DNA of 64,000 bases from Arthrobacter sp. C2 (GTDB lineage Bacteria; Actinomycetota; Actinomycetes; Actinomycetales; Micrococcaceae), in NCBI GenBank assembly GCA_024207135.1, contig CP042428.1, positions 4,464,001 through 4,528,000 of the forward strand, in the 5' to 3' direction. The translations under genes were made by a program, and so were the position numbers. Shown here one piece after another: positions 1-64,000 of the stretch. Under the pieces are notes generated by a model. It did no database searches. It was given only the letters and a program-made list of their open reading frames with translations, and had not been told where the DNA came from. Each line of letters opens with the position of its first letter. The first letter of the stretch is position 1.

Positions 1-1187
1 AAGATGATCACCGACAGGCAGACCACCACGAAAGCGGCCAGGATGCCGATGTTGGTCAGGTCGGCGACGGCCTTGATCGGGAAGACTCCCGCCAGCAGTG
101 CGGAGGCGATGCCGGCGATCCAGGTGACCCTTTGGGGAGTTCCGTGGCGGTCGGTCTTGGAGAACCAGCCCGGGAGCAGCCCGTCGCGGCTCATGGAGAA
201 CCAGACGCGGGTGACACCCAGCAGGAAGGTGAGCATCACGGTGAGGATGGACAGGACCGCGAACACGGAGATGATCGTGGCAATGACTCCGAGCCCCACG
301 CCGTTGAACGCGGAGGCGAAGCCGGCGGTCGGGTCGATGTCCCAGTAGTTCTGCATTCCGGTCAGCACCAGGGTGGCGGCCACGTAGAGCAGCATGGCGA
401 TGACCAAGGAGAAGATGATGGCCTTGGGCATGTGCTTCTTGTCGTCGGTGGATTCCTCTGCCGCGGTGCTCATGGCGTCGTAGCCGAAGACCGCGAAGAA
501 CACGGTCGCGGCTCCGGCCATCACGGGGCCGAATCCGGAAGGCATGCACGGGCTGTAGTTCCCGGTGTCGATGTAGAAGATGTCCAGTCCGATGATGAAC
601 AAGATCAACACGACCTTGATCGCGACGGCCACCAGTTCGAAGCGTCCGAAGGCCTTGAAGCCGCGGGAGAGGATCCAGGTGACCAGGACGCAGACGGCGA
701 TGGCGGGGAAGTTGACGATGCCGCCGCGTCCCTCATCGGCGGTGGAGGCTGCCCAGTCGGGCATGTTGAGGCCGATGCCTGCGAGGAAGGCGGAGAAGTA
801 GCCGGAGATGCCGATGGCCACCACGGCCACGATGGCAATGTATTCCAGGATCAGGTCCCAGCCGATGAACCAGCCGATGATTTCCCCGAGGGCCACATAT
901 CCGTAGGTGTAGGCGGAGCCGGCGCGGGGGATCATGCCGGCGAACTCCGCTTAGGACAGGGCCGCGGCCGCGGATGCCAGCCCGGCGATCAGGAAGGAGA
1001 TCAGGACGGCGGGCCCGACGCCGGGTTCGGTGCCGCTGCCGTGGGCCACCAGGCCTGCCAGGGAGAAGATGCCGACGCCGATGATGCCGCCGACACCGAT
1101 TGCGGTCAGTTGCCAGCGTCCGAGGGACTTGTGCAATCCGCTGTGCTTGTTCTCTTCCTCGATCTCGCCGATGGGCTTTCACCGCAT
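1..1187 (-). pseudogene. Amino-acid permease (APC superfamily), disrupted by two nonsense codons; runs off the window
   Basis: The minus strand encodes an APC-family transporter in one continuous frame from an ATG at 1187 (preceded by GGAG) to the left edge. Recognisable parts are the first helix with GVGGIIGVGIF, the AEFAGMIPRAGSAYTYGY segment after helix 2, and several further hydrophobic helices. Two in-frame stops break it: TGA as the third codon (1179-1181) and TAA at 951-953, exactly where the family usually has a tyrosine or similar residue before AEFAG. A fragment from a TTG at 1136 would make only about 61 residues. No frameshift is visible elsewhere. The gene is probably non-functional; sequencing error at two sites is the alternative. 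The C-terminus lies outside the window. Confidence 0.85.
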
Positions 1188-1723
1188 GATGGACTCCTGC
1201 GTTGACGTGTCCAGCATTTCGGCCGCCCGTGACGCAAACGGTCTTGTCAACCCAGTATGCGAGCGTGCCCGCTATTTTTGAAGATCCACATTGCAGGCGG
1301 ACCGGCCGGTATGGGCGCATCGATACTGTCGACCCCGATCCACAGGGTGCAGTGCAGCCCTCGCTAACGCCTTCGTTGGTGGGCCGCCGTCGATGACTGT
1401 GACCGAAGGGGAGCCGTTTCCCGGCAACCACACATCGGCCCACAACGTGGCGCAAACGGACACAACGTGGAGCGGGGAGGGATCCCGCCACTACCAGCCG
1501 TCCGATCAGAACTCGAGCATCATCGGTAAGGTCACCGCGCGTAGCCTCGGTAGGCGGGAGCACCGGTAAGTGCTCCTCGGCTGTCGTCGCTTCAGCAGGG
1601 TTGACAGGAAAGGAAGGAATCACGATGCCGATATTGTCGATTTCATATGTGCTGTTATCGGCGATTGGAGGGGAATATTTCGTTCGCTGATGCCCATTTC
1701 ACTCCAGATCCAACGTGAGTTTT
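1188..1723. other. Intergenic region, no convincing gene
   Basis: No open frame here has both a plausible ribosome-binding site and normal codon use over a useful length. One 21-codon frame (1625-1690, plus strand) has a good AAGGAAGGAA site before its ATG and a hydrophobic sequence beginning MPILSISYVLL; it could be the stub of a lost membrane-protein gene or a leader peptide. ACAACGTGG occurs twice close together near 1444-1470. Confidence 0.4.
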
Positions 1724-1921
1724 CTACGGATTTTTCACGATGTCGATGCGGTGGTCCCCGTGTTGCCAACCGTCTTTCGGATTCATCGCGAACCCTTCCA
1801 CGTAGACGGTTCCGTCTCCGACGCGGCTGGCCTCGAAGACAAATTGCATGGCTCGCGCCAGTGCTCGGGCATCGGTGACATTCTCGTCGCTAAACTCAAT
1901 GGCAATTTTTCTCTGCGGCAT
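1724..1921 (-). CDS. Hypothetical 65-aa protein
   Basis: A small basic-to-neutral protein starting MPQRKIAIEFSDENVTDARALARA and ending in DIVKNP. It has no signal peptide or membrane segment, and I recognise no family. Composition looks like a real soluble protein, with amphipathic helix-like and strand-like segments. However, the ATG at 1921 lacks a strong ribosome-binding site and the local base composition is lower in GC than the surrounding genome. Treat as a possible gene only. Confidence 0.4.
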   Translation of the reverse strand: MPQRKIAIEFSDENVTDARALARAMQFVFEASRVGDGTVYVEGFAMNPKDGWQHGDHRIDIVKNP

Positions 1922-2229
1922 GGACCAAACTTATCTGGTGGTCTGCAGATCGCGGGCGATGGCACGGAATTGTGGCGTAGCATCGATCCGTCGTCGTACC
2001 CGTGGTAGCCGTGGTGTTGTGGTGGGCGTACAGGACGATGCCGACGGTGGTCGTGGGGGTCCCTGGCATACTGGTGTCCCCGGCCATGGAATCTAAAATC
2101 TTGGCGCCTTGTGGACTTGCCGAGCATGCTCATGTCCGAAGGCACAAATTCGACCCGGACGCGCAGTAGACTGGCCGAAAAGACCACGTGGGACGGTTGA
2201 TCCGTCCCCAATCCTTGGGGGAACCAAAC

Positions 2230-4137
2230 TTGATAGAAGTACGCCCACGCTGGGCCAAGACCGTACTTGCGGCTATATCCGCCACTGCCCTCGTCCTGGG
2301 CCTGGGAATGGGCCTGGGCGCTCCCGCGGCAGCGGCTCCCATTGCTGTAACGGCGGTTCCGGCCGCAGTGGAAGCCGATGACGGCAGCCAGATGCGGTTC
2401 AAGGGAAACCCGGATCCGAAAGGTTTCTTCTGCCCGGACCAGCCAGTAACCGCCGGAGAACTCGGGGACTACTGGCAGTGGGAGCCGACGGCCGCACCGC
2501 AACTCGTCTACCAGTGGTACCGCGATGACACCCCGATTGCCGGGGCCAGAACAGACGAATATTGGGTCCAGGGTGTCGATCTGGGACACCGTTTGTGGGT
2601 GGAAGTCATTGCGCAGCCGTTGTTCTCCAACACCGGTGCGGTGACGACTCGCGCTGCGGGCACCAAGAAGGAGGTCAAGCCTTGCGCGGCTTACCCCGTA
2701 GCACCAGGTTATGCATCGGTGGGTGGAAGCAGCGTTGTCGGTGGAACCGTGGAGATAGACGGCCACATCAGTCCGGGCGTCCATGTCGACTATTACTGGA
2801 CCCGCGTCGGGGACGGGCAGCTGATTTCCACCGCGTCGCGGTTGCGACTCGGCTTGGAGCACTACGACCAGGAATTCTCCCTGCGTGCCGTTTTCACCAA
2901 GCAAGGTGCATGGCCTGTGGAGAGAATTTACCAGACGTTCGGAGTCAGCCCCGCGGACCTAGTGGCCAAGTCTGAATCCACAATCACGGGGGCCCTGCGC
3001 ACCGGGGCGAAGCTCACCGTAAAGGATGGCAAATTCAATGTAGCCGGGGTCCATCTGGACCATTTCCAGTGGCACCGCAACGGGCAACCGATCAAGGGCG
3101 CCACCAGCAGGTCATACACCTTGACCCATGCCGATGCCGGCAAGCGGATGTACGTGACGATGGAGGCGTTCGCGCACGGCTACACCAATATCTCAACCTG
3201 GGCAGGGGAGACGACGACGGTTTCCGGCGGCAGCCTGTTGGCCAAGGGCAAGCCGACCATCAGCGGGACCGCCAGCGCGGGGTTGGCAGTCGCAGTGACG
3301 AAGGGGTCGTGGAACTTTGCCCCGACGTCGTATTCCTACCAGTGGTACCGCAGCGGCAAGGCGATTAAGGGTGCCACGAAACCCACCTACAAGCTGACCG
3401 GCACGGATGTCGGCCGGAAGATCACGGCGAAGGTGACCGCCAAGCGGTATGGATACAAGACGGGATCCGCCACCACTGCCGCGCGGACGGTGTCCAGTGC
3501 GGCGATCAAGCCGGTGGGCAAGCCGAAGATCAGCGGGACCATCCGCCGGGGGTCAACGGTCACGGCGACGAAGGGGTCCTGGAACATCACCCCGACGTCG
3601 TACGCCTACCAGTGGTATCGCGGTGGCAAGGCAATCAAGGGCGCGACGAAGCCCAAGTACAAAATCACCACCACGGATATCGGCCGGAAGATCACGGCGA
3701 AGGTGTCCGCCAAGCGTCACGGTTTCGGGACGGGGTCGGCCACGACCGCCGCGCGGACGGCGGCCGGCACGGCGTTCAAGTCAGTGGGCAGGCCGAAGAT
3801 CAGTGGCACGAAGAAGGTTGGCTATACGCTGACCGCCAAGCCCGGAATTGCCTCGCCACAGGCGACGTCCTACTCCTACCAGTGGTATCGCGACGGCAAG
3901 GCCATCAAGGGGGCCACCAAAAAGGCCTACAAGCTGCGTGCCGCCGACGAGGGGAGCGACATGACCGTGAAGGTCGCCGCGAAACGTGCCCACTATTCGA
4001 GCACTTCGCGCACCAGCCATACGGCTGTCGTGGCGTGGGGTCCGGCCCCCGATTCCGGCGGATCCGGCGGGCATTCCTCCGGCAAGGCCCCGAACCGCTG
4101 CTACTACCCTGGCGGACGGGACTTCTACTACTGCTAG
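2230..4137 (+). CDS. Secreted protein with tandem WYR-type Ig-like repeats
   Basis: A 635-aa exported protein. A TTG start at 2230 is preferred because GGGGGA sits about seven bases upstream; an upstream GTG (2188) would add 14 residues. The N-terminus is a classic signal peptide (basic IEVRPRWAK, hydrophobic stretch, cleavage near GAPAAAA). The body holds at least five repeats of roughly 80-90 residues, each with a YQWYR.GKAIKGAT core followed by a YKL / GRKITAKV motif. These repeats are common in Micrococcaceae cell-surface or secreted enzymes, where they accompany catalytic domains. No catalytic domain is visible, so an adhesive or wall-binding role is inferred. The tail is Gly/Ser-rich and ends with three cysteines near the C-terminus (NRCYYPGG...FYYC), which may form a disulfide. 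Confidence 0.85.
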   Translation: MIEVRPRWAKTVLAAISATALVLGLGMGLGAPAAAAPIAVTAVPAAVEADDGSQMRFKGNPDPKGFFCPDQPVTAGELGDYWQWEPTAAPQLVYQWYRDDTPIAGARTDEYWVQGVDLGHRLWVEVIAQPLFSNTGAVTTRAAGTKKEVKPCAAYPVAPGYASVGGSSVVGGTVEIDGHISPGVHVDYYWTRVGDGQLISTASRLRLGLEHYDQEFSLRAVFTKQGAWPVERIYQTFGVSPADLVAKSESTITGALRTGAKLTVKDGKFNVAGVHLDHFQWHRNGQPIKGATSRSYTLTHADAGKRMYVTMEAFAHGYTNISTWAGETTTVSGGSLLAKGKPTISGTASAGLAVAVTKGSWNFAPTSYSYQWYRSGKAIKGATKPTYKLTGTDVGRKITAKVTAKRYGYKTGSATTAARTVSSAAIKPVGKPKISGTIRRGSTVTATKGSWNITPTSYAYQWYRGGKAIKGATKPKYKITTTDIGRKITAKVSAKRHGFGTGSATTAARTAAGTAFKSVGRPKISGTKKVGYTLTAKPGIASPQATSYSYQWYRDGKAIKGATKKAYKLRAADEGSDMTVKVAAKRAHYSSTSRTSHTAVVAWGPAPDSGGSGGHSSGKAPNRCYYPGGRDFYYC

Positions 4138-4191
4138 CGTCGGTGAGGAGGGGTGCCGGCAGTAGCGTGTGACCGTTCTGAGCAAAAAAGC

Positions 4192-4233
4192 TGAGTAGGT
4201 TGTGGTCCACTGTCTTGGACCACAACCTACTCA
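4192..4233 (-). terminator. 18-bp perfect hairpin, terminator for the leftward helicase gene
   Basis: The arms 4192-4209 and 4216-4233 are exact inverted complements with a 6-nt loop. On the minus strand the hairpin is followed by a run of six T (from the A-run at 4184-4189), so it fits a rho-independent terminator for the gene at 4470-8621. In the plus direction it lacks a U-tract but still lies just after the secreted-protein gene. Confidence 0.75.
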
Positions 4234-4469
4234 GGGGGATCGATCTTTTACGGGCGAACGGCGATGCAAGGGGCAGGCCACGTCTCCGTTGGTTCTTGCC
4301 GTGATGCGCACAGGGCAAGATATCACCCTGGTGAAACAACGGAAGTGCCACTATTGAATGGGTAGTGGCTCGCCCGAGACGGGAGGAAAGCACCCTGTCA
4401 TATGGCCCACTTACAGTGGTGGCGGCATTGTTTCAGGGAGGGGCCAGGTGGGGCTGTAAGGCGCAATGG

Positions 4470-7400
4470 CTATGGCCGGCTTTCCAGAAGGTCGGCGTTT
4501 CGTTGTGCTCCTTCGATGGCAGCGACGATATTACGGCCGCGGGAGGAGAAACCGAGTTCTTTCATTGTTGCCAGAAGCTCATCTTCTGCACTGCGGATTT
4601 TTCCGTCGCTTCGGATATGCATCACGAGGTCTAGCAACACGCCGGACGGATAGGTTCGTATCGGATTTCCGGGTGTGAAATGTGGTTTTGGCTTGGTCCT
4701 CGACTGCTCAATGACCCTCCAGGTTTTCTCAGCAACGTTCGATGGGTCTGGGGTGCTTATCGAAACCTTTATGTCAGGTTGTGTATGGGCAAGGGCTGCC
4801 GTTACCGCCTCTTGGACCTTTCGAACCTCGGCTTCGGCATTATTGAACCAGTCGGTACTCCAGATGCGATGGAAAGTCCAACCTCGCCGTTCCAGGAGAT
4901 CCTGTCGCAGGCGGTCTCGTTCACGGGCAACGTGCCCCGAATGGTACGAAGCGCCATCTGCCTCGATAGCCAGAATGTGCCGACCGAGAAAATCAGGGTG
5001 GCGAACTGCAAAATCAATCCGATAGGCTCCCACGCCTACTTGGGCATCAAGCTGGAGGCCTGCCTCCGTGAGCCGATCCCGGACATCAATTTCGAAGGGA
5101 TTCAGCGGCATGGTGTTATCCGGTCCGCCATGGAGTTCCTTGCCTCCGGAAGAGACAAAGCGCAGGAAGCGGTACATGAGTTTGAAACCTGCAGAAGCAT
5201 GTGCGTCCTCGGCGATGTCGTCCAGGGTAAAGCTGGATACGAGAGTCATGCGGCGCCTGGCACGGCTGATTGCCACATTGAGCCGGCGTTCTCCTCCTTC
5301 CTTAAGGAGCGGACCCCACAAGTACCGCATTTTTCCATCTATGCCTTTGCCGTATCCCACGGTGAGAATAATGGCGTCCCTTTCATCGCCCTGGACCCTT
5401 TCAATGCTCTTGACAAAGAAACTCTCATCGTAGCCAGAGAGGGCTGCTTCAAATTCAGGATCCTGAACCCGGGCACGATCGAGGGCCATCTCGATGCGGT
5501 TTTGGTGTTTGATACCGAACGCGATCACGCCCAGTGATTCCGTGGGACGCTCTCGAACGTGCTCCTTGACCAACTGAACGACTTTTTCAACTTCCGCAAC
5601 AGGACTGTTGGTCGTTTGGCCAATGCCCTCACTGGGCTCGACGGCAACGTGCCGGAGGGCATCAAGTGCGTCCGCAGCCGGAAAGGTCGTGAGCGAACCG
5701 CTATAGACGTGCGCGTTGGAAACCGCGATCAGCCTTTCGTCCCGGGAACGATAGTGCCACAGAAGACTCCTCGACTGGCCCACCAAGAGCCGCTCCATGG
5801 CGAAAAGGATGCTCTCGGCGTCCTTCGTAAGGGAACCCGTTGGCCTGCTGGGCTTGAGCGCCGGTTCTTCAACGGCATTCAGAGCGCCGTCTTCCTCCGG
5901 GCCTGATTCATCTGGGCCGTTTCCATTTGGTAGTTCCGGCAGGTCTTCAAGAACCTTGCTGAAGAACTCGGTGGGGGGAAGCTGCCGACTGTCACCGGCA
6001 ACGATGGCCTGGTTGGCGCGCAGCAGAGCAGGGATCGCGTCGGAGGGCTTGATCTGGCTGGCCTCGTCGAAAATCACGACATCAAAACACTGCTCAGCGG
6101 GCAGGAGCCTCGAAACCTGCAGCGGGCTCATCGCCCATACGGGCTTGGCTGCACGGATGACGGTGGGTGCCTCGCTAAAGAACGTTCGGACGGAACGAAA
6201 GTTCCTTTTTTTCGTCAGTTCCGTCTTGAGTGTGGCGTGTTCCTCTGGGTGATGATCCAGGGCAGTCTTTAGGCGCTCCGCGACGAGGCGCCGAATGCGG
6301 GCAGAATTTGCAGCCATGTGGTCCATGTCGGAGCGAATGAATTTTCTTCTCGCTGACTCCAGCTCGCGGCCAGAGACACCAGCGAGCCCGGGGTCGGTCA
6401 TTTCCGCATCTTCGAGAATCGACGAGTACACGACCCAGCGCAGGACCTCAGAGGGCCGGCCCCCCAGGTGTCCGTGTTGCGCCATGTCGGCACGGATGCT
6501 CCCGACAACAGTCGCCAGCCCCGCCTGTGAAAGCCGGGCTTCGAGATCGAACGCGCGGGGGAAATTCATGCGCGCCGGGTGATTTGCAAGTGACTGCAGG
6601 AACGGTGCCAGGTCAGCGAGGAGCATCTCATCGAAATCGATGTGCTGAAGTGCTGCCTGAAGCCGGGCGAGCCTGCCCCGGAGCGACTTTGCAGCGTCCA
6701 CAAAAAGGAGATGGTCAGGTGTTGCTTGAGCTACGCCGTGGCCGTTCCACGTGTCTCGAATGTGGACTGCCCGAATAATCCATTGGTGAATCGCTGCACG
6801 GTCGAGGGCTGGGTTCAACGCTGCAGCTTTTTTGTTGAACTGGCGTCGTTCCTTCCAACTAAATCGTTGCGCGGACGCCTTCTTGAACGCCCTGTCAGTG
6901 GCACACAGCAGACCGTGAAGTTCGTCGCTGGTGCGTTCCAAGGAAAGTGCTTCCGGAACGGCATTCTGGACAGCAGCCAGCTCTTCGATCCGTGAAACCA
7001 GGGCATCGATTTCGGGCCATTTGGAAGGGGACGGAACCCCCATGTCCGCACAGGTTTTCGCCAGCGACGCGAGAAGCGAGGGAACTTCGGTTGCGGACAT
7101 GTCCCGAGCAACATCGGTTCCGTTGCTAACAGCCTCGCGGGTGTTCACGGCCTGGGGATTCCAGCCCGGTGACAGGTGCCACTGCGGTTCAAGGGCACCG
7201 AGCTCCAACAGATTATCGAGAGCCGCTTCAAATTCGGTCAGGCTTGATGCTGTCCATGTGGTGAACGTTGTCGCTGGCAGTCGGATCTGGCTCCTGGCAG
7301 CGGGCGGGATGCCGGGAAGTTGCGAACGCAACCATGAAACAGAAACGCCCCACCCTCGGGTGGGCTTGGAAAGTGCGTCATTGTGGCTCACAAGACGGTC

Positions 7401-8621
7401 GCGAGACTGCGTCATAGTGAATTCCAAGGCGGCCACGTCGGGTACACCCGTGTTCTGTTGCAACTCCAGAACATTTCGGAGCTCATCTGCGACAAAGCGT
7501 CGGGACGAGGAAGCTGCAAATAGATCGAGCACCAAATGCTCGAGGTGCGCGCCCTTGAGCCTGTCCAAGACAGCGGTAATGGCCGCCCGCTTCTGGGCTA
7601 CGAAGAGCACTTTCTTGTCTGCGGCCACCAACGATGCAATGGTGTTGGCGATTGTTTGGCTTTTCCCTGTTCCAGGGGGGCCCTGAACTACCAGGCTGCT
7701 GCCGCCAACCGCAGCGTTGATCACATAGCTCTGGCTGGAGTCGGCATCGAGAATAAGAAATTCGGCATCAACCGGGGAGTAATCAGGTCCCGACTCGCGA
7801 AGATCCAGCTTTTGGCCCCTGATACGGGAAGCTGCAGCAGGATCTCCGGCCAGGGCTGAAACGAGATCGGACGATGCGAGAGCCTCAAGGTTGTCGATGT
7901 CAGCGACCATGGGCTGCTTCAGGTAGGTAAATGCGCCCAGATAGTGATGGGACTCGATTCTGAAATCAGCAACATCCCTGCACGCGGCTTCTATCGCCTT
8001 AAGCATTTCATTCGCACTCTGTGGGGATCCGTTGTCGAGGTCAAGGATTGATTCTTCGTCCAGGCGAAAGCGGTCCGCATTCATGACGTGTACGAGCACG
8101 CTATTCAGTGAGAAGTCTTCATCAAGACGCAGTTCCCACGAGTCTTGGGCACCTCTCTTGCGTGAAAGTTCCAGCGCGCGCAGAAGCACCGGGGCGGAGG
8201 GAAGCGTGTAGTTTCGCTTCTTTGCGTTTCCCTCTCCCGGATTTGCTGCTTGGTCGGCTTCTGCAGCAATGATGGCTTCGCTTGCCGTCGGATCCCATGT
8301 GGCGGTCCCCACGGCCATGAATGCCACGGGAACCCCGAATTCTTCCTGGGCTTCGCGCTGCTTTCGGGCAAGCGCAGTGCAGGCCCGTTGCGCCTTTCGC
8401 AGAGATTCGGCATTCACAAAGAGCTCATTGAGCCGAACCGTTTTGCCGGAATAGAGCTTGGCGGATGCCGATTCAGGCATTGCGTCGAACTGTATCGTCG
8501 ACGCATTCGGACGGAAATAAAGAAGTCGGTTGTTTCCACCAACGTCAATCAGGGACGTGCGCCACTCGTTGGACGCTGTAGTAATGGCCCTGGAAACAGA
8601 CTCCTGCATACTCATATCCAA
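4470..8621 (-). CDS. DUF4011-type SF1 helicase with C-terminal Vsr/MTES_1575-like nuclease domain
   Basis: A 1383-aa cytoplasmic protein. Residues about 15-50 carry the DUF4011 signature (W...LIDVGGNNRLLYFR). A superfamily-1 helicase follows: Walker A GPPGTGKS near residue 313, DEASQ (motif II) near 848, motif III GDSRQLPP, then RVQGDERD and NVAISRARRRM. The last ~200 residues resemble the REase_MTES_1575/DUF559 fold: a basic-aromatic region with YRIDFAV, then AIEADGASYHS and RRGWTFHRIWSTDWF. This COG1112-like helicase plus nuclease architecture is known from phage-defence contexts, so a role in degrading foreign nucleic acid is inferred. TTG 8621, ATG 8615 and ATG 8609 are all possible starts, with weak ribosome sites. 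It appears monocistronic, between non-coding stretches. Confidence 0.85.
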   Translation of the reverse strand: MDMSMQESVSRAITTASNEWRTSLIDVGGNNRLLYFRPNASTIQFDAMPESASAKLYSGKTVRLNELFVNAESLRKAQRACTALARKQREAQEEFGVPVAFMAVGTATWDPTASEAIIAAEADQAANPGEGNAKKRNYTLPSAPVLLRALELSRKRGAQDSWELRLDEDFSLNSVLVHVMNADRFRLDEESILDLDNGSPQSANEMLKAIEAACRDVADFRIESHHYLGAFTYLKQPMVADIDNLEALASSDLVSALAGDPAAASRIRGQKLDLRESGPDYSPVDAEFLILDADSSQSYVINAAVGGSSLVVQGPPGTGKSQTIANTIASLVAADKKVLFVAQKRAAITAVLDRLKGAHLEHLVLDLFAASSSRRFVADELRNVLELQQNTGVPDVAALEFTMTQSRDRLVSHNDALSKPTRGWGVSVSWLRSQLPGIPPAARSQIRLPATTFTTWTASSLTEFEAALDNLLELGALEPQWHLSPGWNPQAVNTREAVSNGTDVARDMSATEVPSLLASLAKTCADMGVPSPSKWPEIDALVSRIEELAAVQNAVPEALSLERTSDELHGLLCATDRAFKKASAQRFSWKERRQFNKKAAALNPALDRAAIHQWIIRAVHIRDTWNGHGVAQATPDHLLFVDAAKSLRGRLARLQAALQHIDFDEMLLADLAPFLQSLANHPARMNFPRAFDLEARLSQAGLATVVGSIRADMAQHGHLGGRPSEVLRWVVYSSILEDAEMTDPGLAGVSGRELESARRKFIRSDMDHMAANSARIRRLVAERLKTALDHHPEEHATLKTELTKKRNFRSVRTFFSEAPTVIRAAKPVWAMSPLQVSRLLPAEQCFDVVIFDEASQIKPSDAIPALLRANQAIVAGDSRQLPPTEFFSKVLEDLPELPNGNGPDESGPEEDGALNAVEEPALKPSRPTGSLTKDAESILFAMERLLVGQSRSLLWHYRSRDERLIAVSNAHVYSGSLTTFPAADALDALRHVAVEPSEGIGQTTNSPVAEVEKVVQLVKEHVRERPTESLGVIAFGIKHQNRIEMALDRARVQDPEFEAALSGYDESFFVKSIERVQGDERDAIILTVGYGKGIDGKMRYLWGPLLKEGGERRLNVAISRARRRMTLVSSFTLDDIAEDAHASAGFKLMYRFLRFVSSGGKELHGGPDNTMPLNPFEIDVRDRLTEAGLQLDAQVGVGAYRIDFAVRHPDFLGRHILAIEADGASYHSGHVARERDRLRQDLLERRGWTFHRIWSTDWFNNAEAEVRKVQEAVTAALAHTQPDIKVSISTPDPSNVAEKTWRVIEQSRTKPKPHFTPGNPIRTYPSGVLLDLVMHIRSDGKIRSAEDELLATMKELGFSSRGRNIVAAIEGAQRNADLLESRP

Positions 8622-9173
8622 ACTTTTTCGATAGGTGGCGGATATTGCTTAACGAATCCTCCCAAAATACTCTGAAGCATCTTGATCCTGAAAAGCATGT
8701 CCTGAAGCGAAAGTACATGCTGTTCGCGCTTTAAGACCGTCTTCAGAATCCGTGATCGGTACAGTTGGCAGCCGCCCACAGGGATTGCTTACCTTGTGCG
8801 GACCTCCGCCCCGGCGACGCCCAGGAGATCTGTACGCCGTTCACGAACCGGCCCGAGACCAAGGAGGTCGGCTCCCAATCCAAAGGATCAAGCAGCGCCA
8901 CGGCGTGAACGCCGGCGGGCCATGCCGGGAGGGGATGAAGGCCGGCCCCGACTGGGCGATGCGCCGGGAGAGAGTGTCCGCGCGGAGACAAAATTGAATA
9001 CGAGACGCTGACCAACCACAAGAACGCCACAGAGTACGCCGAGTCTCTGCCTGCCGAAACCTGACCCCGGAGTAACGCATCAGCTACTCCCTGCCGATTG
9101 ACAGGGAGTTCCACTAGCCCCGACGTACTGGCGTCTTAGAACAAAAATAAACTAAGAAGCGCCATACGCCGCG
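8622..9173. other. Gene-poor stretch between two helicase genes
   Basis: Several short frames exist on both strands, but none shows a good start, codon bias and recognisable sequence together. A plus-strand frame around 9000-9062 reads like coding sequence (EYETLTNHKNATEYAESL) but has stops shortly before and after, so it may be a gene relic. It probably contains the promoter of the leftward helicase gene. Confidence 0.4.
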
Positions 9174-11369
9174 CTAAGGGGATTCCAGCGACCCTGCCCC
9201 GAGGGAACTCTGCGCACGTGTCACCGCCACGTATGCCAGTCGTCTTTCGTCGGCCGCGGCTTTGTCGCCCCCACGTTTCATTGCCATCTCCACAGACCCC
9301 TCAAAATCCTGGGAGATTTGCACCGACTCCCAATCGAGGCCCTTGGCCTTGTGTGCGGTGGAAATCACCGGGATGCCTGGGGACACGGGGACGGTCTTGG
9401 CGATGGCTTCGGCGAGGAACCTTGTTCCGTGGCCTTCAACCAGGGAAACCCACGTGGTCAAATCGCTTCGTCCCCGGAGGGTGAATTCACGGACCTCGGT
9501 CCAGGTGGAGAAGTTCCGCAAAAATTGGTGGGTTGCCGATTGTCCGGCCTTCAGGTGTTCTGCGCTCTTGATGAAACCGAGAACATGGGCCGTATCCATT
9601 TGAAGTGCTACCTGGTTACCGCGCTTCTGCATCTCCAGGAGCTCGTAGAGGGCACCCTCGTTGGTACGGGTCAGGAGTGCCGCCGGGTGTGACGCACTCT
9701 TGAGCGTTGAGATGCGGCCAGGGTTTCCCTGCAGGAAGTGCTTGGCGCCCAATGTGGTGAGCCACTTGTTGGCTATTTCGGCTATCTCGGGTCCGAAGCG
9801 CCAGGACGTTGTGAGGGGCAGCTCGTGCCGGGTCTTGATGGAGGGCAGTGCGTCGGCTCCACCCGCAAATCCATAGATCGCTTGGTTGGAGTCACCGACA
9901 AAGACCTTCTTGAGGTGGGTCTGGCGCTTGAGGAAGCCCGTCACCGCGGGGCTGAGATCCTGGGCCTCGTCGACGAAAAGCATCCCCCCGGGGCTGCCGA
10001 TCTTGGGCCTGGAGAGAAGCCAGAGCTTGAGGTAGTGGTCATGGGTAATGGGGACGTGGCGGTTGCGTGGATCGATCGCTTGGTCCCAGTATTCCTGGGC
10101 AAAGAGGAGCACCAGCTGACCGGCGTCCTTGCGCAGTGAAACCGGCATGCGTTCGAGGCTTTTGGTGGCGTGCTTGCGCAGAATTTGGGTGCTGTCGCTT
10201 TGGCAGAAGTAGGCCACGGTTTCCATGGCCATCCGGGCAAGTTCCTGGGGGCCGCATGCTGCGGACAGGTCCGCGCCGCCCAACCCCTGGATCAGTTTTC
10301 GGTCCGTGGTCCCGAGGCGCTGGGCGATCAGCCGGGGAGGTTCAAAACCCAGGTTGAGCCGATCAAGCAGGGGAGACTGGGCCTGGGCCTTGAGGGTTTG
10401 GAAGGCCAGTGAATGGATGGTTGAGGCGGCCACGTGCTGCCCGAATTTTCCCTGTGCGTCTCGGGCGATGGCCTGGTTGTAGGCCAGGTAGGTGATGGGG
10501 GCCGTGGTGGATTGGGCGAGATATTGGAGCGTGGAGGTCTTTCCGGTTCCTGCGCCGGCCAGGACCTTGATGTCGCCCTCGCTGTGGAAGGCATCGTAGA
10601 TCGCCAACTGTTCGCGGCTCGGACTCCACGACGGCCCTCCGTCGAGGCCCTTTGGTTGCGGATACTTGGACTTGTGGCGGTGCTTGGGGACCGGCTTGGT
10701 GCCCGGACCCGCCTGGGAGGCCAGCTTGGTGCCCGGACTCGGCTGGGGGGCCGGCTTGGTGCCCGGGCCCGGCTGGGGGCTCTTGCCTTGGGGTTCTTCG
10801 GCGGATCGAACGAGTTTGACCGCCACCTGGGCACAGGTCTCGGCATCGGCCAGGGCACGGTGGGCGGTCTCTTGTTTGACGCCAAAATAGGCGGCGAGGG
10901 TGGCGAGCTTGTGGTTGGGTGCATCCTTGACCAAGCGGGCCGCCGCGCGATACGTGCAGATACCCCTAAACGGGGCAGGGGAGAGGCCCGCTGCCATGAA
11001 TTCTTCGGTGAGGAAACGATTTTCAAAGGACAGGTTGTGGGCCACCACGACTCGGTTGCCGATGAAGGCGATGAGTTCGGACAGGACGCCGGCGATGGGT
11101 GGCGCTCTTCTGACTTCTGCCTCGGTGATGCCGTGGATGTGTGCACCCCAGTGGACGTATCCGGATCCGGGGAACACGATCTTAGACAGTTTTTGGCTGA
11201 TACGTCCGGAGCCATTGAATCGTACGGCGCCGATCTCGATGATGCGTGCGGATTTGGGCGACAATCCCGTGGTCTCGATGTCCAGGGAGACGAATTCGGT
11301 CTTGCCCCTGAGCTCGGAGGCGACCTCTTCCAGTGCGAGTACTTCACAGAACATGGATCCCCAATTCAA
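9174..11369 (-). CDS. DnaQ-type 3'-5' exonuclease fused to UvrD-type helicase
   Basis: A 731-aa fusion. Residues ~20-190 form a DEDDh exonuclease: DIETTGL (ExoI), HNLSFENRF (ExoII), HRALADAETCAQ (ExoIII). A proline-rich linker with three 10-residue PGTK units follows. From ~240 comes a UvrD/FBH1-like SF1 helicase: Walker A LAGAGTGKTS near 266, DEAQDLSP near 464, GDSNQAIYGFAGG, TTSWRFG, and C-terminal STAHKAKGLDWE and LAYVAVTRAQ. The pairing suggests coupled unwinding and 3'-end resection, in repair or in attack on invading DNA. Start is TTG 11369 or ATG 11354. It shares strand and neighbourhood with the 1383-aa helicase-nuclease but is separated by ~550 bases, so it is probably an independent unit. 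Confidence 0.9.
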   Translation of the reverse strand: MNWGSMFCEVLALEEVASELRGKTEFVSLDIETTGLSPKSARIIEIGAVRFNGSGRISQKLSKIVFPGSGYVHWGAHIHGITEAEVRRAPPIAGVLSELIAFIGNRVVVAHNLSFENRFLTEEFMAAGLSPAPFRGICTYRAAARLVKDAPNHKLATLAAYFGVKQETAHRALADAETCAQVAVKLVRSAEEPQGKSPQPGPGTKPAPQPSPGTKLASQAGPGTKPVPKHRHKSKYPQPKGLDGGPSWSPSREQLAIYDAFHSEGDIKVLAGAGTGKTSTLQYLAQSTTAPITYLAYNQAIARDAQGKFGQHVAASTIHSLAFQTLKAQAQSPLLDRLNLGFEPPRLIAQRLGTTDRKLIQGLGGADLSAACGPQELARMAMETVAYFCQSDSTQILRKHATKSLERMPVSLRKDAGQLVLLFAQEYWDQAIDPRNRHVPITHDHYLKLWLLSRPKIGSPGGMLFVDEAQDLSPAVTGFLKRQTHLKKVFVGDSNQAIYGFAGGADALPSIKTRHELPLTTSWRFGPEIAEIANKWLTTLGAKHFLQGNPGRISTLKSASHPAALLTRTNEGALYELLEMQKRGNQVALQMDTAHVLGFIKSAEHLKAGQSATHQFLRNFSTWTEVREFTLRGRSDLTTWVSLVEGHGTRFLAEAIAKTVPVSPGIPVISTAHKAKGLDWESVQISQDFEGSVEMAMKRGGDKAAADERRLAYVAVTRAQSSLGAGSLESP
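10695..10784. repeat. Three 30-bp tandem repeats coding the exonuclease-helicase linker
   Basis: The core CTTGGTGCCCGG recurs at 10695, 10725 and 10755, an exact 30-bp period. Each unit encodes ten residues containing PGTK. The repeats keep frame, so copy-number changes would only alter linker length between the two enzymatic domains. Confidence 0.85.
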
Positions 11370-11445
11370 TGCACGCTACTCTTCGGGATCTTTGACGCCC
11401 TGGCCGAGGTAGAACACTCAATGGTCCAGGTGATGAAGGGTCTGA

Positions 11446-11703
11446 TTACCTGCCATCATTACCGTCTGCCTCATTAGAGCGGCTATTCCGTTCGTCTTGC
11501 CTCATATAGAACGCCTGCTCTTCTTCCTGACGCTTCTTAGCTGCCTTGCTATCGGCCTTAGTCATATAAACCACTACGATCACAATAGCTATGACTATGA
11601 AGACACTAAGGGTGCCAATATCTACCCCACCCGATGCCGCAACTTCTGCCTCTGGACCTTCACGGAAAGCCAAGCTCAAATTACTGGCCCAATGAGTCAA
11701 CAT
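11446..11703 (-). CDS. Small single-pass membrane protein
   Basis: An 85-aa protein with a ~30-residue N-terminal region, one strongly hydrophobic helix (TLSVFIVIAIVIVVVYM, about residues 31-48) and a charged, probably cytoplasmic tail rich in Lys, Glu and Arg. The ATG at 11703 has GGAG five bases upstream, which supports expression. It lies upstream of, and on the same strand as, the exonuclease-helicase gene, 76 bases away, so the two may be co-transcribed. It is divergent from the PD-(D/E)XK-like gene at 11794. No family recognised. Confidence 0.6.
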   Translation of the reverse strand: MLTHWASNLSLAFREGPEAEVAASGGVDIGTLSVFIVIAIVIVVVYMTKADSKAAKKRQEEEQAFYMRQDERNSRSNEADGNDGR

Positions 11704-11793
11704 ACGATCTCCAATCCAGAAACATGTTTCATCCTGCTGTCACGCTACCGGCAATCCATCAGGGTTGAACCATCCCCCGGTTATGGTCTGAAT

Positions 11794-12681
11794 ATGTACA
11801 ACACAACAGGGCGCCTCAGCAAGGACGTCAAATACCCCAAAACCTCTCTTGGCCAGTACCTGCGCAGCACCTTTCCCCATGTGAAGCCACTGCAGGCTGA
11901 ATACAAGGCCCGTGCCGGCGACCTCGCCATCGACTCGATGGGAGCAAACGCAAGCAACGTCGGCACGGCTCTCGATCTGATCATCCGGCTGATCATCGAG
12001 CCTGACGAGACGCCGATGTCGGCCCTCATCCTCTTTCCGTTGAATACGAATTACCACGAGGTTGTCAACGAGTTGGCGACAATCGTTGGTCGGTCGGCCG
12101 ACAGTGATCTCGCCGCCCGGGCCGCCTGGGGCCTCGCGCTCTGCGTCAGTGCATACCGGGCCGGTGCGGCATGGGCCCCGCTCGTCCCTGATCTGGTGCA
12201 TGGCGGCGAATTCACCGTGGACATGATGCTTGAACAAGCCGATGATGCAGCCGTCGCGGAATTGGTTGCATTGAAGGAGCTCACAGAGGAACGCCTCATG
12301 GCGAAACTCAGCGGTCCGTTTAGCCTCGGCCCCACCTTTGATCTCTCCAAACCCGGCCCGAACCAACGTATCGCCGCGGAAGGTGACCTTGTAGCAGGAG
12401 GATTGCTGCTCGACATCAAAACCATCCTCGCTCCCAAGAACAAGGCAGGGCTCCGCCCCGATGTACTGAAACCGGATAACGTCTATCAGCTTCTGGGCTA
12501 CGCACTGCTGGATTACACCAACCAGTACAACATCGACCGGTTGGGCATCTACTCGGCTCGCTACGGCACGCTGACCGAGTGGCCTCTCGAACACGTCACT
12601 TCGCTGCTGTCCGGCCGAGAGTTCGATTTCCCCGCGGCGCGCCAAGACGTGTGGGACATGATGCAGCAGGACCGCGTCTAG
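11794..12681 (+). CDS. Hypothetical protein with PD-(D/E)XK-like nuclease signature
   Basis: A 295-aa protein beginning MYNTTGRLSKDVKYPKTSLG; the same frame is open further upstream, but codon use is poor there and the region holds the divergent small gene. The C-terminal half contains D198 (GDLV), then D207-I-K209 (LLLDIKT), followed by a YQLLGYALLD helix and RLGIYSARYG strand. This spacing and order match the PD-(D/E)XK fold seen in many orphan actinobacterial proteins. The N-terminal half is helical with no motif I can name. The nuclease function is inferred from the motif alone; location among helicases and restriction genes is consistent with defence. Confidence 0.7.
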   Translation: MYNTTGRLSKDVKYPKTSLGQYLRSTFPHVKPLQAEYKARAGDLAIDSMGANASNVGTALDLIIRLIIEPDETPMSALILFPLNTNYHEVVNELATIVGRSADSDLAARAAWGLALCVSAYRAGAAWAPLVPDLVHGGEFTVDMMLEQADDAAVAELVALKELTEERLMAKLSGPFSLGPTFDLSKPGPNQRIAAEGDLVAGGLLLDIKTILAPKNKAGLRPDVLKPDNVYQLLGYALLDYTNQYNIDRLGIYSARYGTLTEWPLEHVTSLLSGREFDFPAARQDVWDMMQQDRV

Positions 12682-12989
12682 CGTGCTGCCACGTCCCATC
12701 CTTCGGTTAACCGCCGCACATAGGCGACGCAAGGCAACCGAAGCCCCGGGGGGCCTCGATAACCTGCCGCGGCCGGCACCCGGCACACATAAGCCAACCC
12801 TCCTGAACCGGGCCAACCTGGGCAGCAACAGAGTCCAACAGCGGGCATTGACGGCCAAAATAGGCACCAAATCTCGGACGTTCACTGGGCATGGAAAACG
12901 GAAAAAACCCACGGAATATCAATGCAAAGCATTAGACCCTCATTTGAGGGTGGAGTGATGGTACATCGAAAGAGCTGGAGGGCAGAGCA
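12682..12989. other. Non-coding stretch upstream of nrdH-like gene
   Basis: No convincing coding frame. The 3' part contains the leader hairpin at 12936-12951 and the ribosome-binding region of the following glutaredoxin-like gene. Confidence 0.5.
12936..12959 (+). promoter_or_regulatory. Leader hairpin followed by TGGAGTGATG
   Basis: ACCCTCA and TGAGGGT (12936-12951) form a perfect 7-bp hairpin with a TT loop, directly followed by GGAGTGATGG. A very similar arrangement (hairpin with a TTT-type loop and then TGGAGTAATA) occurs at 14075-14098 before the HTH gene. It may be the 5' end of the transcript or an operator. Confidence 0.45.
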
Positions 12990-13244
12990 ATGTCGATCAC
13001 CATCTACACCAAACCGGCATGCTTCGGATGCCGCAAGACGGCGGAGAAATTCACCGAGGCTCACATGGATTTCACCGAAGTGAACGAGACCCAGCAGCCG
13101 GCGGCACTGGAATACGTCACAGAGGAACTTGGCTACTCCCAGGCCCCCGTCGTCGTGGTCGACGACGACTTCCACTGGTCCGGCCTGAACCCAAACAACA
13201 TTGACCTGGCCATCAAACTGGCCAAGGAAGCGGTAGTCAGGTGA
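12990..13244 (+). CDS. nrdH: Glutaredoxin-like NrdH-type protein
   Basis: An 84-aa thioredoxin-fold protein. Residues 3-16 (ITIYTKPACFGCRK) contain the redox CxxC motif, here CFGC, and the second half has the APVVVVDDDFHWSG segment, equivalent to the cis-proline and substrate groove of glutaredoxins. NrdH proteins reduce class Ib ribonucleotide reductase with electrons from thioredoxin reductase. No nrdI/E/F lies nearby; lone NrdH-like genes are frequent on actinobacterial plasmids and phages, which fits the mobile context. The gene overlaps the following small gene by four bases (GTGA), so the two are translationally coupled. Confidence 0.85.
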   Translation: MSITIYTKPACFGCRKTAEKFTEAHMDFTEVNETQQPAALEYVTEELGYSQAPVVVVDDDFHWSGLNPNNIDLAIKLAKEAVVR

Positions 13245-13384
13245 GCGCAAAACCGGCGGCAGACGGAACACCGCAAAAACGGCTGAACTTCGACGTTCCC
13301 AAAGAACTCGCCAACGAGTTCAAGGCCTACGCGGCACTGCAAGGCAAAACCCAACGGGAAATCGTCATCGCGTTCATGCAGTGA
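13241..13384 (+). CDS. 47-aa ribbon-helix-helix-like protein
   Basis: A GTG start overlaps the nrdH stop (GTGA). The 47-residue product has the ribbon-helix-helix pattern: a short basic-polar tail, then KRLNFDVPKELANEFKAYAA and LQGKTQREIVIAFMQ. This matches the strand-helix-helix order of ParG/Arc/CopG-type repressors and partition proteins such as those on Arthrobacter plasmids. It ends right after the second helix, shorter than usual, so it may be a minimal or truncated form. Role in autoregulation or plasmid maintenance is an inference. Confidence 0.6.
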   Translation: MSAKPAADGTPQKRLNFDVPKELANEFKAYAALQGKTQREIVIAFMQ

Positions 13385-13462
13385 GGTGCACGGCGTGCTG
13401 AGAATGAGAAGCACATACCGCTGAATCAAAGACGTCCAAATACGAATAGAGAAAAAACTGTA

Positions 13463-13795
13463 ATGAGCGAATTGAATCCATGGACCGTTTATTCTGCCGG
13501 GATGATCCTCCTGGGCAGTATCTTGGGTGCGATTGGTGCCTCATCCCTTTATTGGTTCAAGAGGAATCATGACAAGGTCTTGCAAGACGCGCAATCACCT
13601 CGTGGGAGCAACAAAAAGACACGTAAAGCAAAGTCGGACCCGGCAAAACTGGAACTTAAAGAGCGGGAACTAAAGAAGGATAGTTACACCCTCTGGGGGT
13701 GGTGCTCTGTAATCGTTGGGTCCATCTCCGCTTTGTTGGCTGCCTTCTATCCCGATGCTACGTGGGCGGCTGCGTGGCAAGCTTTCTGGCCGTAA
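13463..13795 (+). CDS. Two-helix membrane protein, unknown function
   Basis: A 110-aa protein with two predicted membrane helices (about residues 9-31, YSAGMILLGSILGAIGASSLYW, and 78-106) joined by a very basic loop with many Lys/Arg that probably faces the cytoplasm. The ATG at 13463 follows a purine-rich AGAGAAAAAA. No family recognised. It lies in the accessory island; small membrane proteins are frequent there, but no specific role can be assigned. Confidence 0.6.
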   Translation: MSELNPWTVYSAGMILLGSILGAIGASSLYWFKRNHDKVLQDAQSPRGSNKKTRKAKSDPAKLELKERELKKDSYTLWGWCSVIVGSISALLAAFYPDATWAAAWQAFWP

Positions 13796-14025
13796 ACGAT
13801 CGGCCTTTCGGGGTCCGCTTGATATTTTTCAAGGAAGCGATGGCGCGCCAGCAGATGCTCTACTGAAAAAATCCACCAAAACCTCACCAAGCCGAAATGG
13901 GTTATGCGGTTCTCTGGCTGATTTGAAGGGTAAATAGAAAACTTGATGGCCTCCTGTCCGGTCTCAATATTCTTGGCAACGTTGACTTGGGAGCCCTACA
14001 GGACACCTTGAAGGCTGCATAAGAT

Positions 14026-14056
14026 CGGTCAAACCCGGCTTAACCGGGTCTGACCG
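14026..14056. promoter_or_regulatory. Inverted repeat, candidate operator of the restriction-like operon
   Basis: CGGTCAAACCCGG (14026-14038) and CCGGGTCTGACCG (14044-14056) are inverted complements with one mismatch and a 5-nt centre. The repeat ends just before the TACAAT hexamer at 14058-14063. A protein bound here would cover the -35 region, so it is a plausible site for autoregulation by the HTH protein encoded at 14111. Confidence 0.5.
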
Positions 14057-14057
14057 T

Positions 14058-14098
14058 TACAATCGAGGTATGCGCCCGCTTTCGGGTGGAGTAATAAA
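14058..14098 (+). promoter_or_regulatory. Putative -10 and hairpin leader of HTH/restriction-like operon
   Basis: TACAAT (14058-14063) is a good -10 match; no clear -35 is seen at 17 bp. CCCG/CGGG (14075-14086, loop CTTT) would form at the very 5' end of the transcript, and is followed by TGGAGTAATAAA. The hairpin plus TGGAGTRATR arrangement is shared with the site before nrdH (12936). Confidence 0.4.
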
Positions 14099-14110
14099 GG
14101 GAGGACACCT

Positions 14111-14308
14111 GTGACCGCGTCTTGGTTATCAGCCGACGACATAGCTGCCCACCTCGGCGTGGCAAAAGACACTGTCTACACGTGGATCGCGGAAAAGAGC
14201 ATGCCCGCCCACAAGATTGGCCGCCTGTGGAAGTTCCAGGTCAGCGAGGTCGACGACTGGGTGCGCGGCGGCGGGGCGGCAATGCCGGAACGTGAAACAC
14301 GAGAATGA
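14111..14308 (+). CDS. Excisionase-family helix-turn-helix DNA-binding protein
   Basis: A 65-aa protein made almost wholly of one winged HTH: WLSADDIAAHLGVAKDTVYTWI is the helix-turn-helix and KIGRLWKFQVSEVDDWVR is the wing and last helix typical of the MerR-like excisionase (HTH_17) group. The GTG start follows GGGAGG. It is the first gene of the operon and sits 55 bases before the methyltransferase gene. Small HTH proteins of this type commonly control restriction or mobile-element genes, so it is likely the operon regulator; the inverted repeat at 14026 is a candidate target. Confidence 0.8.
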   Translation: MTASWLSADDIAAHLGVAKDTVYTWIAEKSMPAHKIGRLWKFQVSEVDDWVRGGGAAMPERETRE

Positions 14309-14363
14309 GTCGATCAATGTCCGTGGCCACTGCTGTGATGAGGAACGTTGTAGAAGGAGTGGC

Positions 14364-17066
14364 ATGGTAAAGCTCAACCTCAAGGCGATCGAGGAGCGCG
14401 TCGCCCCGCTGGGCAGGCGCGAGTCATACGACCGCGAGTTCATCTTCGAGCTGTTGCTCGCCTACGGCCGCTCCCAAGGCAACGTCACCCGACTTCGCAA
14501 CGGCTCACTCAACGTCGCCAACGACAAGTCGTGCGAAGTTGCTCAAAAGAACGTCATCTACTTCCACGAAACGACAGGCGACCCGCTTGCCGTGATCGAG
14601 GAGTTGCGGACCTCGCCGACCGTGGTGCGCTACAACACCCGCTTCGTCATCGTCACCGACTACACCGAATTGCTCGCCGTCGACACGAAGACCGGCGAGA
14701 ACCTCATGATCCCGATCCGGGAGATCGACAAGCACGTTACGTTCTTCTTGCCCTGGGCGGGCATGGAGAAAGCTCAGTACGTTGGTGAAGCCCACGCCGA
14801 CGTCAAGGCTGCCGAGCGAATGGGCAAGCTCTTCGACGAGCTGCTGACTGCGAACCCGCATCTGCTTGATGCGTCGCCCGGGCGCCATGGACTCAACATT
14901 TTCTTCACCCGGTTGCTGTTCTGTTTCTTTGCCGAAGACACCGGGATCTTCACCGAGAGCCAGTTCACCAACGCCGTCGGCTCCCACACCCAGGCCGACG
15001 GCTCCGACGTCGCTGATTTCCTCACCGCGCTCTTCACCGCTCTCGACACTGAGCATGCGAGTGACAAGCCTGCTTACCTGTCGGGTTTCCCGTTCGTCAA
15101 CGGACGACTCTTCACCATGGACCCCGACCACGTGGTCCCGGTGTTCACCAAGAAAGCTCGAGACCTGCTGATTGAGTCAGGCACGCTGATCTGGCGAGAG
15201 ATCAACCCCGACATTTTCGGTTCGATGTTCCAAGCGATCGTCACCCCTGGAAAGCGCTCGGACCTAGGGCAGCACTATACCTCGGTGCCGAACATCCTCA
15301 AGACGATCGAGCCACTCTTTCTCGACTCGCTCAAGGAAGAGTTTGACGCTGCCTACAACGCGCCGAAAAAGCTCGAAGCGCTCCTGGCACGCATCAGTAA
15401 AATCAAGATCTTCGATCCCGCTTGTGGCTCGGGGAACTTCCTCATCATTGCCTATAAGGAATTGCGACGCTTGGAACACGCGATTCTGCAACAACTCACC
15501 AACATTGATGCCAAGCACCAGGTGCTCTACGCCGAGTCGAAGATCAACATTGAGAATTTCTATGGGATCGAGATCGACGACTTCGCTGTTGAGGTAGCGA
15601 TCCTCTCGCTCTGGATCGCCAAGCACCAGATGAACTCTGAGTTCAAAGAAAAGTTCAATCTCGCCATCCCGTTGATTCCGCTGAAAGAGACTGGGCGGAT
15701 CCAGCAGGGCAACGCCACTCGCGTCGACTGGCTGCAAGTTTGCCCGAATGACGGGTCCGAGGAGATCTACCTCATCGGGAACCCACCTTACAAGGGCGGA
15801 AAATCTCAGAACAAGGAAATGAAGAGTGATTACCCGTTCGTTTTTGGGAAGCGTCCATACTCCAAGGATCTCGACTACATTGCACTCTGGTTCATAAAGG
15901 GAGCCGACTACATCAAGGGTACAAAGGCCGAGCTGGCGTTCGTCACGACAAATTCGGTTTCTCAAGGCGAGCATGTTGGCCTGATGTTCCCGATGATCTT
16001 CGAGATGGGCCTCGAAATCGGGTACGCCTACACTTCGTTCAAATGGCAGAACAACGCTAAACGAAACGCAGGGGTGACTGTCGTTGTCATCAACCTGCGT
16101 GTAACCCGTCCTAGCGCTAAGTACATTTTCACCGGAGGCCTCCAGATTAAGGCGGAGAACATCAACGGCTATCTCGCTGATGCACCCTCGGTATTCATTT
16201 ACCGCCGAACACGCGCTCTAAGTGCATCGATGCCTCGTATGGTTCTGGGCTCAATGCCAAAGGACGGCGGGCATCTTATACTCGACCCGCACGAACGCAA
16301 AGACCTTCTGGCGAATGTCCCCAACGCGGAGAAGTTCGTAAAGCGCTACGTTGGCTCCGCGGAGTTCATCAACGACATCGAGCGCTACTGTCTGTGGATC
16401 ACCGACCGTGAGCTGGGTGAGGCGAAAGCAATTTCCTTGATCGCTAAACGTCTCGAATCTGTTTCGCTATGGCGGCGCGAGAGTGTGGCGGCGACGACCG
16501 GTGACTATGCGGCATTCCCGAATCGGTTCAAGCAGAACTCATTCAGGCCAACAGAATCGGTTATCGTGCCACGCGTCTCTTCCGAACGCCGTGATTATGT
16601 TCCTATCGGGTTTCTCGATGCTGAGACGATCATTTCTGATCTGGCCAATGCCGTGTACGACGCTGAGCCCTGGCTCTTCGCCCTATTGACGTCGAAGATG
16701 CACATGGCGTGGCTTGCAGCTGTCGGCGGACGGATGAAGACTGACTACCGGTACGGCGCCTACATCGTCTACAACACTTTCCCGGTGCCGCCACTTTCCG
16801 ACTCCTTTAAGGAGAGACTCACAGTTGCGGCGCTTCGAGTACTAGACGTGCGTGAGTACCACTGCGAAAAGACACTCGCTGAGCTCTATGACCCAGACCT
16901 CATGCCCGCAGATCTTCGAACCGCGCACGCTGATGTGGATTCGATTGTGGACTCAATCTATTCCAAGCGCGGATATGAATTGGATGAGCAAAGATTGTCG
17001 GACCTCTTCGGTATGTATGAGGCGATGACACAAGCGGAAGCATCGAAGGGGAGCAAGAAGAAGTGA
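14364..17066 (+). CDS. MmeI-like adenine-specific DNA methyltransferase, apparently lacking nuclease motif
   Basis: A 900-aa protein; the ATG at 14364 follows GAAGGAG. The middle and C-terminal parts follow the MmeI/type IIG order: a helical spacer (FFTRLLFCFFAEDTGIF), SAM-binding motif I FDPACGSGNFLI (from residue 350), catalytic motif IV NPPY (473-476), then a target-recognition region. It would methylate adenine N6 in a specific DNA sequence. In MmeI the N-terminus is a PD-(D/E)XK nuclease. Here the equivalent stretch (residues ~35-95) passes from NVTRLRNGSLN to VIYFHETTGDPLAVIEELR without a recognisable D...ExK triad, so cleavage is probably done by partner proteins. The stop overlaps the helicase start (GTGA). 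Confidence 0.85.
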   Translation: MVKLNLKAIEERVAPLGRRESYDREFIFELLLAYGRSQGNVTRLRNGSLNVANDKSCEVAQKNVIYFHETTGDPLAVIEELRTSPTVVRYNTRFVIVTDYTELLAVDTKTGENLMIPIREIDKHVTFFLPWAGMEKAQYVGEAHADVKAAERMGKLFDELLTANPHLLDASPGRHGLNIFFTRLLFCFFAEDTGIFTESQFTNAVGSHTQADGSDVADFLTALFTALDTEHASDKPAYLSGFPFVNGRLFTMDPDHVVPVFTKKARDLLIESGTLIWREINPDIFGSMFQAIVTPGKRSDLGQHYTSVPNILKTIEPLFLDSLKEEFDAAYNAPKKLEALLARISKIKIFDPACGSGNFLIIAYKELRRLEHAILQQLTNIDAKHQVLYAESKINIENFYGIEIDDFAVEVAILSLWIAKHQMNSEFKEKFNLAIPLIPLKETGRIQQGNATRVDWLQVCPNDGSEEIYLIGNPPYKGGKSQNKEMKSDYPFVFGKRPYSKDLDYIALWFIKGADYIKGTKAELAFVTTNSVSQGEHVGLMFPMIFEMGLEIGYAYTSFKWQNNAKRNAGVTVVVINLRVTRPSAKYIFTGGLQIKAENINGYLADAPSVFIYRRTRALSASMPRMVLGSMPKDGGHLILDPHERKDLLANVPNAEKFVKRYVGSAEFINDIERYCLWITDRELGEAKAISLIAKRLESVSLWRRESVAATTGDYAAFPNRFKQNSFRPTESVIVPRVSSERRDYVPIGFLDAETIISDLANAVYDAEPWLFALLTSKMHMAWLAAVGGRMKTDYRYGAYIVYNTFPVPPLSDSFKERLTVAALRVLDVREYHCEKTLAELYDPDLMPADLRTAHADVDSIVDSIYSKRGYELDEQRLSDLFGMYEAMTQAEASKGSKKK

Positions 17067-19033
17067 ACAAGCCACTCAATGTTGTTGATGTGACGTACGC
17101 CCAGACGGGCGCGTCGGTGAACACGGATGCGATGGGGATGCGCGAAATGCAGCAGCGCGTCTTCGTCAAGCGAGATGCCCAGCACCTGTTGGTCAAGGCG
17201 CCGCCCGCTTCAGGTAAATCCCGTGCGCTCATGTTTGTTGCCTTGGACAAGCTCTACAACCAGGGCCGCAAGAAGGTCATCGTCGCGGTACCGGAACGAT
17301 CGATCGGCGCCTCATTCTCCTCGACGAACCTTACTGCCCATGGATTCTTCGCTGATTGGGAGATCAAGCCGGAGCACAACCTCTGCACACCAGGCTCCTC
17401 TCTGGGCAAGGTCGCCGCGTTCATGAAGTTCCTTGAGGGTCCGGACGCGACGCTGGTCTGTACGCACGCCACGTTGCGGTTCGCGTTCGAGAAACTCGCG
17501 CCCGAAGTTTTCAACGGAACCGTGCTCGCGATCGACGAGTTCCACCATGTCTCTGCCGACACCGAAGCCAACCGGCTCGGGGCGCTGCTGCGTGACGTCA
17601 TGAACGGCTCCGACGTGCACATCGTCGCGATGACCGGTTCCTACTTCCGTGGCGACTCTGTTCCTGTGCTTTCCACGGATGACGAGGCGAAGTTCACTCC
17701 GGTCACATTCAACTATTATGACCAGCTCAATGGGTATGAGCACCTCAAGTCGCTTGGCATCGGTCACCACTTCTACCAGGGGCGGTATACCGACGCGATC
17801 GGCGAAGTTCTTGATCTCGATAAGAAGACCATTCTCCACATCCCGAACGTGAACTCGGGTGAATCCACGAAGGACAAGATCGAAGAGGTCGGGTTCATCA
17901 TCGACTCGATCGGCGAGGTCATCGACACCGAAGATACTGGGATCATCCGGATCCAACGCCGCGACACCGGTGAGATCCTCCGGGTCGCGGACCTGGTCGA
18001 CGACGCGGACCAAAGGAAGCGCGCCGAAACCCAGCACTATCTCTCCACTGTTGCTTCCAAAGACCGCGACGGAGTCGACATCATCATCGCGCTGGGAATG
18101 GCGAAGGAAGGATTCGACTGGCCGTTCGCCGAGCACGCCCTCACCGTCGGCTACCGAGCCTCACTAACCGAAGTCATCCAGATCATCGGCCGCGTCACCC
18201 GCGACAGCCCGGACAAGGCGCATGCCCAGTTCACTAACCTCATCGCCCAGCCCGACGCGGCCACCGACGAAGTCAAATACTCGGTGAACAACATCCTCAA
18301 GGCGATCACCGCTTCACTGCTGATGGAGCAGGTGCTGGCACCGAATTTCACGTTCAAGACCAAGACCGGCAACGACGACGCCCCGAAGCCCGGCGAGCTG
18401 CGGATCAAGGGTTTCAAGGAGCCCTCCACCGCGCGGGTCAAGCAGATCGTCGAGACCGACCTGAACGATCTCAAGGCCACGATCCTGCAGGACGACACCT
18501 TCGCCAAGGCCGCCGCAGGCAGCCTAGACCCCGAGGTGACCAACAAGGTACTGATCCCGAAGATCATCCGCGAGCGATACCCCGACCTCAACGACGCCCA
18601 GGTCGAAGAGGTACGCCAGCAGGTCGTCGTGGACTCCGTCATCAAGAACGGTGAAGTCCGTGAGGTCGGCGACAAACGATTCATCAAGATGGCCGAAAAG
18701 TTCGTCAACATCGACGACATCGACATCAATCTTATCGACTCCGTTAACCCTTTCCAGCGTGCGTTCGAGGTCATGAGCAAGTCGGTCACGCCGAGCGTGC
18801 TGCGGATCATCTCCGACACGATCACCGCCACCCGCATAGAGATAAACGAGGAGGAAGCCCGGGTGCTGTGGCCCAAGATCCAGATCTGGCACAAGGTCAA
18901 TGGTCGCAAGCCCGACGTACGCAGCGACGATCCGATCGAGAAACGGTATGCCGAAGCGCTGCTGTTCCTGCAGAGGAAGAAGCAACAGCTCCTCGCGGCC
19001 CAGCGAGCAACACAGATGGTTGACCAGTCATGA
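17063..19033 (+). CDS. SF2 DEAD/DEAH-type helicase of the restriction-like operon
   Basis: A 656-aa ATPase. Walker A is APPASGKS (46-53), motif II is DEFH (157-160), motif III SAT is replaced by MTGSY, and motif VI QIIGRVTRD starts near residue 373. The C-terminal 250 residues are helical and of unknown fold. Such SF2 motors translocate along double-stranded DNA in type I and type III restriction systems, which makes it the likely engine of this operon. GTG start overlaps the methyltransferase stop by four bases, and its own stop overlaps the next ATG (ATGA), which implies fixed stoichiometry and co-translation. Confidence 0.85.
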   Translation: MNKPLNVVDVTYAQTGASVNTDAMGMREMQQRVFVKRDAQHLLVKAPPASGKSRALMFVALDKLYNQGRKKVIVAVPERSIGASFSSTNLTAHGFFADWEIKPEHNLCTPGSSLGKVAAFMKFLEGPDATLVCTHATLRFAFEKLAPEVFNGTVLAIDEFHHVSADTEANRLGALLRDVMNGSDVHIVAMTGSYFRGDSVPVLSTDDEAKFTPVTFNYYDQLNGYEHLKSLGIGHHFYQGRYTDAIGEVLDLDKKTILHIPNVNSGESTKDKIEEVGFIIDSIGEVIDTEDTGIIRIQRRDTGEILRVADLVDDADQRKRAETQHYLSTVASKDRDGVDIIIALGMAKEGFDWPFAEHALTVGYRASLTEVIQIIGRVTRDSPDKAHAQFTNLIAQPDAATDEVKYSVNNILKAITASLLMEQVLAPNFTFKTKTGNDDAPKPGELRIKGFKEPSTARVKQIVETDLNDLKATILQDDTFAKAAAGSLDPEVTNKVLIPKIIRERYPDLNDAQVEEVRQQVVVDSVIKNGEVREVGDKRFIKMAEKFVNIDDIDINLIDSVNPFQRAFEVMSKSVTPSVLRIISDTITATRIEINEEEARVLWPKIQIWHKVNGRKPDVRSDDPIEKRYAEALLFLQRKKQQLLAAQRATQMVDQS

Positions 19034-20232
19034 GCACCCCCGAGATAGAAAATCCCAACAACGGAGCCCCTGCACCAGGGGAGGACATGCAGTGGATCAT
19101 CGATTCCGACGTCGACGGGCTGCTGGATCTTCCCGAGAAACCGAAGAAAGTGACCTCCAACGACCGGCTGGAGCGTGCCTTCCTTGAGATCGTAGAATTC
19201 CGCCGTATGCACGACAGAATCCCCAGTTCGACGACCCGTGAAATTGCCGAGCGCAAACTCGGGGCCCGACTTGACGGGATCCTCGCCGACGAGCAGAAGA
19301 GCGGCGCCCTAAAGCATTTGGATGAGTCTGGCCTCCTGGAGATTCCCGATACCCCAACTTCGATCGACGACCTGCTCGACAGCGATGACTTTGACCTGCT
19401 TGGCGATGATTCAGGGTTGCTGGACATCTCCGATCTGCCGGCCCGCGCGCGCCGCGTTGCACCGGAAGAAGTGGCCACGAGAGTTCGGTCCGAAGACTTT
19501 GCGCAGTATAAGCACCTCTTTGTGCAGAAGCATGCGGAGCTAAAGGCTGGCACGTCGAAGCTCATGAGATTTGCCGAGGCTGGTGGACAGCAGGCAATCC
19601 GGGAAGGGAGATTTTTCGTTCTTTCCGGAGTCATGCTTTTCGTGGCGGAAATTACGGATCCTCAGCCGGCTCTAGGTGTGCGGACCCGGTACAAGCCACG
19701 CACCCGGACGGTCTTTGAGAACGGCACAGAGTCGGGACTCTTTCGACGTTCCCTGGCCGGACAGTTACTGGAGCAGGATGGCTATGCCGTCGTGGACGCG
19801 GGTCCCGCCGAGATTTTCCCCGATGATGAGGCCACCGGGTACGTCTACGTCTTGCGTTCGTTCAGTGAAGATCCCTTAATCTCGAACAGGGAGAACCTGT
19901 ACAAGATTGGCTTCACTCGCGGTTCCGTGGAAAAGCGGATCGCGAATGCCGAGAAAGAGGCAACCTATTTGATGGCCCCGGTCCAGATCGTTGCCACTTA
20001 TAGAACCTACAACCTCAAGGTATCTGCTCTTGAGGACCTCCTGCATCGCGTCTTCGCAAAAGTGCGGCTGGATATCAACCAGGTTGACGGAAAAGGGCAA
20101 CGGTATGACCCTGCGGAATGGTTTGTCGCACCGTTGAAGGTCATTGACCAAGCAATCAACATGATCATCTCCGGCGACATCGTTGACTACAGTTACGACG
20201 ATGCGACCCACCAATTCGTGGAGCGTGGCTGA
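19030..20232 (+). CDS. GIY-YIG nuclease-like protein (T5orf172/MUG113 type)
   Basis: A 400-aa protein. The C-terminal third has the T5orf172 variant of the GIY-YIG fold: GYVYVLRS at 270-277, LYKIGFT near 290, EKRIANAEKEA, and YRTYN...ALEDLLHRVF, ending with the EWF segment typical of the family. The N-terminal 200 residues hold an acidic region (DLLDSDDFDLLGDDSG) and helices that resemble helicase-associated segments. GIY-YIG enzymes make single-strand or double-strand breaks in DNA, so this is the probable cutting subunit. It is coupled to the helicase (ATGA overlap) and to the next nuclease (TGATG). Confidence 0.8.
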   Translation: MSTPEIENPNNGAPAPGEDMQWIIDSDVDGLLDLPEKPKKVTSNDRLERAFLEIVEFRRMHDRIPSSTTREIAERKLGARLDGILADEQKSGALKHLDESGLLEIPDTPTSIDDLLDSDDFDLLGDDSGLLDISDLPARARRVAPEEVATRVRSEDFAQYKHLFVQKHAELKAGTSKLMRFAEAGGQQAIREGRFFVLSGVMLFVAEITDPQPALGVRTRYKPRTRTVFENGTESGLFRRSLAGQLLEQDGYAVVDAGPAEIFPDDEATGYVYVLRSFSEDPLISNRENLYKIGFTRGSVEKRIANAEKEATYLMAPVQIVATYRTYNLKVSALEDLLHRVFAKVRLDINQVDGKGQRYDPAEWFVAPLKVIDQAINMIISGDIVDYSYDDATHQFVERG

Positions 20233-21320
20233 TGGGCGTTGAAATGGGGTTGTGGCGTGCCGACGGCGAAAAGCTCACTCGGATCACACCGACGGCGATC
20301 GGTCTGGAAGCTCATCTGGAGTCTTACATCGAATCCGATCCGGCGATGCTGGGCGAACCCCTTCTTATTGTCGGGCGACAGGTTCCGACGGCACATGGCG
20401 GTTTCATAGATCTCTTGGCGATCGACGAAAACGCGGCAGTCCATGTAATCGAGCTCAAGCGTGACAAGACGCCCCGCGATGTCACCGCACAAACTCTTGA
20501 CTATGGTTCCTGGGTAGCAGCTCTGGGCCGCGCCGAGGTCATCAGTATCTTCGCCACTTATCGGCCGGGCATCGCGCTGGAGGAAGCCTTTGTCGAACAG
20601 TTCGGAGGTACGCTGCCGGAAGAAGTTAATGCAGCCCAGTTTTTCAAGATCGTTGCAGCATCCGTCGATGCCGCGACCGAGCGCATCGTCCGGTTCCTCA
20701 ACGAGGACTTCGGTATCCCCATCAACGTGGTCTTCTTCCGACACTTCCACGACAATGGATCTGCATACCTTGCCCGAACGTGGCTCGTCGAGCACGATGC
20801 ACAATCCATTACCCCGACCGGGGCAATACGTAAGACGAAGTCGCGCGAGCCATGGAACGGCCAAGACTGGTACGTCTCGTTCGGAGACTCTCCTGACGGC
20901 AGACAGTGGACCGACGGCATGAAATATGGCTTTATCTCCGGCGGCGGTGACAAGTGGTTCTCTCGGACGCTGAAAAACCTCACCCCTGGATCGCGCGTCT
21001 TTGCCTGCATCCCCAAGGTTGGTTATGTCGGCGTCGGCACTGTGCTTGGCTCAGCGAAGCGGTTTGACGAAACCACAGTCCTGCATGACGGCAGCGAGGC
21101 TGCATTGATAGCGCTTCCTTTGACAGGGACATACCGCCACGACGGCGATCGAGACGACGACGTCGCGGAATGGGCTGTGCCGGTTGAATGGACGCACGCC
21201 GTCCCCCGTGAGCAGGGATTCTGGAAGCCCGGTATGTTCGCCAACCAGAACACGGCTACGAAGCTGCGCAACCAGTTCACTATCGACCAGGTCTCCGAGG
21301 CATTCAGACTCGACGATTAA
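20232..21320 (+). CDS. PD-(D/E)XK nuclease with C-terminal PUA/EVE-like domain
   Basis: A 362-aa protein. The N-terminal domain resembles the NucS/DUF91-type endonuclease core: D60 in FIDLLAID, then E74-L-K76 in VHVIELKRDKT, followed by a QTLDYGSWV helix. The C-terminal region (about 210-330), with WYVSFGDS, FISGGGDKWFSRTLKNL and RVFACIPKVGYVGVGTVLG, looks like a PUA/EVE-superfamily fold that reads modified bases in known restriction enzymes. Its start codon overlaps the GIY-YIG stop by one base. In this operon it could cut DNA with foreign modifications, or check the host methyl mark; both are inferences. Confidence 0.75.
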   Translation: MGVEMGLWRADGEKLTRITPTAIGLEAHLESYIESDPAMLGEPLLIVGRQVPTAHGGFIDLLAIDENAAVHVIELKRDKTPRDVTAQTLDYGSWVAALGRAEVISIFATYRPGIALEEAFVEQFGGTLPEEVNAAQFFKIVAASVDAATERIVRFLNEDFGIPINVVFFRHFHDNGSAYLARTWLVEHDAQSITPTGAIRKTKSREPWNGQDWYVSFGDSPDGRQWTDGMKYGFISGGGDKWFSRTLKNLTPGSRVFACIPKVGYVGVGTVLGSAKRFDETTVLHDGSEAALIALPLTGTYRHDGDRDDDVAEWAVPVEWTHAVPREQGFWKPGMFANQNTATKLRNQFTIDQVSEAFRLDD

Positions 21321-21492
21321 ATGGTTCGCCCCTCTCATCTTCCGGAAGGGTGGGACGAACGAAGGAGAATTGGTCTTGCGTCGCGGCTACCCAAGTATGT
21401 TAGGCGCAACCGCACTTCGGCCCGGAGTTGCCGAACGCAGCCAACCGTTATTGTGAACGATATGGGGAAATACCCACAGCGAAGAGGAAAAT

Positions 21493-22530
21493 ATGCCTGA
21501 TGTGTGGGGAGCGGACTGGTGGGATGCATGGCAGGCGTTTGGAACCATTGGTGCCGTTACGATTGCGATTTTTCTAGCGCTGTTTGAGGGGTTGAGGGCC
21601 CGCAGAGCAGAGTCGGCGCTTGCTTCGGAGCGGAAACAGAGAAAGCAGTCGGACAGGGTCAGTACCGCGTCATTAATATCGGCGTGGATTGAAACGACAC
21701 ACGAACCCTCCGCTGACAGCACGCACTATTTGCGACGGGGAACCCTGCACCTTGCCAACGAGAGCAACGAGCCTGTCTTCAATGTCCAGGTATTAGTGGG
21801 TATCGGAAGGCCAGTTGTTCAGATTGGGCCGTTGGCGGTTCCTCACTCAATTCCGGTTCTTCCTTCCCGGCACCATCGTTCCTGGGATATTTCCCTAGGA
21901 CTGTTAGGTTTTGGAGGAGGCCTGCAGCTCCCCTCGGACCCGGTTGCAAAACTCGCCTTTACTGATGTCAATGAAGTCCGCTGGAATCGCGACTTCGAAG
22001 GGAAGCTCGGTGAGCAAAGCGCTGACGGAAACGAACCTAGGCCAGACGACACCGAAGGACTGCGTCAGCTCGGCGACCCCTCGAATACTTTCAATCCGAT
22101 TTGGGCCGCTTTGGCTTTCCACAACCTCATCCGGCGCGAGGAACCGCCGATTACTCGTGCTGAATTATCGCCGTTACTTGCGGAAAGATCCCCCGGCTGG
22201 GACGTTCTCGATGACGCTATGATTCAGTCACTGGGTAAAGACCTGGATGATTATGGCATGGCAGCACATGCCTGGTTTCCGGCGCCTCAAGTGGCTTATG
22301 TCCGGCTCGTTCGTGAGGAAGATCCACCAAATCCGTCTCAGGGCGACGAAGCCATCGAGATTCGGGCTCAGATCATAACGTTGGTCTTTTATGCTGGTAT
22401 CGGCTGGAAGATCTTTAGTGTTGGCGGTGGGGTGACAGAACCTAACTGGATAGAGTTTCCTCCCGGGACCATATCTGACGACCCTTGGAGCGGTGCTTCC
22501 TTGGAGACATCAGAACCTCCAACCGGCTAG
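21493..22530 (+). CDS. Membrane-anchored protein of unknown function
   Basis: A 345-aa protein with one N-terminal membrane helix (about residues 15-33, FGTIGAVTIAIFLALFEGL), a basic coiled-coil-like stretch (RARRAESALASERKQRKQ), then a cytoplasmic soluble region with no motif I recognise. GAGGAAAAT before ATG 21493 is a good ribosome site. It is on the same strand as the restriction-like operon, 172 bases downstream, so it may have its own promoter. The arrangement of short anchor, charged helix and soluble domain is typical of accessory-island proteins, but its function is unknown. Confidence 0.65.
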   Translation: MPDVWGADWWDAWQAFGTIGAVTIAIFLALFEGLRARRAESALASERKQRKQSDRVSTASLISAWIETTHEPSADSTHYLRRGTLHLANESNEPVFNVQVLVGIGRPVVQIGPLAVPHSIPVLPSRHHRSWDISLGLLGFGGGLQLPSDPVAKLAFTDVNEVRWNRDFEGKLGEQSADGNEPRPDDTEGLRQLGDPSNTFNPIWAALAFHNLIRREEPPITRAELSPLLAERSPGWDVLDDAMIQSLGKDLDDYGMAAHAWFPAPQVAYVRLVREEDPPNPSQGDEAIEIRAQIITLVFYAGIGWKIFSVGGGVTEPNWIEFPPGTISDDPWSGASLETSEPPTG

Positions 22531-22914
22531 TTGGATGGACGCTTCGATCCCTGGCCATGGACAACCAACCCCCAGCAGCTGGACGGTCGACCTTTGCTTG
22601 TGACAGTTTGACTGAATACAAACGCATAGCTGTCAACGGTGCGCTGATTAGTCCATATTCGCATCAAAGGATCCTTTGGCGAGACTTCGGTCCATTTGTC
22701 GAAGCGCCGAAATCTAGGCATTCAGGAATCGCGGAATTTCGGGGATGCCTGAATTCTCAACAATGTGTCTCGTTTGCCCTTGCTTAGGAAATAGGGGATT
22801 CAACCTTTGACAAGACCTTGGAGCCGGGACTGGCCAGTCAGGCTGCCTGCAGGACGGGTGCGCGGTAGGGCGTTGCCCAGGGGCTCCGTCGGCGCGTCCT
22901 TGCGCCCTTGATTC
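22531..22914. other. Intergenic region, nothing recognised
   Basis: Separates the rightward island from the leftward monooxygenase operon. No coding frame with support was found, and no strong hairpin with a U-tract was seen. It may mark the right boundary of the accessory island. Confidence 0.4.
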
Positions 22915-24291
22915 CTACGCTTCCACCACTGCTTCGGCAAATGCTCCGCGGTACCGGGTTGCCGGGTGGCGTTCGTTCAACCGGTCCGCGCCGAACATCT
23001 TGGTGCGCAGCGAGCCCTGCACATACTCGGTCTTGGCCAGGCCGCGGCGCTGCAGCTCGGGCAATAGGAGTTCGTTGAATTCGGTGTAGGAGTCGGGCAG
23101 GCGCCAGTTCATCACGTTGATCCCGTCGATACCGCCTTCGTCCTGCCAAATCTCGAGTTGGTCCGCGATCTGCGCGGGTGTGCCCACGATGCGTCCGTTG
23201 CGCAGGAGGCTGTCGGAGATGTCGGCGACCGTGGGCTCACGGTCCGTGATCCCACGGCGGATCCAGTCCAGCAAGCCGATGCTCGAGTTCGTCTCCAGCT
23301 CAGACAACGGGGTTTCGGGTGGATAGACGCTTCCGTCGGGGCGGGTGCCGATATTGGCGTGGGCCAGATAGCCATCGGCGCTTGCGTAGGCGTCGAATTC
23401 CTCGGCCTTGGCCAGTGCCTCTTCTGCGGTGCGGCCGATGATGAACGCGAAACCCTGGAAGAACTTGATGTCCTCGGCCCGCCGCCCGGCCTGTATCGCC
23501 CGGCGGCGCGTGTCCTCGATGCCCTCGCGGGCGATCTTGGGTGAGGGGGCCCTCAGGAAGACGGCTTCGGCGTGCTCGGCGGCGAATTGCCGTCCGCGCG
23601 GGGAGGCACCGGCCTGGTACAGCACCGGGGTGCGTTGCGGCGAGGGCGAGGGCAGGTGTGGCCCCTCGACCCGGTAGTACTCGCCCACGTGGTTGATCTT
23701 GTGGATCCGTGAAGCGTCGGAAAACACGCCGTTCTCCTTGTCCTTGAGCAGGGCTCCTTCATCCCACGAGCCTTCCCACAGCTTGTAGGCGACGTCGACG
23801 TATTCCTCGGCCCAGTCATAGCGTTTGTCGTGGTCCACCAACCCGTCGGTTCCGAAGTTCCGGGCGCCGTTTTCCTGCAGCCCGGTCACGATGTTCCAGG
23901 CCACCCTGCCTCGGGAGATGTGGTCCAGGGTGGAGACCTTGCGGGCAAAGTTGAACGGGTGTTCCTGTTGCACGTTGGAGGTGAACGCGAAGCCGAGGTG
24001 CTTGGTGTTCACGGCCAGCGCGGAGATCAACACGGACGGGTCGTTGCTAGGGATCTGCAGCCCCTCCTTGGCGAAGACCTCGTACCCGCCGCCGGATGGA
24101 CCGTAAACACCGACCACATCGGCGAAGAACATCGCGTCGAACAATCCTTCCTCCAGCGTCTTGGCCAGCCCAATCCACAGTTCGACGTCGTTGAAGTCGC
24201 CCTGTCGGGCCTCGGGGTGGCGCCACTGTCCATGTTGGATGTGCGAGGCGGTGTTCATGACGAAGGCGTTGTAGGCCAGGGGGGTGGGCAT
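22915..24291 (-). CDS. FMN-dependent monooxygenase, NtaA/SnaA/DszA family
   Basis: A 458-aa flavin-dependent enzyme of the bacterial luciferase superfamily. Family marks are the LAYNAFVMNTASHIQHGQWRHP N-terminus, FFADVVGVYGPSGGGY, the AWNIVTG segment, the SDASRIHKINHVGEYYRVEGP region and YQAGASPRGRQFAAEHAEAVF. NtaA/DszA-type enzymes use reduced FMN from a separate reductase to hydroxylate chelators or cleave C-S bonds in sulfones and sulfonates. It lies last in a leftward operon after the symporter (54-bp gap) and opposite a DszC/SfnB-like enzyme, which favours an organosulfur substrate. The exact substrate cannot be read from sequence. Confidence 0.85.
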   Translation of the reverse strand: MPTPLAYNAFVMNTASHIQHGQWRHPEARQGDFNDVELWIGLAKTLEEGLFDAMFFADVVGVYGPSGGGYEVFAKEGLQIPSNDPSVLISALAVNTKHLGFAFTSNVQQEHPFNFARKVSTLDHISRGRVAWNIVTGLQENGARNFGTDGLVDHDKRYDWAEEYVDVAYKLWEGSWDEGALLKDKENGVFSDASRIHKINHVGEYYRVEGPHLPSPSPQRTPVLYQAGASPRGRQFAAEHAEAVFLRAPSPKIAREGIEDTRRRAIQAGRRAEDIKFFQGFAFIIGRTAEEALAKAEEFDAYASADGYLAHANIGTRPDGSVYPPETPLSELETNSSIGLLDWIRRGITDREPTVADISDSLLRNGRIVGTPAQIADQLEIWQDEGGIDGINVMNWRLPDSYTEFNELLLPELQRRGLAKTEYVQGSLRTKMFGADRLNERHPATRYRGAFAEAVVEA

Positions 24292-24345
24292 GGAATGTGG
24301 TCCTTCCGGTGGGGCTGGGCAGGTAGGCGGGCAGAATGGAGAGGC

Positions 24346-25881
24346 TTAGGAACGTGAGGATTCGAGCGCCGGTTCCCGGGTGGCGGCAGTGGCTCCTGTT
24401 GGCTCCTCGCCAGCGGCGGAGAGCTGCTCGAACAAGGATTCAACCCGCCGTCGTTCCTCGGCGCCGGATGGCACCAGATAGGCGCACGCCGTGTAGACGG
24501 CAGCGTTGACCACGAGTCCGGCGACACCCGGGGTTGCACCCGCGAGCCACGGCACGGACGTGGGGTAGAGGACCTGCAGGACCCCGGCGGTTCCAATGCC
24601 TGCCACCATGGAGGCCACCGCGGCCACCGCGTTGCCGCGCTTCCAGAAAAGCCCGAAGTACAGCGTGGGGCCCAGCTGCACGATTCCTGCGTAGGAGATG
24701 ATCGCCAGCATGTACAGGGCCGGGGCATCGAGCCAGATCAACGCGCACACCGCGGCGGCCAGAGTGATCAGCGCGGTGCCGATCTTCGCCATCTTCGTCT
24801 CGCCCTGTCCCTCGGCACCGGGGACGGTCTTGGTGAAATCGTTGGAGAGCTGGGCACTGGAGGCCTGGATCAGTGCGTCGATGTTGCCCATCGTCGCCGC
24901 CAACACGATCACTCCTGCCAGGGCCACCAGGAACGGGCCGCCGACTGCGGCGACCGTGAACCACACCGCATTGGGGTCCTCTGCCACGCCAGGGAAGGAA
25001 GCAGCCAGCAGCGCCACCGTGCACAGGCCGGTGGAGAAGGCCAGGAGGATCGGTGCCGACATGGCGGTGGACTTCTTGATGGCCTCGGTGCTGCGCGCGG
25101 TGAACAGGCGGACGAACACATCCGGCCAGCACCAGCCGCCCAGGGCGCCTACAAGCACCAACGAGAAGAAGTACAACGGACCCGCATCGCTGTCCGGGCC
25201 GGGCAGCAGGAAGTAACCCTCGGGCACGGCGTCGAACCCGTAGCCGTGGACCAGCAGGTAGACGAGCATTCCCACGATGACCACCAGTCCCACGCCGTAG
25301 GCGACGATGCCCTGGACCATGTCGGAAATGACGACCCCGCGCATTCCCATCCGTACCGTCCAGATCTGCCGGAAGGAGAGCACCAGGATGCTGATGACGA
25401 TCGCGGCGACGGCGGGAACCGCACCGAATCCGAGGTGGACGAACACCAGGCCCAAGGACTGCATGCCCAACACGATCCACGGGAACGCGGCAACCAGCGC
25501 GATGAAACCGGCGGTGCGCCTGACCGCTCGGGAGTTGTAGCGGAAGCCCAGCAGTTCCGCCTGCGTGCGCAGGTCGAACCGCTTGCCCCAGACGTGGACG
25601 GGCTTGGCCATGAAGAACATCAGGGCAAGGGCCAACAGGGAGTAAAACACCAGGTAGTAGCCGATGATCCCGCCTCCGGCAACCATCCCGGCGAAGGCGA
25701 TGAACACGGAGCCGGCCAGCCAGGTGTTCAGGAAGGACATGGTTTGGAACCATGGTCCGAACGACCGCCCGCCGGTGGTGTAGTCGCTGAAGCCCGCGGA
25801 GCGGACCCGGGTGCGTTCCAGGACCACTACGACGAGGGCCAGGAAGAGCGCGATGGCACCATATCCAATAACGAGGTTCAT
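24346..25881 (-). CDS. Sodium:solute symporter (SSS family)
   Basis: A 511-aa integral membrane protein with about 13 hydrophobic helices. SSS hallmarks include DYTTGGRSFGPW after helix 1, FLNTWLAGSVFIAFAGM, GKRFDLRTQAELLGFRYNSR and VRMGMRGVVISDMVQG. The ATG at 25881 overlaps the stop of the small upstream membrane gene (ATGA). The C-terminal tail after the last helix is Ala/Glu-rich and cytoplasmic. Transport of an organic acid or organosulfur compound by Na+ symport is inferred from the neighbouring flavin monooxygenases. Confidence 0.88.
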   Translation of the reverse strand: MNLVIGYGAIALFLALVVVVLERTRVRSAGFSDYTTGGRSFGPWFQTMSFLNTWLAGSVFIAFAGMVAGGGIIGYYLVFYSLLALALMFFMAKPVHVWGKRFDLRTQAELLGFRYNSRAVRRTAGFIALVAAFPWIVLGMQSLGLVFVHLGFGAVPAVAAIVISILVLSFRQIWTVRMGMRGVVISDMVQGIVAYGVGLVVIVGMLVYLLVHGYGFDAVPEGYFLLPGPDSDAGPLYFFSLVLVGALGGWCWPDVFVRLFTARSTEAIKKSTAMSAPILLAFSTGLCTVALLAASFPGVAEDPNAVWFTVAAVGGPFLVALAGVIVLAATMGNIDALIQASSAQLSNDFTKTVPGAEGQGETKMAKIGTALITLAAAVCALIWLDAPALYMLAIISYAGIVQLGPTLYFGLFWKRGNAVAAVASMVAGIGTAGVLQVLYPTSVPWLAGATPGVAGLVVNAAVYTACAYLVPSGAEERRRVESLFEQLSAAGEEPTGATAATREPALESSRS

Positions 25882-26132
25882 TCGCCTTCCCCTTCCGGGC
25901 CGGTGCCGCTCGGCGAAGTGCGTTCGGCAAGATAGACGGCGACGGTGCCGACCGTGATGAGTGTGGCCGTGCCGAGAAGATAGGTCATGGCCGTGGCAGC
26001 GGTGCCGAGGGACCAGTGGAAGACGGGTAGCAGCGCTGCGACAAATCCGGCGGCCAGCACAACGACGGCGAGGACCCGGACGGATTTGCGTGTCCGGGCC
26101 GGTGCCACGGCGGGTCGGTAAGGGGTGTTCAT
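25878..26132 (-). CDS. Small two-helix membrane protein, symporter partner
   Basis: An 84-aa protein with two hydrophobic helices (about 19-41 and 48-68), a basic N-terminus (RKSVRV) and an acidic C-terminus (TGPEGEGE). AAGGAT lies seven bases before the ATG. Short proteins of this shape (DUF4212/DUF485-like) often precede SSS symporter genes and are thought to be accessory subunits. The 4-bp overlap with the symporter gene supports a functional pair. Family assignment is tentative. Confidence 0.65.
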   Translation of the reverse strand: MNTPYRPAVAPARTRKSVRVLAVVVLAAGFVAALLPVFHWSLGTAATAMTYLLGTATLITVGTVAVYLAERTSPSGTGPEGEGE

Positions 26133-26247
26133 GGGAGATCCTTCGTGGATATCTGTTCACTGGCCGGGTGCGCGGCCTCGGGCGGTGAAGCCGCCTCATC
26201 AAGCTTGGTTCCACATGTCGAAGGTTCGGCAGCGTGACTGCATAAAT

Positions 26248-26269
26248 CGTCATGTTTCGTTTCATGACG
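26248..26269. promoter_or_regulatory. Palindromic operator between divergent sulfur/flavin operons
   Basis: CGTCATG (26248-26254) and CATGACG (26263-26269) are perfect inverted repeats separated by TTTCGTTT. A weaker copy of the same pattern (ATCTTCAT...CTTCATGGAT) follows near 26298-26320. A site midway between divergent genes suggests one regulator controls both directions. No regulator gene lies adjacent. Confidence 0.55.
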
Positions 26270-26396
26270 ACCCGAAAAACGCCACATGCGACGAATGATC
26301 TTCATATTGCTTCATGGATCGTCACGATGGCCATCGGTGACCGAAACAAGTGCGCATATTGTTGACATCCCCCATCTGCCACAGGAGATTTCCCGC

Positions 26397-27587
26397 ATGA
26401 GTACCCTTGCTGACGAGTTCCAGCCGCTGTTCGACGCCATTGCCGAGGGCGCTGCCCGCCGCGAGCAGGACCGTGCGCTGCCCTATGAACAGGTGGAGTG
26501 GCTGAAGGCCTCCGGTTTCACGGCCCTACGTGTGCCGGTGGAATTCGGCGGGCGCGGGGTGGGCTACCGCGAGTTCTTCGATCTGCTGATCTCCCTGGCC
26601 ACGGCGGACCCCAATATCCCGCAGGCCCTGCGCTCGCATATTTCGCTGCTTGAGTACCACCTCGCCGCGCCGCAGGGCGAGGTGAGCAAATGGTCGCTGC
26701 GCGAAGCCGGCGCGGGCAAGGTCTTCGGCAATGGGGTCACCGAGGCGGGCGCAGGCTTCAGCGGTGGGTTTCGCACCCGGGTCGATGACGCCGGGGCACT
26801 ACTCAACGGCGAGAAGTTCTACAGCACCGGCACCCTTTATGCGGACTACATCGCGGTAGCTGCCGGCTACCGCGACGAAGCATGTGTCTACGCGCTCATC
26901 GACGCAGCCCACCCGGGTGTGGAAAAGCTCGACGACTGGAACGGCTTCGGGCAGCGACTGACAGCCAGCGGCACGACCCGCTTCGACAATGTCCCGCTGG
27001 TACACCCTGAAGTTCTGCGCTTCGGAGGTGAAGCCGAGACGTTCATGACGGCCCAGTTCCAACTTGTCTTGCTGGCCTGCCTGGCCGGGATCGGCGAGGC
27101 GGCAACACACGACGCCGCCGGTTACGTCCGGGACCGCAAACGCTCATTCAGCCACGGGCTCGCAGCCCTGCCAAAGGACGACGCAATGGTGCAGCAAGTC
27201 GTCGGCCGGATGGCCAGCAACGCGTTCGCGGCACGGCACACGGTGCTGGCAGTCGTCGACTCGGTGCAGCGGGCGTTGCGCCTGGCAGGCGACGACCGCC
27301 CGGACGAATTGGCCCAAGCCCTGGCCGCGGCCGAACTGGACGCCCAGCAGGCCTTGATTGTGGTTGCCGACCTCGTCTTGGATGCAACAACCCGGCTGTT
27401 CGAGGTCGGTGGCGCCTCGTCCGTGGACCGCGACCGGAACCTCGACCGGCACTGGCGCAACGCGCGGACTATCAGCGCCCACAACCCGATCATCTACAAG
27501 GAACGCAGTGTCGGGGACCACCGCATCAATGGCACCCTGCCGGTTTTTGAATGGAGCGTCGGGGTCGTCCCCGCACCAGCCAATTAG
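26397..27587 (+). CDS. Acyl-CoA dehydrogenase-fold flavin monooxygenase, SfnB/DszC-like
   Basis: A 396-aa protein of the acyl-CoA dehydrogenase fold, without the general acyl-CoA catalytic signature. The N-terminal helical part has ALPYEQVEWLKASGFTALRVPVEFGG, the middle has NGEKFYSTGTLYADYIAVAA, and the C-terminal helical domain ends with LFEVGGASSVDRDRNLDRHWRNARTISAHNP, a hallmark of DszC/SfnB-type FMNH2-dependent monooxygenases. AGGAG precedes ATG 26397. It is divergent from the symporter/NtaA-like operon. With it, it probably oxidises organosulfur compounds for sulfur supply; that assignment is inferred. Confidence 0.85.
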   Translation: MSTLADEFQPLFDAIAEGAARREQDRALPYEQVEWLKASGFTALRVPVEFGGRGVGYREFFDLLISLATADPNIPQALRSHISLLEYHLAAPQGEVSKWSLREAGAGKVFGNGVTEAGAGFSGGFRTRVDDAGALLNGEKFYSTGTLYADYIAVAAGYRDEACVYALIDAAHPGVEKLDDWNGFGQRLTASGTTRFDNVPLVHPEVLRFGGEAETFMTAQFQLVLLACLAGIGEAATHDAAGYVRDRKRSFSHGLAALPKDDAMVQQVVGRMASNAFAARHTVLAVVDSVQRALRLAGDDRPDELAQALAAAELDAQQALIVVADLVLDATTRLFEVGGASSVDRDRNLDRHWRNARTISAHNPIIYKERSVGDHRINGTLPVFEWSVGVVPAPAN

Positions 27588-27612
27588 TTCGTTCACCCCC
27601 CGTTCGGCTGAC

Positions 27613-27642
27613 GCCGGGCCGGGATCCCGATCTCGGCCCGGC
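27613..27642 (+). terminator. Likely terminator after SfnB/DszC-like gene
   Basis: GCCGGGCC (27613-27620) and GGCCCGGC (27635-27642) form a GC-rich hairpin followed by CATATTTCTATT, a T-rich but interrupted tail. It lies 25 bases after the stop codon. Confidence 0.55.
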
Positions 27643-27663
27643 CATATTTCTATTGTGCCTGGT

Positions 27664-27775
27664 TGGGGTATACCCCAGCCTGACGTCAGCTGCATATATC
27701 AAAGAATGTCAGATTGGAGTCCAATTTCTCATTTGTGGACATAGCGCTTCGAAGCTCTTAGACTCTAACCTGACA
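27664..27775. promoter_or_regulatory. Palindrome cluster, candidate res site/promoter of serine resolvase
   Basis: Perfect palindromes TGGGGTATACCCCA (27664-27677) and CTGACGTCAG (27680-27689) lie side by side, followed by TGTCAG (27707-27712) and its complement CTGACA (27770-27775) with TTCGAA between. Tn3-type resolvases bind several inverted sites of this type just upstream of their own gene. Identification as res is inferred from position and symmetry. Confidence 0.45.
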
Positions 27776-27810
27776 AGCAATGGATAGTGATAGAGAAGCT
27801 GGGGGAGTCC

Positions 27811-28383
27811 ATGGTGGGGCAGCGGCTGGGATATGTGCGGGTCAGCACATTGGACCAAAATGAGCAGCGCCAGCTCGAAGGCAACGCCCTGGACCAGGTG
27901 TTCACCGATCGCGCCTCGGGCAAGGACACGAAACGACCGAAGCTCGATGAGCTAATCAGGTTCGCGCGTGCCGGGGATACCGTGATGGTTCATTCCATGG
28001 ACCGGCTGGCGCGGAACCTGGATGACCTTCGTTCGGTGGTGCAGACCTTGACGGGCAAGGGTGTCCGGGTCGAGTTCATGAAGGAGGGGCTGGTGTTCAC
28101 GGGGGAGGATTCCCCGATGGCGAATTTGATGCTCTCGGTCATGGGGGCCTTCGCTGAGTTTGAACGCTCCCTGATCAAAGAACGCCAACGCGAGGGCATC
28201 GCCTTGGCGAAAACCCGCGGGGTCTACAAGGGACGGAAACGTGCCCTGGGGCCGGAGAAGATTGAAGAGTTGGTTGCCCGGGCGGCTGCCGGGGTTCCCA
28301 AGACCCAGCTGGCCAAGGAATACGGGCTGAGCCGGGAAACGGTATATCAATACCTCCGTCGCGCTGAGCTGTCGGTTCAGTAG
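27811..28383 (+). CDS. Serine recombinase (Tn3-family resolvase)
   Basis: A 190-aa recombinase. The nucleophile is Ser12 in GYVRVSTLDQN; conserved RASGKD, MVHSMDRLARN, and LMLSVMGAFAEFERSLIKERQREGI follow. The C-terminal 45 residues are the Hin-type HTH (GVPKTQLAKEYGLSRETVYQYL). The ATG at 27811 follows GGGGGAG; upstream in-frame codons are not needed. Resolvases catalyse site-specific recombination at res sites. No transposase or transposon ends are adjacent, so this is an orphan, possibly the relic of a Tn3-type element or a plasmid. Confidence 0.92.
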   Translation: MVGQRLGYVRVSTLDQNEQRQLEGNALDQVFTDRASGKDTKRPKLDELIRFARAGDTVMVHSMDRLARNLDDLRSVVQTLTGKGVRVEFMKEGLVFTGEDSPMANLMLSVMGAFAEFERSLIKERQREGIALAKTRGVYKGRKRALGPEKIEELVARAAAGVPKTQLAKEYGLSRETVYQYLRRAELSVQ

Positions 28384-28587
28384 GTCCGGCATTTATCGCA
28401 AGGCCTCTGTCGAGCCTATGTGAGCGCATTGCGGCTAAGAGTTGTATCGCAGGTCCTGAATCTTTCGCGTTCGGGGTCCCTTATCCGGCGTTTCCCTATC
28501 CAATGGAGCTGCACTACCAGCAATCTGGACCTCGGCCATCAAGGGTGGATAGTGCCAGCCGTGCCCTCCTCAGGGATCCTAATTACC

Positions 28588-30273
28588 TCAGAAAGACCTA
28601 CTCAGTGAAACCAAAAGGGATACCAGTGCGAGAATCGCTGAGCTGACCGCTATCCAGACTGCATACCGCTGAATCTTGAACGCATCAATTGAAGCCCCGA
28701 TCGAGGCTACCGTGGAGAGTATTTCCCGGTAGCTACGGTCGAAAACCACGAGATCTCGAGCTGCCTTGTTCTGTCGTTTGCGCAGAACCTTATTGACCTG
28801 TACGGGCTTAGGAGTTTTACAGCCGGCCTCCTCATCGCTTCTGCGCATCCACGGAGTGTAATCAAGCACGAACAATGCTTCACGGTCCCTCCAGCGACGG
28901 CTGTTGTACTGCCTCACATCAAGTTCGATGCTTGAAAAATCCAGGCTGGCTGTCAGAAAGCGCCGACGAAGCCGTTCTAAGTCCTTTCGCCCAAATTTTC
29001 CGTGCTGTGTACGGGCCCCGTCGCGCATGAGGGCGCTCTCTGCTTTGAGCAAATCCAAGAACTCGGATAGACCTAGGCGAACAACGAGGTCACCCATCCG
29101 GTCATCAACGTAATGTGCAAGAGCACTACTTTGATCTGATATTCCGTAATGTTTGAAATCTAGATTCTTGGCCATAGTACTGTCGCGGTTGCCCCAAAGC
29201 GCCCAGGTACGGCCCCCCTGCAAGGCCGGTGTAAACTCCGGATTCGACCGCTCCAGCAGCAGGCCCGGAAGTTCGAGGGACGTCTGCCAAGTCATCTTGG
29301 ATTCGGTTAGTCCCAAGGCTCGCATGCAGTCTTCCGTTTCGCGATCGACGTTCTCCCCCACAAAAGGATCGAACTGATCAAGCAGCAGGAAATCCATTAC
29401 GGGTTGCTCTTCTTGCGATTGAGCGAAGGCGCCAGGACAACGCGATTGCAACCACGTGCGTGCAAGACCGTGAAGTTTGGCCCGTGCTGCCTGAGTTTGC
29501 CGGAAGGCTACCCATCTCTTATCTTCAGCCACCACCAGACGATCGTTGGACCTCGCAAGAGCTGGTTCATGGGCATCGTGCCAGACTTCGTCTACGATCG
29601 CGGAGCCCGACTTGCTGAGAGGGAAGAAGGCGATCACCGCTGTGATCCCCTCGCCGATTGGCACACCTTTCAATTCAACTGCGCTGAACTCGCGCGGCAG
29701 CTTTCCTCGGCCGTCATTTGCGCCACCGTGCCCGTTCCGAGGTTGCGCTATGTCGGTTATCCGCCACCATGCCCGACCCTGGCCCCGCCGAGAACTAGTA
29801 AGTTCCTCCTTGTTGGACTCGCCCATACCTATGTGGGGACGAAAATCCCAATGATTGTGCCTAATCGCCTTATCCAGATCATCAATCAAGCTCGGTGGAA
29901 AGTAATCAACAACCCAGATGCCAGGAATGGTTACATGTTCATCCTCCGGCAAATTCAGGGGCCCATCCAGTTTGCTGCCCCCTCCAGCGCGCATGCGCTG
30001 AACCGCATTGAATTGAACAAGGTAGTTGCTCATGTAATAGAAACGACGACGCCAACCTGTCGGCAGTCTTCTTCCCAGCCGCGAATACTGAAAGAACTGA
30101 AGCACGATATAGACGGGGTCGTACCAACGATGGCCGTGACCAATGTACTTGAAAACCGTATTGCTCGGGTTCTCCGCCTGATCAGATCTGCGGATGTCCT
30201 CATCAGGTGTAGCGTCACCTGTAGGCCCCGAAACGAAATCAGGAAAAGCCTCTGGCATATCGCTATCCGACAT
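28588..30273 (-). CDS. Large hypothetical protein with C-terminal membrane anchor
   Basis: A 561-aa protein, mostly soluble, with one hydrophobic helix at its extreme C-terminus (about 537-559, YAVWIAVSSAILALVSLLVSL). I recognise no family. Features are an acidic N-terminus, a Trp/Tyr-rich region (FKYIGHGHRWYDPVY, GWRRRFYYMSNYLVQF), and a long helical C-terminal half with KTPKPVQVNKVLRKRQNK before the anchor. The composition and lower GC set it apart from its neighbours, which suggests horizontal acquisition. Its ATG follows a GGCAGGTAGAG purine tract. A membrane-anchored defence effector is one possibility but there is no direct evidence. Confidence 0.65.
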   Translation of the reverse strand: MSDSDMPEAFPDFVSGPTGDATPDEDIRRSDQAENPSNTVFKYIGHGHRWYDPVYIVLQFFQYSRLGRRLPTGWRRRFYYMSNYLVQFNAVQRMRAGGGSKLDGPLNLPEDEHVTIPGIWVVDYFPPSLIDDLDKAIRHNHWDFRPHIGMGESNKEELTSSRRGQGRAWWRITDIAQPRNGHGGANDGRGKLPREFSAVELKGVPIGEGITAVIAFFPLSKSGSAIVDEVWHDAHEPALARSNDRLVVAEDKRWVAFRQTQAARAKLHGLARTWLQSRCPGAFAQSQEEQPVMDFLLLDQFDPFVGENVDRETEDCMRALGLTESKMTWQTSLELPGLLLERSNPEFTPALQGGRTWALWGNRDSTMAKNLDFKHYGISDQSSALAHYVDDRMGDLVVRLGLSEFLDLLKAESALMRDGARTQHGKFGRKDLERLRRRFLTASLDFSSIELDVRQYNSRRWRDREALFVLDYTPWMRRSDEEAGCKTPKPVQVNKVLRKRQNKAARDLVVFDRSYREILSTVASIGASIDAFKIQRYAVWIAVSSAILALVSLLVSLSRSF

Positions 30274-30999
30274 CTCTACCTGCCTCTCGAAATGATGAGT
30301 CCTTTATCAAGATCCTCCTATATCTAGCAATCAGCAGCATCATGCATAGTCATCCAACTAGATTCAGAGTCACCGTTGCCGAAGCCCTACGTGATCTGGT
30401 GGAGTTGCTTTGTCACCGTGGTGCCGCACCAGCCTGAGGCAACGCTGAGCCAAGAGGGAGTCTTTGACTCGGAGCGCTTTATGGATCTTTAGTAGTGGCG
30501 GTTGGTTCAGATATTTTCAAGGTGTGGGAGGACAATGGCAACGAACGGGCCGGGATCGATGACTTGGAAGCCGATTAGGCGATCAGTGCCAAGTCATCAG
30601 TGTGGGCGTTAGAAGTACCTTCACCGGGCATTATTGCGGGCAGGGTATCCAGGGTTCCGGGCGAGCCGCATTTCCAGCTTTTGAATTCTAGATTCTTGGT
30701 TGTGGATTGTCGCGGTGGGGGATCGGCCTACGGGCCATCCTCATGGGGACGAGACTGCACCTTCAGACAAGCGGGTCCTTGAAGCATAAGAAGGTGCCCT
30801 CAGTTATTTCGCCCGGCTCTTGTGTCTTGGAAGCCTTCACTTTTTCAAGACAACCCTCATCCACGGGGCTTGAGAGGAAAACCTTTCCATGATGGCCAGA
30901 AAGCGACGGCAAAAGTGGCGGTCTGCGCTGAGGGCGCCATAGGCCCTGCACGGAAAAGGCGGCGACAGGGTGGCCCGGTGAGCTGTTCGCTGTGGGCTG
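30274..30999. other. 725-bp gene-poor region
   Basis: Short frames only. A perfect 10-bp inverted repeat, GATGACTTGG (30558-30567) and CCAAGTCATC (30589-30598), encloses 21 bases. The stretch after 30700 has a few plus-strand frames without start signals. It looks like junk left between acquired segments. Confidence 0.4.
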
Positions 31000-31755
31000 C
31001 TAGCCTCCCGCCCTGCTGATGGCGAAGGCTGTAAGGAATCCCAGGGCGGCGATAAGCCCCGTGAGGACGTGGTGTTCCTCAAAGGCCTCGGGAATCATGG
31101 TGTCGGCGATCATGGCCAGGATACCCCCGGCGGCGACCGCGGTGATGAAAGCCACCAGTTCGGCCGGGGCGTTCTGCATGCTGAGATAGCCGATGAGGGA
31201 AGCGATCCCGGAGATCAGAGCAATGCCTCCCCAGACGCCGAAGACATAGCCGGCACCGCGGCCGGACTTCTTCATCCCCGCCGTGCTGGACAGGCCTTCC
31301 GGGACGTTGGAAATGAAGACCGCCGCGAGCACCGCCGTGCTCACCGTCCCTCCCGATACCAGTCCGAGTCCCAGGACCACGGATTCCGGGATGCCATCGA
31401 GCAGTGCGCCGACGGCGATGGCGGTCCCGCTGCCCGGCTGTCCGTCTTCGGAGGGTTGCTTTTCGCCCGAGCGTTTGCGGTGCTTGGCACCGCGACGGGC
31501 GAGCAGGGCGTTGGCGCCGACATAGGCCAATGCGCCGGCCAGGAACCCCGCCATCGTCGGCCACAGGCCGCCGCCTTGCTCCGCCTCGTCCACCAGGTCA
31601 AAGGCCAGGGCGGAGATCAACACGCCGGCCCCGAAGGACATGATGGAGGAGACGACCTTGGAAGACATCGTCCACTTCCACGACACGGCCGCGCCCAGGA
31701 CGAGGGCAGCACCCGCCACCGTTCCCCATAGCAGGGCCTGCACCCAGAGCGGCAT
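31000..31755 (-). CDS. ZIP-family metal transporter
   Basis: A 251-aa membrane protein with about eight helices. Family motifs are GALLDGIPES in the fourth helix and FISNVPEGL (the HNIPEG-like metal site) in the fifth, with a variable charged loop (AKHRKRSGEKQPSEDG) between helices 3 and 4. ZIP proteins move zinc, iron or manganese into the cytoplasm. AAGGAG precedes ATG 31755. It is a single-gene unit. TACGTCC occurs twice, 11 bases apart, upstream (near 31827-31845) and could be a regulatory site. Confidence 0.88.
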   Translation of the reverse strand: MPLWVQALLWGTVAGAALVLGAAVSWKWTMSSKVVSSIMSFGAGVLISALAFDLVDEAEQGGGLWPTMAGFLAGALAYVGANALLARRGAKHRKRSGEKQPSEDGQPGSGTAIAVGALLDGIPESVVLGLGLVSGGTVSTAVLAAVFISNVPEGLSSTAGMKKSGRGAGYVFGVWGGIALISGIASLIGYLSMQNAPAELVAFITAVAAGGILAMIADTMIPEAFEEHHVLTGLIAALGFLTAFAISRAGG

Positions 31756-31950
31756 TGCGCTTCTCCTTATTGGTTGGTTCCGTGAAACTCTTCGGTTCCG
31801 AACAGACGCGGGTCGGCATTGCCGGACCTACGTCCACCGTACGTCCGACCCGGGAAGGCGCGCCACGAATGCTGCCAGCCGCCTTTGAGGTGGTTTCACG
31901 GCCCCGGTCAATGATAAGCCAGTGAAAGACCCGAACGGCTGCGTCCCTGG

Positions 31951-32187
31951 CTAGGTCACCGCGGTGCGTGCTGCCGGTGCCGTAGCGCGGCGTTCGGCCA
32001 CCACGTACTCCTTCACGGCCTGTGCGGGGATTCGGATGGATCGACCGAAACTCACGGCCGCGAGTTTCTGCGCGTGCACCAGACGGTAGACGGTCATCTT
32101 TGACACGCGCATCGCCAGGGCCACCTCGGCCACGGTGAGGTAATGGGCGTCCTCGAAACTTGCCAGGTCAACCATTGCGTTCCCCAA
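31951..32187 (-). CDS. Excisionase/BldC-like helix-turn-helix protein
   Basis: A 78-aa protein: HYLTVAEVALAMRVSKMTVYRLVHAQKLAAVSFGRSIRIPAQAVKEYV. The VSKMTVYRLVH recognition helix and GRS.RIP wing are characteristic of the small actinobacterial MerR-like regulators near BldC and Rv0500A. Such proteins bind direct repeats in promoters as oligomers. It stands alone with no operon partner. The C-terminal tail (ATAPAARTAVT) is low-complexity. Confidence 0.8.
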   Translation of the reverse strand: MGNAMVDLASFEDAHYLTVAEVALAMRVSKMTVYRLVHAQKLAAVSFGRSIRIPAQAVKEYVVAERRATAPAARTAVT

Positions 32188-32526
32188 TCACTGTGTCGGC
32201 CGTCCCCCAAGGACGGTTGATGCCACGTGCACCTTCAACCACTGATGCAACGGTGATTCCCATCGTAGACACCAGACCCCCGAGCCACCAGAGGTGCATT
32301 TCCGATGGTGGTCCACGGCTTGCCCGTGTGGTCCAAGGATGCACTCAGCTCGGGCGGCAGGCACGCCGAAGCGGTTCGGGAAGTGCAGGGTCGTTTGCCC
32401 AGGTAACAGTTGGCAGAACCATCGACATGGCACGAAGGTGGCTTTAGGATCGGATGACGGCGGGCGCTGGGGCTCTTTCCGAAAAACGAATATCAACTTC
32501 ATTTCACCGCACCCAGGAGCCGCCCC
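32188..32526. other. Divergent intergenic region
   Basis: Lies between a leftward HTH gene and a rightward small gene. No supported coding frame. It should hold the promoters of both, but no clear -35/-10 pair or strong palindrome was identified. Confidence 0.4.
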
Positions 32527-32820
32527 GTGCATGTCATCAACTTCCAGGCACCGGTCCCCGCGCAGGCACCCACCACTTCCATCGTGTACGCGATCTTGGA
32601 AAAGGCCGTCCGATCACGGGACGCTGCACGATTCGAAGGGTCTTTGAGTCCGGCCGGCCGCCGCCACCGTGCGCGTGCCGAAGCGTACCTGGACGCAGCG
32701 ACCATGGCTGCGGGAAAGCCGCATGCCGTGTCCGAACTTTGCCGGATGATGTTCTTCGGTTGTTCGGGTGCCGGTGCCTTGGCCTCCGCCTTGGACGAGT
32801 TCGACCGCTTCGCCAACTAG
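32527..32820 (+). CDS. Hypothetical 97-aa protein
   Basis: A GTG start with AGGAG at good spacing. The product is helical and basic, starting with VHVINFQAPVPAQ and continuing SIVYAILEKAVRSRDAARFEGSLSPAGRRHRARAEAYLDAA. It has no membrane segment, cofactor motif or recognisable domain. Neighbours on both sides are separate units. The plausible codon use and ribosome site support it as a gene; function unknown. Confidence 0.5.
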   Translation: MHVINFQAPVPAQAPTTSIVYAILEKAVRSRDAARFEGSLSPAGRRHRARAEAYLDAATMAAGKPHAVSELCRMMFFGCSGAGALASALDEFDRFAN

Positions 32821-33049
32821 TCTGGACCAAATCCCACCGCCGCGTCGTCTCCCCAAAGCCGTGCGGAGGCTTCTCTTGAGACCCTTGTTGGTCCCAGGAC
32901 GAAACCCGACGTCGCGCCTTGGGACATCGGCACCCGGAACTGGGCTTCCTTGGCAATCCGTTCCATCTTCGAATGCATGCACAACACCTCACCATGAACG
33001 GGGTGGTGCGACGACTGCCTGAATTCGCCGGACGTTGGCTGTGGCGAGC

Positions 33050-33421
33050 TTAAGGTCCGGTGGCGCCCGAGAGGAAGGATTCGGCATGCTTGACGGCCTT
33101 GGTGAACGCGTCGTTGCGCAAGGTGATGTCCTGCAGGTGGTGGGACTCGACGTATCCGTTGAGGCCCGGGCGCAGCAGCCAGATGTCCCCGGCTGGCGGC
33201 AAGTAAAACAAGGCGAAGGCTCGGTGGGCATCGTCCTGTGCCCAGATGGGGACCACAGCCAGCGCGGCCCCGGTATCGATGTTGATCCACTGGGCCCGCG
33301 GCATGGGTTGGTCCAAGACTTCCGGGTCCAGAAACGGGGCGCTGCCCTTGCCCCAGCGTTCCTCGAAGCGTTCGTGGAACGCAGGTAGTAGCGGCGAATC
33401 GTACCGTCGCCATGCACTCAT
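33050..33421 (-). CDS. Hypothetical 123-aa protein, partner of DnaJ-domain gene
   Basis: A soluble protein beginning MSAWRRYDSPLLPAFHERFEER with an Arg/Trp-rich first half and a helical C-terminus. I do not recognise a family. Its ATG immediately follows the TAA of the DnaJ-domain gene (TAAATG), with GGGAGG within the upstream gene as ribosome site, so the two form a bicistronic unit. Together with the nearby Hsp20 gene this points to a protein-quality-control context. Confidence 0.6.
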   Translation of the reverse strand: MSAWRRYDSPLLPAFHERFEERWGKGSAPFLDPEVLDQPMPRAQWINIDTGAALAVVPIWAQDDAHRAFALFYLPPAGDIWLLRPGLNGYVESHHLQDITLRNDAFTKAVKHAESFLSGATGP

Positions 33422-33805
33422 TTAGATGCGCCTCCCTGTCTGGGTCGGGGGATCCCACCGAAGCGTGGAAACCCTCAAGGAATCTCGGCCACCCGGCCTC
33501 AGCCCGGGTGCGGAGACCGAAAGAAACGGGGCACCGAAGGGCTCCGGGATCGGGGGAGGAACTGGGTGCCAGTGGCGTTCTCGGTCGTAGCGGGCCCGCC
33601 GGGCTGGATCGGCCAGCACCGCATGGGCCTCCATGGCCTGTCGCAGCCGCTCGCCATGTTGCCTCGCTTCCTCCAGCGATGCCGTTGGTTGGAGGGTGTC
33701 GGGGTGGTGGCGGCGCAACATGGTCCGGTAGGCGCGGGCAATGTCCGCGGGGGAGGCTTGGGGTTCCAAGCCCAGCATCGAGTAGAAATCAGGAACACCG
33801 ATCAC
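33422..33805 (-). CDS. DnaJ (J-domain) protein
   Basis: A 127-aa protein with a J-domain in residues 5-75: FYSMLGLEPQASPADIARAYRTMLRRHHPDTL, including the HPD triad that stimulates DnaK ATPase, and the LADPARRARYDRE helix IV. It lacks the Gly/Phe and zinc-finger regions of full DnaJ, so it is a class-III type co-chaperone. The C-terminal 45 residues are Pro/Gly/Arg-rich and apparently unstructured. Linked to the downstream 123-aa gene. Confidence 0.85.
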   Translation of the reverse strand: MIGVPDFYSMLGLEPQASPADIARAYRTMLRRHHPDTLQPTASLEEARQHGERLRQAMEAHAVLADPARRARYDRERHWHPVPPPIPEPFGAPFLSVSAPGLRPGGRDSLRVSTLRWDPPTQTGRRI

Positions 33806-33885
33806 AACCGAACACCGTACTTCCTTTGCCGGCTCGTCAGGCTTCGGCCAAGCCGGGCAACGCCCTGGGTGGCCCTTGGTGAACT

Positions 33886-33921
33886 CCGTTGGTCCCGGGC
33901 TCCACGGCCCGGGACCAACGG
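33886..33921. repeat. 15-bp perfect inverted repeat
   Basis: CCGTTGGTCCCGGGC (33886-33900) and GCCCGGGACCAACGG (33907-33921) are exact inverted complements with a 6-nt loop. It lies downstream of the hsp20 gene and upstream of the DnaJ-domain gene, both leftward. No U-tract follows, so it may stabilise the hsp20 mRNA 3' end or act as a weak terminator. Confidence 0.6.
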
Positions 33922-34076
33922 CGCCGAAAACGTTTCCGTGGGGCCGCCCTTGCTTGCGCCATCGGGCGCAGTGGCGGGCCGTAACGGCTCACGCCCATTT
34001 CCCAATAGGTTGGCGGCCGCCGGACAGTTCCGGCGTTGCGGGAGCTGTCAAAGGCCAACTCCCGCTGTCCGGTCGT

Positions 34077-34499
34077 CTAGGTGTTCAGCGCGTGACGATC
34101 GGAGTTTGTGGACGTGATTTCAATCTTGCGCGGCTTGGCCTTCTCGGCCACCGGGATGTGCAGGCGAAGCACCCCGGCGTCGTAGCCGGCCTCGATGTGT
34201 TCGGTGTCGAGATTTTCGCCCAAGACAAGCTGGCGGCTGAATACGCCGCGGGGCCGCTCGGAGGCCAGCATGTCCAAGTCCTTGTCCAGGGCCGGGCGTT
34301 CGGCTTTGATGGTCACGACGTTGCGTTCGACATCCAGATCGATCGTCTCAGGGTCTACGCCGGGCAAATCGAATTCCACCTCGAACCTATCACCGTCGCG
34401 CCAGGCATCCATGGCCATGGCCGCCGGCCGGGTTGGGGTCCCGAAAACCTGCTCGGCAAGCCGGTCGAGATCGCGGAACGGGTCTGTACGCATCAACAT
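34077..34499 (-). CDS. Small heat-shock protein Hsp20
   Basis: A 140-aa alpha-crystallin-family chaperone. Residues ~30-125 form the crystallin domain ([34 protein letters not shown]), with the conserved A-G-Y-x-x-G-V-L near [14 protein letters not shown] and a C-terminal IEI-type motif (KIEIT). It binds unfolding proteins without ATP and passes them to DnaK. The ATG at 34499 has GAAGGAG upstream. The divergent small MerR-like gene at 34650 may control it. Confidence 0.9.
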
Positions 34500-34649
34500 G
34501 GCTATCGCACTCCTTCACAGTGTTATTTGGAGCCATCTCTGGTTGTTGCCCTCCCCTCGATGTCTGTATCGATGGAGGTAGATTTTTTATAACACAGACA
34601 AGTAGATGGGGCAAGAATCATTTAATGAGAACTTTTGGAGGGACGTGTC

Positions 34650-34850
34650 ATGGCGGCCCGGGTAACGCCCCGGGATGTTTCTTCGATTTTGGTGGCAGCT
34701 GACGCGGTGGGGATGAGCCGACAAGACGCCTGGATGCGTGAACACAAGGAGTTGCTGGAACCGGGGCGCATCGAGGGCGGCACCCCGTTCCACCGCGATG
34801 AGGATGCGGCGATGTTGCGGCGGATTGCAGAACGCCTTGCAAGGCAGTGA
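34650..34850 (+). CDS. Small MerR/HspR-like DNA-binding protein
   Basis: A 66-aa protein from ATG 34650 (GGAGGG upstream). VTPRDVSSILVAADAVGMSRQDAWMREHKELLEPGRIEGGTPFHRDEDAAMLRRI follows the MerR pattern: first helix, recognition helix, the GLL.P.R..GG wing and the D.A.LRRI helix. It stops where a dimerisation helix would begin, so it is a minimal form. It is divergent from the hsp20 gene; in Actinobacteria HspR, a MerR relative, represses heat-shock genes, so it may be an hsp20 regulator. No HAIR (CTTGAGT/ACTCAAG) box is visible. Confidence 0.5.
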   Translation: MAARVTPRDVSSILVAADAVGMSRQDAWMREHKELLEPGRIEGGTPFHRDEDAAMLRRIAERLARQ

Positions 34851-35029
34851 ATGTTGCGGGCATCGGACTGGTCCTGGATTTGGAGACGGAGAACGAATCC
34901 CTGCGGGGGGGTGCTCTCCCACCACCGTGCCGAATGCCCCAAGCCCCGCGCCGCCTTGAGTATGGGCCCTGCCGGTTCTATGTTGGTATCCCATCAAGCG
35001 TTGGAATAGCGCCACGTAGGAGGACGACC

Positions 35030-35257
35030 ATGGGTGATGTTTTCGATCCGCTGGACCCAGTGGATGCCGAGGCCCTTGCCGAAGAGGCGACCAGTCCGGA
35101 TGATGTAAGGGCGGTGGATGGGCCCGAGACCGAAACGTGGCAGGACGGCGAGCGGCTCGTGCTGCTGGAGGATCGGCGGGAAGGCGACACGGAGCAGGAA
35201 CTGGATCCGGGAGAGAACTCGGCCCCTGGGGACGAAGAGGAGCCGGCACTCCGTTAA
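35030..35257 (+). CDS. Short acidic hypothetical protein
   Basis: A 75-aa protein (MGDVFDPLDPVDAEALAEEATSPDD...) with very high Asp/Glu content throughout and no hydrophobic core. ATG 35030 is preceded by GTAGGAGG, an excellent ribosome site. It is probably unstructured. Acidic small proteins of this sort occur beside stress genes in Micrococcaceae, but no function is known. Confidence 0.55.
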   Translation: MGDVFDPLDPVDAEALAEEATSPDDVRAVDGPETETWQDGERLVLLEDRREGDTEQELDPGENSAPGDEEEPALR

Positions 35258-35432
35258 GGACGTAAGCCTGACTCCGCCGGCGATTCCCCGCTGCCGGCTC
35301 GATAGCCGCAAGACGCGTGGGCACCATCATCCTTTCCTCCCGGGAGTGTTCCGTGTCCGGGGCCTCTTCGCATCTTTCGGACAGTGGGACGCCATGAACT
35401 GGTGGGGTTTGCTGGAATGAGGACGCACCTCA

Positions 35433-35695
35433 ATGCCATCGGCGCGACGCAGGATCAGCCACGAATTCAAGGATGAACTGTGCCGCGAAGTCAACGAATC
35501 GTCCAGACCCATCAATTCCGTTTCGACCGAATGCGGCGCGGGTTCAGAGAAGCTGCGCAACTGATCTGAAAAAAACACAAGGAAGCCCATGGGGGTACGG
35601 AGTCGGATTCGAAAACCAACGTCTCGGCGCCTGCCCGGCTCAGGGGGCTTGACCGCGAGAACCCGGAGTTGTCCGAGGGCTCCTCAGCATCCTAG
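35433..35695 (+). pseudogene. Remnant of IS3-family transposase OrfA
   Basis: From ATG 35433 the frame reads RRRISHEFKDELCREVNESSRPIN and CGAGSEKLRN, the HTH of IS3 OrfA, then hits TGA where OrfA has tryptophan (LRNW). The sequence continues in frame for ~35 bases, then a frameshift near 35600 gives VSAPARLRGLDRENPEL, the OrfA leucine-zipper (ARLKELERENREL). It ends at TAG 35693-35695. No OrfB and no ends are seen, so only a decayed 5' fragment of an insertion remains. Confidence 0.7.
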
Positions 35696-36262
35696 TCCCG
35701 GTGACTCTCACCCGGAAGAAGAAACCAGGCGATACGGAGGCATCCTCCTCGTTGGAGGCAGAAGCTCGAACCCCGAAACGTTCAGCGAGTGGATTCCCGT
35801 GACCTTTCCCGCGCTGCTCCGAAAACCCACCGCTTCCTCCGGTTGCTTGGACAACGTCCGCCGTATGCAGCGGAGGTGGCTCGTCGCGGCGAAATCCGGG
35901 CAACCAGGAAGTGGAGCAGCGTGGGTGCCAAACAGCGCATGTGGATTGGGTGCGAGGTCGTACCCCGTGCGCCGAACAAGCGGTAACCACGCAGGACTCG
36001 GCACCGTGGGGCTCCGTGCGGGTCCACTTCCTTGAGGCCCAAACTGTCATTGCATACGATGCCGGGGCGAACCCGGCGCGGGGCGACGGATGCGGGGAAT
36101 CGTCCAGTGCCGGTCCTCACTGCGCCGATTCAGTTAACCCGGTAGGCTGGTGTACGTATGGTTTGCAATTTCGCATGACCAGCACAGAAACAAGACGAAA
36201 TATCCGCGCACCTCGCGCACTTGACCCACCGGAAGACAGTCGCGGTCCTCGGTAGTGGCTTT
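35696..36262. other. Non-coding region before pnp
   Basis: No supported gene. The 3' end should contain the pnp promoter. The usual upstream neighbour rpsO (ribosomal protein S15) is not found here. The left part may be further remains of the insertion element. Confidence 0.45.
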
Positions 36263-36286
36263 CGCTCTCCTAATTAGAGAAGAGCG
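36263..36286 (+). promoter_or_regulatory. pnp leader hairpin
   Basis: CGCTCT (36263-36268) pairs with AGAGCG (36281-36286), enclosing CTAATTAG. Such a hairpin in the pnp leader is often cleaved by RNase III in other bacteria and used by PNPase for autoregulation. That use here is an inference. Confidence 0.5.
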
Positions 36287-36371
36287 CGAGTCTCGATCGA
36301 AGACCAGGTTGCACCGCATGTGTGGCTTGTTCGCAGTGTGCTGCGGATATTGATCGAAAGGACACGCCCCA

Positions 36372-38600
36372 ATGGAGGGTCCCGAAATTCAGTTCGCAGA
36401 GGCCGTGATCGACAATGGTCGGTACGGCAAGCGCGTTATCCGCTTCGAAACCGGCCGTTTGGCCCAGCAGGCTGCAGGTGCAGCCATGGTTTACATCGAC
36501 GAAGAGACCGCACTGCTCTCGGCAACCACTGCCGGCAAGCACCCGCGTGAAGGCTTCGACTTCTTCCCGCTGACCGTGGACGTCGAGGAGCGCATGTACG
36601 CTGCCGGTCGCATCCCGGGCAGCTTCTTCCGCCGCGAAGGTCGCCCGTCGACCGAAGCCATCCTGGCTTGCCGCCTGATGGACCGCCCGCTGCGCCCGAC
36701 CTTCGTCAAGGGCCTGCGCAACGAGGTCCAGATCGTGGTCACCGTTCTGGCAATCAACCCGGACGAGCTCTACGACGTGGTGGCCATCAACGCCTCCTCG
36801 ATGTCGACCCAGCTCTCGGGCCTTCCGTTCTCCGGCCCGATCGGCGGCGTCCGCGTTGCCCTGGTTGACGACGGAAACGGTGCCCAGTGGGTTGCCTTCC
36901 CGAAGCACAGCCAGCTGGAAAACTCCGTCTTCAACATGGTCGTTGCCGGCCGCATCGCTGGCGACGACGTCGCCATCATGATGGTTGAAGCCGAAGCAAC
37001 CGACAACGCCTGGACCCTCATCAAGGAACAGGGCCACACGGCCCCGACCGAAGAGGTTGTCGCCCAGGGCCTTGAGGCTGCAAAGCCGTTCATCAAGGCA
37101 CTGTGCGAGGCACAGTCTGACCTGGCAGCACGCGCCGCCAAGCCGACCGTCGAGTTCCCGATCTTCCGCGACTTCGAAGACGACGCCTACGCAGCCGTCG
37201 AAGCCAAGGCCGCCACCAAGCTCGCCAAGATCTACCAGATCGCCGGCAAGCAGGAGCGCGACACCGCAGCCTCGACCTTCAAGGACGAGATCGTTGCCGA
37301 GCTCACCGCAGAGGGCACCGCCTTCGAGACCCGCGCAGGCGAGATCTCCAAGGCCTTCGGTGCAGTCACCAAGCAGGTCGTGCGCCAGCGCATCCTGACC
37401 GACCAGATCCGCATGGACGGCCGCGGCCTGTCCGACATCCGCAAGCTCACCGCCGAGGTCGAGGTTCTTCCCCGCGTCCACGGTTCGGCGATCTTCGAGC
37501 GTGGCGAAACCCAGATCATGGGCGTCACCACCTTGAACATGCTCAAGATGGAACAGCAGATCGACTCGTTGTCGCCGGTGACGCGCAAGCGCTTCATGCA
37601 CAACTACAACTTCCCGCCGTACTCGACCGGTGAAACCGGCCGCGTGGGTTCGCCCAAGCGCCGCGAAATCGGCCACGGTGCCCTGGCAGAACGCGCCATC
37701 CAGCCGGTGCTGCCGTCGCGCGAGGAATTCCCGTACGCCATCCGCCAGGTCTCCGAGGCATTGAGCTCCAACGGCTCGACCTCGATGGGCTCGGTCTGTG
37801 CCGCGACCCTGTCGCTGCTCAACGCCGGTGTCCCGCTGCGCGCTGCTGTTGCCGGCATCGCCATGGGCCTGGTCTCCGACGAAGTTGACGGCCAGACCCG
37901 CTACGCGGCACTGACCGACATCCTCGGCGCCGAAGACGCCATGGGCGACATGGACTTCAAGGTTGCAGGTACCTCCGAGTTCATCACCGCCATCCAGCTT
38001 GACACCAAGCTTGACGGCATCCCGGCATCGGTCCTGGCAGCTGCGCTGACCCAGGCCCGCGAAGCCCGTCTGCACATCCTCAATGTCCTGAACCAGGCCA
38101 TTGACACCCCGGACGAGCTCTCCACCTACGCTCCGCGGATCATCTCAGTGAAGATCCCGGTCGACAAGATCGGCGAGGTCATCGGCCCGAAGGGCAAGAT
38201 GATCAACCAGATCCAGGAAGATACCGGAGCGGATATCTCCATCGAGGACGACGGAACCGTCCTCATCGGCGCCACCAACGGGGAGTCGGCAGAAGCCGCG
38301 CGCTCCGCGGTGAACGCCATCGCCAACCCCCAGGTTCCTGAGATTGGCGAGCGCTACCTCGGCACCGTCGTGAAGCTGACAACCTTCGGTGCGTTCATCT
38401 CGCTGACCCCGGGCAAGGACGGCCTGCTGCACATCTCCGAGCTGCGCAAGCTCGCCGGTGGCAAGCGCGTCGACGACGTCGAAGACGTCGTCTCCGTTGG
38501 CCAGAAGCTTCAGGTCGAGATCACCAAGGTCGACGATCGAGGAAAGCTCTCGCTTGCCCCGGTTGTAGCCGAGGATGACCTCGTCGAAGCTGCTGAGTAA
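36372..38600 (+). CDS. pnp: Polynucleotide phosphorylase
   Basis: A 742-aa phosphorolytic 3'-5' exoribonuclease, central to RNA decay and quality control. Domain order: first RNase PH domain (about 10-150), linker helices, second RNase PH domain ([14 protein letters not shown] to about 560), KH domain with [26 protein letters not shown], and S1 domain with [40 protein letters not shown] precedes ATG 36372. A perfect terminator follows at 38626. It is a housekeeping gene and marks conserved core chromosome. Confidence 0.98.
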
Positions 38601-38625
38601 CCAGTCCCTGGTCTTCTAGGCTAGA

Positions 38626-38665
38626 AAATCCCGGCCCACCTTATTGGTGGGCCGGGATTTTTCTC
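38626..38665 (+). terminator. Rho-independent terminator of pnp
   Basis: The arms 38626-38640 and 38646-38660 are 15-bp perfect complements with TTATT loop, followed by TTCTCTT (the T-run begins within the stem, GGGATTTTTCT). Confidence 0.92.
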
Positions 38666-38837
38666 TTAACGGCCAAGGCCATGGGGGAGTAGTGGCCACG
38701 CCAGGTACGCAAATGGGAGTCAACTCATAGTTCGGCTGCTTAACGGCGCCACTGTGGAAGAATGGATGAATGCGTTTCGCGTTTTTGAAGGTGCGATCCG
38801 CCCCCAAATTTTCTGTGTAGAGCAAAGGACATTCTCA

Positions 38838-40241
38838 GTGGTCATGATTCCCCTGCCGCTCGACGGCGTTGGAGCAACCCCTGCCAAGGCAGGGGAGCGC
38901 GGTGTCTCCGACACCGCAGCACCCATCGAGGCGGGAGACCCCACCATCGTCCACGGGGAAGCCGGAGGGGCGCTGGTGCGCCGCTCCGTGCTGCCCGGCG
39001 GCGTCCGCGTGCTGACTGAGGCGATGCCCGGCCAGCGTTCGGCCACCATTGGTTTCTGGGTGGCAGTGGGTTCCCGCGACGAGCAGGACGGGCAACACGG
39101 CTCGACCCACTTCCTGGAGCACCTCTTGTTCAAGGGCACCAAGCGCCGCACCGCGCTGGAGATCGCCTCGGCCTTTGACGAGGTGGGAGGCGAGTCGAAC
39201 GCCGCCACGGCCAAGGAAAGCACTTGCTACTTCGCCCGCGTGCTGGACACCGACCTTCCCATGGCCATCGACGTCATTGCCGACATGGTCACCTCCGCGG
39301 TGATCGACCCCAATGAGCTCGAACAGGAACGCGACGTGATCCTCGAAGAGATCGCGATGGACGCTGATGACGCCGGGGACGTGGCCCACGAGCGCTTCGT
39401 CGAGGCAGTGCTCGGCGAACACGCCCTGGGCCGCCCGATCGGTGGCACCCCCGAGGCCATCACCGGCATCGGCCGCGAGGCCGTCTGGGAGCACTACCAG
39501 CGCTTCTACACCCCCGACGAACTGGTCATCACCGTGGCCGGCTCCCTGGACCACGACGAGGTCTGCGAGCAGGTGCTCGCCGCGCTGCGCACCGCCGGCT
39601 GGGAACTGGAAGAGGGCGCCTCTCCGGTACCGCGCCGCTCCACGGTTCCGGTGGAAATCACCGGCTCCGAGCGCATCGACGTGATCCGCCGACCGGTCGA
39701 GCAGGTCAACATCATCATGGGTTGCCCCGGCATCGTGGCCACCGACGAGCGCCGCCACGTGATGAGCGTGCTCAACGCTATCCTGGGCGGGGGCATGTCC
39801 TCGCGCCTGTTCCAGGAGATCCGCGAAAAGCGCGGACTGGTGTACTCCACCTACTCGTTCTCCGCCGCATATTCGGACGCCGGATACTTCGGCATGTATG
39901 CCGGGTGCGCCCCGGCAAAGACCGAGCGCGTCATCAAGCTGCTGGCCGAAGAGCTGGAAAAGCTCGCAGCGCACGGCATCACCGACGAGGAACTGCGCAA
40001 GGCCGTCGGCCAGCTCTCCGGCGGCATGGTGCTGGCGTTGGAGGATCCGGGATCGCGCATGTCGCGCCTGGGCCGCGCCGAGCTGGTCACCGGTGTCTTC
40101 CACGACATCGACGAATCCCTGGACCGCGTCAAGGCCGTCACCCCGGCCCAGGTGCAGGAACTGGCTGCGCTGCTGGCCTCGCGTCCTCGCACGATCACCG
40201 TGGTGGGTCCCTTCGATTCCCCGACCGACTTCGGGATGTAG
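38838..40241 (+). CDS. M16-family zinc metallopeptidase
   Basis: A 467-aa pitrilysin/insulinase-type peptidase. Zinc-binding HFLEH with the downstream glutamate (ELEQERDVILEEI) gives the inverted HxxEH...E catalytic site. The C-terminal half is the non-catalytic M16 repeat (VYSTYSFSAAYSDAGYFGMYAG). GTG 38838 is chosen because AAAGGAC lies seven bases upstream; ATG 38844 is the alternative. In Actinobacteria this gene follows pnp (pepR in mycobacteria). It probably degrades small peptides. Ends before a strong hairpin at 40266. Confidence 0.93.
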   Translation: MVMIPLPLDGVGATPAKAGERGVSDTAAPIEAGDPTIVHGEAGGALVRRSVLPGGVRVLTEAMPGQRSATIGFWVAVGSRDEQDGQHGSTHFLEHLLFKGTKRRTALEIASAFDEVGGESNAATAKESTCYFARVLDTDLPMAIDVIADMVTSAVIDPNELEQERDVILEEIAMDADDAGDVAHERFVEAVLGEHALGRPIGGTPEAITGIGREAVWEHYQRFYTPDELVITVAGSLDHDEVCEQVLAALRTAGWELEEGASPVPRRSTVPVEITGSERIDVIRRPVEQVNIIMGCPGIVATDERRHVMSVLNAILGGGMSSRLFQEIREKRGLVYSTYSFSAAYSDAGYFGMYAGCAPAKTERVIKLLAEELEKLAAHGITDEELRKAVGQLSGGMVLALEDPGSRMSRLGRAELVTGVFHDIDESLDRVKAVTPAQVQELAALLASRPRTITVVGPFDSPTDFGM

Positions 40242-40265
40242 TCCCCACCCAGAAGCTTTGTCTGC

Positions 40266-40314
40266 AAAAGACCGTCCTTTTCCCTTTTCAGAGGGGAAAA
40301 CGACGGTCTTTTTC
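40266..40314. terminator. Bidirectional terminator
   Basis: AAAAGACCGTC (40266-40276) pairs perfectly with GACGGTCTTTT (40302-40312), and inner CTTTTCCC/GGGGAAAA bases extend the stem. A-run and T-run on either side allow termination both ways. Confidence 0.85.
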
Positions 40315-40494
40315 GTTGCCTCAAAGACCTTTTGCACCGTTAATCGCACAAACAGGACCGCTTGTCGTGGGTGGGTATTCCGCGTTGTGCCACGCATCAC
40401 CGCCGGTCGCTTCGTTCGCGTATGATGGGTGCTTTGTGACGCTGATCACCGGCACAATACATCACTCGCACGAGAAGATATGGGAACCATAATT

Positions 40495-42012
40495 ATGGAA
40501 GACCTTGCAACATTCTTCGGAGACATCAGCAGTGTCATCTGGGGACCGTTCATGCTCATCCCGCTGCTGCTGGGCACCGGGCTTTACCTCACGATCCGCC
40601 TGGGCGGACTCCAGTTCTTCAAGCTGGGCGTGGCCCTGCGTTTGGGACTGCTCAAGCGCAAGGATGCCGGCTCCGAGGGGGACATCTCCCAGTTCCAGGC
40701 ACTGACCACCGCGCTGGCCGCGACCGTCGGCACCGGCAACATCGTCGGCGTGGCCACGGCCATCGGCATCGGCGGCCCGGGCGCACTGTTCTGGATGTGG
40801 GTCACCGGCCTGGTCGGCATGGCCGCGAAGTACTCCGAGGCCTACCTGGGCGTCCGCTTCCGCGGCACCGACACCGCCGGGGAAAAGTCCGGCGGTCCGC
40901 AGTACTACCTGGAACGCGGCATCAAGGGCCCGTTCGGCAAGTTCCTGGCGCTGTTCTTCGCCATTGCCGCAACCATCGCCTGTTTCGGCATCGGCAACAT
41001 GACCCAGGGCAACTCGATTGCCGCGAACCTGGAGAATTCCTTCAGCGTCCCGACCTGGGGAACCGGCGCGGTGCTGACCGTGCTTGCGATGATCGTCCTG
41101 GTGGGCGGCATCAAGTCCATCGGCAAGGTCACCGCCGGCTTCGTGCCGGTCATGATCGTCTTCTACGTCGGCGCTGCCATCTACATCCTGATCGCCAACG
41201 TCGGCCAGGTCCCGGCCGCCCTGGGCCAGATCTTCACCGAGGCCTTCACCGGCACCTCCGCGGTCGGCGGCTTCGCCGGCTCGGCCATCATCATCGCCGT
41301 GCAGTTCGGCGTGGCCCGCGGCATCTTCTCCAACGAATCGGGAATGGGCTCGGCAGCCATCGCGGCCGCCGCGGCACAGACCACCCACCCGGTGCGCCAG
41401 GGCCTGGTCTCCATGACCCAGACCTTCATCGACACCATCATCGTGGTCACCTGCACCGGTCTGGTCATCATCACCACCGGCGCCTGGAACTACATCGACC
41501 CGGACACCGGCGAGCAGATCAAGGCCTCGCTGATGACCGGCCACGCCTTCACCTTCGGTCTGCCAGGCGAGTGGGGGCACTGGATCGTGACCATCGGGCT
41601 GGTCATGTTCGCCTTCTCCACCATCCTGGGCTGGTGCTACTACGGTGAGCGCAACATCGAGCGCCTGGTCGGGCGCAAGGCGGTCATGCCGTTCCGCGTG
41701 GTCTTCTCGCTGGTGGTGTACGTGGGTTGCACCACCGAGCTGACCGCCGTGTGGAACTTCTCCGACATGATGAACGGCCTGATGGCGCTGCCGAACCTCA
41801 TCGGCCTGCTGCTGCTCTCGGGCCTGATCGTGCGCGAAACCCGCTGGTACCTCAAGCACGACCCGAAGCTCGAAGCCAGCAAGGACGAGATCGAGGCGTT
41901 CATGAAGGACCGCGAGGGTTGGGACGAGTGGAAGGCCGGCGACGTGCGCGGCTCCAGCCACATGTCCCGCAAGGCACGTCTTGCCATGGAAAGCGAGTCC
42001 GACCGCGTCTAG
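40495..42012 (+). CDS. AGCS-family Na+:alanine/glycine symporter
   Basis: A 505-aa membrane protein. The signature is TVGTGNIVGVATAIGIGGPGALFWMW, with the N-terminal VIWGPFMLIPLLLGTGLYLTIR and later NESGMGSAAIAAAAAQTTHPVRQG. About 10 helices and a charged C-terminal tail (ASKDEIEAFMKDREGW). It imports alanine or glycine with Na+. ATG 40495 is adopted; ATG 40480 is the alternative, with a similar weak ribosome site. Single-gene unit with a terminator at 42037. Confidence 0.92.
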   Translation: MEDLATFFGDISSVIWGPFMLIPLLLGTGLYLTIRLGGLQFFKLGVALRLGLLKRKDAGSEGDISQFQALTTALAATVGTGNIVGVATAIGIGGPGALFWMWVTGLVGMAAKYSEAYLGVRFRGTDTAGEKSGGPQYYLERGIKGPFGKFLALFFAIAATIACFGIGNMTQGNSIAANLENSFSVPTWGTGAVLTVLAMIVLVGGIKSIGKVTAGFVPVMIVFYVGAAIYILIANVGQVPAALGQIFTEAFTGTSAVGGFAGSAIIIAVQFGVARGIFSNESGMGSAAIAAAAAQTTHPVRQGLVSMTQTFIDTIIVVTCTGLVIITTGAWNYIDPDTGEQIKASLMTGHAFTFGLPGEWGHWIVTIGLVMFAFSTILGWCYYGERNIERLVGRKAVMPFRVVFSLVVYVGCTTELTAVWNFSDMMNGLMALPNLIGLLLLSGLIVRETRWYLKHDPKLEASKDEIEAFMKDREGWDEWKAGDVRGSSHMSRKARLAMESESDRV

Positions 42013-42036
42013 CGGCCTCGGTTAGGCAACACCACC

Positions 42037-42083
42037 GAAGCGGTCAGGTTCCCCGGATTTCCCGGGAACCTGACCGCTTCTTT
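42037..42083 (+). terminator. Terminator of AGCS symporter
   Basis: GAAGCGGTCAGGTTCCC (42037-42053) and its exact complement (42064-42080) form a 17-bp stem with a 10-nt loop, followed by TTTG. Confidence 0.85.
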
Positions 42084-42122
42084 GCGCCCGAAAGGCCATT
42101 GCCATCCAAGGATTCCCGGACG

Positions 42123-42147
42123 TATCGTTGAGTATCGCTATATATCG
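42123..42147. promoter_or_regulatory. Triple TATCG at 10-bp spacing, candidate PadR operator
   Basis: TATCG starts at 42123, 42133 and 42143, exactly one helical turn apart, in the promoter region of the padR-like gene, about 30 bases before its ATG. Helically phased repeats allow several protein subunits to bind on the same face. Autoregulation by the adjacent PadR protein is the natural reading. Confidence 0.55.
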
Positions 42148-42173
42148 TTCGAATTTTTCCGAAGGAGATCGTG

Positions 42174-42716
42174 ATGCATGGTTCCCACCCGGTCGGGGGA
42201 TTTCCCGGCAACAACTTCGATGGCGTGTGGCAGGCCATGGACGAGCTGCGCTCGCGCTTTGAAAAGCGCACGGGTACCCGTGCCGGGCGCGGCGAGGTCC
42301 GCGCCGCGGTCCTGGCCCTGCTCGCCGAGCAACCGATGCACGGCTACCAGATCATCAGGGAAATCGAGGAGCGCAGCCACGGCCACTGGAAGCCCAGCGC
42401 CGGATCGGTATACCCCACGCTCCAGCTGCTTTCTGACGAGGGGATCGTGAGCACCGAGGAGTCCAACGGGCGCAAGATCTACTCGCTGACCGAGGCCGGC
42501 CGCGAGGAAGTGGCCGAGGCAAACGGCTCCGTCCCCTGGGAGCAGGGCGGATCGGCATCCGGCACGGGGTTCGCCGCCCTGCCCAAGGCCGGGGTCGAGC
42601 TCGCCCAGGCGGCGGCCCAGGTGGGACGCAGCGGTTCCGCGGAGCAGATCCAGGAGGCCGTGGCGGTGCTCGACGAGGCCCGCCGCAAGCTGTACTCGAT
42701 CCTCGCCCAGGGCTGA
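42174..42716 (+). CDS. PadR-family transcriptional regulator
   Basis: A 180-aa protein. The PadR winged helix is AAVLALLAEQPMHGYQIIREIEERSHGHWKPSAGSVYPTLQLLSDEGIVSTEESNGRKIYSLTEAG (about 42-107); the Gly/Ala-rich rest and the C-terminal helix (EQIQEAVAVLDEARRKLYSIL) dimerise. GAAGGAG precedes ATG 42174. It sits six bases upstream of the ABC1-kinase gene and is probably its regulator. The TATCG repeats upstream suggest it controls itself. Confidence 0.9.
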   Translation: MHGSHPVGGFPGNNFDGVWQAMDELRSRFEKRTGTRAGRGEVRAAVLALLAEQPMHGYQIIREIEERSHGHWKPSAGSVYPTLQLLSDEGIVSTEESNGRKIYSLTEAGREEVAEANGSVPWEQGGSASGTGFAALPKAGVELAQAAAQVGRSGSAEQIQEAVAVLDEARRKLYSILAQG

Positions 42717-42722
42717 GGCGCC

Positions 42723-44435
42723 ATGGGAACCGATCCCCGGGACCGTGCCGGCACGGCCGACGGGGCCGGGGACACCCGCGCCAGGTACCGCCGCATCCTG
42801 CGCTTCGCCGCGCGGCACCTGGCGGGGATCTGGTTCTTTGAGATCTTCCTCCCAAGGATCGGGCTGGACCGGGTCTCCGAGCGCACCCGCGCCAAGCGGA
42901 TGCGCTCCTTCGCCCGGCGCTTCCACGCCCTGGCCCTGGAGCTCGGCGGGCTGATGATCAAGGTGGGGCAGTTCATGTCCTCCCGGCTGGACGTGCTGCC
43001 GCCGGAAATCACCGAGGAACTCGAAGGCCTGCAGGACGAGGTACCGCCCGTGCCCTTTCCCGCGATCCGCGCCCTGGCCGAGCAGGAGCTGGGGGCCGCG
43101 CTCGAGGAACGCTTCGCCTGGGTGGATGAGGAGCCGCTGGCCGCCGCCTCCCTGGGGCAGGCGCACCGGGCGAAGCTGCTGCCGGCCGACGCGGCGGACA
43201 GCGGACTGGACCAGGTGGTCATCAAGGTCCAGCGCCCGGGCATCGAACGGATCGTCGAGGCCGATTTGGCGGCGCTGCGCAAGGTCGCCGGCTGGCTCAG
43301 CCGCGTACGCATCGTCTCCGAGCGCGCCGACGCGCCGGCCCTGGTCGGGGAATTCGCCCGGACCAGCCTCCAGGAAATCGACTACCTGAACGAGGCGGCC
43401 AACGCGGAGCGCTTTGCCGTGGACTTCGGCGACGACGCACGGGTCGCGGTGCCTCTGGTCGCCTGGGAGCGGACCACCCGCCGGGTGCTGACCCTGCAGG
43501 ATGTCACGGCGATCAAGGTCACCGACGTGCAGGCGCTTGCCGCCGCCGGCATCGATCCGGTGCTGGTGGCCCCGGTGTTCGCCGCGGTGATGTTCGACCA
43601 GCTGTTCACCAACGGCTACTTCCACGCCGATCCGCACCCGGGCAACATCTTTGTCACCCCGGCCGCCGACGGGGAAACCGGGCACCCGTGGAAACTGACG
43701 TTCATCGACTTCGGGATGATGGGGGAGGTGCCTCCGGGCACGCGCAGCGGACTGCGCAAGGCACTGGTTTCCGCAGCCTCGCGCGACGGCAAGGGACTGG
43801 TCGGGGCGATCAGCGACGTGGGGGTGCTGGTGGCCTCCGCGGACACCGCCGGGCTGGAGCGGGCCATGACGCAGCTGTTCGCGCGCTTTGGCGGGATGGG
43901 CTTTGCCGAACTGCGGGAGGTGGACCCGCGGGAGTTCCGCGCGTTCGCCGAGGAATTCGGGGACGTCATCCGGTCCCTGCCCTTCCAGCTGCCGGAGGAC
44001 TTCTTGCTGATCATCCGGGCGATGTCGTTGACCTCGGGGGTGTGCAGCTCGCTGGACCCGGCCTTCAACCTGTGGGACTCGGTGGAGCCCTACGCCGCGC
44101 AGCTGGTGCGCGACGAGCGCGGAAACCTCGTGCAGGATACCGCCAAGCAGGTGCTGGATGCGGCGGGGCTCGCCCTGCGCCTGCCAGGCCGGCTGGACCG
44201 GCTCGCCGCCCGGATCGAGGACGGGTCGCTGGCCGTGGCCAACCCGCGCCTCGAGCGCCGGGTGGCCCGGTTGGAGCGCACCGGACGCCGGGGCATCCAC
44301 GCGGTCCTCTTCGGTGCCCTGCTCATTGCCGGGGCGATCCTGCGGCCCGAGGATGCGGTGCTGGGCAACGTGCTGATGATCGGGTCGGTGCTGCCGCTGC
44401 TGCGCGGGCTGTGGACCGGGCGCCGCGGGACGTAG
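42723..44435 (+). CDS. ABC1/UbiB/AarF-type atypical kinase
   Basis: A 570-aa protein of the ABC1 kinase-like family. Seen: KVGQ in LGGLMIKVGQFMSSR (the N-terminal KxGQ motif), AAASLGQ in place of the glycine-rich loop, the VIKVQRPG lysine, EIDYLNEAANAERF, and DPHPGNIFV plus IDFGMMG as catalytic and metal sites. Two hydrophobic helices follow near the C-terminus (about 525-560). UbiB-type proteins support isoprenoid-quinone or lipid metabolism; Micrococcaceae use menaquinone. Co-transcribed with the padR-like gene (6-bp gap). Confidence 0.9.
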   Translation: MGTDPRDRAGTADGAGDTRARYRRILRFAARHLAGIWFFEIFLPRIGLDRVSERTRAKRMRSFARRFHALALELGGLMIKVGQFMSSRLDVLPPEITEELEGLQDEVPPVPFPAIRALAEQELGAALEERFAWVDEEPLAAASLGQAHRAKLLPADAADSGLDQVVIKVQRPGIERIVEADLAALRKVAGWLSRVRIVSERADAPALVGEFARTSLQEIDYLNEAANAERFAVDFGDDARVAVPLVAWERTTRRVLTLQDVTAIKVTDVQALAAAGIDPVLVAPVFAAVMFDQLFTNGYFHADPHPGNIFVTPAADGETGHPWKLTFIDFGMMGEVPPGTRSGLRKALVSAASRDGKGLVGAISDVGVLVASADTAGLERAMTQLFARFGGMGFAELREVDPREFRAFAEEFGDVIRSLPFQLPEDFLLIIRAMSLTSGVCSSLDPAFNLWDSVEPYAAQLVRDERGNLVQDTAKQVLDAAGLALRLPGRLDRLAARIEDGSLAVANPRLERRVARLERTGRRGIHAVLFGALLIAGAILRPEDAVLGNVLMIGSVLPLLRGLWTGRRGT

Positions 44436-44456
44436 TTCCGCGGCCGGGCGATGCTG

Positions 44457-44750
44457 CTATCCGCCGGCGAAGGGCGGGAGCACGTCCAGCTCGTCGCCGG
44501 GGAGCAGCACGCGGTCCTTGTCCTGTTCGCTGGTTCCGTTGACCAGGAAGCTGCAGCGGGCCAGCACCGTGCCCAGCGAGGTGGTGCATCGCAGCAGCGG
44601 CCCGTCGGCCACCGGGGCGGACGCGGGGGTGCGGGCGGCCAGGTGCTCGAGCACCGAGCCCAGGGTGGCCTCGGGCAGCCCAACCAGGTCGAGTCGTTCC
44701 TCGGTGATGCCGGCGGCCTGTGCGGCGGCGGCGAAGTAGCGAATGCGCAC
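44457..44750 (-). CDS. moaD: Molybdopterin synthase small subunit MoaD
   Basis: A 97-aa ubiquitin-fold sulfur carrier: MRIRYFAAAAQAAGITEERL start, DRVLLPGDELDVLPPFAGG end. The C-terminal GG is adenylated and thiocarboxylated to deliver sulfur to precursor Z with MoaE. GTG start abuts the moaA stop (TAAGTG), so the two are co-translated. The matching MoaE lies in a separate cluster at 57.3 kb. A short low-complexity loop (SAPVADGPLL) is present in the middle. Confidence 0.9.
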   Translation of the reverse strand: MRIRYFAAAAQAAGITEERLDLVGLPEATLGSVLEHLAARTPASAPVADGPLLRCTTSLGTVLARCSFLVNGTSEQDKDRVLLPGDELDVLPPFAGG

Positions 44751-45854
44751 TTATCCTCCAATGGCGCTCATCGAGCGCTCCGATTGTACAAAGTCCTTCG
44801 AACCGAGCCCGGCGTGGTCCATGCCGTGGGCCCGGGGCTTGCCCCACATCGCCGCGCGCCAGCGTTCGGCGATTGCCGCGTCGTCCGAGCCGTCGCGCAG
44901 CAGCGCGGACAGGTCGGTTTCCTCACGCGAGAACAGGCAGCTCATGACCTTGCCCTCGGCGGTGATGCGGGTGCGCTTGCAGTCGGCGCAGAACGGCTCG
45001 GAGACCGAGGCGATGATGCCCACCGCGCCCAGGATGGTCTCCGGGTCTTCAGGGGTGGAGACCAGGAAGCGTTCGGCCGGCGCCCCGTCGCGGGGCCTGG
45101 TGTCGGGGGAGAGCCGGAAGCGGGTTTCCAGGTAGGCGCGCAAATCCGCGGCGGTGACCATGTTGTCCTTGCGCCACACGTGGTCCGCATCCAGCGGCAT
45201 CTGCTCGATGAAGCGCAGCTCCAGGCCGCGCTCCAGCGCCCAGGCCAACAGCTCGGGGGCCTGCTCGTCGTTGATCCCGCGCATCAGCACCGCGTTGATC
45301 TTCACCGGGGCCAGGTTGGCGGCCAGCGCCGCGTCGATGCCGGCGAACACCGAGTCGATGTGGTCGCGGCGGGTGAGCTTGGCGAAGGTCTCGGCGTGCA
45401 GGGTGTCCAGGGAGACGTTGATGCGGGTCAGTCCGGCCTCGGCGAGCGCGGCGGCCTTCTGGGCCAGCCCGACCCCGTTGGTGGTCAGGGAGACGGGCAG
45501 GTGCGGGTGTTCGGCGCGGACGGCGGCGATGATCTGGGGAAGGTCCACGCGGACCAGGGGCTCTCCTCCGGTGAGGCGCAGTTCGCGCACTCCCAAATCG
45601 CGCACGCCGATGCGCACGATCCGGGTGATTTCCTCCAGGGTGAGCAGCTTGGACTTGGGCAGCCAGGCCAGGCCGTCGGCGGGCATGCAGTAGGTGCAGC
45701 GCAGGTTGCATTTGTCGATCAGCGAGATGCGCAGGTCGGTGGCCTGCCGGCCGAACTTGTCGCTGAGCCCGGGGGCGTCAGCGGGTGCCGGGGTGAGGAT
45801 GGTGGGCATGGGCAGGCTGACGGTGTTCCGGGGTGTGTCTGTGTTCGTCGCCAT
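44751..45854 (-). CDS. moaA: GTP 3',8-cyclase MoaA
   Basis: A 367-aa radical SAM enzyme that makes the first molybdenum-cofactor intermediate from GTP with MoaC. The N-terminal 4Fe-4S motif is CNLRCTYCMP (CxxxCxxC); RLTGGEPLVR and LTTNGVGL follow; the C-terminal second cluster motif is CADCKRTRITAEG and CLF; the usual C-terminal GG is at the very end (SAIGG). ATG 45854 (MATNTDTPRN) is chosen; upstream codons to 45884 would add ten residues and neither start has a strong ribosome site. It may be read from the E1/lipoyl operon upstream (124-bp gap). Confidence 0.92.
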   Translation of the reverse strand: MATNTDTPRNTVSLPMPTILTPAPADAPGLSDKFGRQATDLRISLIDKCNLRCTYCMPADGLAWLPKSKLLTLEEITRIVRIGVRDLGVRELRLTGGEPLVRVDLPQIIAAVRAEHPHLPVSLTTNGVGLAQKAAALAEAGLTRINVSLDTLHAETFAKLTRRDHIDSVFAGIDAALAANLAPVKINAVLMRGINDEQAPELLAWALERGLELRFIEQMPLDADHVWRKDNMVTAADLRAYLETRFRLSPDTRPRDGAPAERFLVSTPEDPETILGAVGIIASVSEPFCADCKRTRITAEGKVMSCLFSREETDLSALLRDGSDDAAIAERWRAAMWGKPRAHGMDHAGLGSKDFVQSERSMSAIGG

Positions 45855-45978
45855 ATATCGAGCGTAGTCGACGGGGACGGGCAATGCGCCCTTTGTGGCT
45901 TGGCCCTTGGCGGACAGCGCTTCGCCGGGGGAGGAGCCGCCGGCGCGGGAGCCGGCGGTGCGCCTCCCGCTCCGGCGG

Positions 45979-46209
45979 CTATTCGATCCGGCCGATCACC
46001 GTGCCCTGGGCCACCGCTTCCTCCTCGGGGACGAGCACCTTCAGCACCCCGGAGTGTTCGGCCTTGATTTCCCTGTCCACCTTGTCCATGGCGATCTCGG
46101 CGATCAGGTCGCCGACCTCCACCTGCTCGCCGTCCTGGAAGAACCAGGTGACCACGACGCCCGTGGCCTGCGCATCCTCGGTCATCACGGGGAACAGGAT
46201 CTGGCTCAC
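45979..46209 (-). CDS. Stand-alone lipoyl domain protein
   Basis: A 76-aa protein consisting only of a biotinyl/lipoyl domain: FPVMTEDAQATGVVVTWFFQDGEQVEVGDLIAEIAMDKVDREIKA, with the modified lysine in the EIAMDKVD turn. Its GTG start overlaps the E1beta stop (GTGA). It would carry acyl groups as lipoamide for the adjacent E1. No acyltransferase core (E2) is fused or encoded nearby, which is unusual for a 2-oxoacid dehydrogenase; the catalytic partner may be elsewhere or the protein may work in a different reaction. Confidence 0.88.
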   Translation of the reverse strand: MSQILFPVMTEDAQATGVVVTWFFQDGEQVEVGDLIAEIAMDKVDREIKAEHSGVLKVLVPEEEAVAQGTVIGRIE

Positions 46210-47261
46210 TGCCCGACCGCCTGGCGCACGGCCGCCTCGATGCGGGCCGGGGTCGGCAGCACGGCGTACTCCAGGTCCCTGGCATAGGGGATCGGGACAT
46301 CGGGGACCGCGACGCGAGAGACGTGCTTGAGCCCGCCGGGCAGCGCCTCGGCCGCCGTGGCGATGACCTCGCCACTGAGGCCGAAGGACTGGTAGTCCTC
46401 GTCCACCACGATGAGCCGGCCCGTCTTGGACACCGAGGCAATGATGGCCTCGCGATCCAGGGGCGCCACGGTGCGCAGGTCGATGACCTCCACGTCAATT
46501 CCCTCGCCGGCGAGCTTCTCGGCGACATCCAGGGAATGGTGGACCGACAGGGACAGCGTCACGATACTCACGTCGCTTCCCTCCCGGGCCACCCGGGCCT
46601 TGCCGATCGGCACCTCGTAGGCGTCGGTGGGCACCGCGCCGATCGAGCGCGGGTTCTTCTTCATCCAGCCCAGTCCCATGATGCCCTTGTGGAACATGTA
46701 GACCACCGGGTCATCCGAGCGGATCGCGGCGGTCATCAGCCCCTTCGCGTCGTAGGGGTTCGACGGGACGACGACCTTCATGCCCGGCAGGTGGGCGAAG
46801 GTCCCCCAGAGGCACTGGGAGTGCTGCGCACCGTCGGAGTATCCGCCGCCCGTCGCGGTCATCAGCACCATCGGTACCCGGACGTTGCCGCCGGATTCGA
46901 AGTGGATCTTGGCCATGTGGTTGTAGATCTGGTCCATGCAGACCCCGAAGAAGTCGGCGAACATCAGCTCGACCACCGGCCGCATGCCCTCGACCGCGGC
47001 ACCGATGCCCAGGCCGATGAACGCGGTTTCGGAGATCGGGGTGTCGATCACGCGTTCGGGGCCGAACTCGTCGAGCAGCCCGGTGGTGGAAGAGAAGATG
47101 CCGCCGTAGGCGCCGACGTCCTCGCCCATCACAAAGACCTTCTCGTCGGTGTGCATCTGTTGGGCGATGGCCTCGACGATGGCCTTGGAGGTGGAGAGCC
47201 TGCGGCGGCCCGCTTCGGGCTCGAGCGGCAGCTGGGTTTGTGTGCTGGACAGGGTGTTCAT
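46206..47261 (-). CDS. Thiamine-diphosphate dehydrogenase E1 component, beta subunit
   Basis: A 351-aa transketolase-type protein. Marks are ALAQQM-like IVEAIAQQM, FVMGEDVGAYGG, RVIDTPISETAFIGLGIGAAVEGMRPV, QHSQCLWGTFAHLPGMKVVVPSNPYDAKGL and the C-terminal DLRTVAPLDREAIIASVSKTGRLIVVDED. ATG 47261 has AAGGAG upstream and overlaps the E1alpha stop (ATGA). It pairs with E1alpha to decarboxylate a 2-oxoacid or acetoin-like substrate. Acetoin dehydrogenase (AcoAB) or branched-chain oxoacid dehydrogenase are both possible; the small size and a free lipoyl domain favour neither clearly. Confidence 0.88.
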   Translation of the reverse strand: MNTLSSTQTQLPLEPEAGRRRLSTSKAIVEAIAQQMHTDEKVFVMGEDVGAYGGIFSSTTGLLDEFGPERVIDTPISETAFIGLGIGAAVEGMRPVVELMFADFFGVCMDQIYNHMAKIHFESGGNVRVPMVLMTATGGGYSDGAQHSQCLWGTFAHLPGMKVVVPSNPYDAKGLMTAAIRSDDPVVYMFHKGIMGLGWMKKNPRSIGAVPTDAYEVPIGKARVAREGSDVSIVTLSLSVHHSLDVAEKLAGEGIDVEVIDLRTVAPLDREAIIASVSKTGRLIVVDEDYQSFGLSGEVIATAAEALPGGLKHVSRVAVPDVPIPYARDLEYAVLPTPARIEAAVRQAVGQ

Positions 47262-48265
47262 GACCTTGCTCCTTCGGTGAATACATACTTCAAGGCGTCG
47301 GCGGGATCGGGCAGGGGAGAGGACTTCGCGAAGGCGATCGCGTCCTCGACCGTGGCGGAGGCCGCGGCCCCCATTTCGGTGAATGTCGCGGTGTCGAGGA
47401 TTCCGGCGTCGGAGAGGTGCTTGTGGTAGGTGGGGATCGGGTCGCGGCCCGGAACGCCCTCGAGGTCGCCGCGGTAGCCCTGGGCGTCGCCCTCGAAGTG
47501 GCCCCACAACCGCAGGGTGTGCACCTCGATGAGGCTGGGTCCCTCGCCGGCCCGTGCCCGGCGGACCGCCTCGCCGACCGCGGCCCAGACATCCTCCACG
47601 GCGTTGTCCTCCACGCGGGTTCCCGGGATCCCGTAGGCGGCGGCACGGACCGCGTTGGACGGCACCGAGGTCGAGGCCGATCGCGGGACCGAGATCCCCC
47701 AGTCGTTGTCCTCGATGACGAAGATGACCGGAAGCTTCCACAAAGCGGCGAGGTTCAGCGCCTCGTGGAACGCGCCCTGGTTCGCCGCGCCCTCCCCGGC
47801 CACGGCGACCGCCACCCGGTCTGTCCCGGCGCGCTGGAAGGCAAAGGCCTGCCCGAGCGCCGGCGGCAGCCCCTCGGCGACGATCCCGGAGCAGGAGAAA
47901 TGGGCCTCCGGGTCAAAGAGATGCATGTGTCCGCCGCGGCCCCGGCCCAGCCCGGTCTCCCGTCCAAAGATCTCCGCGGCCATCTTGCGAATGTCCACGC
48001 CGTGGGCGATGGCCAGGTGGTGCGGGCGATGCGTGGCGGTCATTGCGTCGCCGCGTGACAGGTGCGCGCCGATCCCCGCGGCCACCGGTTCCTGGCCGGC
48101 GGCCAGGTGCATTTCGCCGGGCACCAGTCCTGCCCCGATGTCGAAGCCCGGCGACTTGTCGGCATGGTATTCGCGCAAGATTGCTTCCTCGAAGGTGCGG
48201 ATCAGCACCATCATGCGCAATAGATCGAGTTTGTCCTTTTCGGACAGGACAGATTGAACCGTCAT
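47258..48265 (-). CDS. Thiamine-diphosphate dehydrogenase E1 component, alpha subunit
   Basis: A 335-aa protein; ATG 48265 is selected because AGGAG lies upstream in CAGGAGTAGGGCC. It has the ThDP-binding motif GEGAANQG...NLAALWKLPVIFVIEDN (the GDG...NN type) and the RGRGGHMHLF and HFSCSGIVAEG regions that bind the cofactor. Typical E1alpha length is 320-400. First gene of the E1alpha-E1beta-lipoyl operon, probably extending into moaA-moaD. Metabolic substrate unknown. Confidence 0.88.
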   Translation of the reverse strand: MTVQSVLSEKDKLDLLRMMVLIRTFEEAILREYHADKSPGFDIGAGLVPGEMHLAAGQEPVAAGIGAHLSRGDAMTATHRPHHLAIAHGVDIRKMAAEIFGRETGLGRGRGGHMHLFDPEAHFSCSGIVAEGLPPALGQAFAFQRAGTDRVAVAVAGEGAANQGAFHEALNLAALWKLPVIFVIEDNDWGISVPRSASTSVPSNAVRAAAYGIPGTRVEDNAVEDVWAAVGEAVRRARAGEGPSLIEVHTLRLWGHFEGDAQGYRGDLEGVPGRDPIPTYHKHLSDAGILDTATFTEMGAAASATVEDAIAFAKSSPLPDPADALKYVFTEGARS

Positions 48266-48602
48266 GGCCCTACTCCTGCTTTTCAGCGGTGCGCCCGGTT
48301 GACGCCAACCGTGATGGCCCCATGGTAGGCACGGGGGCAAGGGCCGGGGAAGGGTTGGTGGCATCGGTTCTGTGCGGACACCGCGGGGAGCGGCACTCCC
48401 GGTTCCCCGCGGTTCCCGGGTCCGCCGTCAAGAAGGTCGCCGGTGACCTGTTGACACTGCCCACGATACGTTCATCGGTGCCCGCCGAACGCGATGAGAC
48501 CATGCGCCGAGCTGCAGGCTCATATTGCGGGCCGGCCGTCCATGCGACTGACCGAACGCCGGGCCGCGCTTTGTGCTGCCTGTTTCGGGGGCAAGGGGTT
48601 GC
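48266..48602. other. Divergent intergenic region
   Basis: Lies between the leftward E1 operon and the rightward small membrane-protein/XRE pair. No supported coding frame; the right end leads into the 18-bp repeat array at 48603-48657. Confidence 0.4.
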
Positions 48603-48657
48603 GTCAAACGAGCTTTACATGTCAAGCTTGCTTTGCAAGTCAAGCACGCTTTACATG
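48603..48657 (+). promoter_or_regulatory. 18-bp periodic operator array
   Basis: GCTTTACATGTCAAGC (48612-48627), GCTTTGCAAGTCAAGC (48630-48645) and GCTTTACATG (48648-48657) repeat at 18 bp; GTCAAAC at 48603-48609 is the tail of a further unit. Each unit is itself roughly palindromic (CTTTACATGTCAAG). It lies just before the membrane-protein/XRE gene pair, so autoregulation by the XRE protein is likely. Confidence 0.6.
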
Positions 48658-48667
48658 AGGAGTGTCC

Positions 48668-49141
48668 ATGAGCAGTGAAACCAGAACCGACAACCGCACA
48701 CGTTGGGGCCGAACCCGCTTCGCCGACGGCCGGCTTCCCGCCGTGGCCGTCGCCATTCCGGTCGGGCTGCTGCTGGCCATTGGCGTCGGTGCCGTCACCC
48801 TCTGGACAGGTGTGGCCAGTGGCGAGCACGCCCTGCCGGTTGCCGGGGTGTTCGCCCTGGTCATGTCCTGGGGGCTCGTGGGCCTGGTCTGGGCGCTCGT
48901 CGTCGACCGGACGAGCCTGCGGGGAGCGATCGACAACCCGGACGAATCGATCGAATCGACATGGCTGGACGCCGCCATGGCCGGCGCATTCCGCGACACC
49001 ATCATGCTGACCGGCTTGGTCCTGGCGATCCTCTCCATCACCGGATTCGAGCTCGACGTGCTCTGGGCGCTCATCGGGGTCATCGTGGTCGGCTTCTTCA
49101 GCACCTTCGTGCGCTACCTCATGGCGAAGAAGCGGGGCTAA
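48668..49141 (+). CDS. Membrane protein (three to four helices), XRE-linked
   Basis: A 157-aa protein with about four hydrophobic segments (VAVAIPVGLLLAIGVGAVTLW, VAGVFALVMSWGLVGLVWALVV, and two near the C-terminus). ATG 48668 has GAGGAG five bases upstream. The stop is two bases before the GTG of the XRE gene, so they form a unit. Membrane proteins of this type paired with a 60-70-aa XRE regulator (DUF2178-like) are widespread, but no function is assigned. Confidence 0.75.
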   Translation: MSSETRTDNRTRWGRTRFADGRLPAVAVAIPVGLLLAIGVGAVTLWTGVASGEHALPVAGVFALVMSWGLVGLVWALVVDRTSLRGAIDNPDESIESTWLDAAMAGAFRDTIMLTGLVLAILSITGFELDVLWALIGVIVVGFFSTFVRYLMAKKRG

Positions 49142-49143
49142 GG

Positions 49144-49356
49144 GTGAAAAACTCCCTTCCCGAACGCCGGCAGGAGCGCCGCTGGTCGCAACAGCGCCTC
49201 GCCGACGAGCTCGGCGTCTCCCGGCAAACGGTCATCTCCATCGAACGCGGACGGTTCGACCCGTCCCTGCCGCTGGCCTTCCGCCTGGCCGAGGTCTTTG
49301 GGTGCAGGATTGACGATCTCTTCGACCCCCGGGGAGATGTCACGCCGTCGGGCTGA
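49144..49356 (+). CDS. XRE-family helix-turn-helix regulator
   Basis: A 70-aa protein, the last of a two-gene unit: LPERRQERRWSQQRLADELGVSRQTVISIERGRFDPSLPLAFRLAEVFGCRIDDLF is a complete Cro/CI-type HTH and the C-terminal FDPRGD. GTG 49144 begins two bases after the membrane-protein stop. It probably binds the 18-bp array at 48603 and controls its own operon. Confidence 0.85.
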   Translation: MKNSLPERRQERRWSQQRLADELGVSRQTVISIERGRFDPSLPLAFRLAEVFGCRIDDLFDPRGDVTPSG

Positions 49357-49453
49357 AGGTTGCTCCTTCGCCTCGCGGGTGTGCGGGCCGTCGTCCCGAT
49401 TGACGACGAGGGTGCATGGATCCCACTCGCGTGCAGGGCCGGCTCTCCTGCGG

Positions 49454-49457
49454 TTAG
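49454..49457. repeat. Left target-site duplication TTAG
   Basis: TTAG immediately precedes the left end of the element and is repeated at 51190-51193 after the right end. A 4-bp duplication fits IS1380 elements. Confidence 0.8.
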
Positions 49458-49632
49458 CCCAGCCATTTCATAAGGTGATGGCAAGCCGCTGATTTCGTAT
49501 TTTGGTTCGTGGTTGGCGGTTTTGCTGTTTAGGGGCACGCCGATGGTTGCCGTGTCGCCGGTATGGGGCGTCGGGTTCCACGTGTCCGAGCTGGGCTTCT
49601 TCCTGGTCGTTTGGATGGGTTGGTTCACCGGT

Positions 49633-51069
49633 TCAGGTGATCAGGATGCTGTCCTTGAAGCGTTGCTGCAGGTGCTTGAAGCGTTCGTAGAGCTCCAGGA
49701 GGAGCTTGGCCTCGGGTGCCTTGCGGGATAGCAAGAGTTTGGTTTGTCGGCCGCCGTGGACGATTTTCCCCGCCATGGAAAACAATCGGTAGCGCCAGCG
49801 TTTCATGTCCCAGCGCCCGGCCGCATGCCCCGTGGGGAGCACCGCGAGCTGAAGCCAGCTGACCAGGTTCATGGCAAACATGGCAAGGTTCGCCCACGCT
49901 GTATTGGCAGCGTAGGAGTGATAAGGCAGCTTACCGAGTCCGGTGTTCTTGAGGGTCTTGATCCTGTTCTCGCACCGGCCACGGGCACGGTGCCGGGCGT
50001 CAAGAAAAGCAACGTTGTACCGGGGTGCATTGGTGAGGAATGCGGTGACCCGGTTCCCGTCGGTGTCGAACAAGCTGGCGTTGGCTCCAGGATGCAAGGG
50101 TTCGGCCCGCAGGTGGAGGCGGGTGCCGGGAGGGTAATTCTTTAGCGCAATCACCTTGCTGGCATCGATCACCCACGCGTTATGACGCTGCTCGCCCTGC
50201 TGGTCGGTCGCCGGCTCCCAATACTTTTTCTCATTGATCCACCCGATCAGCCGCTCGTTGGCCACCGGCAACGCAAAGGACGTGGAGAACTGGAGGCCCA
50301 AGGAGTGCAGGTGGTGCAGGAACTCGCGGGAGGCCCCGGCGCTGTCGGTGCGGATCAGGATCCTTTCACCGATCAGTTCACCGTGCTCGTCATGGAACTC
50401 ATCCGGTAGTTGGGCCAAGGCTTGGGACAGGACTTCGATATGGTCTTTCGCGCTGTTGGCACCCTTGTTTCCCGGGCGCATCAAGATCGCGAGGACCTCA
50501 CCGGTTCCGTTCCCGGCGCCGTAATCGGCCATGGCAATCAACGGGGAAAAGCCATACCCACCCTTGTAGGTTGCTGCAGCATTTTCCTTCTCCGAGTGGA
50601 CGTGAACCAGGGACGCATCGATGTCGATGATGAGGGGATCTTCCGCGGTGGCCCGGCGTGCCGGACTCCGCTTGCCGGCAGCCTCCCACACCTTGGATCG
50701 CAGGGTGCGTTGCATGGTTGCAAACCCATGGGCGAAGGCCTCGGGTTGGCCCTTGATCCGGGCCATGAACCTGCTGATCGTCGCATCGGAGGCGACCGAC
50801 CCGAACAACGCCGGGGCGGCGCGGAGCTGGTCGACGTCGGTGACCTGTTCGCCGCCGCCGGCGAGCATCATCGCCAAGGAGCCCAGGATTTTTCCGGGTC
50901 GGTGCCCGGCCAGGGCGGGAACAAACTGGGAAAAGCGGTCCTCACATAGCTTCCGGAAGCCCAAGGCGTTGAGGAAGCCGGCCAGCATTCCCAGCCCTGC
51001 GTGGGACACCAGTGCCTGGGCAGTCAGGGATGCCGGAATGACAGGGAAAACTGCGGTAGAATTGAGCAC
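49633..51069 (-). CDS. IS1380-family transposase
   Basis: A 478-aa DDE transposase. GGGEQVTDVDQLRA, FMARIKGQPEAFAHGF, IDIDASLVHVHSEKENAAATYKGGYGFSPLIAM and RTDSAGASREFLHHL match the family, with catalytic acids in IDIDASLV and RTDSAG, and a C-terminal domain with RGRCENRIKTLKNTGLGKLP. The gene starts with GTG 51069; a nested inverted repeat lies just upstream. It moves the element by transposition with 4-bp target duplication. Confidence 0.93.
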   Translation of the reverse strand: MLNSTAVFPVIPASLTAQALVSHAGLGMLAGFLNALGFRKLCEDRFSQFVPALAGHRPGKILGSLAMMLAGGGEQVTDVDQLRAAPALFGSVASDATISRFMARIKGQPEAFAHGFATMQRTLRSKVWEAAGKRSPARRATAEDPLIIDIDASLVHVHSEKENAAATYKGGYGFSPLIAMADYGAGNGTGEVLAILMRPGNKGANSAKDHIEVLSQALAQLPDEFHDEHGELIGERILIRTDSAGASREFLHHLHSLGLQFSTSFALPVANERLIGWINEKKYWEPATDQQGEQRHNAWVIDASKVIALKNYPPGTRLHLRAEPLHPGANASLFDTDGNRVTAFLTNAPRYNVAFLDARHRARGRCENRIKTLKNTGLGKLPYHSYAANTAWANLAMFAMNLVSWLQLAVLPTGHAAGRWDMKRWRYRLFSMAGKIVHGGRQTKLLLSRKAPEAKLLLELYERFKHLQQRFKDSILIT

Positions 51070-51071
51070 TG

Positions 51072-51142
51072 AAAAGGTGACCCTTTCAACTGGTGGATAT
51101 GAGGCTTAGACACTTCCATTTTCCCAGTTCAGGTCACCTTTT
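51072..51142. repeat. Nested inverted repeat upstream of transposase gene
   Basis: AAAAGGTGACC (51072-51082) with GGTCACCTTTT (51132-51142) and, inside, AACTGG (51088-51093) with CCAGTT (51124-51129) form a double-stemmed hairpin between the transposase start and the right IS end. It could reduce read-through from outside promoters or hide the ribosome site, as in some other IS elements. Confidence 0.6.
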
Positions 51143-51189
51143 CCTCGTTAAAGACGGTTAATGACTTCCTACCTCATGAAACCGCTGGG

Positions 51190-51193
51190 TTAG
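51190..51193. repeat. Right target-site duplication TTAG
   Basis: Direct copy of 49454-49457 at the outer side of the right IS end. Confidence 0.8.
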
Positions 51194-51518
51194 GTAGGTC
51201 AAGCAACGGAGCTGAAGCTGAGTGGACGTTGAAACGGAACCGGGTGGAATCCAGGTTCTCGTTCCAACGTCTCGTCGACCGCTCCGGTCGGCGATGTGTG
51301 GACCGCCGCATTTTTTCGGTCTGGGCGCGCGCTGTCAACAGCGGGCTGCTGTCCGCTGTTTGCCCTCTCCGGGCATCGGTGACCGTTCTGCATCAGGACA
51401 CCGGTGGCACATCGGGCTCTTCGAACCAAGGTCCGCGCGGGTTGGCCCGGACTGGGGGCGGCAGCCCAGCGGCCACCCAGGGTTGCTTAACCACCCGTCA
51501 AGTGATTTACTCAACCCC
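51194..51518. other. Intergenic region right of the IS
   Basis: No supported gene. The frame of the next gene is open far upstream but lacks sensible codon use. Contains TTAACCACCCGTCAAGTGAT, a possible promoter region, close to 51487. Confidence 0.4.
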
Positions 51519-51986
51519 ATGGAAAGTTATTTTGAGGATCAGCGTGGCCATACGTCCGCGCGGGATGCGCTCGATGTCATCGGGAACGATCGCGGGCGTG
51601 TCGGGGATCGGATGTCGGCTGAAACCTGGTGGGGCGCTCCAGCGCAAGGGTTTGCTGCGGCGCTGCTGGTTGTAGGTCCCGCTGCCGGTTTCCAGTGGGC
51701 GTGGCTGTTCTTCTTGGCAAGCACGTTGGTCTCCGTTGGCGTTGAGGTGTTCTTCCGCAGACGCAGCGGCCTCAGCATTTCCCGTCCTGCCGGACCGCGC
51801 GGCCGCGCCTTGCTGATCGGGATCGTCTTCCTGCACGTAGTCTCGCTTGGGGCCAGTGTGATGCTCGCGGTCATGGGCTTGCGCGGTTGGATTCTTGTCG
51901 CCGCCGCAATTGCAGGCATTTACACAGCTCTCGGTGTCATGGCTTACGATCGCATCTACGCGGCGGAGGTGCGTCGTGCGAGATGA
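51519..51986 (+). CDS. Membrane protein (DUF2178-like size), unknown function
   Basis: A 155-aa protein from ATG 51519 with a soluble N-terminus (MESYFEDQRGHTSARD), then about four membrane helices (FAAALLVVGPAAGFQWAW, FFLASTLVSVGVEVFF, and two later). It has no ribosome site of note. It precedes a winged-helix regulator gene on the same strand, as the membrane-protein/XRE pair at 48.7 kb does, so an analogous regulatory pair is likely. Not recognised further. Confidence 0.65.
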   Translation: MESYFEDQRGHTSARDALDVIGNDRGRVGDRMSAETWWGAPAQGFAAALLVVGPAAGFQWAWLFFLASTLVSVGVEVFFRRRSGLSISRPAGPRGRALLIGIVFLHVVSLGASVMLAVMGLRGWILVAAAIAGIYTALGVMAYDRIYAAEVRRAR

Positions 51987-52093
51987 GAGGGATGCCGTCA
52001 TGGCAGCGCGAGTATCCGGCTTGTCCTCGACGGGCAGCGTCCCGACGTGCAATATCCGCAGCATTTGCGCGTGGACTATCCATGGGAGCCGCT

Positions 52094-52399
52094 GTGCGCA
52101 CTGAACCCTGCTTTGACGAGATGATCCATGCGCCGACTCGGCTACGCCTGTGTGCGATGCTGCGTCCACTCGCTGGAGCCGAGTTCTCGGCGATCGCGGC
52201 GACGCTCGAACTCAGCGAGGCGAACCTCTCGAAGACTGTTCGGAACCTCGTCGAGCTAGGCTACCTCAGCAGCAGTAAGCAGTCCTCGCCCGAGCGCTCG
52301 GACTCACGCCAGATCACCACCATCAAGCTCACCCCACTGGGTCGCCGTGCTTTCGACGGGCACCTCGCCGCTCTGCGCGCGATGGCCGGGGAGCAGTAG
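52094..52399 (+). CDS. Winged-helix transcriptional regulator (ArsR/MarR-like)
   Basis: A 101-aa protein: APTRLRLCAMLRPLAGAEFSAIAATLELSEANLSKTVRNLVELGYLSSSKQ, then the wing SDSRQITTIKLTPLGRRAFDGHLAAL. This is the small DNA-binding winged-helix type used by actinobacterial one-component regulators. GTG 52094 is chosen because GGGAG sits five bases upstream; ATG 52082 is the alternative. It lies downstream of the membrane-protein gene and may control it. The 107-bp gap between them has no gene that I can support. Confidence 0.8.
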   Translation: MRTEPCFDEMIHAPTRLRLCAMLRPLAGAEFSAIAATLELSEANLSKTVRNLVELGYLSSSKQSSPERSDSRQITTIKLTPLGRRAFDGHLAALRAMAGEQ

Positions 52400-52505
52400 C
52401 CCCAGCCGGGCACCCCGCCCATTGCCAGCAAGGTCGCGCTACGCCACGAACGCGGGCGTAGGGTTTTCTGCGGGCAGTCGCGCTCTACGTATCGAAACTC
52501 GTCGC

Positions 52506-52775
52506 GTGGGTTTACTGGTCGCGTTGGCAGATCGTTCGGCTAGCAAGGCCACCGAGCGCATCTGGCATGAGCAGTACGTCAAGCGCATCGACCGAGGGGT
52601 ACAGCGGGCGACCCTGCGGAAGCTCGAGCTGATCCATGCGGCGAAGGATGTCGAGGACCTGCGGATTTCGCCAGGGAACCGGTTGGAGCGCCTGGCCGGC
52701 GACCGTCGGGGCCAGCACGGCATCCGGGTGAATGTGCAGTGGCGTCTCTGCTACGCGTTCAGCCATGCTTTAGGC
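52506..52775 (+). pseudogene. Truncated HigB/RelE-family toxin gene
   Basis: The plus-strand frame reads SKATERIWHEQYVKRIDRGVQRATLRKLELIHAAKDVEDLR then NRLERLAGDRRGQHGIRVNVQWRLCYAF, which matches HigB-type toxins up to the QWRI(C) strand. It then diverges into unrelated sequence, so the last strand with catalytic residues is missing. Its N-terminus is also altered (preceded by GLLVALADRSA). The antitoxin HigA, normally next, is absent. The fragment is probably a relic of a lost toxin-antitoxin unit. Confidence 0.7.
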
Positions 52776-52933
52776 GCGGCACGATTCAGGCCGACGTACC
52801 AACTCGGCCCTGCAGCAGTTCCGCTGCGTTCTTCGCCGTCGCCTTGGCAGAGCCCGGGTTCTGGCCGGTCACGTATGCCGGAACACGGTGGAATCCGTCC
52901 CACGTGTGACCGACGGCTGAGGTCGTCGCAGCG

Positions 52934-53476
52934 TTATTTGATTACTCGAAAGCGAAGGTGGGTCTCGCTCGCGTATGCGGAGGTCTCAAGACGCTCCAGC
53001 TCGATGCGCTGCCCCAGGCCTGCGAACAGCGAGATGCCGTCGCCCAACAGCACCGGTGCCACGTCGAGGTGCAGCTCGTCGACGAGCCCGAGGCGCAGGC
53101 ACTGGCGCGAGATGCTTCCGCCGAGCAGGCTGACCCACCCGTCGCCGGCGGCCTGCGAGGCTCGCTCGACGGCTTCGGCGATGTCGTCGACCACGAAGGT
53201 GTACGTGATGCCGTCGCGCTCGATCGGGTCATGAACGCTGTGCGCCATGAGGAAGACCGGCACCTGCAGCATGCCGCCATAGGGGATCTCGCCGTCCTCG
53301 ATAGTCCGGGTCTTGTTCGCTCCACCGACTATTGCCTTGATCTTGCCCATGACGTTCTCGACGACGGCGTTGTCTTCCGGAGCAGAGGGCCTTCCGAACA
53401 TCCAGTCCACCCCTCCTCCCTGGTCTGCCAGGAATCCGTCAAGGGTGATGGTTGCGTGGACGATCACTGTAGCCAT
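52934..53476 (-). CDS. Dihydrofolate-reductase-fold protein (RibD C-terminal type)
   Basis: A 180-aa protein of the RibD C-terminal/DHFR family: VIVHATITLDGFLADQGGGVDWMFGRPS, VGGANKTRTIEDGE, and HLDVAPVLLGDGISLF. Such stand-alone proteins bind NADPH and reduce small substrates but are not usually true DHFRs. ATG 53476 has a clear TCTCCTTC-complement ribosome region (GGAG). It is divergent from the TetR gene at 53583, and two operator repeats lie in between, so it is probably the TetR target. Confidence 0.88.
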   Translation of the reverse strand: MATVIVHATITLDGFLADQGGGVDWMFGRPSAPEDNAVVENVMGKIKAIVGGANKTRTIEDGEIPYGGMLQVPVFLMAHSVHDPIERDGITYTFVVDDIAEAVERASQAAGDGWVSLLGGSISRQCLRLGLVDELHLDVAPVLLGDGISLFAGLGQRIELERLETSAYASETHLRFRVIK

Positions 53477-53494
53477 TGGTGTGCTCCTTCTCAG

Positions 53495-53568
53495 AGAGGC
53501 GAGTCAGTTGACTCGTCTTTATTACGGTAGCCACCTCGCTAGAGGCAAGTCAATGGACTCACCTTTAT
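53495..53568. promoter_or_regulatory. Duplicated operators between DHFR-like and TetR genes
   Basis: AGAGGCGAGTCAGTTGACTCGTCTTTAT (from 53495) and AGAGGCAAGTCAATGGACTCACCTTTAT (from 53541) are 28-bp direct copies with about five differences, 46 bp apart. Each holds an inverted GAGTCA/TGACTC pair (first copy CGAGTCAGTTGACTCG). They lie between divergent genes and are the probable TetR-binding sites. Confidence 0.75.
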
Positions 53569-53582
53569 GGGATACTGGTGAG

Positions 53583-54206
53583 ATGACACGCGGACGTTCC
53601 TCATACCATCGTGGGATAGCCGCGACAAATCGCGACGCGATCCTCGTCGCGGCGACGGAGCTGTTCCTGGAGAACGGCTACGATCGCACGCCGCTGGCGC
53701 GAGTCGCCGAGCAGGCGGGCGTCTCCCGGGCAACTCTTTTCAAGCAGTTCCCGACCAAGGAAGCACTGTTCGAGGCCGCGGTGCTCGCTGCCGGAGGGTC
53801 TCCCGCTTCGGAGCCCCTCGACGTCCCGACCGAAGACTTCGAGGAGGGGCTGGCGCTGCTTGGCCGCGCGTATGCAGAGCTGCTGACGCGGCCCGAGATG
53901 GCAGCGCTGATGCGAACCGTGATCGCCGAGTCGCCCAAGTTCCCCGAGCTCCGGGAGCGCACCTTCGACTTCGGCACGCTGCCCGTGCTCACAGCGCTGG
54001 GGCGCTACCTCCGCGATGCGCAGGCAGCAGGGGTGGCCGAGATCGATGACCCGGAGATGGCCTCCGCGCAGTTCCTCGGGATGATTGCATCCTCGGTCTT
54101 CTGGCCCCGCCTCGTGCACGGCACCTGGTCGATCACTGACGATGAGCAGGCGCGGGTCGTCGAGGAAGCCGCCCGAACGATCGCCGCCCGCTACGCCACT
54201 GCCTGA
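53583..54206 (+). CDS. TetR/AcrR-family repressor
   Basis: A 207-aa repressor. The N-terminal HTH is RDAILVAATELFLENGYDRTPLARVAEQAGVSRATLFKQFPTKEALFEAAV, the usual TetR helix pattern. The C-terminal ligand-binding domain is helical, with no cofactor motif. ATG 53583 is internal to a longer open frame whose upstream portion is in the operator region, so this start is chosen. It is expected to repress itself and the divergent DHFR-like gene. Confidence 0.9.
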   Translation: MTRGRSSYHRGIAATNRDAILVAATELFLENGYDRTPLARVAEQAGVSRATLFKQFPTKEALFEAAVLAAGGSPASEPLDVPTEDFEEGLALLGRAYAELLTRPEMAALMRTVIAESPKFPELRERTFDFGTLPVLTALGRYLRDAQAAGVAEIDDPEMASAQFLGMIASSVFWPRLVHGTWSITDDEQARVVEEAARTIAARYATA

Positions 54207-54335
54207 CACGATCCTTCGCCTCGCACCAGCAGCTGGCGGACCGTTTCCTGCAATCGGGATGGGGCCTACACTTGCTGCATCAAACGGCCGGCGCATAGGT
54301 GGCCGGTGAATCCAACGAGTGGGAAGAAGCGCGTC

Positions 54336-54929
54336 ATGGGTGAGCTGCACGTGAACATGCACATCACAATGGACGGAGTGATCCAGGCCAACGGCGGTCC
54401 AAGCGAGCAGGACGGGGGATTCGAGTACCCGGGATGGGAAACTCCCTACCGGACGGCCGAGGCCGGTGCACGGATCATCGCCGACGTTCAGGAATCCGAT
54501 GCCCTGTTGCTGGGCCGGATCACCTATGAGCTATTTGCCAGTTATTGGCCGGGGAAGACGGATCCGATCGGGGCGGCCTTCGATTCGGTGCCCAAGTACC
54601 TGGCTTCCCGCGGCACCCCGGAGCTCACGTGGGCGAACACCACCCAGCTCGTGGATGCCGCCGCAGCACTGCCGGCCCTGCTGGCGGCCCACCGGCAGAT
54701 CCATACCTGGGGAAGCGCGGACCTGTTGCAGTCGCTGTTCAAGGCGAGACTGGTGGACCAGCTGAACCTGTGGGTGTATCCGGTGGTACTGGGCACGGGA
54801 AAGAAGCTTTTCCCCAACGGGGTGGAAGCCAGCCGCTTCAAGATGGTCGAAGCACCGCGAAGCTTTGGCACGGGGGTCATGGCGGTGCGATACCGGTGCC
54901 TGAAGGAACCTCCGGTGACCGCCACCTAG
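54336..54929 (+). CDS. Second DHFR-fold protein (RibD C-terminal type)
   Basis: A 197-aa protein: MGELHVNMHITMDGVIQANGGPSEQDGGFEYPGWETPY, DALLLGRITYELFASYWPG, and WVYPVVLGTGKKLFPNGV. It belongs to the same reductase fold as the gene at 52934, but differs enough to be a separate paralogue. ATG 54336 has GGGAAGAAG upstream. It is downstream of, and on the same strand as, the TetR gene (130-bp gap), and might share its regulation. Substrate unknown. Confidence 0.85.
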   Translation: MGELHVNMHITMDGVIQANGGPSEQDGGFEYPGWETPYRTAEAGARIIADVQESDALLLGRITYELFASYWPGKTDPIGAAFDSVPKYLASRGTPELTWANTTQLVDAAAALPALLAAHRQIHTWGSADLLQSLFKARLVDQLNLWVYPVVLGTGKKLFPNGVEASRFKMVEAPRSFGTGVMAVRYRCLKEPPVTAT

Positions 54930-54998
54930 CTCCCGCCCGGGGATCTTCGCAGGGAGTCGGCGGGCCCGTGCCTCCGGTTGCGGCCTAGGATGGATGCC

Positions 54999-56255
54999 AT
55001 GACCTCACCCTTCCGCCGCACTGTCGCCGAGCACCGGGCAGGCATCAAGGATCTTGTCGACAAGGCCCTCGGTGACCCGGGCACCGAGACCCTTGGCCTG
55101 GACCGTGCCCTGGGCCGGACGTTGGCCGCACCGGTCACGGCCCCGCGCTCGTTGCCGCCCTGGGACAACTCGCAGATGGACGGGTACGCGGCGAACACCG
55201 CGGACCTCGGCCCCGAGCCGCTGCGCGTGGTGGCACCCATTGCCGCAGGCATCGCGGCACCGGCGCTGGAACCCGGCACCGCGGCGCCCATCATGACAGG
55301 TGCCCCCGTCCCGGCCGGAGCCAACACCGTAATCCCCATCGAGGCGGCCGAACCCGACAGGTTCCCCGGCGAAGCCGAGACCGCCTCCGGCTTCCGCGTC
55401 CGGTTGCCGGCCATCGCCGAGCCCGGCAGCTACATCCGCACCACCGGCAGCGACATCGCCGCCGGGGACCCGGTGCTCGCCGCCGGCACCCGGCTGGGGC
55501 CCACCTCCCTGGGGCTGCTCGCGGGCCTGGGCATCGGCGAGGTGGCGGTGCTCCGGCGCCCGGCGGTGCTGCTGCTGTCCACCGGGGATGAACTGGTGGC
55601 ACCGGGCGGGGACCTTGCCCCCGGGCAGATCCACGACGCCAACACCACGATGCTGGCCGCCGCACTGGAATCCGCCGGATGCGCCGTGACCACCGTGGGG
55701 GTGCTTGACGATTCCCCCGAAAGCTTCATTGCCTCGTTGGGCCAGGCGCTGGAAGCCGGCGAGCGCGCCTACCGGTTGGTGCTCAGCAGCGGGGGGATCT
55801 CCCAGGGCGCCTTTGACGTGGTCAAGGAAGTGCTCATCAACCACGGCATCGAATTCGGTTCGGTGGCCATGCAACCGGGAGGGCCCCAGGGAGCGGGGAT
55901 CCTGGCGTTGCCCGGGCACGCCCCTGTGGCATTCATTGCGTTCCCCGGCAACCCGGTCAGCGCGTATGTCAGCTACGAGATGTTCCTGCGCCCCGCGCTC
56001 GCCGAGATCCTGGGGCTGCCCGCGCGCCTGCAACTGCTGGCCACGCTCACCGAAGACGTGGCCTCGATGCCCAACAAGCTTCAGGTCCGCCGCGGCAGTT
56101 ATGCCGGGGGCGTCTTCACCCCGTTGGGCGGGGCCTCCTCGCACCTGCTTGCCGCTTTGGCCGGCAGCAACTCGTTCATCCTCATCGACGAGGACACCAC
56201 CGTCCTGCCCGCCGGAAGCCCGGTGCAGGTATTGATCATTGGAGATGGCTCATGA
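54999..56255 (+). CDS. moeA: Molybdopterin molybdenumtransferase MoeA
   Basis: A 418-aa enzyme that inserts molybdate into adenylated molybdopterin. Signatures are [66 protein letters not shown] and [18 protein letters not shown] 54999 is chosen; an upstream ATG 54990 would add three residues. First gene of a four-gene operon moeA-moaC-mogA-moaE, each linked by short overlaps. Confidence 0.93.
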
Positions 56256-56800
56256 GCCCCGACACCACACCGGCACCCGGTTCCGAACCGGCCAAGCTCT
56301 CGCACGTGCGCGCAGACGGCAGCGCCCACATGGTCGATGTCAGCGAGAAGGCCGAAACCAGCCGCCAGGCCACCGCCGAGGCCTATGTGCACACCACCGA
56401 GGAGGTCATGGCGCTGGTCGCTTCCTCGGGGATGCCCAAGGGCGACGCGCTCGCCGTGGCCCGCATCGCCGGCATCATGGGGGCCAAGAAGACCTCCGAG
56501 CTGATCCCGCTGTGCCACCCGCTGCCGATCTCCAAGGTCGTCGTCGACTTCGAGCTCGACGCCGTGGACCGCGTGCGCATCCTGGCCACCGTGAAGACCC
56601 GCGGGGTCACCGGGGTGGAAATGGAGGCGCTGACCGCCGTGTCCACCGCCGCCCTGGCCTTGTATGACATGATCAAGGCCGTCGACAAGCACGCAAGCAT
56701 CACCGACATGCGGGTGCTGTCCAAGTCCGGCGGCAAGTCCGGTTCCTGGGACATCTCCCCGCAACTGCAAGAAAACCCCGAAGGAGAAATACGCGCATGA
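56252..56800 (+). CDS. moaC: Cyclic pyranopterin monophosphate synthase MoaC
   Basis: A 182-aa enzyme that rearranges the MoaA product into cyclic pyranopterin monophosphate. [54 protein letters not shown] (active-site histidine in LCHP), and [25 protein letters not shown] match the family. Overlaps moeA by ATGA and mogA by ATGA. The C-terminus is slightly extended (NPEGEIRA). Confidence 0.95.
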
Positions 56801-57300
56801 GCGCCTGTGAACCACTGGGAGCCCCTCGCAAGGCTGCCATCTTGATCTCGTCCACCCGTGCCGCACTGGGCATCTACGAGGATGCCAGCGCCCCGGTCAT
56901 CGCCGACTGGCTGCAGGAACAGAACTTCGACGTCATCCCCGCGGTCATCGTGCCCGACGGCCCGGCCGTGGGTGCAGCGCTGCAGGGCCTGCTGCTGGCC
57001 AAGCCCAGCGTCATCATCACCTCCGGCGGCACCGGGCTGAGCGCCGACGACGTGACCCCGGAACAGACCGAGCCGCTGCTGGACCGCACCGTGCCCGGGA
57101 TCATGGAGGCGCTGCGCGCCGCCGGGCTGCAGAAGACCCCGATGGCTTCGCTCAGCCGCGGGCATGCGGGCATCGCGGGGGAGACCTTCATCGTCAACCT
57201 GCCCGGATCCCCGTCCGGGGTCATGGACGGGCTCTCCGTGCTCGCCCCGGTCCTGACCCACATCTGCGACCAGCTCGAGGGAAGCCATGCCCACCACTAG
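56797..57300 (+). CDS. mogA: Molybdopterin adenylyltransferase (MogA/MoaB type)
   Basis: A 167-aa protein of the MoCF-binding fold that adenylates molybdopterin before MoeA acts. Signatures are [18 protein letters not shown] and [23 protein letters not shown] 56797 overlaps moaC by four bases; the end overlaps moaE by 14. Confidence 0.92.
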
Positions 57301-57736
57301 CAGCACCCCGGTTCCCGGCGAAGTCGTCTTCGCCGGGATCAGCGACACCCCGATCGACTCGGCCACCGCCTGGGACGCGGTGGAATCCGCGCACACCGGG
57401 GCGGTGGTGAACTTCGGCGGGATCGTGCGCAACCACGACTCCGGGCGCGAGGTGCTGCGGCTGACCTACAGCGCGCACCCCAGCGCCCCGGCGCGCATGG
57501 CAGAACTGGTGGCCGAAGTCGCAGCCCGTCACCCCGGCACCCGGCTCTGGGCCGCGCACCGCGTCGGCGAGCTGCACATCGGCGACTCGGCACTGGTGGC
57601 CGCGGCGGCCTCGGCCCACCGCGGCGAAGCATTCGAGGCCTGCCGCGACCTGGTGGAAACCGTCAAGGCCCACGTGCCGGTGTGGAAAGAACAGTTCTTC
57701 GCCGACGGCGAGGTCGAATGGGTGGGCAGCGCCTAA
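57287..57736 (+). CDS. moaE: Molybdopterin synthase large subunit MoaE
   Basis: A 149-aa subunit that accepts the MoaD C-terminus. Seen: AVVNFGGIVRNHDSGREVLRLTYSAHPSAP, AAHRVGELHIGDSALVAAAASAHRGEAFEACRDLVETVKAHVPVWKEQFFADG. Lys in the KAHVPVWKEQ motif is catalytic. Overlaps mogA by 14 bases. Its partner MoaD is 12.5 kb away. Confidence 0.95.
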   Translation: MPTTSSTPVPGEVVFAGISDTPIDSATAWDAVESAHTGAVVNFGGIVRNHDSGREVLRLTYSAHPSAPARMAELVAEVAARHPGTRLWAAHRVGELHIGDSALVAAAASAHRGEAFEACRDLVETVKAHVPVWKEQFFADGEVEWVGSA

Positions 57737-57922
57737 GCCTTGCGGGCCGGCAAGCAGCTTGGCCACCGGCAAAAGCGATCCAACATATCGCCCGGCATCG
57801 GTACCCGCCTGCCGCCTGCCCCCTGACACGCCCGGAGCGTTCCTGGAATGCGCGGGTGGTGAAGACGATTCCCAGGAAGGGCGCGTTGTGTGGTGCGTCC
57901 AGTGCACCCGTATCCTGAGTAG

Positions 57923-58165
57923 ATGACCAATGCACCAGAAATTGCCCAGTGGATCCTTGATGCGATCCACGAAGAGAAGACCGTCCACCAGGAAGCCCTC
58001 GTGCCACGCATTGCGGAGGCCTTCGGCGACGAGTGGGTCTACACCCACGAAAACGGGCACCCGGCCATCAACCGCGACGTCCTGAAGTCCTTGCGCAAAT
58101 TGCGTGATGCCTCGGTGGGCTGGAACCGCGAGGATCGCTGCTGGTACGTCATCGACGCCAGCTAG
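57923..58165 (+). CDS. Small conserved protein (DUF6953-like)
   Basis: An 80-aa soluble protein: APEIAQWILDAIHEEKTVHQEALVPRIAEAFGDEWVYTHENGHPAINRDVLKSLRKLRDASVGWNREDRCWYV. It has a winged-helix-like size and ends in aromatic residues. I recognise it as a conserved actinobacterial/proteobacterial small protein of unknown role. Followed by a perfect terminator. Confidence 0.75.
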   Translation: MTNAPEIAQWILDAIHEEKTVHQEALVPRIAEAFGDEWVYTHENGHPAINRDVLKSLRKLRDASVGWNREDRCWYVIDAS

Positions 58166-58177
58166 AACCACCGATGG

Positions 58178-58210
58178 GCCGCCGGAAGCACTGTATTCCG
58201 GCGGCTTTTT
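58178..58210 (+). terminator. Terminator after DUF6953-like gene
   Basis: GCCGCCGGAA (58178-58187) pairs exactly with TTCCGGCGGC (58196-58205), followed by TTTTT. Confidence 0.92.
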
Positions 58211-58346
58211 GCTGCCCACGTTGTTCCCCTAAATTCGAGGTGGTGGCACGTAGCAGCGCTGACGCGCACGTGCCAATACAAGGTAATCGTGCCCGGTATT
58301 TTCGTCAGCCGAGAGGCCGCCCACTAGATGATGTAACCGATCGGTG

Positions 58347-58363
58347 TCATAATAGTATTATGA
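58347..58363. promoter_or_regulatory. Palindrome overlapping the antitoxin start codon
   Basis: TCATAAT-AGT-ATTATGA is a perfect 7-bp inverted repeat whose right arm contains the ATG at 58360. No ribosome site is visible and CATAAT could be a -10 hexamer, which suggests a nearly leaderless transcript. Binding here would block both transcription and start recognition, as expected for an autoregulated HTH antitoxin. Confidence 0.6.
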
Positions 58364-58956
58364 GCATGAATAGTTTTGCGGCAGATGCCCTGGGTGGCAA
58401 GATTCGCGATCGACGCAAGTTGCTCGGGTACACGCAGCAGGCACTGGCAGATGCCATTGGTGCGTCCCGTAAATTCATCGTCGAGCTGGAAGCAGGGAAA
58501 GACAACGCTTCGCTCGGGCTCACCCTCCGCGCCATGGGGGAGCTTGGCTTCGACGCACCAGGAACCACATCGAAGGATACTCAGGGGGAAGGGTTCGCAC
58601 AGGAGTTTGAGAAGACGCTTGAAGAGGGAGACCATGAATTCGCTTTACGCCTGATCGGCGAGTACGCCAGCGCTTCGATCAAGGCGCAGCGTGCCCTCAT
58701 CTTCACAGCTCCATGCATCAAGGACCCGGAGTATCTGACCGCGCTCGGTGCCATCACCCGTTGGCTTTCCCGAAAGACTGGAACCCCATCACCAGGGTGG
58801 ACGCGTAGTATCCGACCTTCAAGGGACCCCGTTTTCTTGTCCGAAAAGCTATATCCGGTGGGCGACCGAATGAAGGACCTGATTCGGAGGGAAACGCCAC
58901 CAGAAATGGAAGCCCTGAACGTCTGGATCCGTGAAAGGGATCTGGTTACCGCATGA
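58360..58956 (+). CDS. XRE-type HTH protein, antitoxin of the nucleotidyltransferase pair
   Basis: A 198-aa protein. Residues ~12-60 are an XRE HTH (LGGKIRDRRKLLGYTQQALADAIGASRKFIVELEAGKDNASL). The remainder is a separate domain with EFALRLIGEYASASIKAQRALIFTAPCI and LNVWIRERDLVTA, seen in antitoxins that pair with DUF6036 or AbiEii-like proteins. Stop overlaps the next ATG (ATGA). Both the pairing and the palindrome over the start point to autoregulation. Confidence 0.8.
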   Translation: MSMNSFAADALGGKIRDRRKLLGYTQQALADAIGASRKFIVELEAGKDNASLGLTLRAMGELGFDAPGTTSKDTQGEGFAQEFEKTLEEGDHEFALRLIGEYASASIKAQRALIFTAPCIKDPEYLTALGAITRWLSRKTGTPSPGWTRSIRPSRDPVFLSEKLYPVGDRMKDLIRRETPPEMEALNVWIRERDLVTA

Positions 58957-59507
58957 GTTCGGGAAGCTTTCGGCGTGAGGATATCGTCAGGCTCCTGGCG
59001 GATTTAGAAGTACGATTGAATGCCCGCGGCGTAGCGTTGAACATCCAAATTGTCGGTGGAGCTGCTTTGCTGCTTCATGGGCTGATCGAGCGGGCCACTG
59101 GGGATATAGACGCGCGTTACGCGAGCGCGGCTGCAGTTGAGCAAGTGGCTCGGGAGATGGCCGTCGAGTATTCGTTGCCCCCGGATTGGATCAATTCCCG
59201 AGCCATGGCCTTTCTCCCGGAGAACGCGACATGGATGGCTGGACCGGAAGGCACCTCCGCGGCCATTCAGCTGGCAGACCTCCCAACGCTAGCCGCAATG
59301 AAGGTAGTGGCGGAACGGCCGAAGGACATTGCTGATCTGGGCCACATCATTAATGCGCTGGGCATTCAGGAACCCGATCGGCTAGTTGACTTTGCCTACG
59401 AAAAGTTCGGTGAGGAGTCCATGACACTGACGCAGGGCCGCGACAACTATGAGATCGTTGCTGAAGAAGCGTTGAAGGCGGCCGAGGCATTCCGCAAGAA
59501 GAAATAG
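58953..59507 (+). CDS. Nucleotidyltransferase toxin-like protein (DUF6036/AbiEii type)
   Basis: A 184-aa protein of the nucleotidyltransferase superfamily: QIVGGAALLLHGLIERATGDIDARY contains the GG...D.D motif of AbiEii/MenT-like enzymes, and AAMKVVAERPKDIADLGHI the conserved second lysine/aspartate stretch. Such proteins modify tRNA or other targets when not neutralised by the antitoxin. The 4-bp overlap with the XRE gene supports a TA unit. The C-terminus is a helix ending in FRKKK. Confidence 0.8.
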   Translation: MSSGSFRREDIVRLLADLEVRLNARGVALNIQIVGGAALLLHGLIERATGDIDARYASAAAVEQVAREMAVEYSLPPDWINSRAMAFLPENATWMAGPEGTSAAIQLADLPTLAAMKVVAERPKDIADLGHIINALGIQEPDRLVDFAYEKFGEESMTLTQGRDNYEIVAEEALKAAEAFRKKK

Positions 59508-59530
59508 CCTAGTTCTTCTGGCTATATTTC
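59501..59530 (+). terminator. Weak terminator of the TA operon
   Basis: GAAATAGCC (59501-59509), including the stop codon, pairs with GGCTAT-a-TTTC (59520-59530, one bulge). T-rich but short tail. Confidence 0.5.
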
Positions 59531-59913
59531 GTTCTCGTTTGCGGTGCAGATTATCAGTGGAATGTCGCCCTGAATGGAAATGGTGAACCTCTCGGATCTC
59601 GGGGAGAGTGAAATGTGATTGGATTATTCCGAACACAAGGCCTCACCGCCGGCGGCACCATTCCACACTCTGCTGCACACCTCACCGAAATGGTTCAGAC
59701 GCACGTGCACCCCAATCAAGCTTTGGCCGAACACATCGAGCTTGAGCGAAATCCTTCCAGGGATGAACCCGTAGTCATGTCCAGCGGGGCTGAATCGTGC
59801 GCTGCGATGTCCATCCAGCCGCCATCGTGAAAGTAAGGCATCCCACCATGCCGACTGGATAGGAAGCTGTCACCGACGCGGAGCCAACGAAAATTCCCGA
59901 TAGGCTTGAACCT
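59531..59913. other. Intergenic region before dapB
   Basis: No supported gene. It probably holds the dapB promoter. One 71-codon plus-strand frame (59615-59830) has no ribosome site and an unlikely composition. Confidence 0.45.
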
Positions 59914-60672
59914 ATGAGTGCACCACTGAAAGTCGCCGTAATTGGCGCAGCGGGACGAATGGGAGCCGAGGCCGTCAAGGCCGTCAATGCGGCCACGGAC
60001 ATGGAACTGGTGGCCGCGCTGGGCCGCGGGGATTCCCTGGAAATCCTGTTGGAAGCCGGGGCCACCCACGTGGTGGACCTGTCCGTCCCGGCAAGCACCG
60101 AGGCCAACGTGCGCTTCGCCGTCGAACAGGGCATCCACGCGGTCGTCGGCACCACCGGATGGGACGACGTCAAGCGCGAATCCCTCACCTCGCTGCTGGC
60201 CGACCACCCCGAAACCGGTGTGCTCATCGCCCCGAACTTCGCCCTGGGCTCGGTGCTGGCTTCGGCCTTCGCCGCCACCGCGGCACGCTACTTCGAATCG
60301 GTGGAAATCATCGAACTGCACCACCCCAACAAGGTCGATGCCCCTTCGGGAACCGCCGTGCGCACTGCCGAGCTGATTGCCGCAGAGCGCGCAGCAGCCG
60401 GCGTGCCGGTGAGCCCGGATGCCACCGAAACCCAGCTCGACGGAGCCCGCGGCGCGGTGGTTGACGGGATCCACGTGCACTCGGTGCGCCTGCGCGGCCT
60501 GGTCGCCCACCAGGAGGTCCTGCTGGGAGGGGAAGGCGAGCAGCTCACGCTGCGCCACGACTCCTACGACCGCGCCTCCTTCATGCCCGGCGTGCTGCTG
60601 GGCCTGCGCACCGTGGCCTCGCGTCCGGGGCTCACCTACGGCCTTGACGGCTACCTCGAGTTGGGACGCTAA
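59914..60672 (+). CDS. dapB: 4-hydroxy-tetrahydrodipicolinate reductase DapB
   Basis: A 252-aa NAD(P)H-dependent enzyme of the lysine/diaminopimelate pathway. The N-terminal Rossmann motif is VIGAAGRMG; the substrate-binding ELHHPNKVDAPSGTA (with HH and K) and the GTTGW segment are intact. It makes a cell-wall and lysine precursor, so is essential. A 6-bp gap separates it from the following membrane/TPR gene. Confidence 0.96.
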   Translation: MSAPLKVAVIGAAGRMGAEAVKAVNAATDMELVAALGRGDSLEILLEAGATHVVDLSVPASTEANVRFAVEQGIHAVVGTTGWDDVKRESLTSLLADHPETGVLIAPNFALGSVLASAFAATAARYFESVEIIELHHPNKVDAPSGTAVRTAELIAAERAAAGVPVSPDATETQLDGARGAVVDGIHVHSVRLRGLVAHQEVLLGGEGEQLTLRHDSYDRASFMPGVLLGLRTVASRPGLTYGLDGYLELGR

Positions 60673-60678
60673 GCGCGC

Positions 60679-61128
60679 ATGAAAACAAAGTTCTGGGTCG
60701 GCGCCATCCTGCTGCTCTTCGTGTTCTACCTGGTCGCCGCCTTCGGTTCGGCGGTCCGCTTCATCACCGCCGAGGAGCCGATCGCCAAGGTCATCGGCGT
60801 TGCCGCCCTGGTAATCCCGCTGGTCGGGGTGTGGATCCTGATCCGCGAGGTGCTCTTCGGTTCACGCACCCAAAAGATGGCCTCGATCCTGGCCTCCGAG
60901 GGCCTGCTGCCCGAGGACAACCTGCCCCGCACGCCCTCGGGTCGCATCGTCAAGGCCGCGGCCGACGAAGACTTCGTGCAGTACAAGGAAGAGGTCGAGG
61001 CAAACCCCGAGTCGTGGAAGTCCTGGCACCGCCTGGCACTGGCCTACGACGCGGCCGGGGACCGGCGCCGCGCCCGCGAATCCATGCGCAAGGCCATCGA
61101 TTTGTATCTGGCCGCCGGCAAGCAATAA
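60679..61128 (+). CDS. Membrane protein with TPR-like C-terminus
   Basis: A 149-aa protein with two membrane helices (about 5-26, 38-58) and a cytoplasmic C-terminal half. The last 35 residues (SWKSWHRLALAYDAAGDRRRARESMRKAIDLY) are a TPR motif. It follows dapB with a 6-bp gap and is probably co-transcribed; in Actinobacteria a similar gene is commonly found at this place. Function unknown. Confidence 0.8.
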   Translation: MKTKFWVGAILLLFVFYLVAAFGSAVRFITAEEPIAKVIGVAALVIPLVGVWILIREVLFGSRTQKMASILASEGLLPEDNLPRTPSGRIVKAAADEDFVQYKEEVEANPESWKSWHRLALAYDAAGDRRRARESMRKAIDLYLAAGKQ

Positions 61129-61147
61129 CAGCCAATGCCTGAATGAT

Positions 61148-61192
61148 GTCCCCTCGAACGGTTCGCAAGAGCCGCCCGGGGGGGACTTTTTT
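61148..61192 (+). terminator. Terminator of dapB operon
   Basis: GTCCCC (61148-61153) and GGGGAC (61181-61186) pair with further inner pairs, followed by TTTTTT. Confidence 0.6.
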
Positions 61193-61503
61193 CTTTGCCG
61201 GGGCCCCACGCCATGCACCCGGCCCGGCATCGGAGCGAAAGCGGCGGAACGCACGGTGCTTGTCGTTCGGGCAGGGAATTCTTGGGCACGAGGATGCCTG
61301 CCTCCCTTTCCTCCATTCCGGGGACCAAACACCTAGACGTGAAGCACATCTTGGACTTTGATGGTTCAATGGCCATCCTGCGGAGGGGACGGCGGGGTTC
61401 AGGCCCCGTTCATGCCCGGTTCACGCGCGGATGATCAAATCTGTTCGGGCTACACACCGTGCGCCACAGCGCCACGGCGAAAACAACGAGCTAGGGGAAA
61501 TCC

Positions 61504-63426
61504 ATGAAGAACCGCGCAACAATTGCGTTGGCCACCGCGACCTTGGCGGCCTCGATGGCGATGGGGGCCATGGCTCCGGCCACGGCGGCCGATAACCAGC
61601 CAACATCCATCGAGGCAATCCAGGGTACGGGTTCGGCAAGTCCAATGGCCGGACAGCAGGTGACGGTTCGCGCCGTGGTCACCGGCGCCTACGCCGAGGG
61701 AGGCATCCGCGGCTTCTACGTCCAGACCGCCGGCAGCGGCGCCGAGGTTTCCCCCGAGGGCAGCTCGGGAATCTTCGTCTTCTCCTCAAGCGGCGTGGCC
61801 AAGGTTGCCGTGGGCGACCACGTCCAGGTCACCGGTACGGTCGGCGAATACTTCGGGCTGACCCAGATCAGTGCCTCGGCCTCCGGGGTCCAGGTTCTCG
61901 CCGAACCGGCCGATGCCATCAAGCCGCTGGCCATCGACATTCCCTCCGGGGATGCGGAGCGCGAGCGCTTCGAATCGATGCTCATCGATCCGCAGGGGCA
62001 GTGGACCGTCGCCGACAACTATTCGCTGAACCAGTTCGGCGAAATCACGCTCGCCCAGGGAACCAGCTCGATCCTGCCCGGGGAGCGCACCCTGCGCCAG
62101 GCCACCGATGCGTTCGCCCCGGGCAGCGCCCAGGCCCTGGCCCTGGAAGCCGAGAACCAGCAGCGCGCGCTGCTGCTTGATGACGGCGCCACGCTGAACT
62201 TCCTCGGTGCAAGCTCCAACAAGTCCGTTCCGCTTCCGTACATCTCGGCCGACCACCACGTCAGCGTCGGAGCCGAGGCCACCTTCACCGGGCCGGTCAT
62301 CATGGACTACCGCTACGACCTGTGGCGGCTGCAGCCCCAGGGCCAGGTCATCGGTGCCGAGGATGCGGACATCCCTGCCGCCTTTGCCCGGGCCAACGAG
62401 GCGAAGCCCGCGGATGTCGGCGGCAACGTCAGCGTCGGCAGCTTCAACGTCCTGAACTACTTCACCACCACCGGGGACCAGCTGTCCGGCTGCACCTACT
62501 ACGCCGACCGCGCCGGGGCGCCGGTCACCGTGCGCGGCGGGTGCGATGCACGCGGAGCCGCCAACGAGGAAAACCTCGCACGCCAGCAGGCCAAGATCGT
62601 CTCGGCGTTGAACAAGTTCGACGCCGACGTCGTGGTCCTCGAAGAGATCGAGAACTCCGCCCGCTTCGGCCTGGACCGCGATCACGCGCTCGCCACCCTG
62701 GTGGACGCGCTGAATGAGGCTGCCGGTGAGCAGCAGTGGAAGTACGTGCCGAGCCCCGCCTCGGTTCCGGCCGACGAGGACGTCATCCGCACCGCCATGA
62801 TCTACAAGACCGACGCCGTAAAGCCCATCGACGAGTCGGCCATCCTGGACGACGCGGCCTTCGACAACGCACGCGACCCCCTGGCGCAGGCCTTCCAGCG
62901 CGTCGGCGGCAATGCCAACACCCGCTTCCTGGCCGTGGCCAACCACTTCAAGTCCAAGGGCTCGGACCCGAAGGACGGCTCGGCCAACGCCGACCGCGGT
63001 GACGGAGCCGGGGCCTGGAACGCCGCGCGCGTCGAGCAGGCCGAGGCCCTGGTGAAATTTGCCGAGGGACTGAAGAAGGAACGCAACACCAACAAGGTGC
63101 TGCTGGCCGGGGACTTCAACTCCTACTCCGCCGAGGAACCGATCCAGGTCCTGGCACAGGCCGGATACGTGGACCTCGGGGCCAGCGCTCCCACCCGCAG
63201 TTACCTCTTTGACGGCCGCACCGGCTCCCTGGACCATATTTTTGGTTCAAGCGAGGCGGCGCAGCACGTCACCGGGCAGACCATCTGGAACATCAACGCC
63301 ACCGAGTCCGTGGCGTACGAATACAGCCGCTACAACTACAACGTGGCCCAGTTGTTCTCCCCGGACCAGTTCCGCTCCTCGGACCACGATCCGGTGCTCG
63401 TGGGGCTGCAGCTGAACAAGAAGTAG
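61504..63426 (+). CDS. Secreted ExeM/NucH-type endonuclease/exonuclease/phosphatase-fold protein
   Basis: A 640-aa extracellular nuclease. A 29-residue signal peptide (MKNRATIALATATLAASMAMGAMAPATA, cleaved after ATA) starts it. A beta-rich OB/LTD-like region covers 35-300. The catalytic domain (about 310-640) has SFNVLNYF, LEEIEN (metal-binding Glu), NHFKSKGS, GDFNSY and SLDHIF plus SSDHDPV (catalytic His-Asp). It digests DNA and RNA outside the cell, for nutrient recovery or biofilm control. The AGCTAGGGGAAATCC before the ATG provides a ribosome site; terminator follows at 63439. Confidence 0.93.
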   Translation: MKNRATIALATATLAASMAMGAMAPATAADNQPTSIEAIQGTGSASPMAGQQVTVRAVVTGAYAEGGIRGFYVQTAGSGAEVSPEGSSGIFVFSSSGVAKVAVGDHVQVTGTVGEYFGLTQISASASGVQVLAEPADAIKPLAIDIPSGDAERERFESMLIDPQGQWTVADNYSLNQFGEITLAQGTSSILPGERTLRQATDAFAPGSAQALALEAENQQRALLLDDGATLNFLGASSNKSVPLPYISADHHVSVGAEATFTGPVIMDYRYDLWRLQPQGQVIGAEDADIPAAFARANEAKPADVGGNVSVGSFNVLNYFTTTGDQLSGCTYYADRAGAPVTVRGGCDARGAANEENLARQQAKIVSALNKFDADVVVLEEIENSARFGLDRDHALATLVDALNEAAGEQQWKYVPSPASVPADEDVIRTAMIYKTDAVKPIDESAILDDAAFDNARDPLAQAFQRVGGNANTRFLAVANHFKSKGSDPKDGSANADRGDGAGAWNAARVEQAEALVKFAEGLKKERNTNKVLLAGDFNSYSAEEPIQVLAQAGYVDLGASAPTRSYLFDGRTGSLDHIFGSSEAAQHVTGQTIWNINATESVAYEYSRYNYNVAQLFSPDQFRSSDHDPVLVGLQLNKK

Positions 63427-63438
63427 CAACCTAAGGTG

Positions 63439-63474
63439 AAGGGCCGGTGGATCAACAAGGATCCACCGGCCCTT
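63439..63474 (+). terminator. Terminator of the secreted nuclease gene
   Basis: AAGGGCCGGTGGATC (63439-63453) and GATCCACCGGCCCTT (63460-63474) are a perfect 15-bp stem with AACAAG loop. The T-run within the stem end is short. Confidence 0.88.
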
Positions 63475-63635
63475 TCCATGCGGCTGCCCGCCGCAACGGC
63501 ACATCCGTGGCGGATCCCGGGATCACCGCCACGCAGGCGGGTCGGTCGCTGACCCGGGGCGCGGCCACAACCGGAACCCCTCGATCGGGTGGTTCGGGGC
63601 GGGCAGAAGCGGGAGCGATTGCCTAAGCTGGGAAA

Positions 63636-64000
63636 ATGACCAAGATACTGCACCTGACCGAAGCCGATTCATGGGAGGCCGCCCGGGCGGCCGGCGTCTA
63701 CCGGCAGTCGACCCGCGGCGCTACGCTCGCCGACGTCGGTTATATCCACTGTTCGGCCGAAGGCCAGCTGCCCGCTGTCGCCTCGTCCATCTACGCCGAT
63801 TACGCCGGCGAACTGGTGGTGCTGGAACTGGACGCAACCGCGATTGCGGCCGCGGGTATCGCGATCCGCTTCGAGGACGGCGGGAACGGGGAATTGTTTC
63901 CGCACCTGTACGGCGAGCTGAAGACCGCGTGGGTCCGGGCCACGCACCGGGCAGCCATGATGGACGGGGCGCTCTCGGTGCCGGGCCTCGCCGGCGCGAG
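63636..64000 (+). CDS. DUF952-family protein, truncated by window end
   Basis: The ATG 63636 opens a frame continuing past the right edge: MTKILHLTEADSWEAARAAGVYRQST, VGYIHCSAEGQLPAVA and FPHLYGELKTAWV. These are hallmarks of the DUF952 family (small ADP-ribosyl-like fold of unknown function). At least 121 codons are visible, close to full length. GGGAGCG lies about 18 bases upstream. Confidence 0.85.
   Translation, partial: MTKILHLTEADSWEAARAAGVYRQSTRGATLADVGYIHCSAEGQLPAVASSIYADYAGELVVLELDATAIAAAGIAIRFEDGGNGELFPHLYGELKTAWVRATHRAAMMDGALSVPGLAGA

Follow-up and report, generated by a model that had tools for sequence, protein, structure and literature searches.

The window analysed here is a stretch of 64,000 nucleotides from Arthrobacter sp. 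C2 (contig CP042428.1). The locus within it consists of a small HTH gene followed by four overlapping genes, with an inverted repeat in front:

14026..14056, no strand assigned: inverted repeat, candidate operator 5' of the HTH gene (13-nt arms, 92% complementary, 5-nt spacer)
14111..14308, + strand: HTH gene (65 aa, GTG start)
14364..17066, + strand: methyltransferase gene (P0001, protein 1, 900 aa), DnmA/YeeA-like, MmeI-family N6-adenine methyltransferase with target-recognition domain (TRD)
17063..19033, + strand: helicase gene (P0002, protein 2, 656 aa), YeeB-like SF2, putative translocase, GTG start; overlap with the methyltransferase gene GTGA
19030..20232, + strand: GIY-YIG (T5orf172) gene (P0003, protein 3, 400 aa), YeeC-like; overlap with the helicase gene ATGA
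20232..21320, + strand: accessory NucS_C-like PD-(D/E)XK gene (P0004, protein 4, 362 aa), PDC-S11; overlap with the GIY-YIG gene TGATG

Coordinates re-derived in an ORF re-check agreed with an earlier note on this DNA, which had described an HTH gene and then four genes joined by these overlaps at 14364-21320, and all four are open frames. The motifs listed in that note were all exact, and with their positions they read FDPACGSGNF at 350 and NPPY at 473 in protein 1, APPASGKS at 46, DEFH at 158 and QIIGRVTRD at 373 in the helicase, and I59-D60 and I73-E74-L75-K76 in protein 4. The HTH gene does not overlap the operon and ends 55 bases before the methyltransferase start. Its product is of the small excisionase type (Pfam HTH_17, 53.1 bits) and MAD1-like (antiphage_MADS1, 73.7 bits, cut-off 80), and is possibly a regulator. 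Among 143 loci searched, a relative (85%) was found just 5' of the methyltransferase gene in L054 only, and two weaker matches (L096 and L205) sit elsewhere in their own loci; upstream of the L054 HTH gene the repeat search gave no comparable inverted repeat. Scanning for promoters and terminators yielded 2 and 3, respectively, against 2.6 and 7.4 in shuffled sequences.

Protein 1 matches all five MmeI domains in Pfam: MmeI_N, MmeI_hel, MmeI_Mtase (332.6 bits), MmeI_TRD (260.6 bits) and MmeI_C. It scores 948.7 bits with the PADLOC model REase_MTase_IIG over residues 6-891, and 574.5 bits against the MmeI structure 5hr4. The nuclease triad D-ExK of MmeI is reported as D70, E80 and K82 in the relevant part of PMC4833311. 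In the alignment this triad was present in 9/9 MmeI-type enzymes and in 0/98 cluster methyltransferases, and it is absent from protein 1, as the earlier note had suspected from the lack of a visible N-terminal D...ExK. The 98 cluster proteins were kept from 131 loci with a P0001 match after frames with an open start and matches of 500 bits or less were dropped; the nine MmeI-type rows came from 16 loci, with L177-L179 (triad members), L183 and L186 (no match), and L184 and L185 (54 and 49 bits) dropped. A lysine stands at the position of the MmeI glutamate in 60 of the 98 cluster proteins; another register could retain a lysine, with no acidic residue before it. A loose version of the pattern (an acidic residue, then D/E/Q two before K) occurs within residues 41-95 in 25 of the 98, at varying places, and is taken for an accident. 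Judged by its sequence, protein 1 belongs to the MmeI family of methyltransferases; it has a target-recognition domain of its own and lacks the D-ExK nuclease triad.

Protein 2 carries the helicase motifs APPASGKS, DEFH, TGSYF and QIIGRVTRD, and matches DEAD in Pfam with 30.6 bits. The first three motifs are invariant in 10/10 aligned rows, the window included, and I375 and V378 of the fourth vary among the same rows. Pfam revealed no nuclease domain in this protein, and its Helicase_C and ResIII matches lie below the cut-off. From its family, the protein presumably translocates DNA. One in-frame fusion of helicase and GIY-YIG protein was found, in G670. Among nine helicase loci compared, that of G735 encodes a truncated remnant without partners; this frame reads on into sequence that by eye appears permease-like.

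Protein 3 gave Pfam matches to MUG113 (54.9 bits) and T5orf172 (48.8 bits). Nine residues, G270, Y273, K292, G294, R303, E335, H339, E363 and W364, are invariant in 128/128 rows, taken from 127 of 130 loci with a match plus the window after incomplete frames and matches of 100 bits or less were dropped. Six four-gene loci are among these rows, and replacement of the GIY-YIG protein by the NucS-like one in such loci was rejected since the GIY-YIG residues are intact there. The structure model, built on an alignment of 54 of the 69 listed frames, has a mean pLDDT of 86.7 and a pTM of 0.46, and consists of a helical N-terminal part, an alpha/beta middle and a C-terminal GIY-YIG part. A Foldseek search of the model against the PDB gave no match at E ≤0.001; the best matches, eIF-5A at E 0.005 with a query TM-score of 0.11, are not meaningful. 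The protein would be expected to cut DNA, as members of its family do.

Protein 4 matches the PADLOC candidate PDC-S11 over its full length (477 bits, residues 1-360) and NucS_C of Pfam just below the cut-off (23.0 bits, cut-off 24). D60, E74 and K76 are invariant in 23/23 rows of its family and align with the D, E and K of NucS (EndoMS) in 2vld, which we take to be the catalytic residues. There was no match to the N-terminal part of NucS, and protein 4 also differs from NucS in its C-terminal part and in that its clade is mostly joined to an R-M-like operon. The earlier note had proposed a PD-(D/E)XK nuclease with a PUA/EVE-like end. D60 and E74-L-K76 agree with the nuclease part, but the proposed end was neither confirmed nor disproved: EVE was not among the Pfam families matched by the 23 family members (E ≤1), hhalign gave no match to one EVE protein, and the structure model (mean pLDDT 44) is too poor to judge the C-terminal fold.

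The first three genes correspond to a published cluster. According to the passages on it in PMC7261158 and PMC9973331, dnmA-yeeB-yeeC of Bacillus subtilis is a possible Type I-like R-M system, credited there to a 2009 paper (Morgan et al.), and it shares with the window a nuclease-less MmeI-like m6A methyltransferase, an SF2 helicase and a T5orf172/GIY-YIG protein in the same order and on the same strand. The window differs in having a NucS-like fourth gene and an HTH gene. The system can therefore not be called undescribed, as the earlier note had thought possible, since three of its four families are those of a cluster already in the literature, as far as these passages define it. DnmA of B. 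subtilis is described as methylating GACGAG (PMC7261158), and YeeB and YeeC of that organism are said to miss C-terminal stretches (PMC9973331). In Vibrio crassostreae, as told in PMC9973331, loss of the dnmA and yeeB homologues increased sensitivity to some phages.

The core cluster is spread over many bacterial phyla and was also found on plasmids and in one archaeal bin. Methyltransferase, helicase and GIY-YIG matches occurred together in 69/80 genome loci (the best 80 of at least 557, biased toward near relatives), in 10/10 plasmid loci (in L009, L015 and L017 the methyltransferase match is partial or split) and in 30/44 viral-contig loci, some of which are near-copies (e.g. L157 and L166), so that the rows are not independent. 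The helicase family is encoded in at least 557 of the 588 pattern-matched genome stretches listed, and 263 plasmid records hold helicase relatives, 148 of them covering ≥80% of the query. The methyltransferase gene lies 3' of the helicase gene in one of the 115 loci with both (L090). All 19 loci without a methyltransferase match have less than 2.5 kb of upstream sequence; seven of these have 1.1-2.4 kb in which no match lies, and may hold an insert or a different methyltransferase. Four of the seven loci without a GIY-YIG match (all viral contigs) have room for one. A conserved SF2 motor and then a GIY-YIG protein with its conserved residue set come after the methyltransferase, an order shared between distant phyla. 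A phage gene set was considered and rejected, as the phage collection gave just two short helicase fragments, although the viral-contig collection supplied 44 of the loci.

Other known systems fit less well. In Type IIL/IIG enzymes methyltransferase, TRD and an active PD-(D/E)XK nuclease share one chain, and here the D-ExK is absent, the candidate nucleases lie in other proteins and a motor has been added. Type ISP enzymes (LlaGI, LlaBIII) resemble the locus on paper, with nuclease, translocase, gamma-type adenine methyltransferase, TRD and asymmetric sites, as outlined in the part of PMC3874165 concerned with them, but they are single polypeptides with an Mrr-like nuclease, whereas in the window the functions are spread over several genes, the nuclease candidates being of the GIY-YIG and NucS-like kinds. 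Type I R-M, which has a separate HsdS specificity subunit and an HsdR uniting nuclease and helicase, was rejected, the TRD being fused to the methyltransferase and the helicase carrying no Pfam nuclease domain. BREX and DISARM were rejected as well: PglZ, BrxC, DrmA and DrmB are not in the PADLOC tables for 11 window proteins (for two of the tables, among the top 25 out of 46 and 36 matches). Resemblance to PglX and DrmMI was confined to the methyltransferase domain. For MADS the full mad set was not seen, and the methyltransferase match is weak (NCBIfam 19.2 bits, cut-off 720; PADLOC mad2 45.8 bits); a weak mad8 match (23.7 bits) is the sole MADS-type neighbour. The earlier claim that the layout is not a classical type I, II, III, BREX or DISARM one holds for Type I, Type IIL/IIG, BREX and DISARM, but the layout is that of the known dnmA-yeeB-yeeC cluster. 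The idea of a split type IIG enzyme fared better, with D-ExK lost from the methyltransferases and the nine GIY-YIG residues kept throughout; its further points, nuclease function moved to partners and an added motor, agree with the finding that the candidate nucleases and the motor are each encoded by a gene of their own, coupled in translation to its neighbour.

Gene 4 is present in 6/80 genome loci (again the best 80 of at least 557), 0/10 plasmid and 0/44 viral loci, and a P0004 scan of the viral contigs gave no relative. Among 396 genomes of the order it occurs at 2/11 helicase loci. Besides the window it lies directly 3' of the GIY-YIG gene at seven loci (L054, L055, L056, L058, L061, L062 and G577). 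In L058 and L061 the two genes share 11 bases; in L054 and L055 gene 4 begins 1 and 3 bases past the GIY-YIG gene. The coupled copies lie in one clade, together with one uncoupled copy, in trees that exclude L062, where gene 4 matches in two pieces; of the uncoupled copies from the order, L200-L202 were added to the later tree, and G650, G416 and the G717 fragment were left out. The helicases of loci with a coupled gene 4 are scattered. A survey of downstream genes covered the 118 loci whose sequence reaches far enough; at 54 of them an ORF of ≥100 aa lies close by. In some actinobacteria, a minority of those examined, the operon has gained a NucS-like PD-(D/E)XK gene as an optional add-on. 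That the four genes are the unit, as in the earlier note, is not supported: gene 4 was seen only at a minority of the actinobacterial loci and, in one case, apart from the cassette.

The explanation that we prefer, and consider probable, is an actinobacterial form of the dnmA-yeeB-yeeC module that carries a clade-specific accessory nuclease gene and works as a motor-driven restriction system. An ordinary MmeI-like type IIG/IIL enzyme beside unrelated neighbours, as the PADLOC score and the five MmeI domains of protein 1 would have it, is highly improbable and was rejected because the D-ExK is missing, from protein 1 as from all 98 cluster relatives; its partners, moreover, are conserved. A further explanation is that the restriction cassette has decayed and protein 1 alone still works, as an orphan or regulatory methyltransferase; this has been proposed for B. 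subtilis DnmA. Deletion phenotypes in B. subtilis, as given in the relevant parts of PMC9973331 and PMC7261158, favour it: growth and the plaquing of three phages were unchanged without yeeB or yeeC, transformation was unchanged without dnmA, and the authors regard the cluster as a relic of an R-M system. Remnants such as the truncated G735 helicase do exist. In the window, however, the four genes are open and overlapping, and plasmid carriage of the family is wide. General decay is disfavoured because the GIY-YIG residues (128/128), the NucS-like D/E/K (23/23) and the helicase P-loop and DEFH (10/10) are invariant, in alignments drawn from sequences other than those of B. subtilis. We regard this explanation as quite unlikely.

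More weight belongs to the possibility, serious though still on the unlikely side, that gene 4 acts on its own, as a single-gene defence or repair nuclease (PDC-S11), and just travels beside the cassette. Most triads have no gene 4. In the class sample there are 18 gene 4 places besides that of the window (>90% of the query, 41-54% identity), and none of their genomes is among the three with a full-length helicase (samples of 388 and 394 with the same genome labels). When nine genomes of the order were searched for the helicase, G577 and G717 proved to have it and seven (G411, G081, G416, G582, G650, G696 and G748) do not. The G411 copy is 71-72% identical, uncoupled and away from any cassette, yet falls inside the coupled clade with support of 100/98; its neighbours look by eye like housekeeping genes. 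Against independence stand the position directly after the GIY-YIG gene at seven further loci, overlapping or 1-3 bases apart in four, and the co-occurrence of helicase and gene 4 in three of the 396 genomes, of which 11 carry the one and 10 the other (p = 0.0017, weakening to 0.019 with the window genome excluded), although G717 has the two apart and its gene 4 match is a fragment. A bolder reading is a two-nuclease, motor-driven, split Type ISP-like complex, in which a nuclease-dead MmeI-type protein would direct the helicase, the GIY-YIG and NucS-like proteins would cut differently (e.g. at the collision point and on a branched or broken product), and the NucS-like gene would be passed between operons as a module. 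Because an uncoupled copy sits inside the coupled clade, this reading is weakened and that of a hitch-hiking gene 4 strengthened, and we think the two-nuclease complex unlikely. A role of protein 4 in the system is suggested by gene order and by the clade, of which one copy is uncoupled.

For the accessory-nuclease reading preferred here, the most likely mechanism has protein 1 recognising and marking the sites, the helicase driving DNA along, the GIY-YIG protein cutting and gene 4 assisting. Protein 1 would methylate one adenine of an asymmetric site and double as specificity subunit. On unmodified foreign DNA it would load or license the helicase, whose ATP-dependent movement of DNA would allow a comparison between paired sites, in line with proposals for Type ISP and MmeI enzymes. 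The GIY-YIG protein would then cut stalled or colliding complexes. The NucS-like protein could cut a second time or process the break, and might function by itself as well; the HTH protein possibly times expression.

The cluster is known but barely characterised, and its actinobacterial version here carries a NucS-like fourth gene. The three-gene core is widespread and mobile, yet the PADLOC copy used called protein 1 a plain type IIG enzyme and gave the helicase and GIY-YIG protein weak or partial models alone. The conserved active-site-like residues speak against generalising the published view of the cluster as a relic. Intact copies from actinobacteria or plasmids may suit testing better than the B. 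subtilis one. Gene 4 itself offers a natural comparison, since operons that are otherwise alike either have or lack the additional nuclease.

In the genome of Arthrobacter sp. C2, a single contig of 4.56 Mb, positions 14111-21320 of the window hold a small HTH gene and, after a gap of 55 bases, four genes whose ends overlap by GTGA, ATGA and TGATG, in that order. These overlaps, reported in the earlier note, were confirmed by inspection of the ORFs and the sequence, and the motifs named there were found at the residues assigned to them. By Pfam, protein 1 has the complete MmeI domain set, protein 2 a DEAD-type helicase core, protein 3 a MUG113/T5orf172 (GIY-YIG) match at its C-terminal end, and protein 4 a NucS_C match below threshold. 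In PADLOC, protein 1 matched the type IIG model and protein 4 the candidate PDC-S11; for the helicase there were partial matches only, PbeA at 31.8 bits being the best, and the match of protein 3 was weak (21.7 bits). The following features lie upstream:

4470-8621, minus strand: helicase-like protein of 1383 aa that includes a nuclease domain (DUF4011/AAA_11/AAA_12/MTES_1575)
9174-11369, minus strand: fusion of an RNase_T-type (DEDDh) exonuclease with a UvrD-type helicase (PADLOC PDC-S48, partial, 145 bits)
11497-12681, plus strand: 394-aa ORF with a weak PD-(D/E)XK-type match (RTasPDDEXK, 18.7 bits)
14026-14056: possible operator ahead of the HTH gene, an inverted repeat whose arms are 13 nt long (repeat search)

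The 1383-aa protein, a defence-like gene near the operon, matched PADLOC PDC-S37 with 803 bits and Hhe with 378 bits. The listed TTG start of the 394-aa ORF may be too far upstream, and no relative of it was found among the 143 loci searched.

The earlier note had regarded the operon as a candidate undescribed system; its three-gene core is already known. According to passages of PMC7261158 and PMC9973331, DnmA (YeeA) of B. subtilis is homologous to MmeI but has no nuclease motif, and yeeB (helicase) and yeeC (T5orf172) lie downstream of dnmA. The same passages credit the arrangement to Morgan et al. 2009, with a Type I-like system suggested, and Makarova et al. 2011 with placing YeeB and YeeC homologues among putative antiphage genes. 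A passage of PMC9973331 states, citing a preprint, that Vibrio crassostreae became more sensitive to some phages when its dnmA and yeeB homologues were deleted; the B. subtilis deletions, by contrast, are said there to have made no difference with three phages. The MmeI homologue, the helicase and the T5orf172 gene are common to that cluster and to genes 1-3 of the window. The four-gene form with a NucS-like/PDC-S11 partner was not found among the titles and abstract openings listed by searches of the open-licence PubMed Central literature, and passages of PMC12813430 and PMC10855318 name PDC-S11 only within lists of co-occurring or prevalent systems. The locus is not a new system; it is a variant of a widespread, poorly understood cassette.

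A scan of the genome collection with the helicase alignment gave at least 588 matching stretches, of which at least 557 were relatives. From these relatives the best 80 were compared, together with 44 viral-contig loci and 10 plasmid loci hand-chosen from 263 records. MTase, helicase and GIY-YIG matches occurred together in 69 of the 80 genome loci (best 80 of at least 557), 30 of the 44 viral loci and all 10 plasmid loci, the MTase match being partial or split in plasmid loci L009, L015 and L017. All 19 loci without an MTase match had less than 2.5 kb of upstream sequence; since seven of them had 1.1-2.4 kb with no match there, those seven may hold an insert or a different methyltransferase. 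Seven loci were without GIY-YIG: three end within 400 bases, and four viral ones (L137, L169, L170, L171) have room. Judged by record titles, 17 of the best 80 of at least 557 genome loci were actinobacterial, and other hosts included Bacteroidetes, Planctomycetes, Sulfurimonas, Sulfurovum, Chlamydiae, Saccharibacteria and one archaeal bin. A helicase match was found in 7 of 394 genomes of the class sample at E ≤0.001 (three of these full length) and in 11 of 396 of the order sample at E ≤1e-50. In genome G735 (locus L211) the helicase is cut off at about residue 604, continuing in frame into permease-like sequence, and no MTase or GIY-YIG match was found inside the 4.8-kb locus; this helicase locus is a remnant.

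Cutting by MmeI requires D70, E80 and K82, according to a passage of PMC4833311. In the aligned N-terminal parts, all 9 MmeI-type proteins, which came from genomes of the class, had D, E and K, whereas the D-E-K triad occurred in 0 of 98 cluster methyltransferases. Its first position was glutamate in 64 of the 98 and aspartate in 6, the second lysine in 60 and glutamate in one, and the third lysine in none; protein 1 of the window has E, H and a gap. In the GIY-YIG part nine residues were invariant in 128 of 128 rows, and from the GIY-YIG motifs we take these to be the catalytic set. Because the triad is absent from the cluster methyltransferases and the GIY-YIG residues are kept throughout, the split type IIG enzyme of the earlier note, in which partners provide the nuclease that the MTase has lost, agrees with the data, though the idea had been in print earlier.

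Directly 3' of the GIY-YIG gene, a relative of protein 4 was present in 6 of the best 80 of at least 557 genome loci, all six actinobacterial (6/17), at 67-75% identity; none was found in the 10 plasmid or the 44 viral loci. A close downstream ORF was present in 54 of 118 loci with enough sequence, and the NucS-like family was the only one seen more than three times. Residues D60, E74 and K76 of protein 4 are shared by all 23 rows compared and can be aligned with archaeal NucS. Among the 396 order genomes, chosen independently of the three-gene core, 10 had a protein 4 relative at E ≤1e-20, and three had both this and the helicase: the window's own, G577 and G717. The four-gene row is present in the first two, G717 having a distant fragment only. 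The hypergeometric p for co-occurrence was 0.0017 with the window's genome and 0.019 without it, so that adjacency carries more of the case than co-occurrence does.

On the helicase tree (27 rows; just 10 of 24 inner branches well supported) the seven four-gene rows need five changes, at least three of them forced by well-supported branches, and were joined in 0 of 200 bootstrap trees. The four-gene label is hardly clustered on this tree, since 60 of 500 label shuffles did no worse. On the NucS-like tree six coupled copies formed one clade (100/100) against 18 others, and with five rows added this clade stayed (100/100), now including G577. In the enlarged tree an uncoupled copy from genome G411, where the helicase search gave no match, lies inside the coupled clade beside L058 and L061 (100/98). 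Judging from both trees and this uncoupled copy, one NucS-like subfamily adjoins the cassette in most cases but not in all, and its gain, loss or exchange has probably occurred repeatedly.

The gap between MTase and helicase exceeded 450 bases in 37 of 115 loci having both matches; examples of this cargo slot are L072, L081, L104 and L157. A family scan covered ten genes from the insert and downstream positions; families among the inserts included Schlafen AlbA_2, RhuM, Fic, DUF1016/YhcG PD-(D/E)XK, PDDEXK_4 and CoiA. Similar inserts occur in Type I R-M operons. A PDDEXK_1 protein is encoded directly downstream of the cassette in L076, and two further genes stand directly after the GIY-YIG gene:

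L105, 13129-14034: DUF5655 protein whose HSDR_N and NucS_C matches fall below the cut-off
L098, 8546-8947: EVE-domain protein

Since nuclease-family genes sit in both insert and downstream slots, an extra nuclease may have been recruited beside the cassette more than once.

MmeI-type enzymes modify one strand only, so that replicated host DNA has unmodified sites. Passages of the review PMC3874165 state that such one-strand enzymes probably compare head-to-head site pairs, and that enzymes of Type ISP, which translocate DNA, require two head-to-head sites. By analogy with Type ISP translocation, the separate helicase of the window cassette could play a like role and, attached to the MmeI-type MTase, could serve the comparison of site pairs. 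The GIY-YIG protein would most likely be the cutter, because it is the candidate nuclease that copies of the cassette share. In genome G670 the helicase is fused in frame to the GIY-YIG protein, which suggests physical contact between the two; the fused gene is on the minus strand of locus L213 and stays open up to the end of that locus. Its helicase portion reaches only about residue 510 and so lacks the last part, and the fusion could be a deletion or an assembly error. The NucS-like protein would have an accessory role. The four-gene form is a natural variant of a widespread cassette and is open to clear tests.
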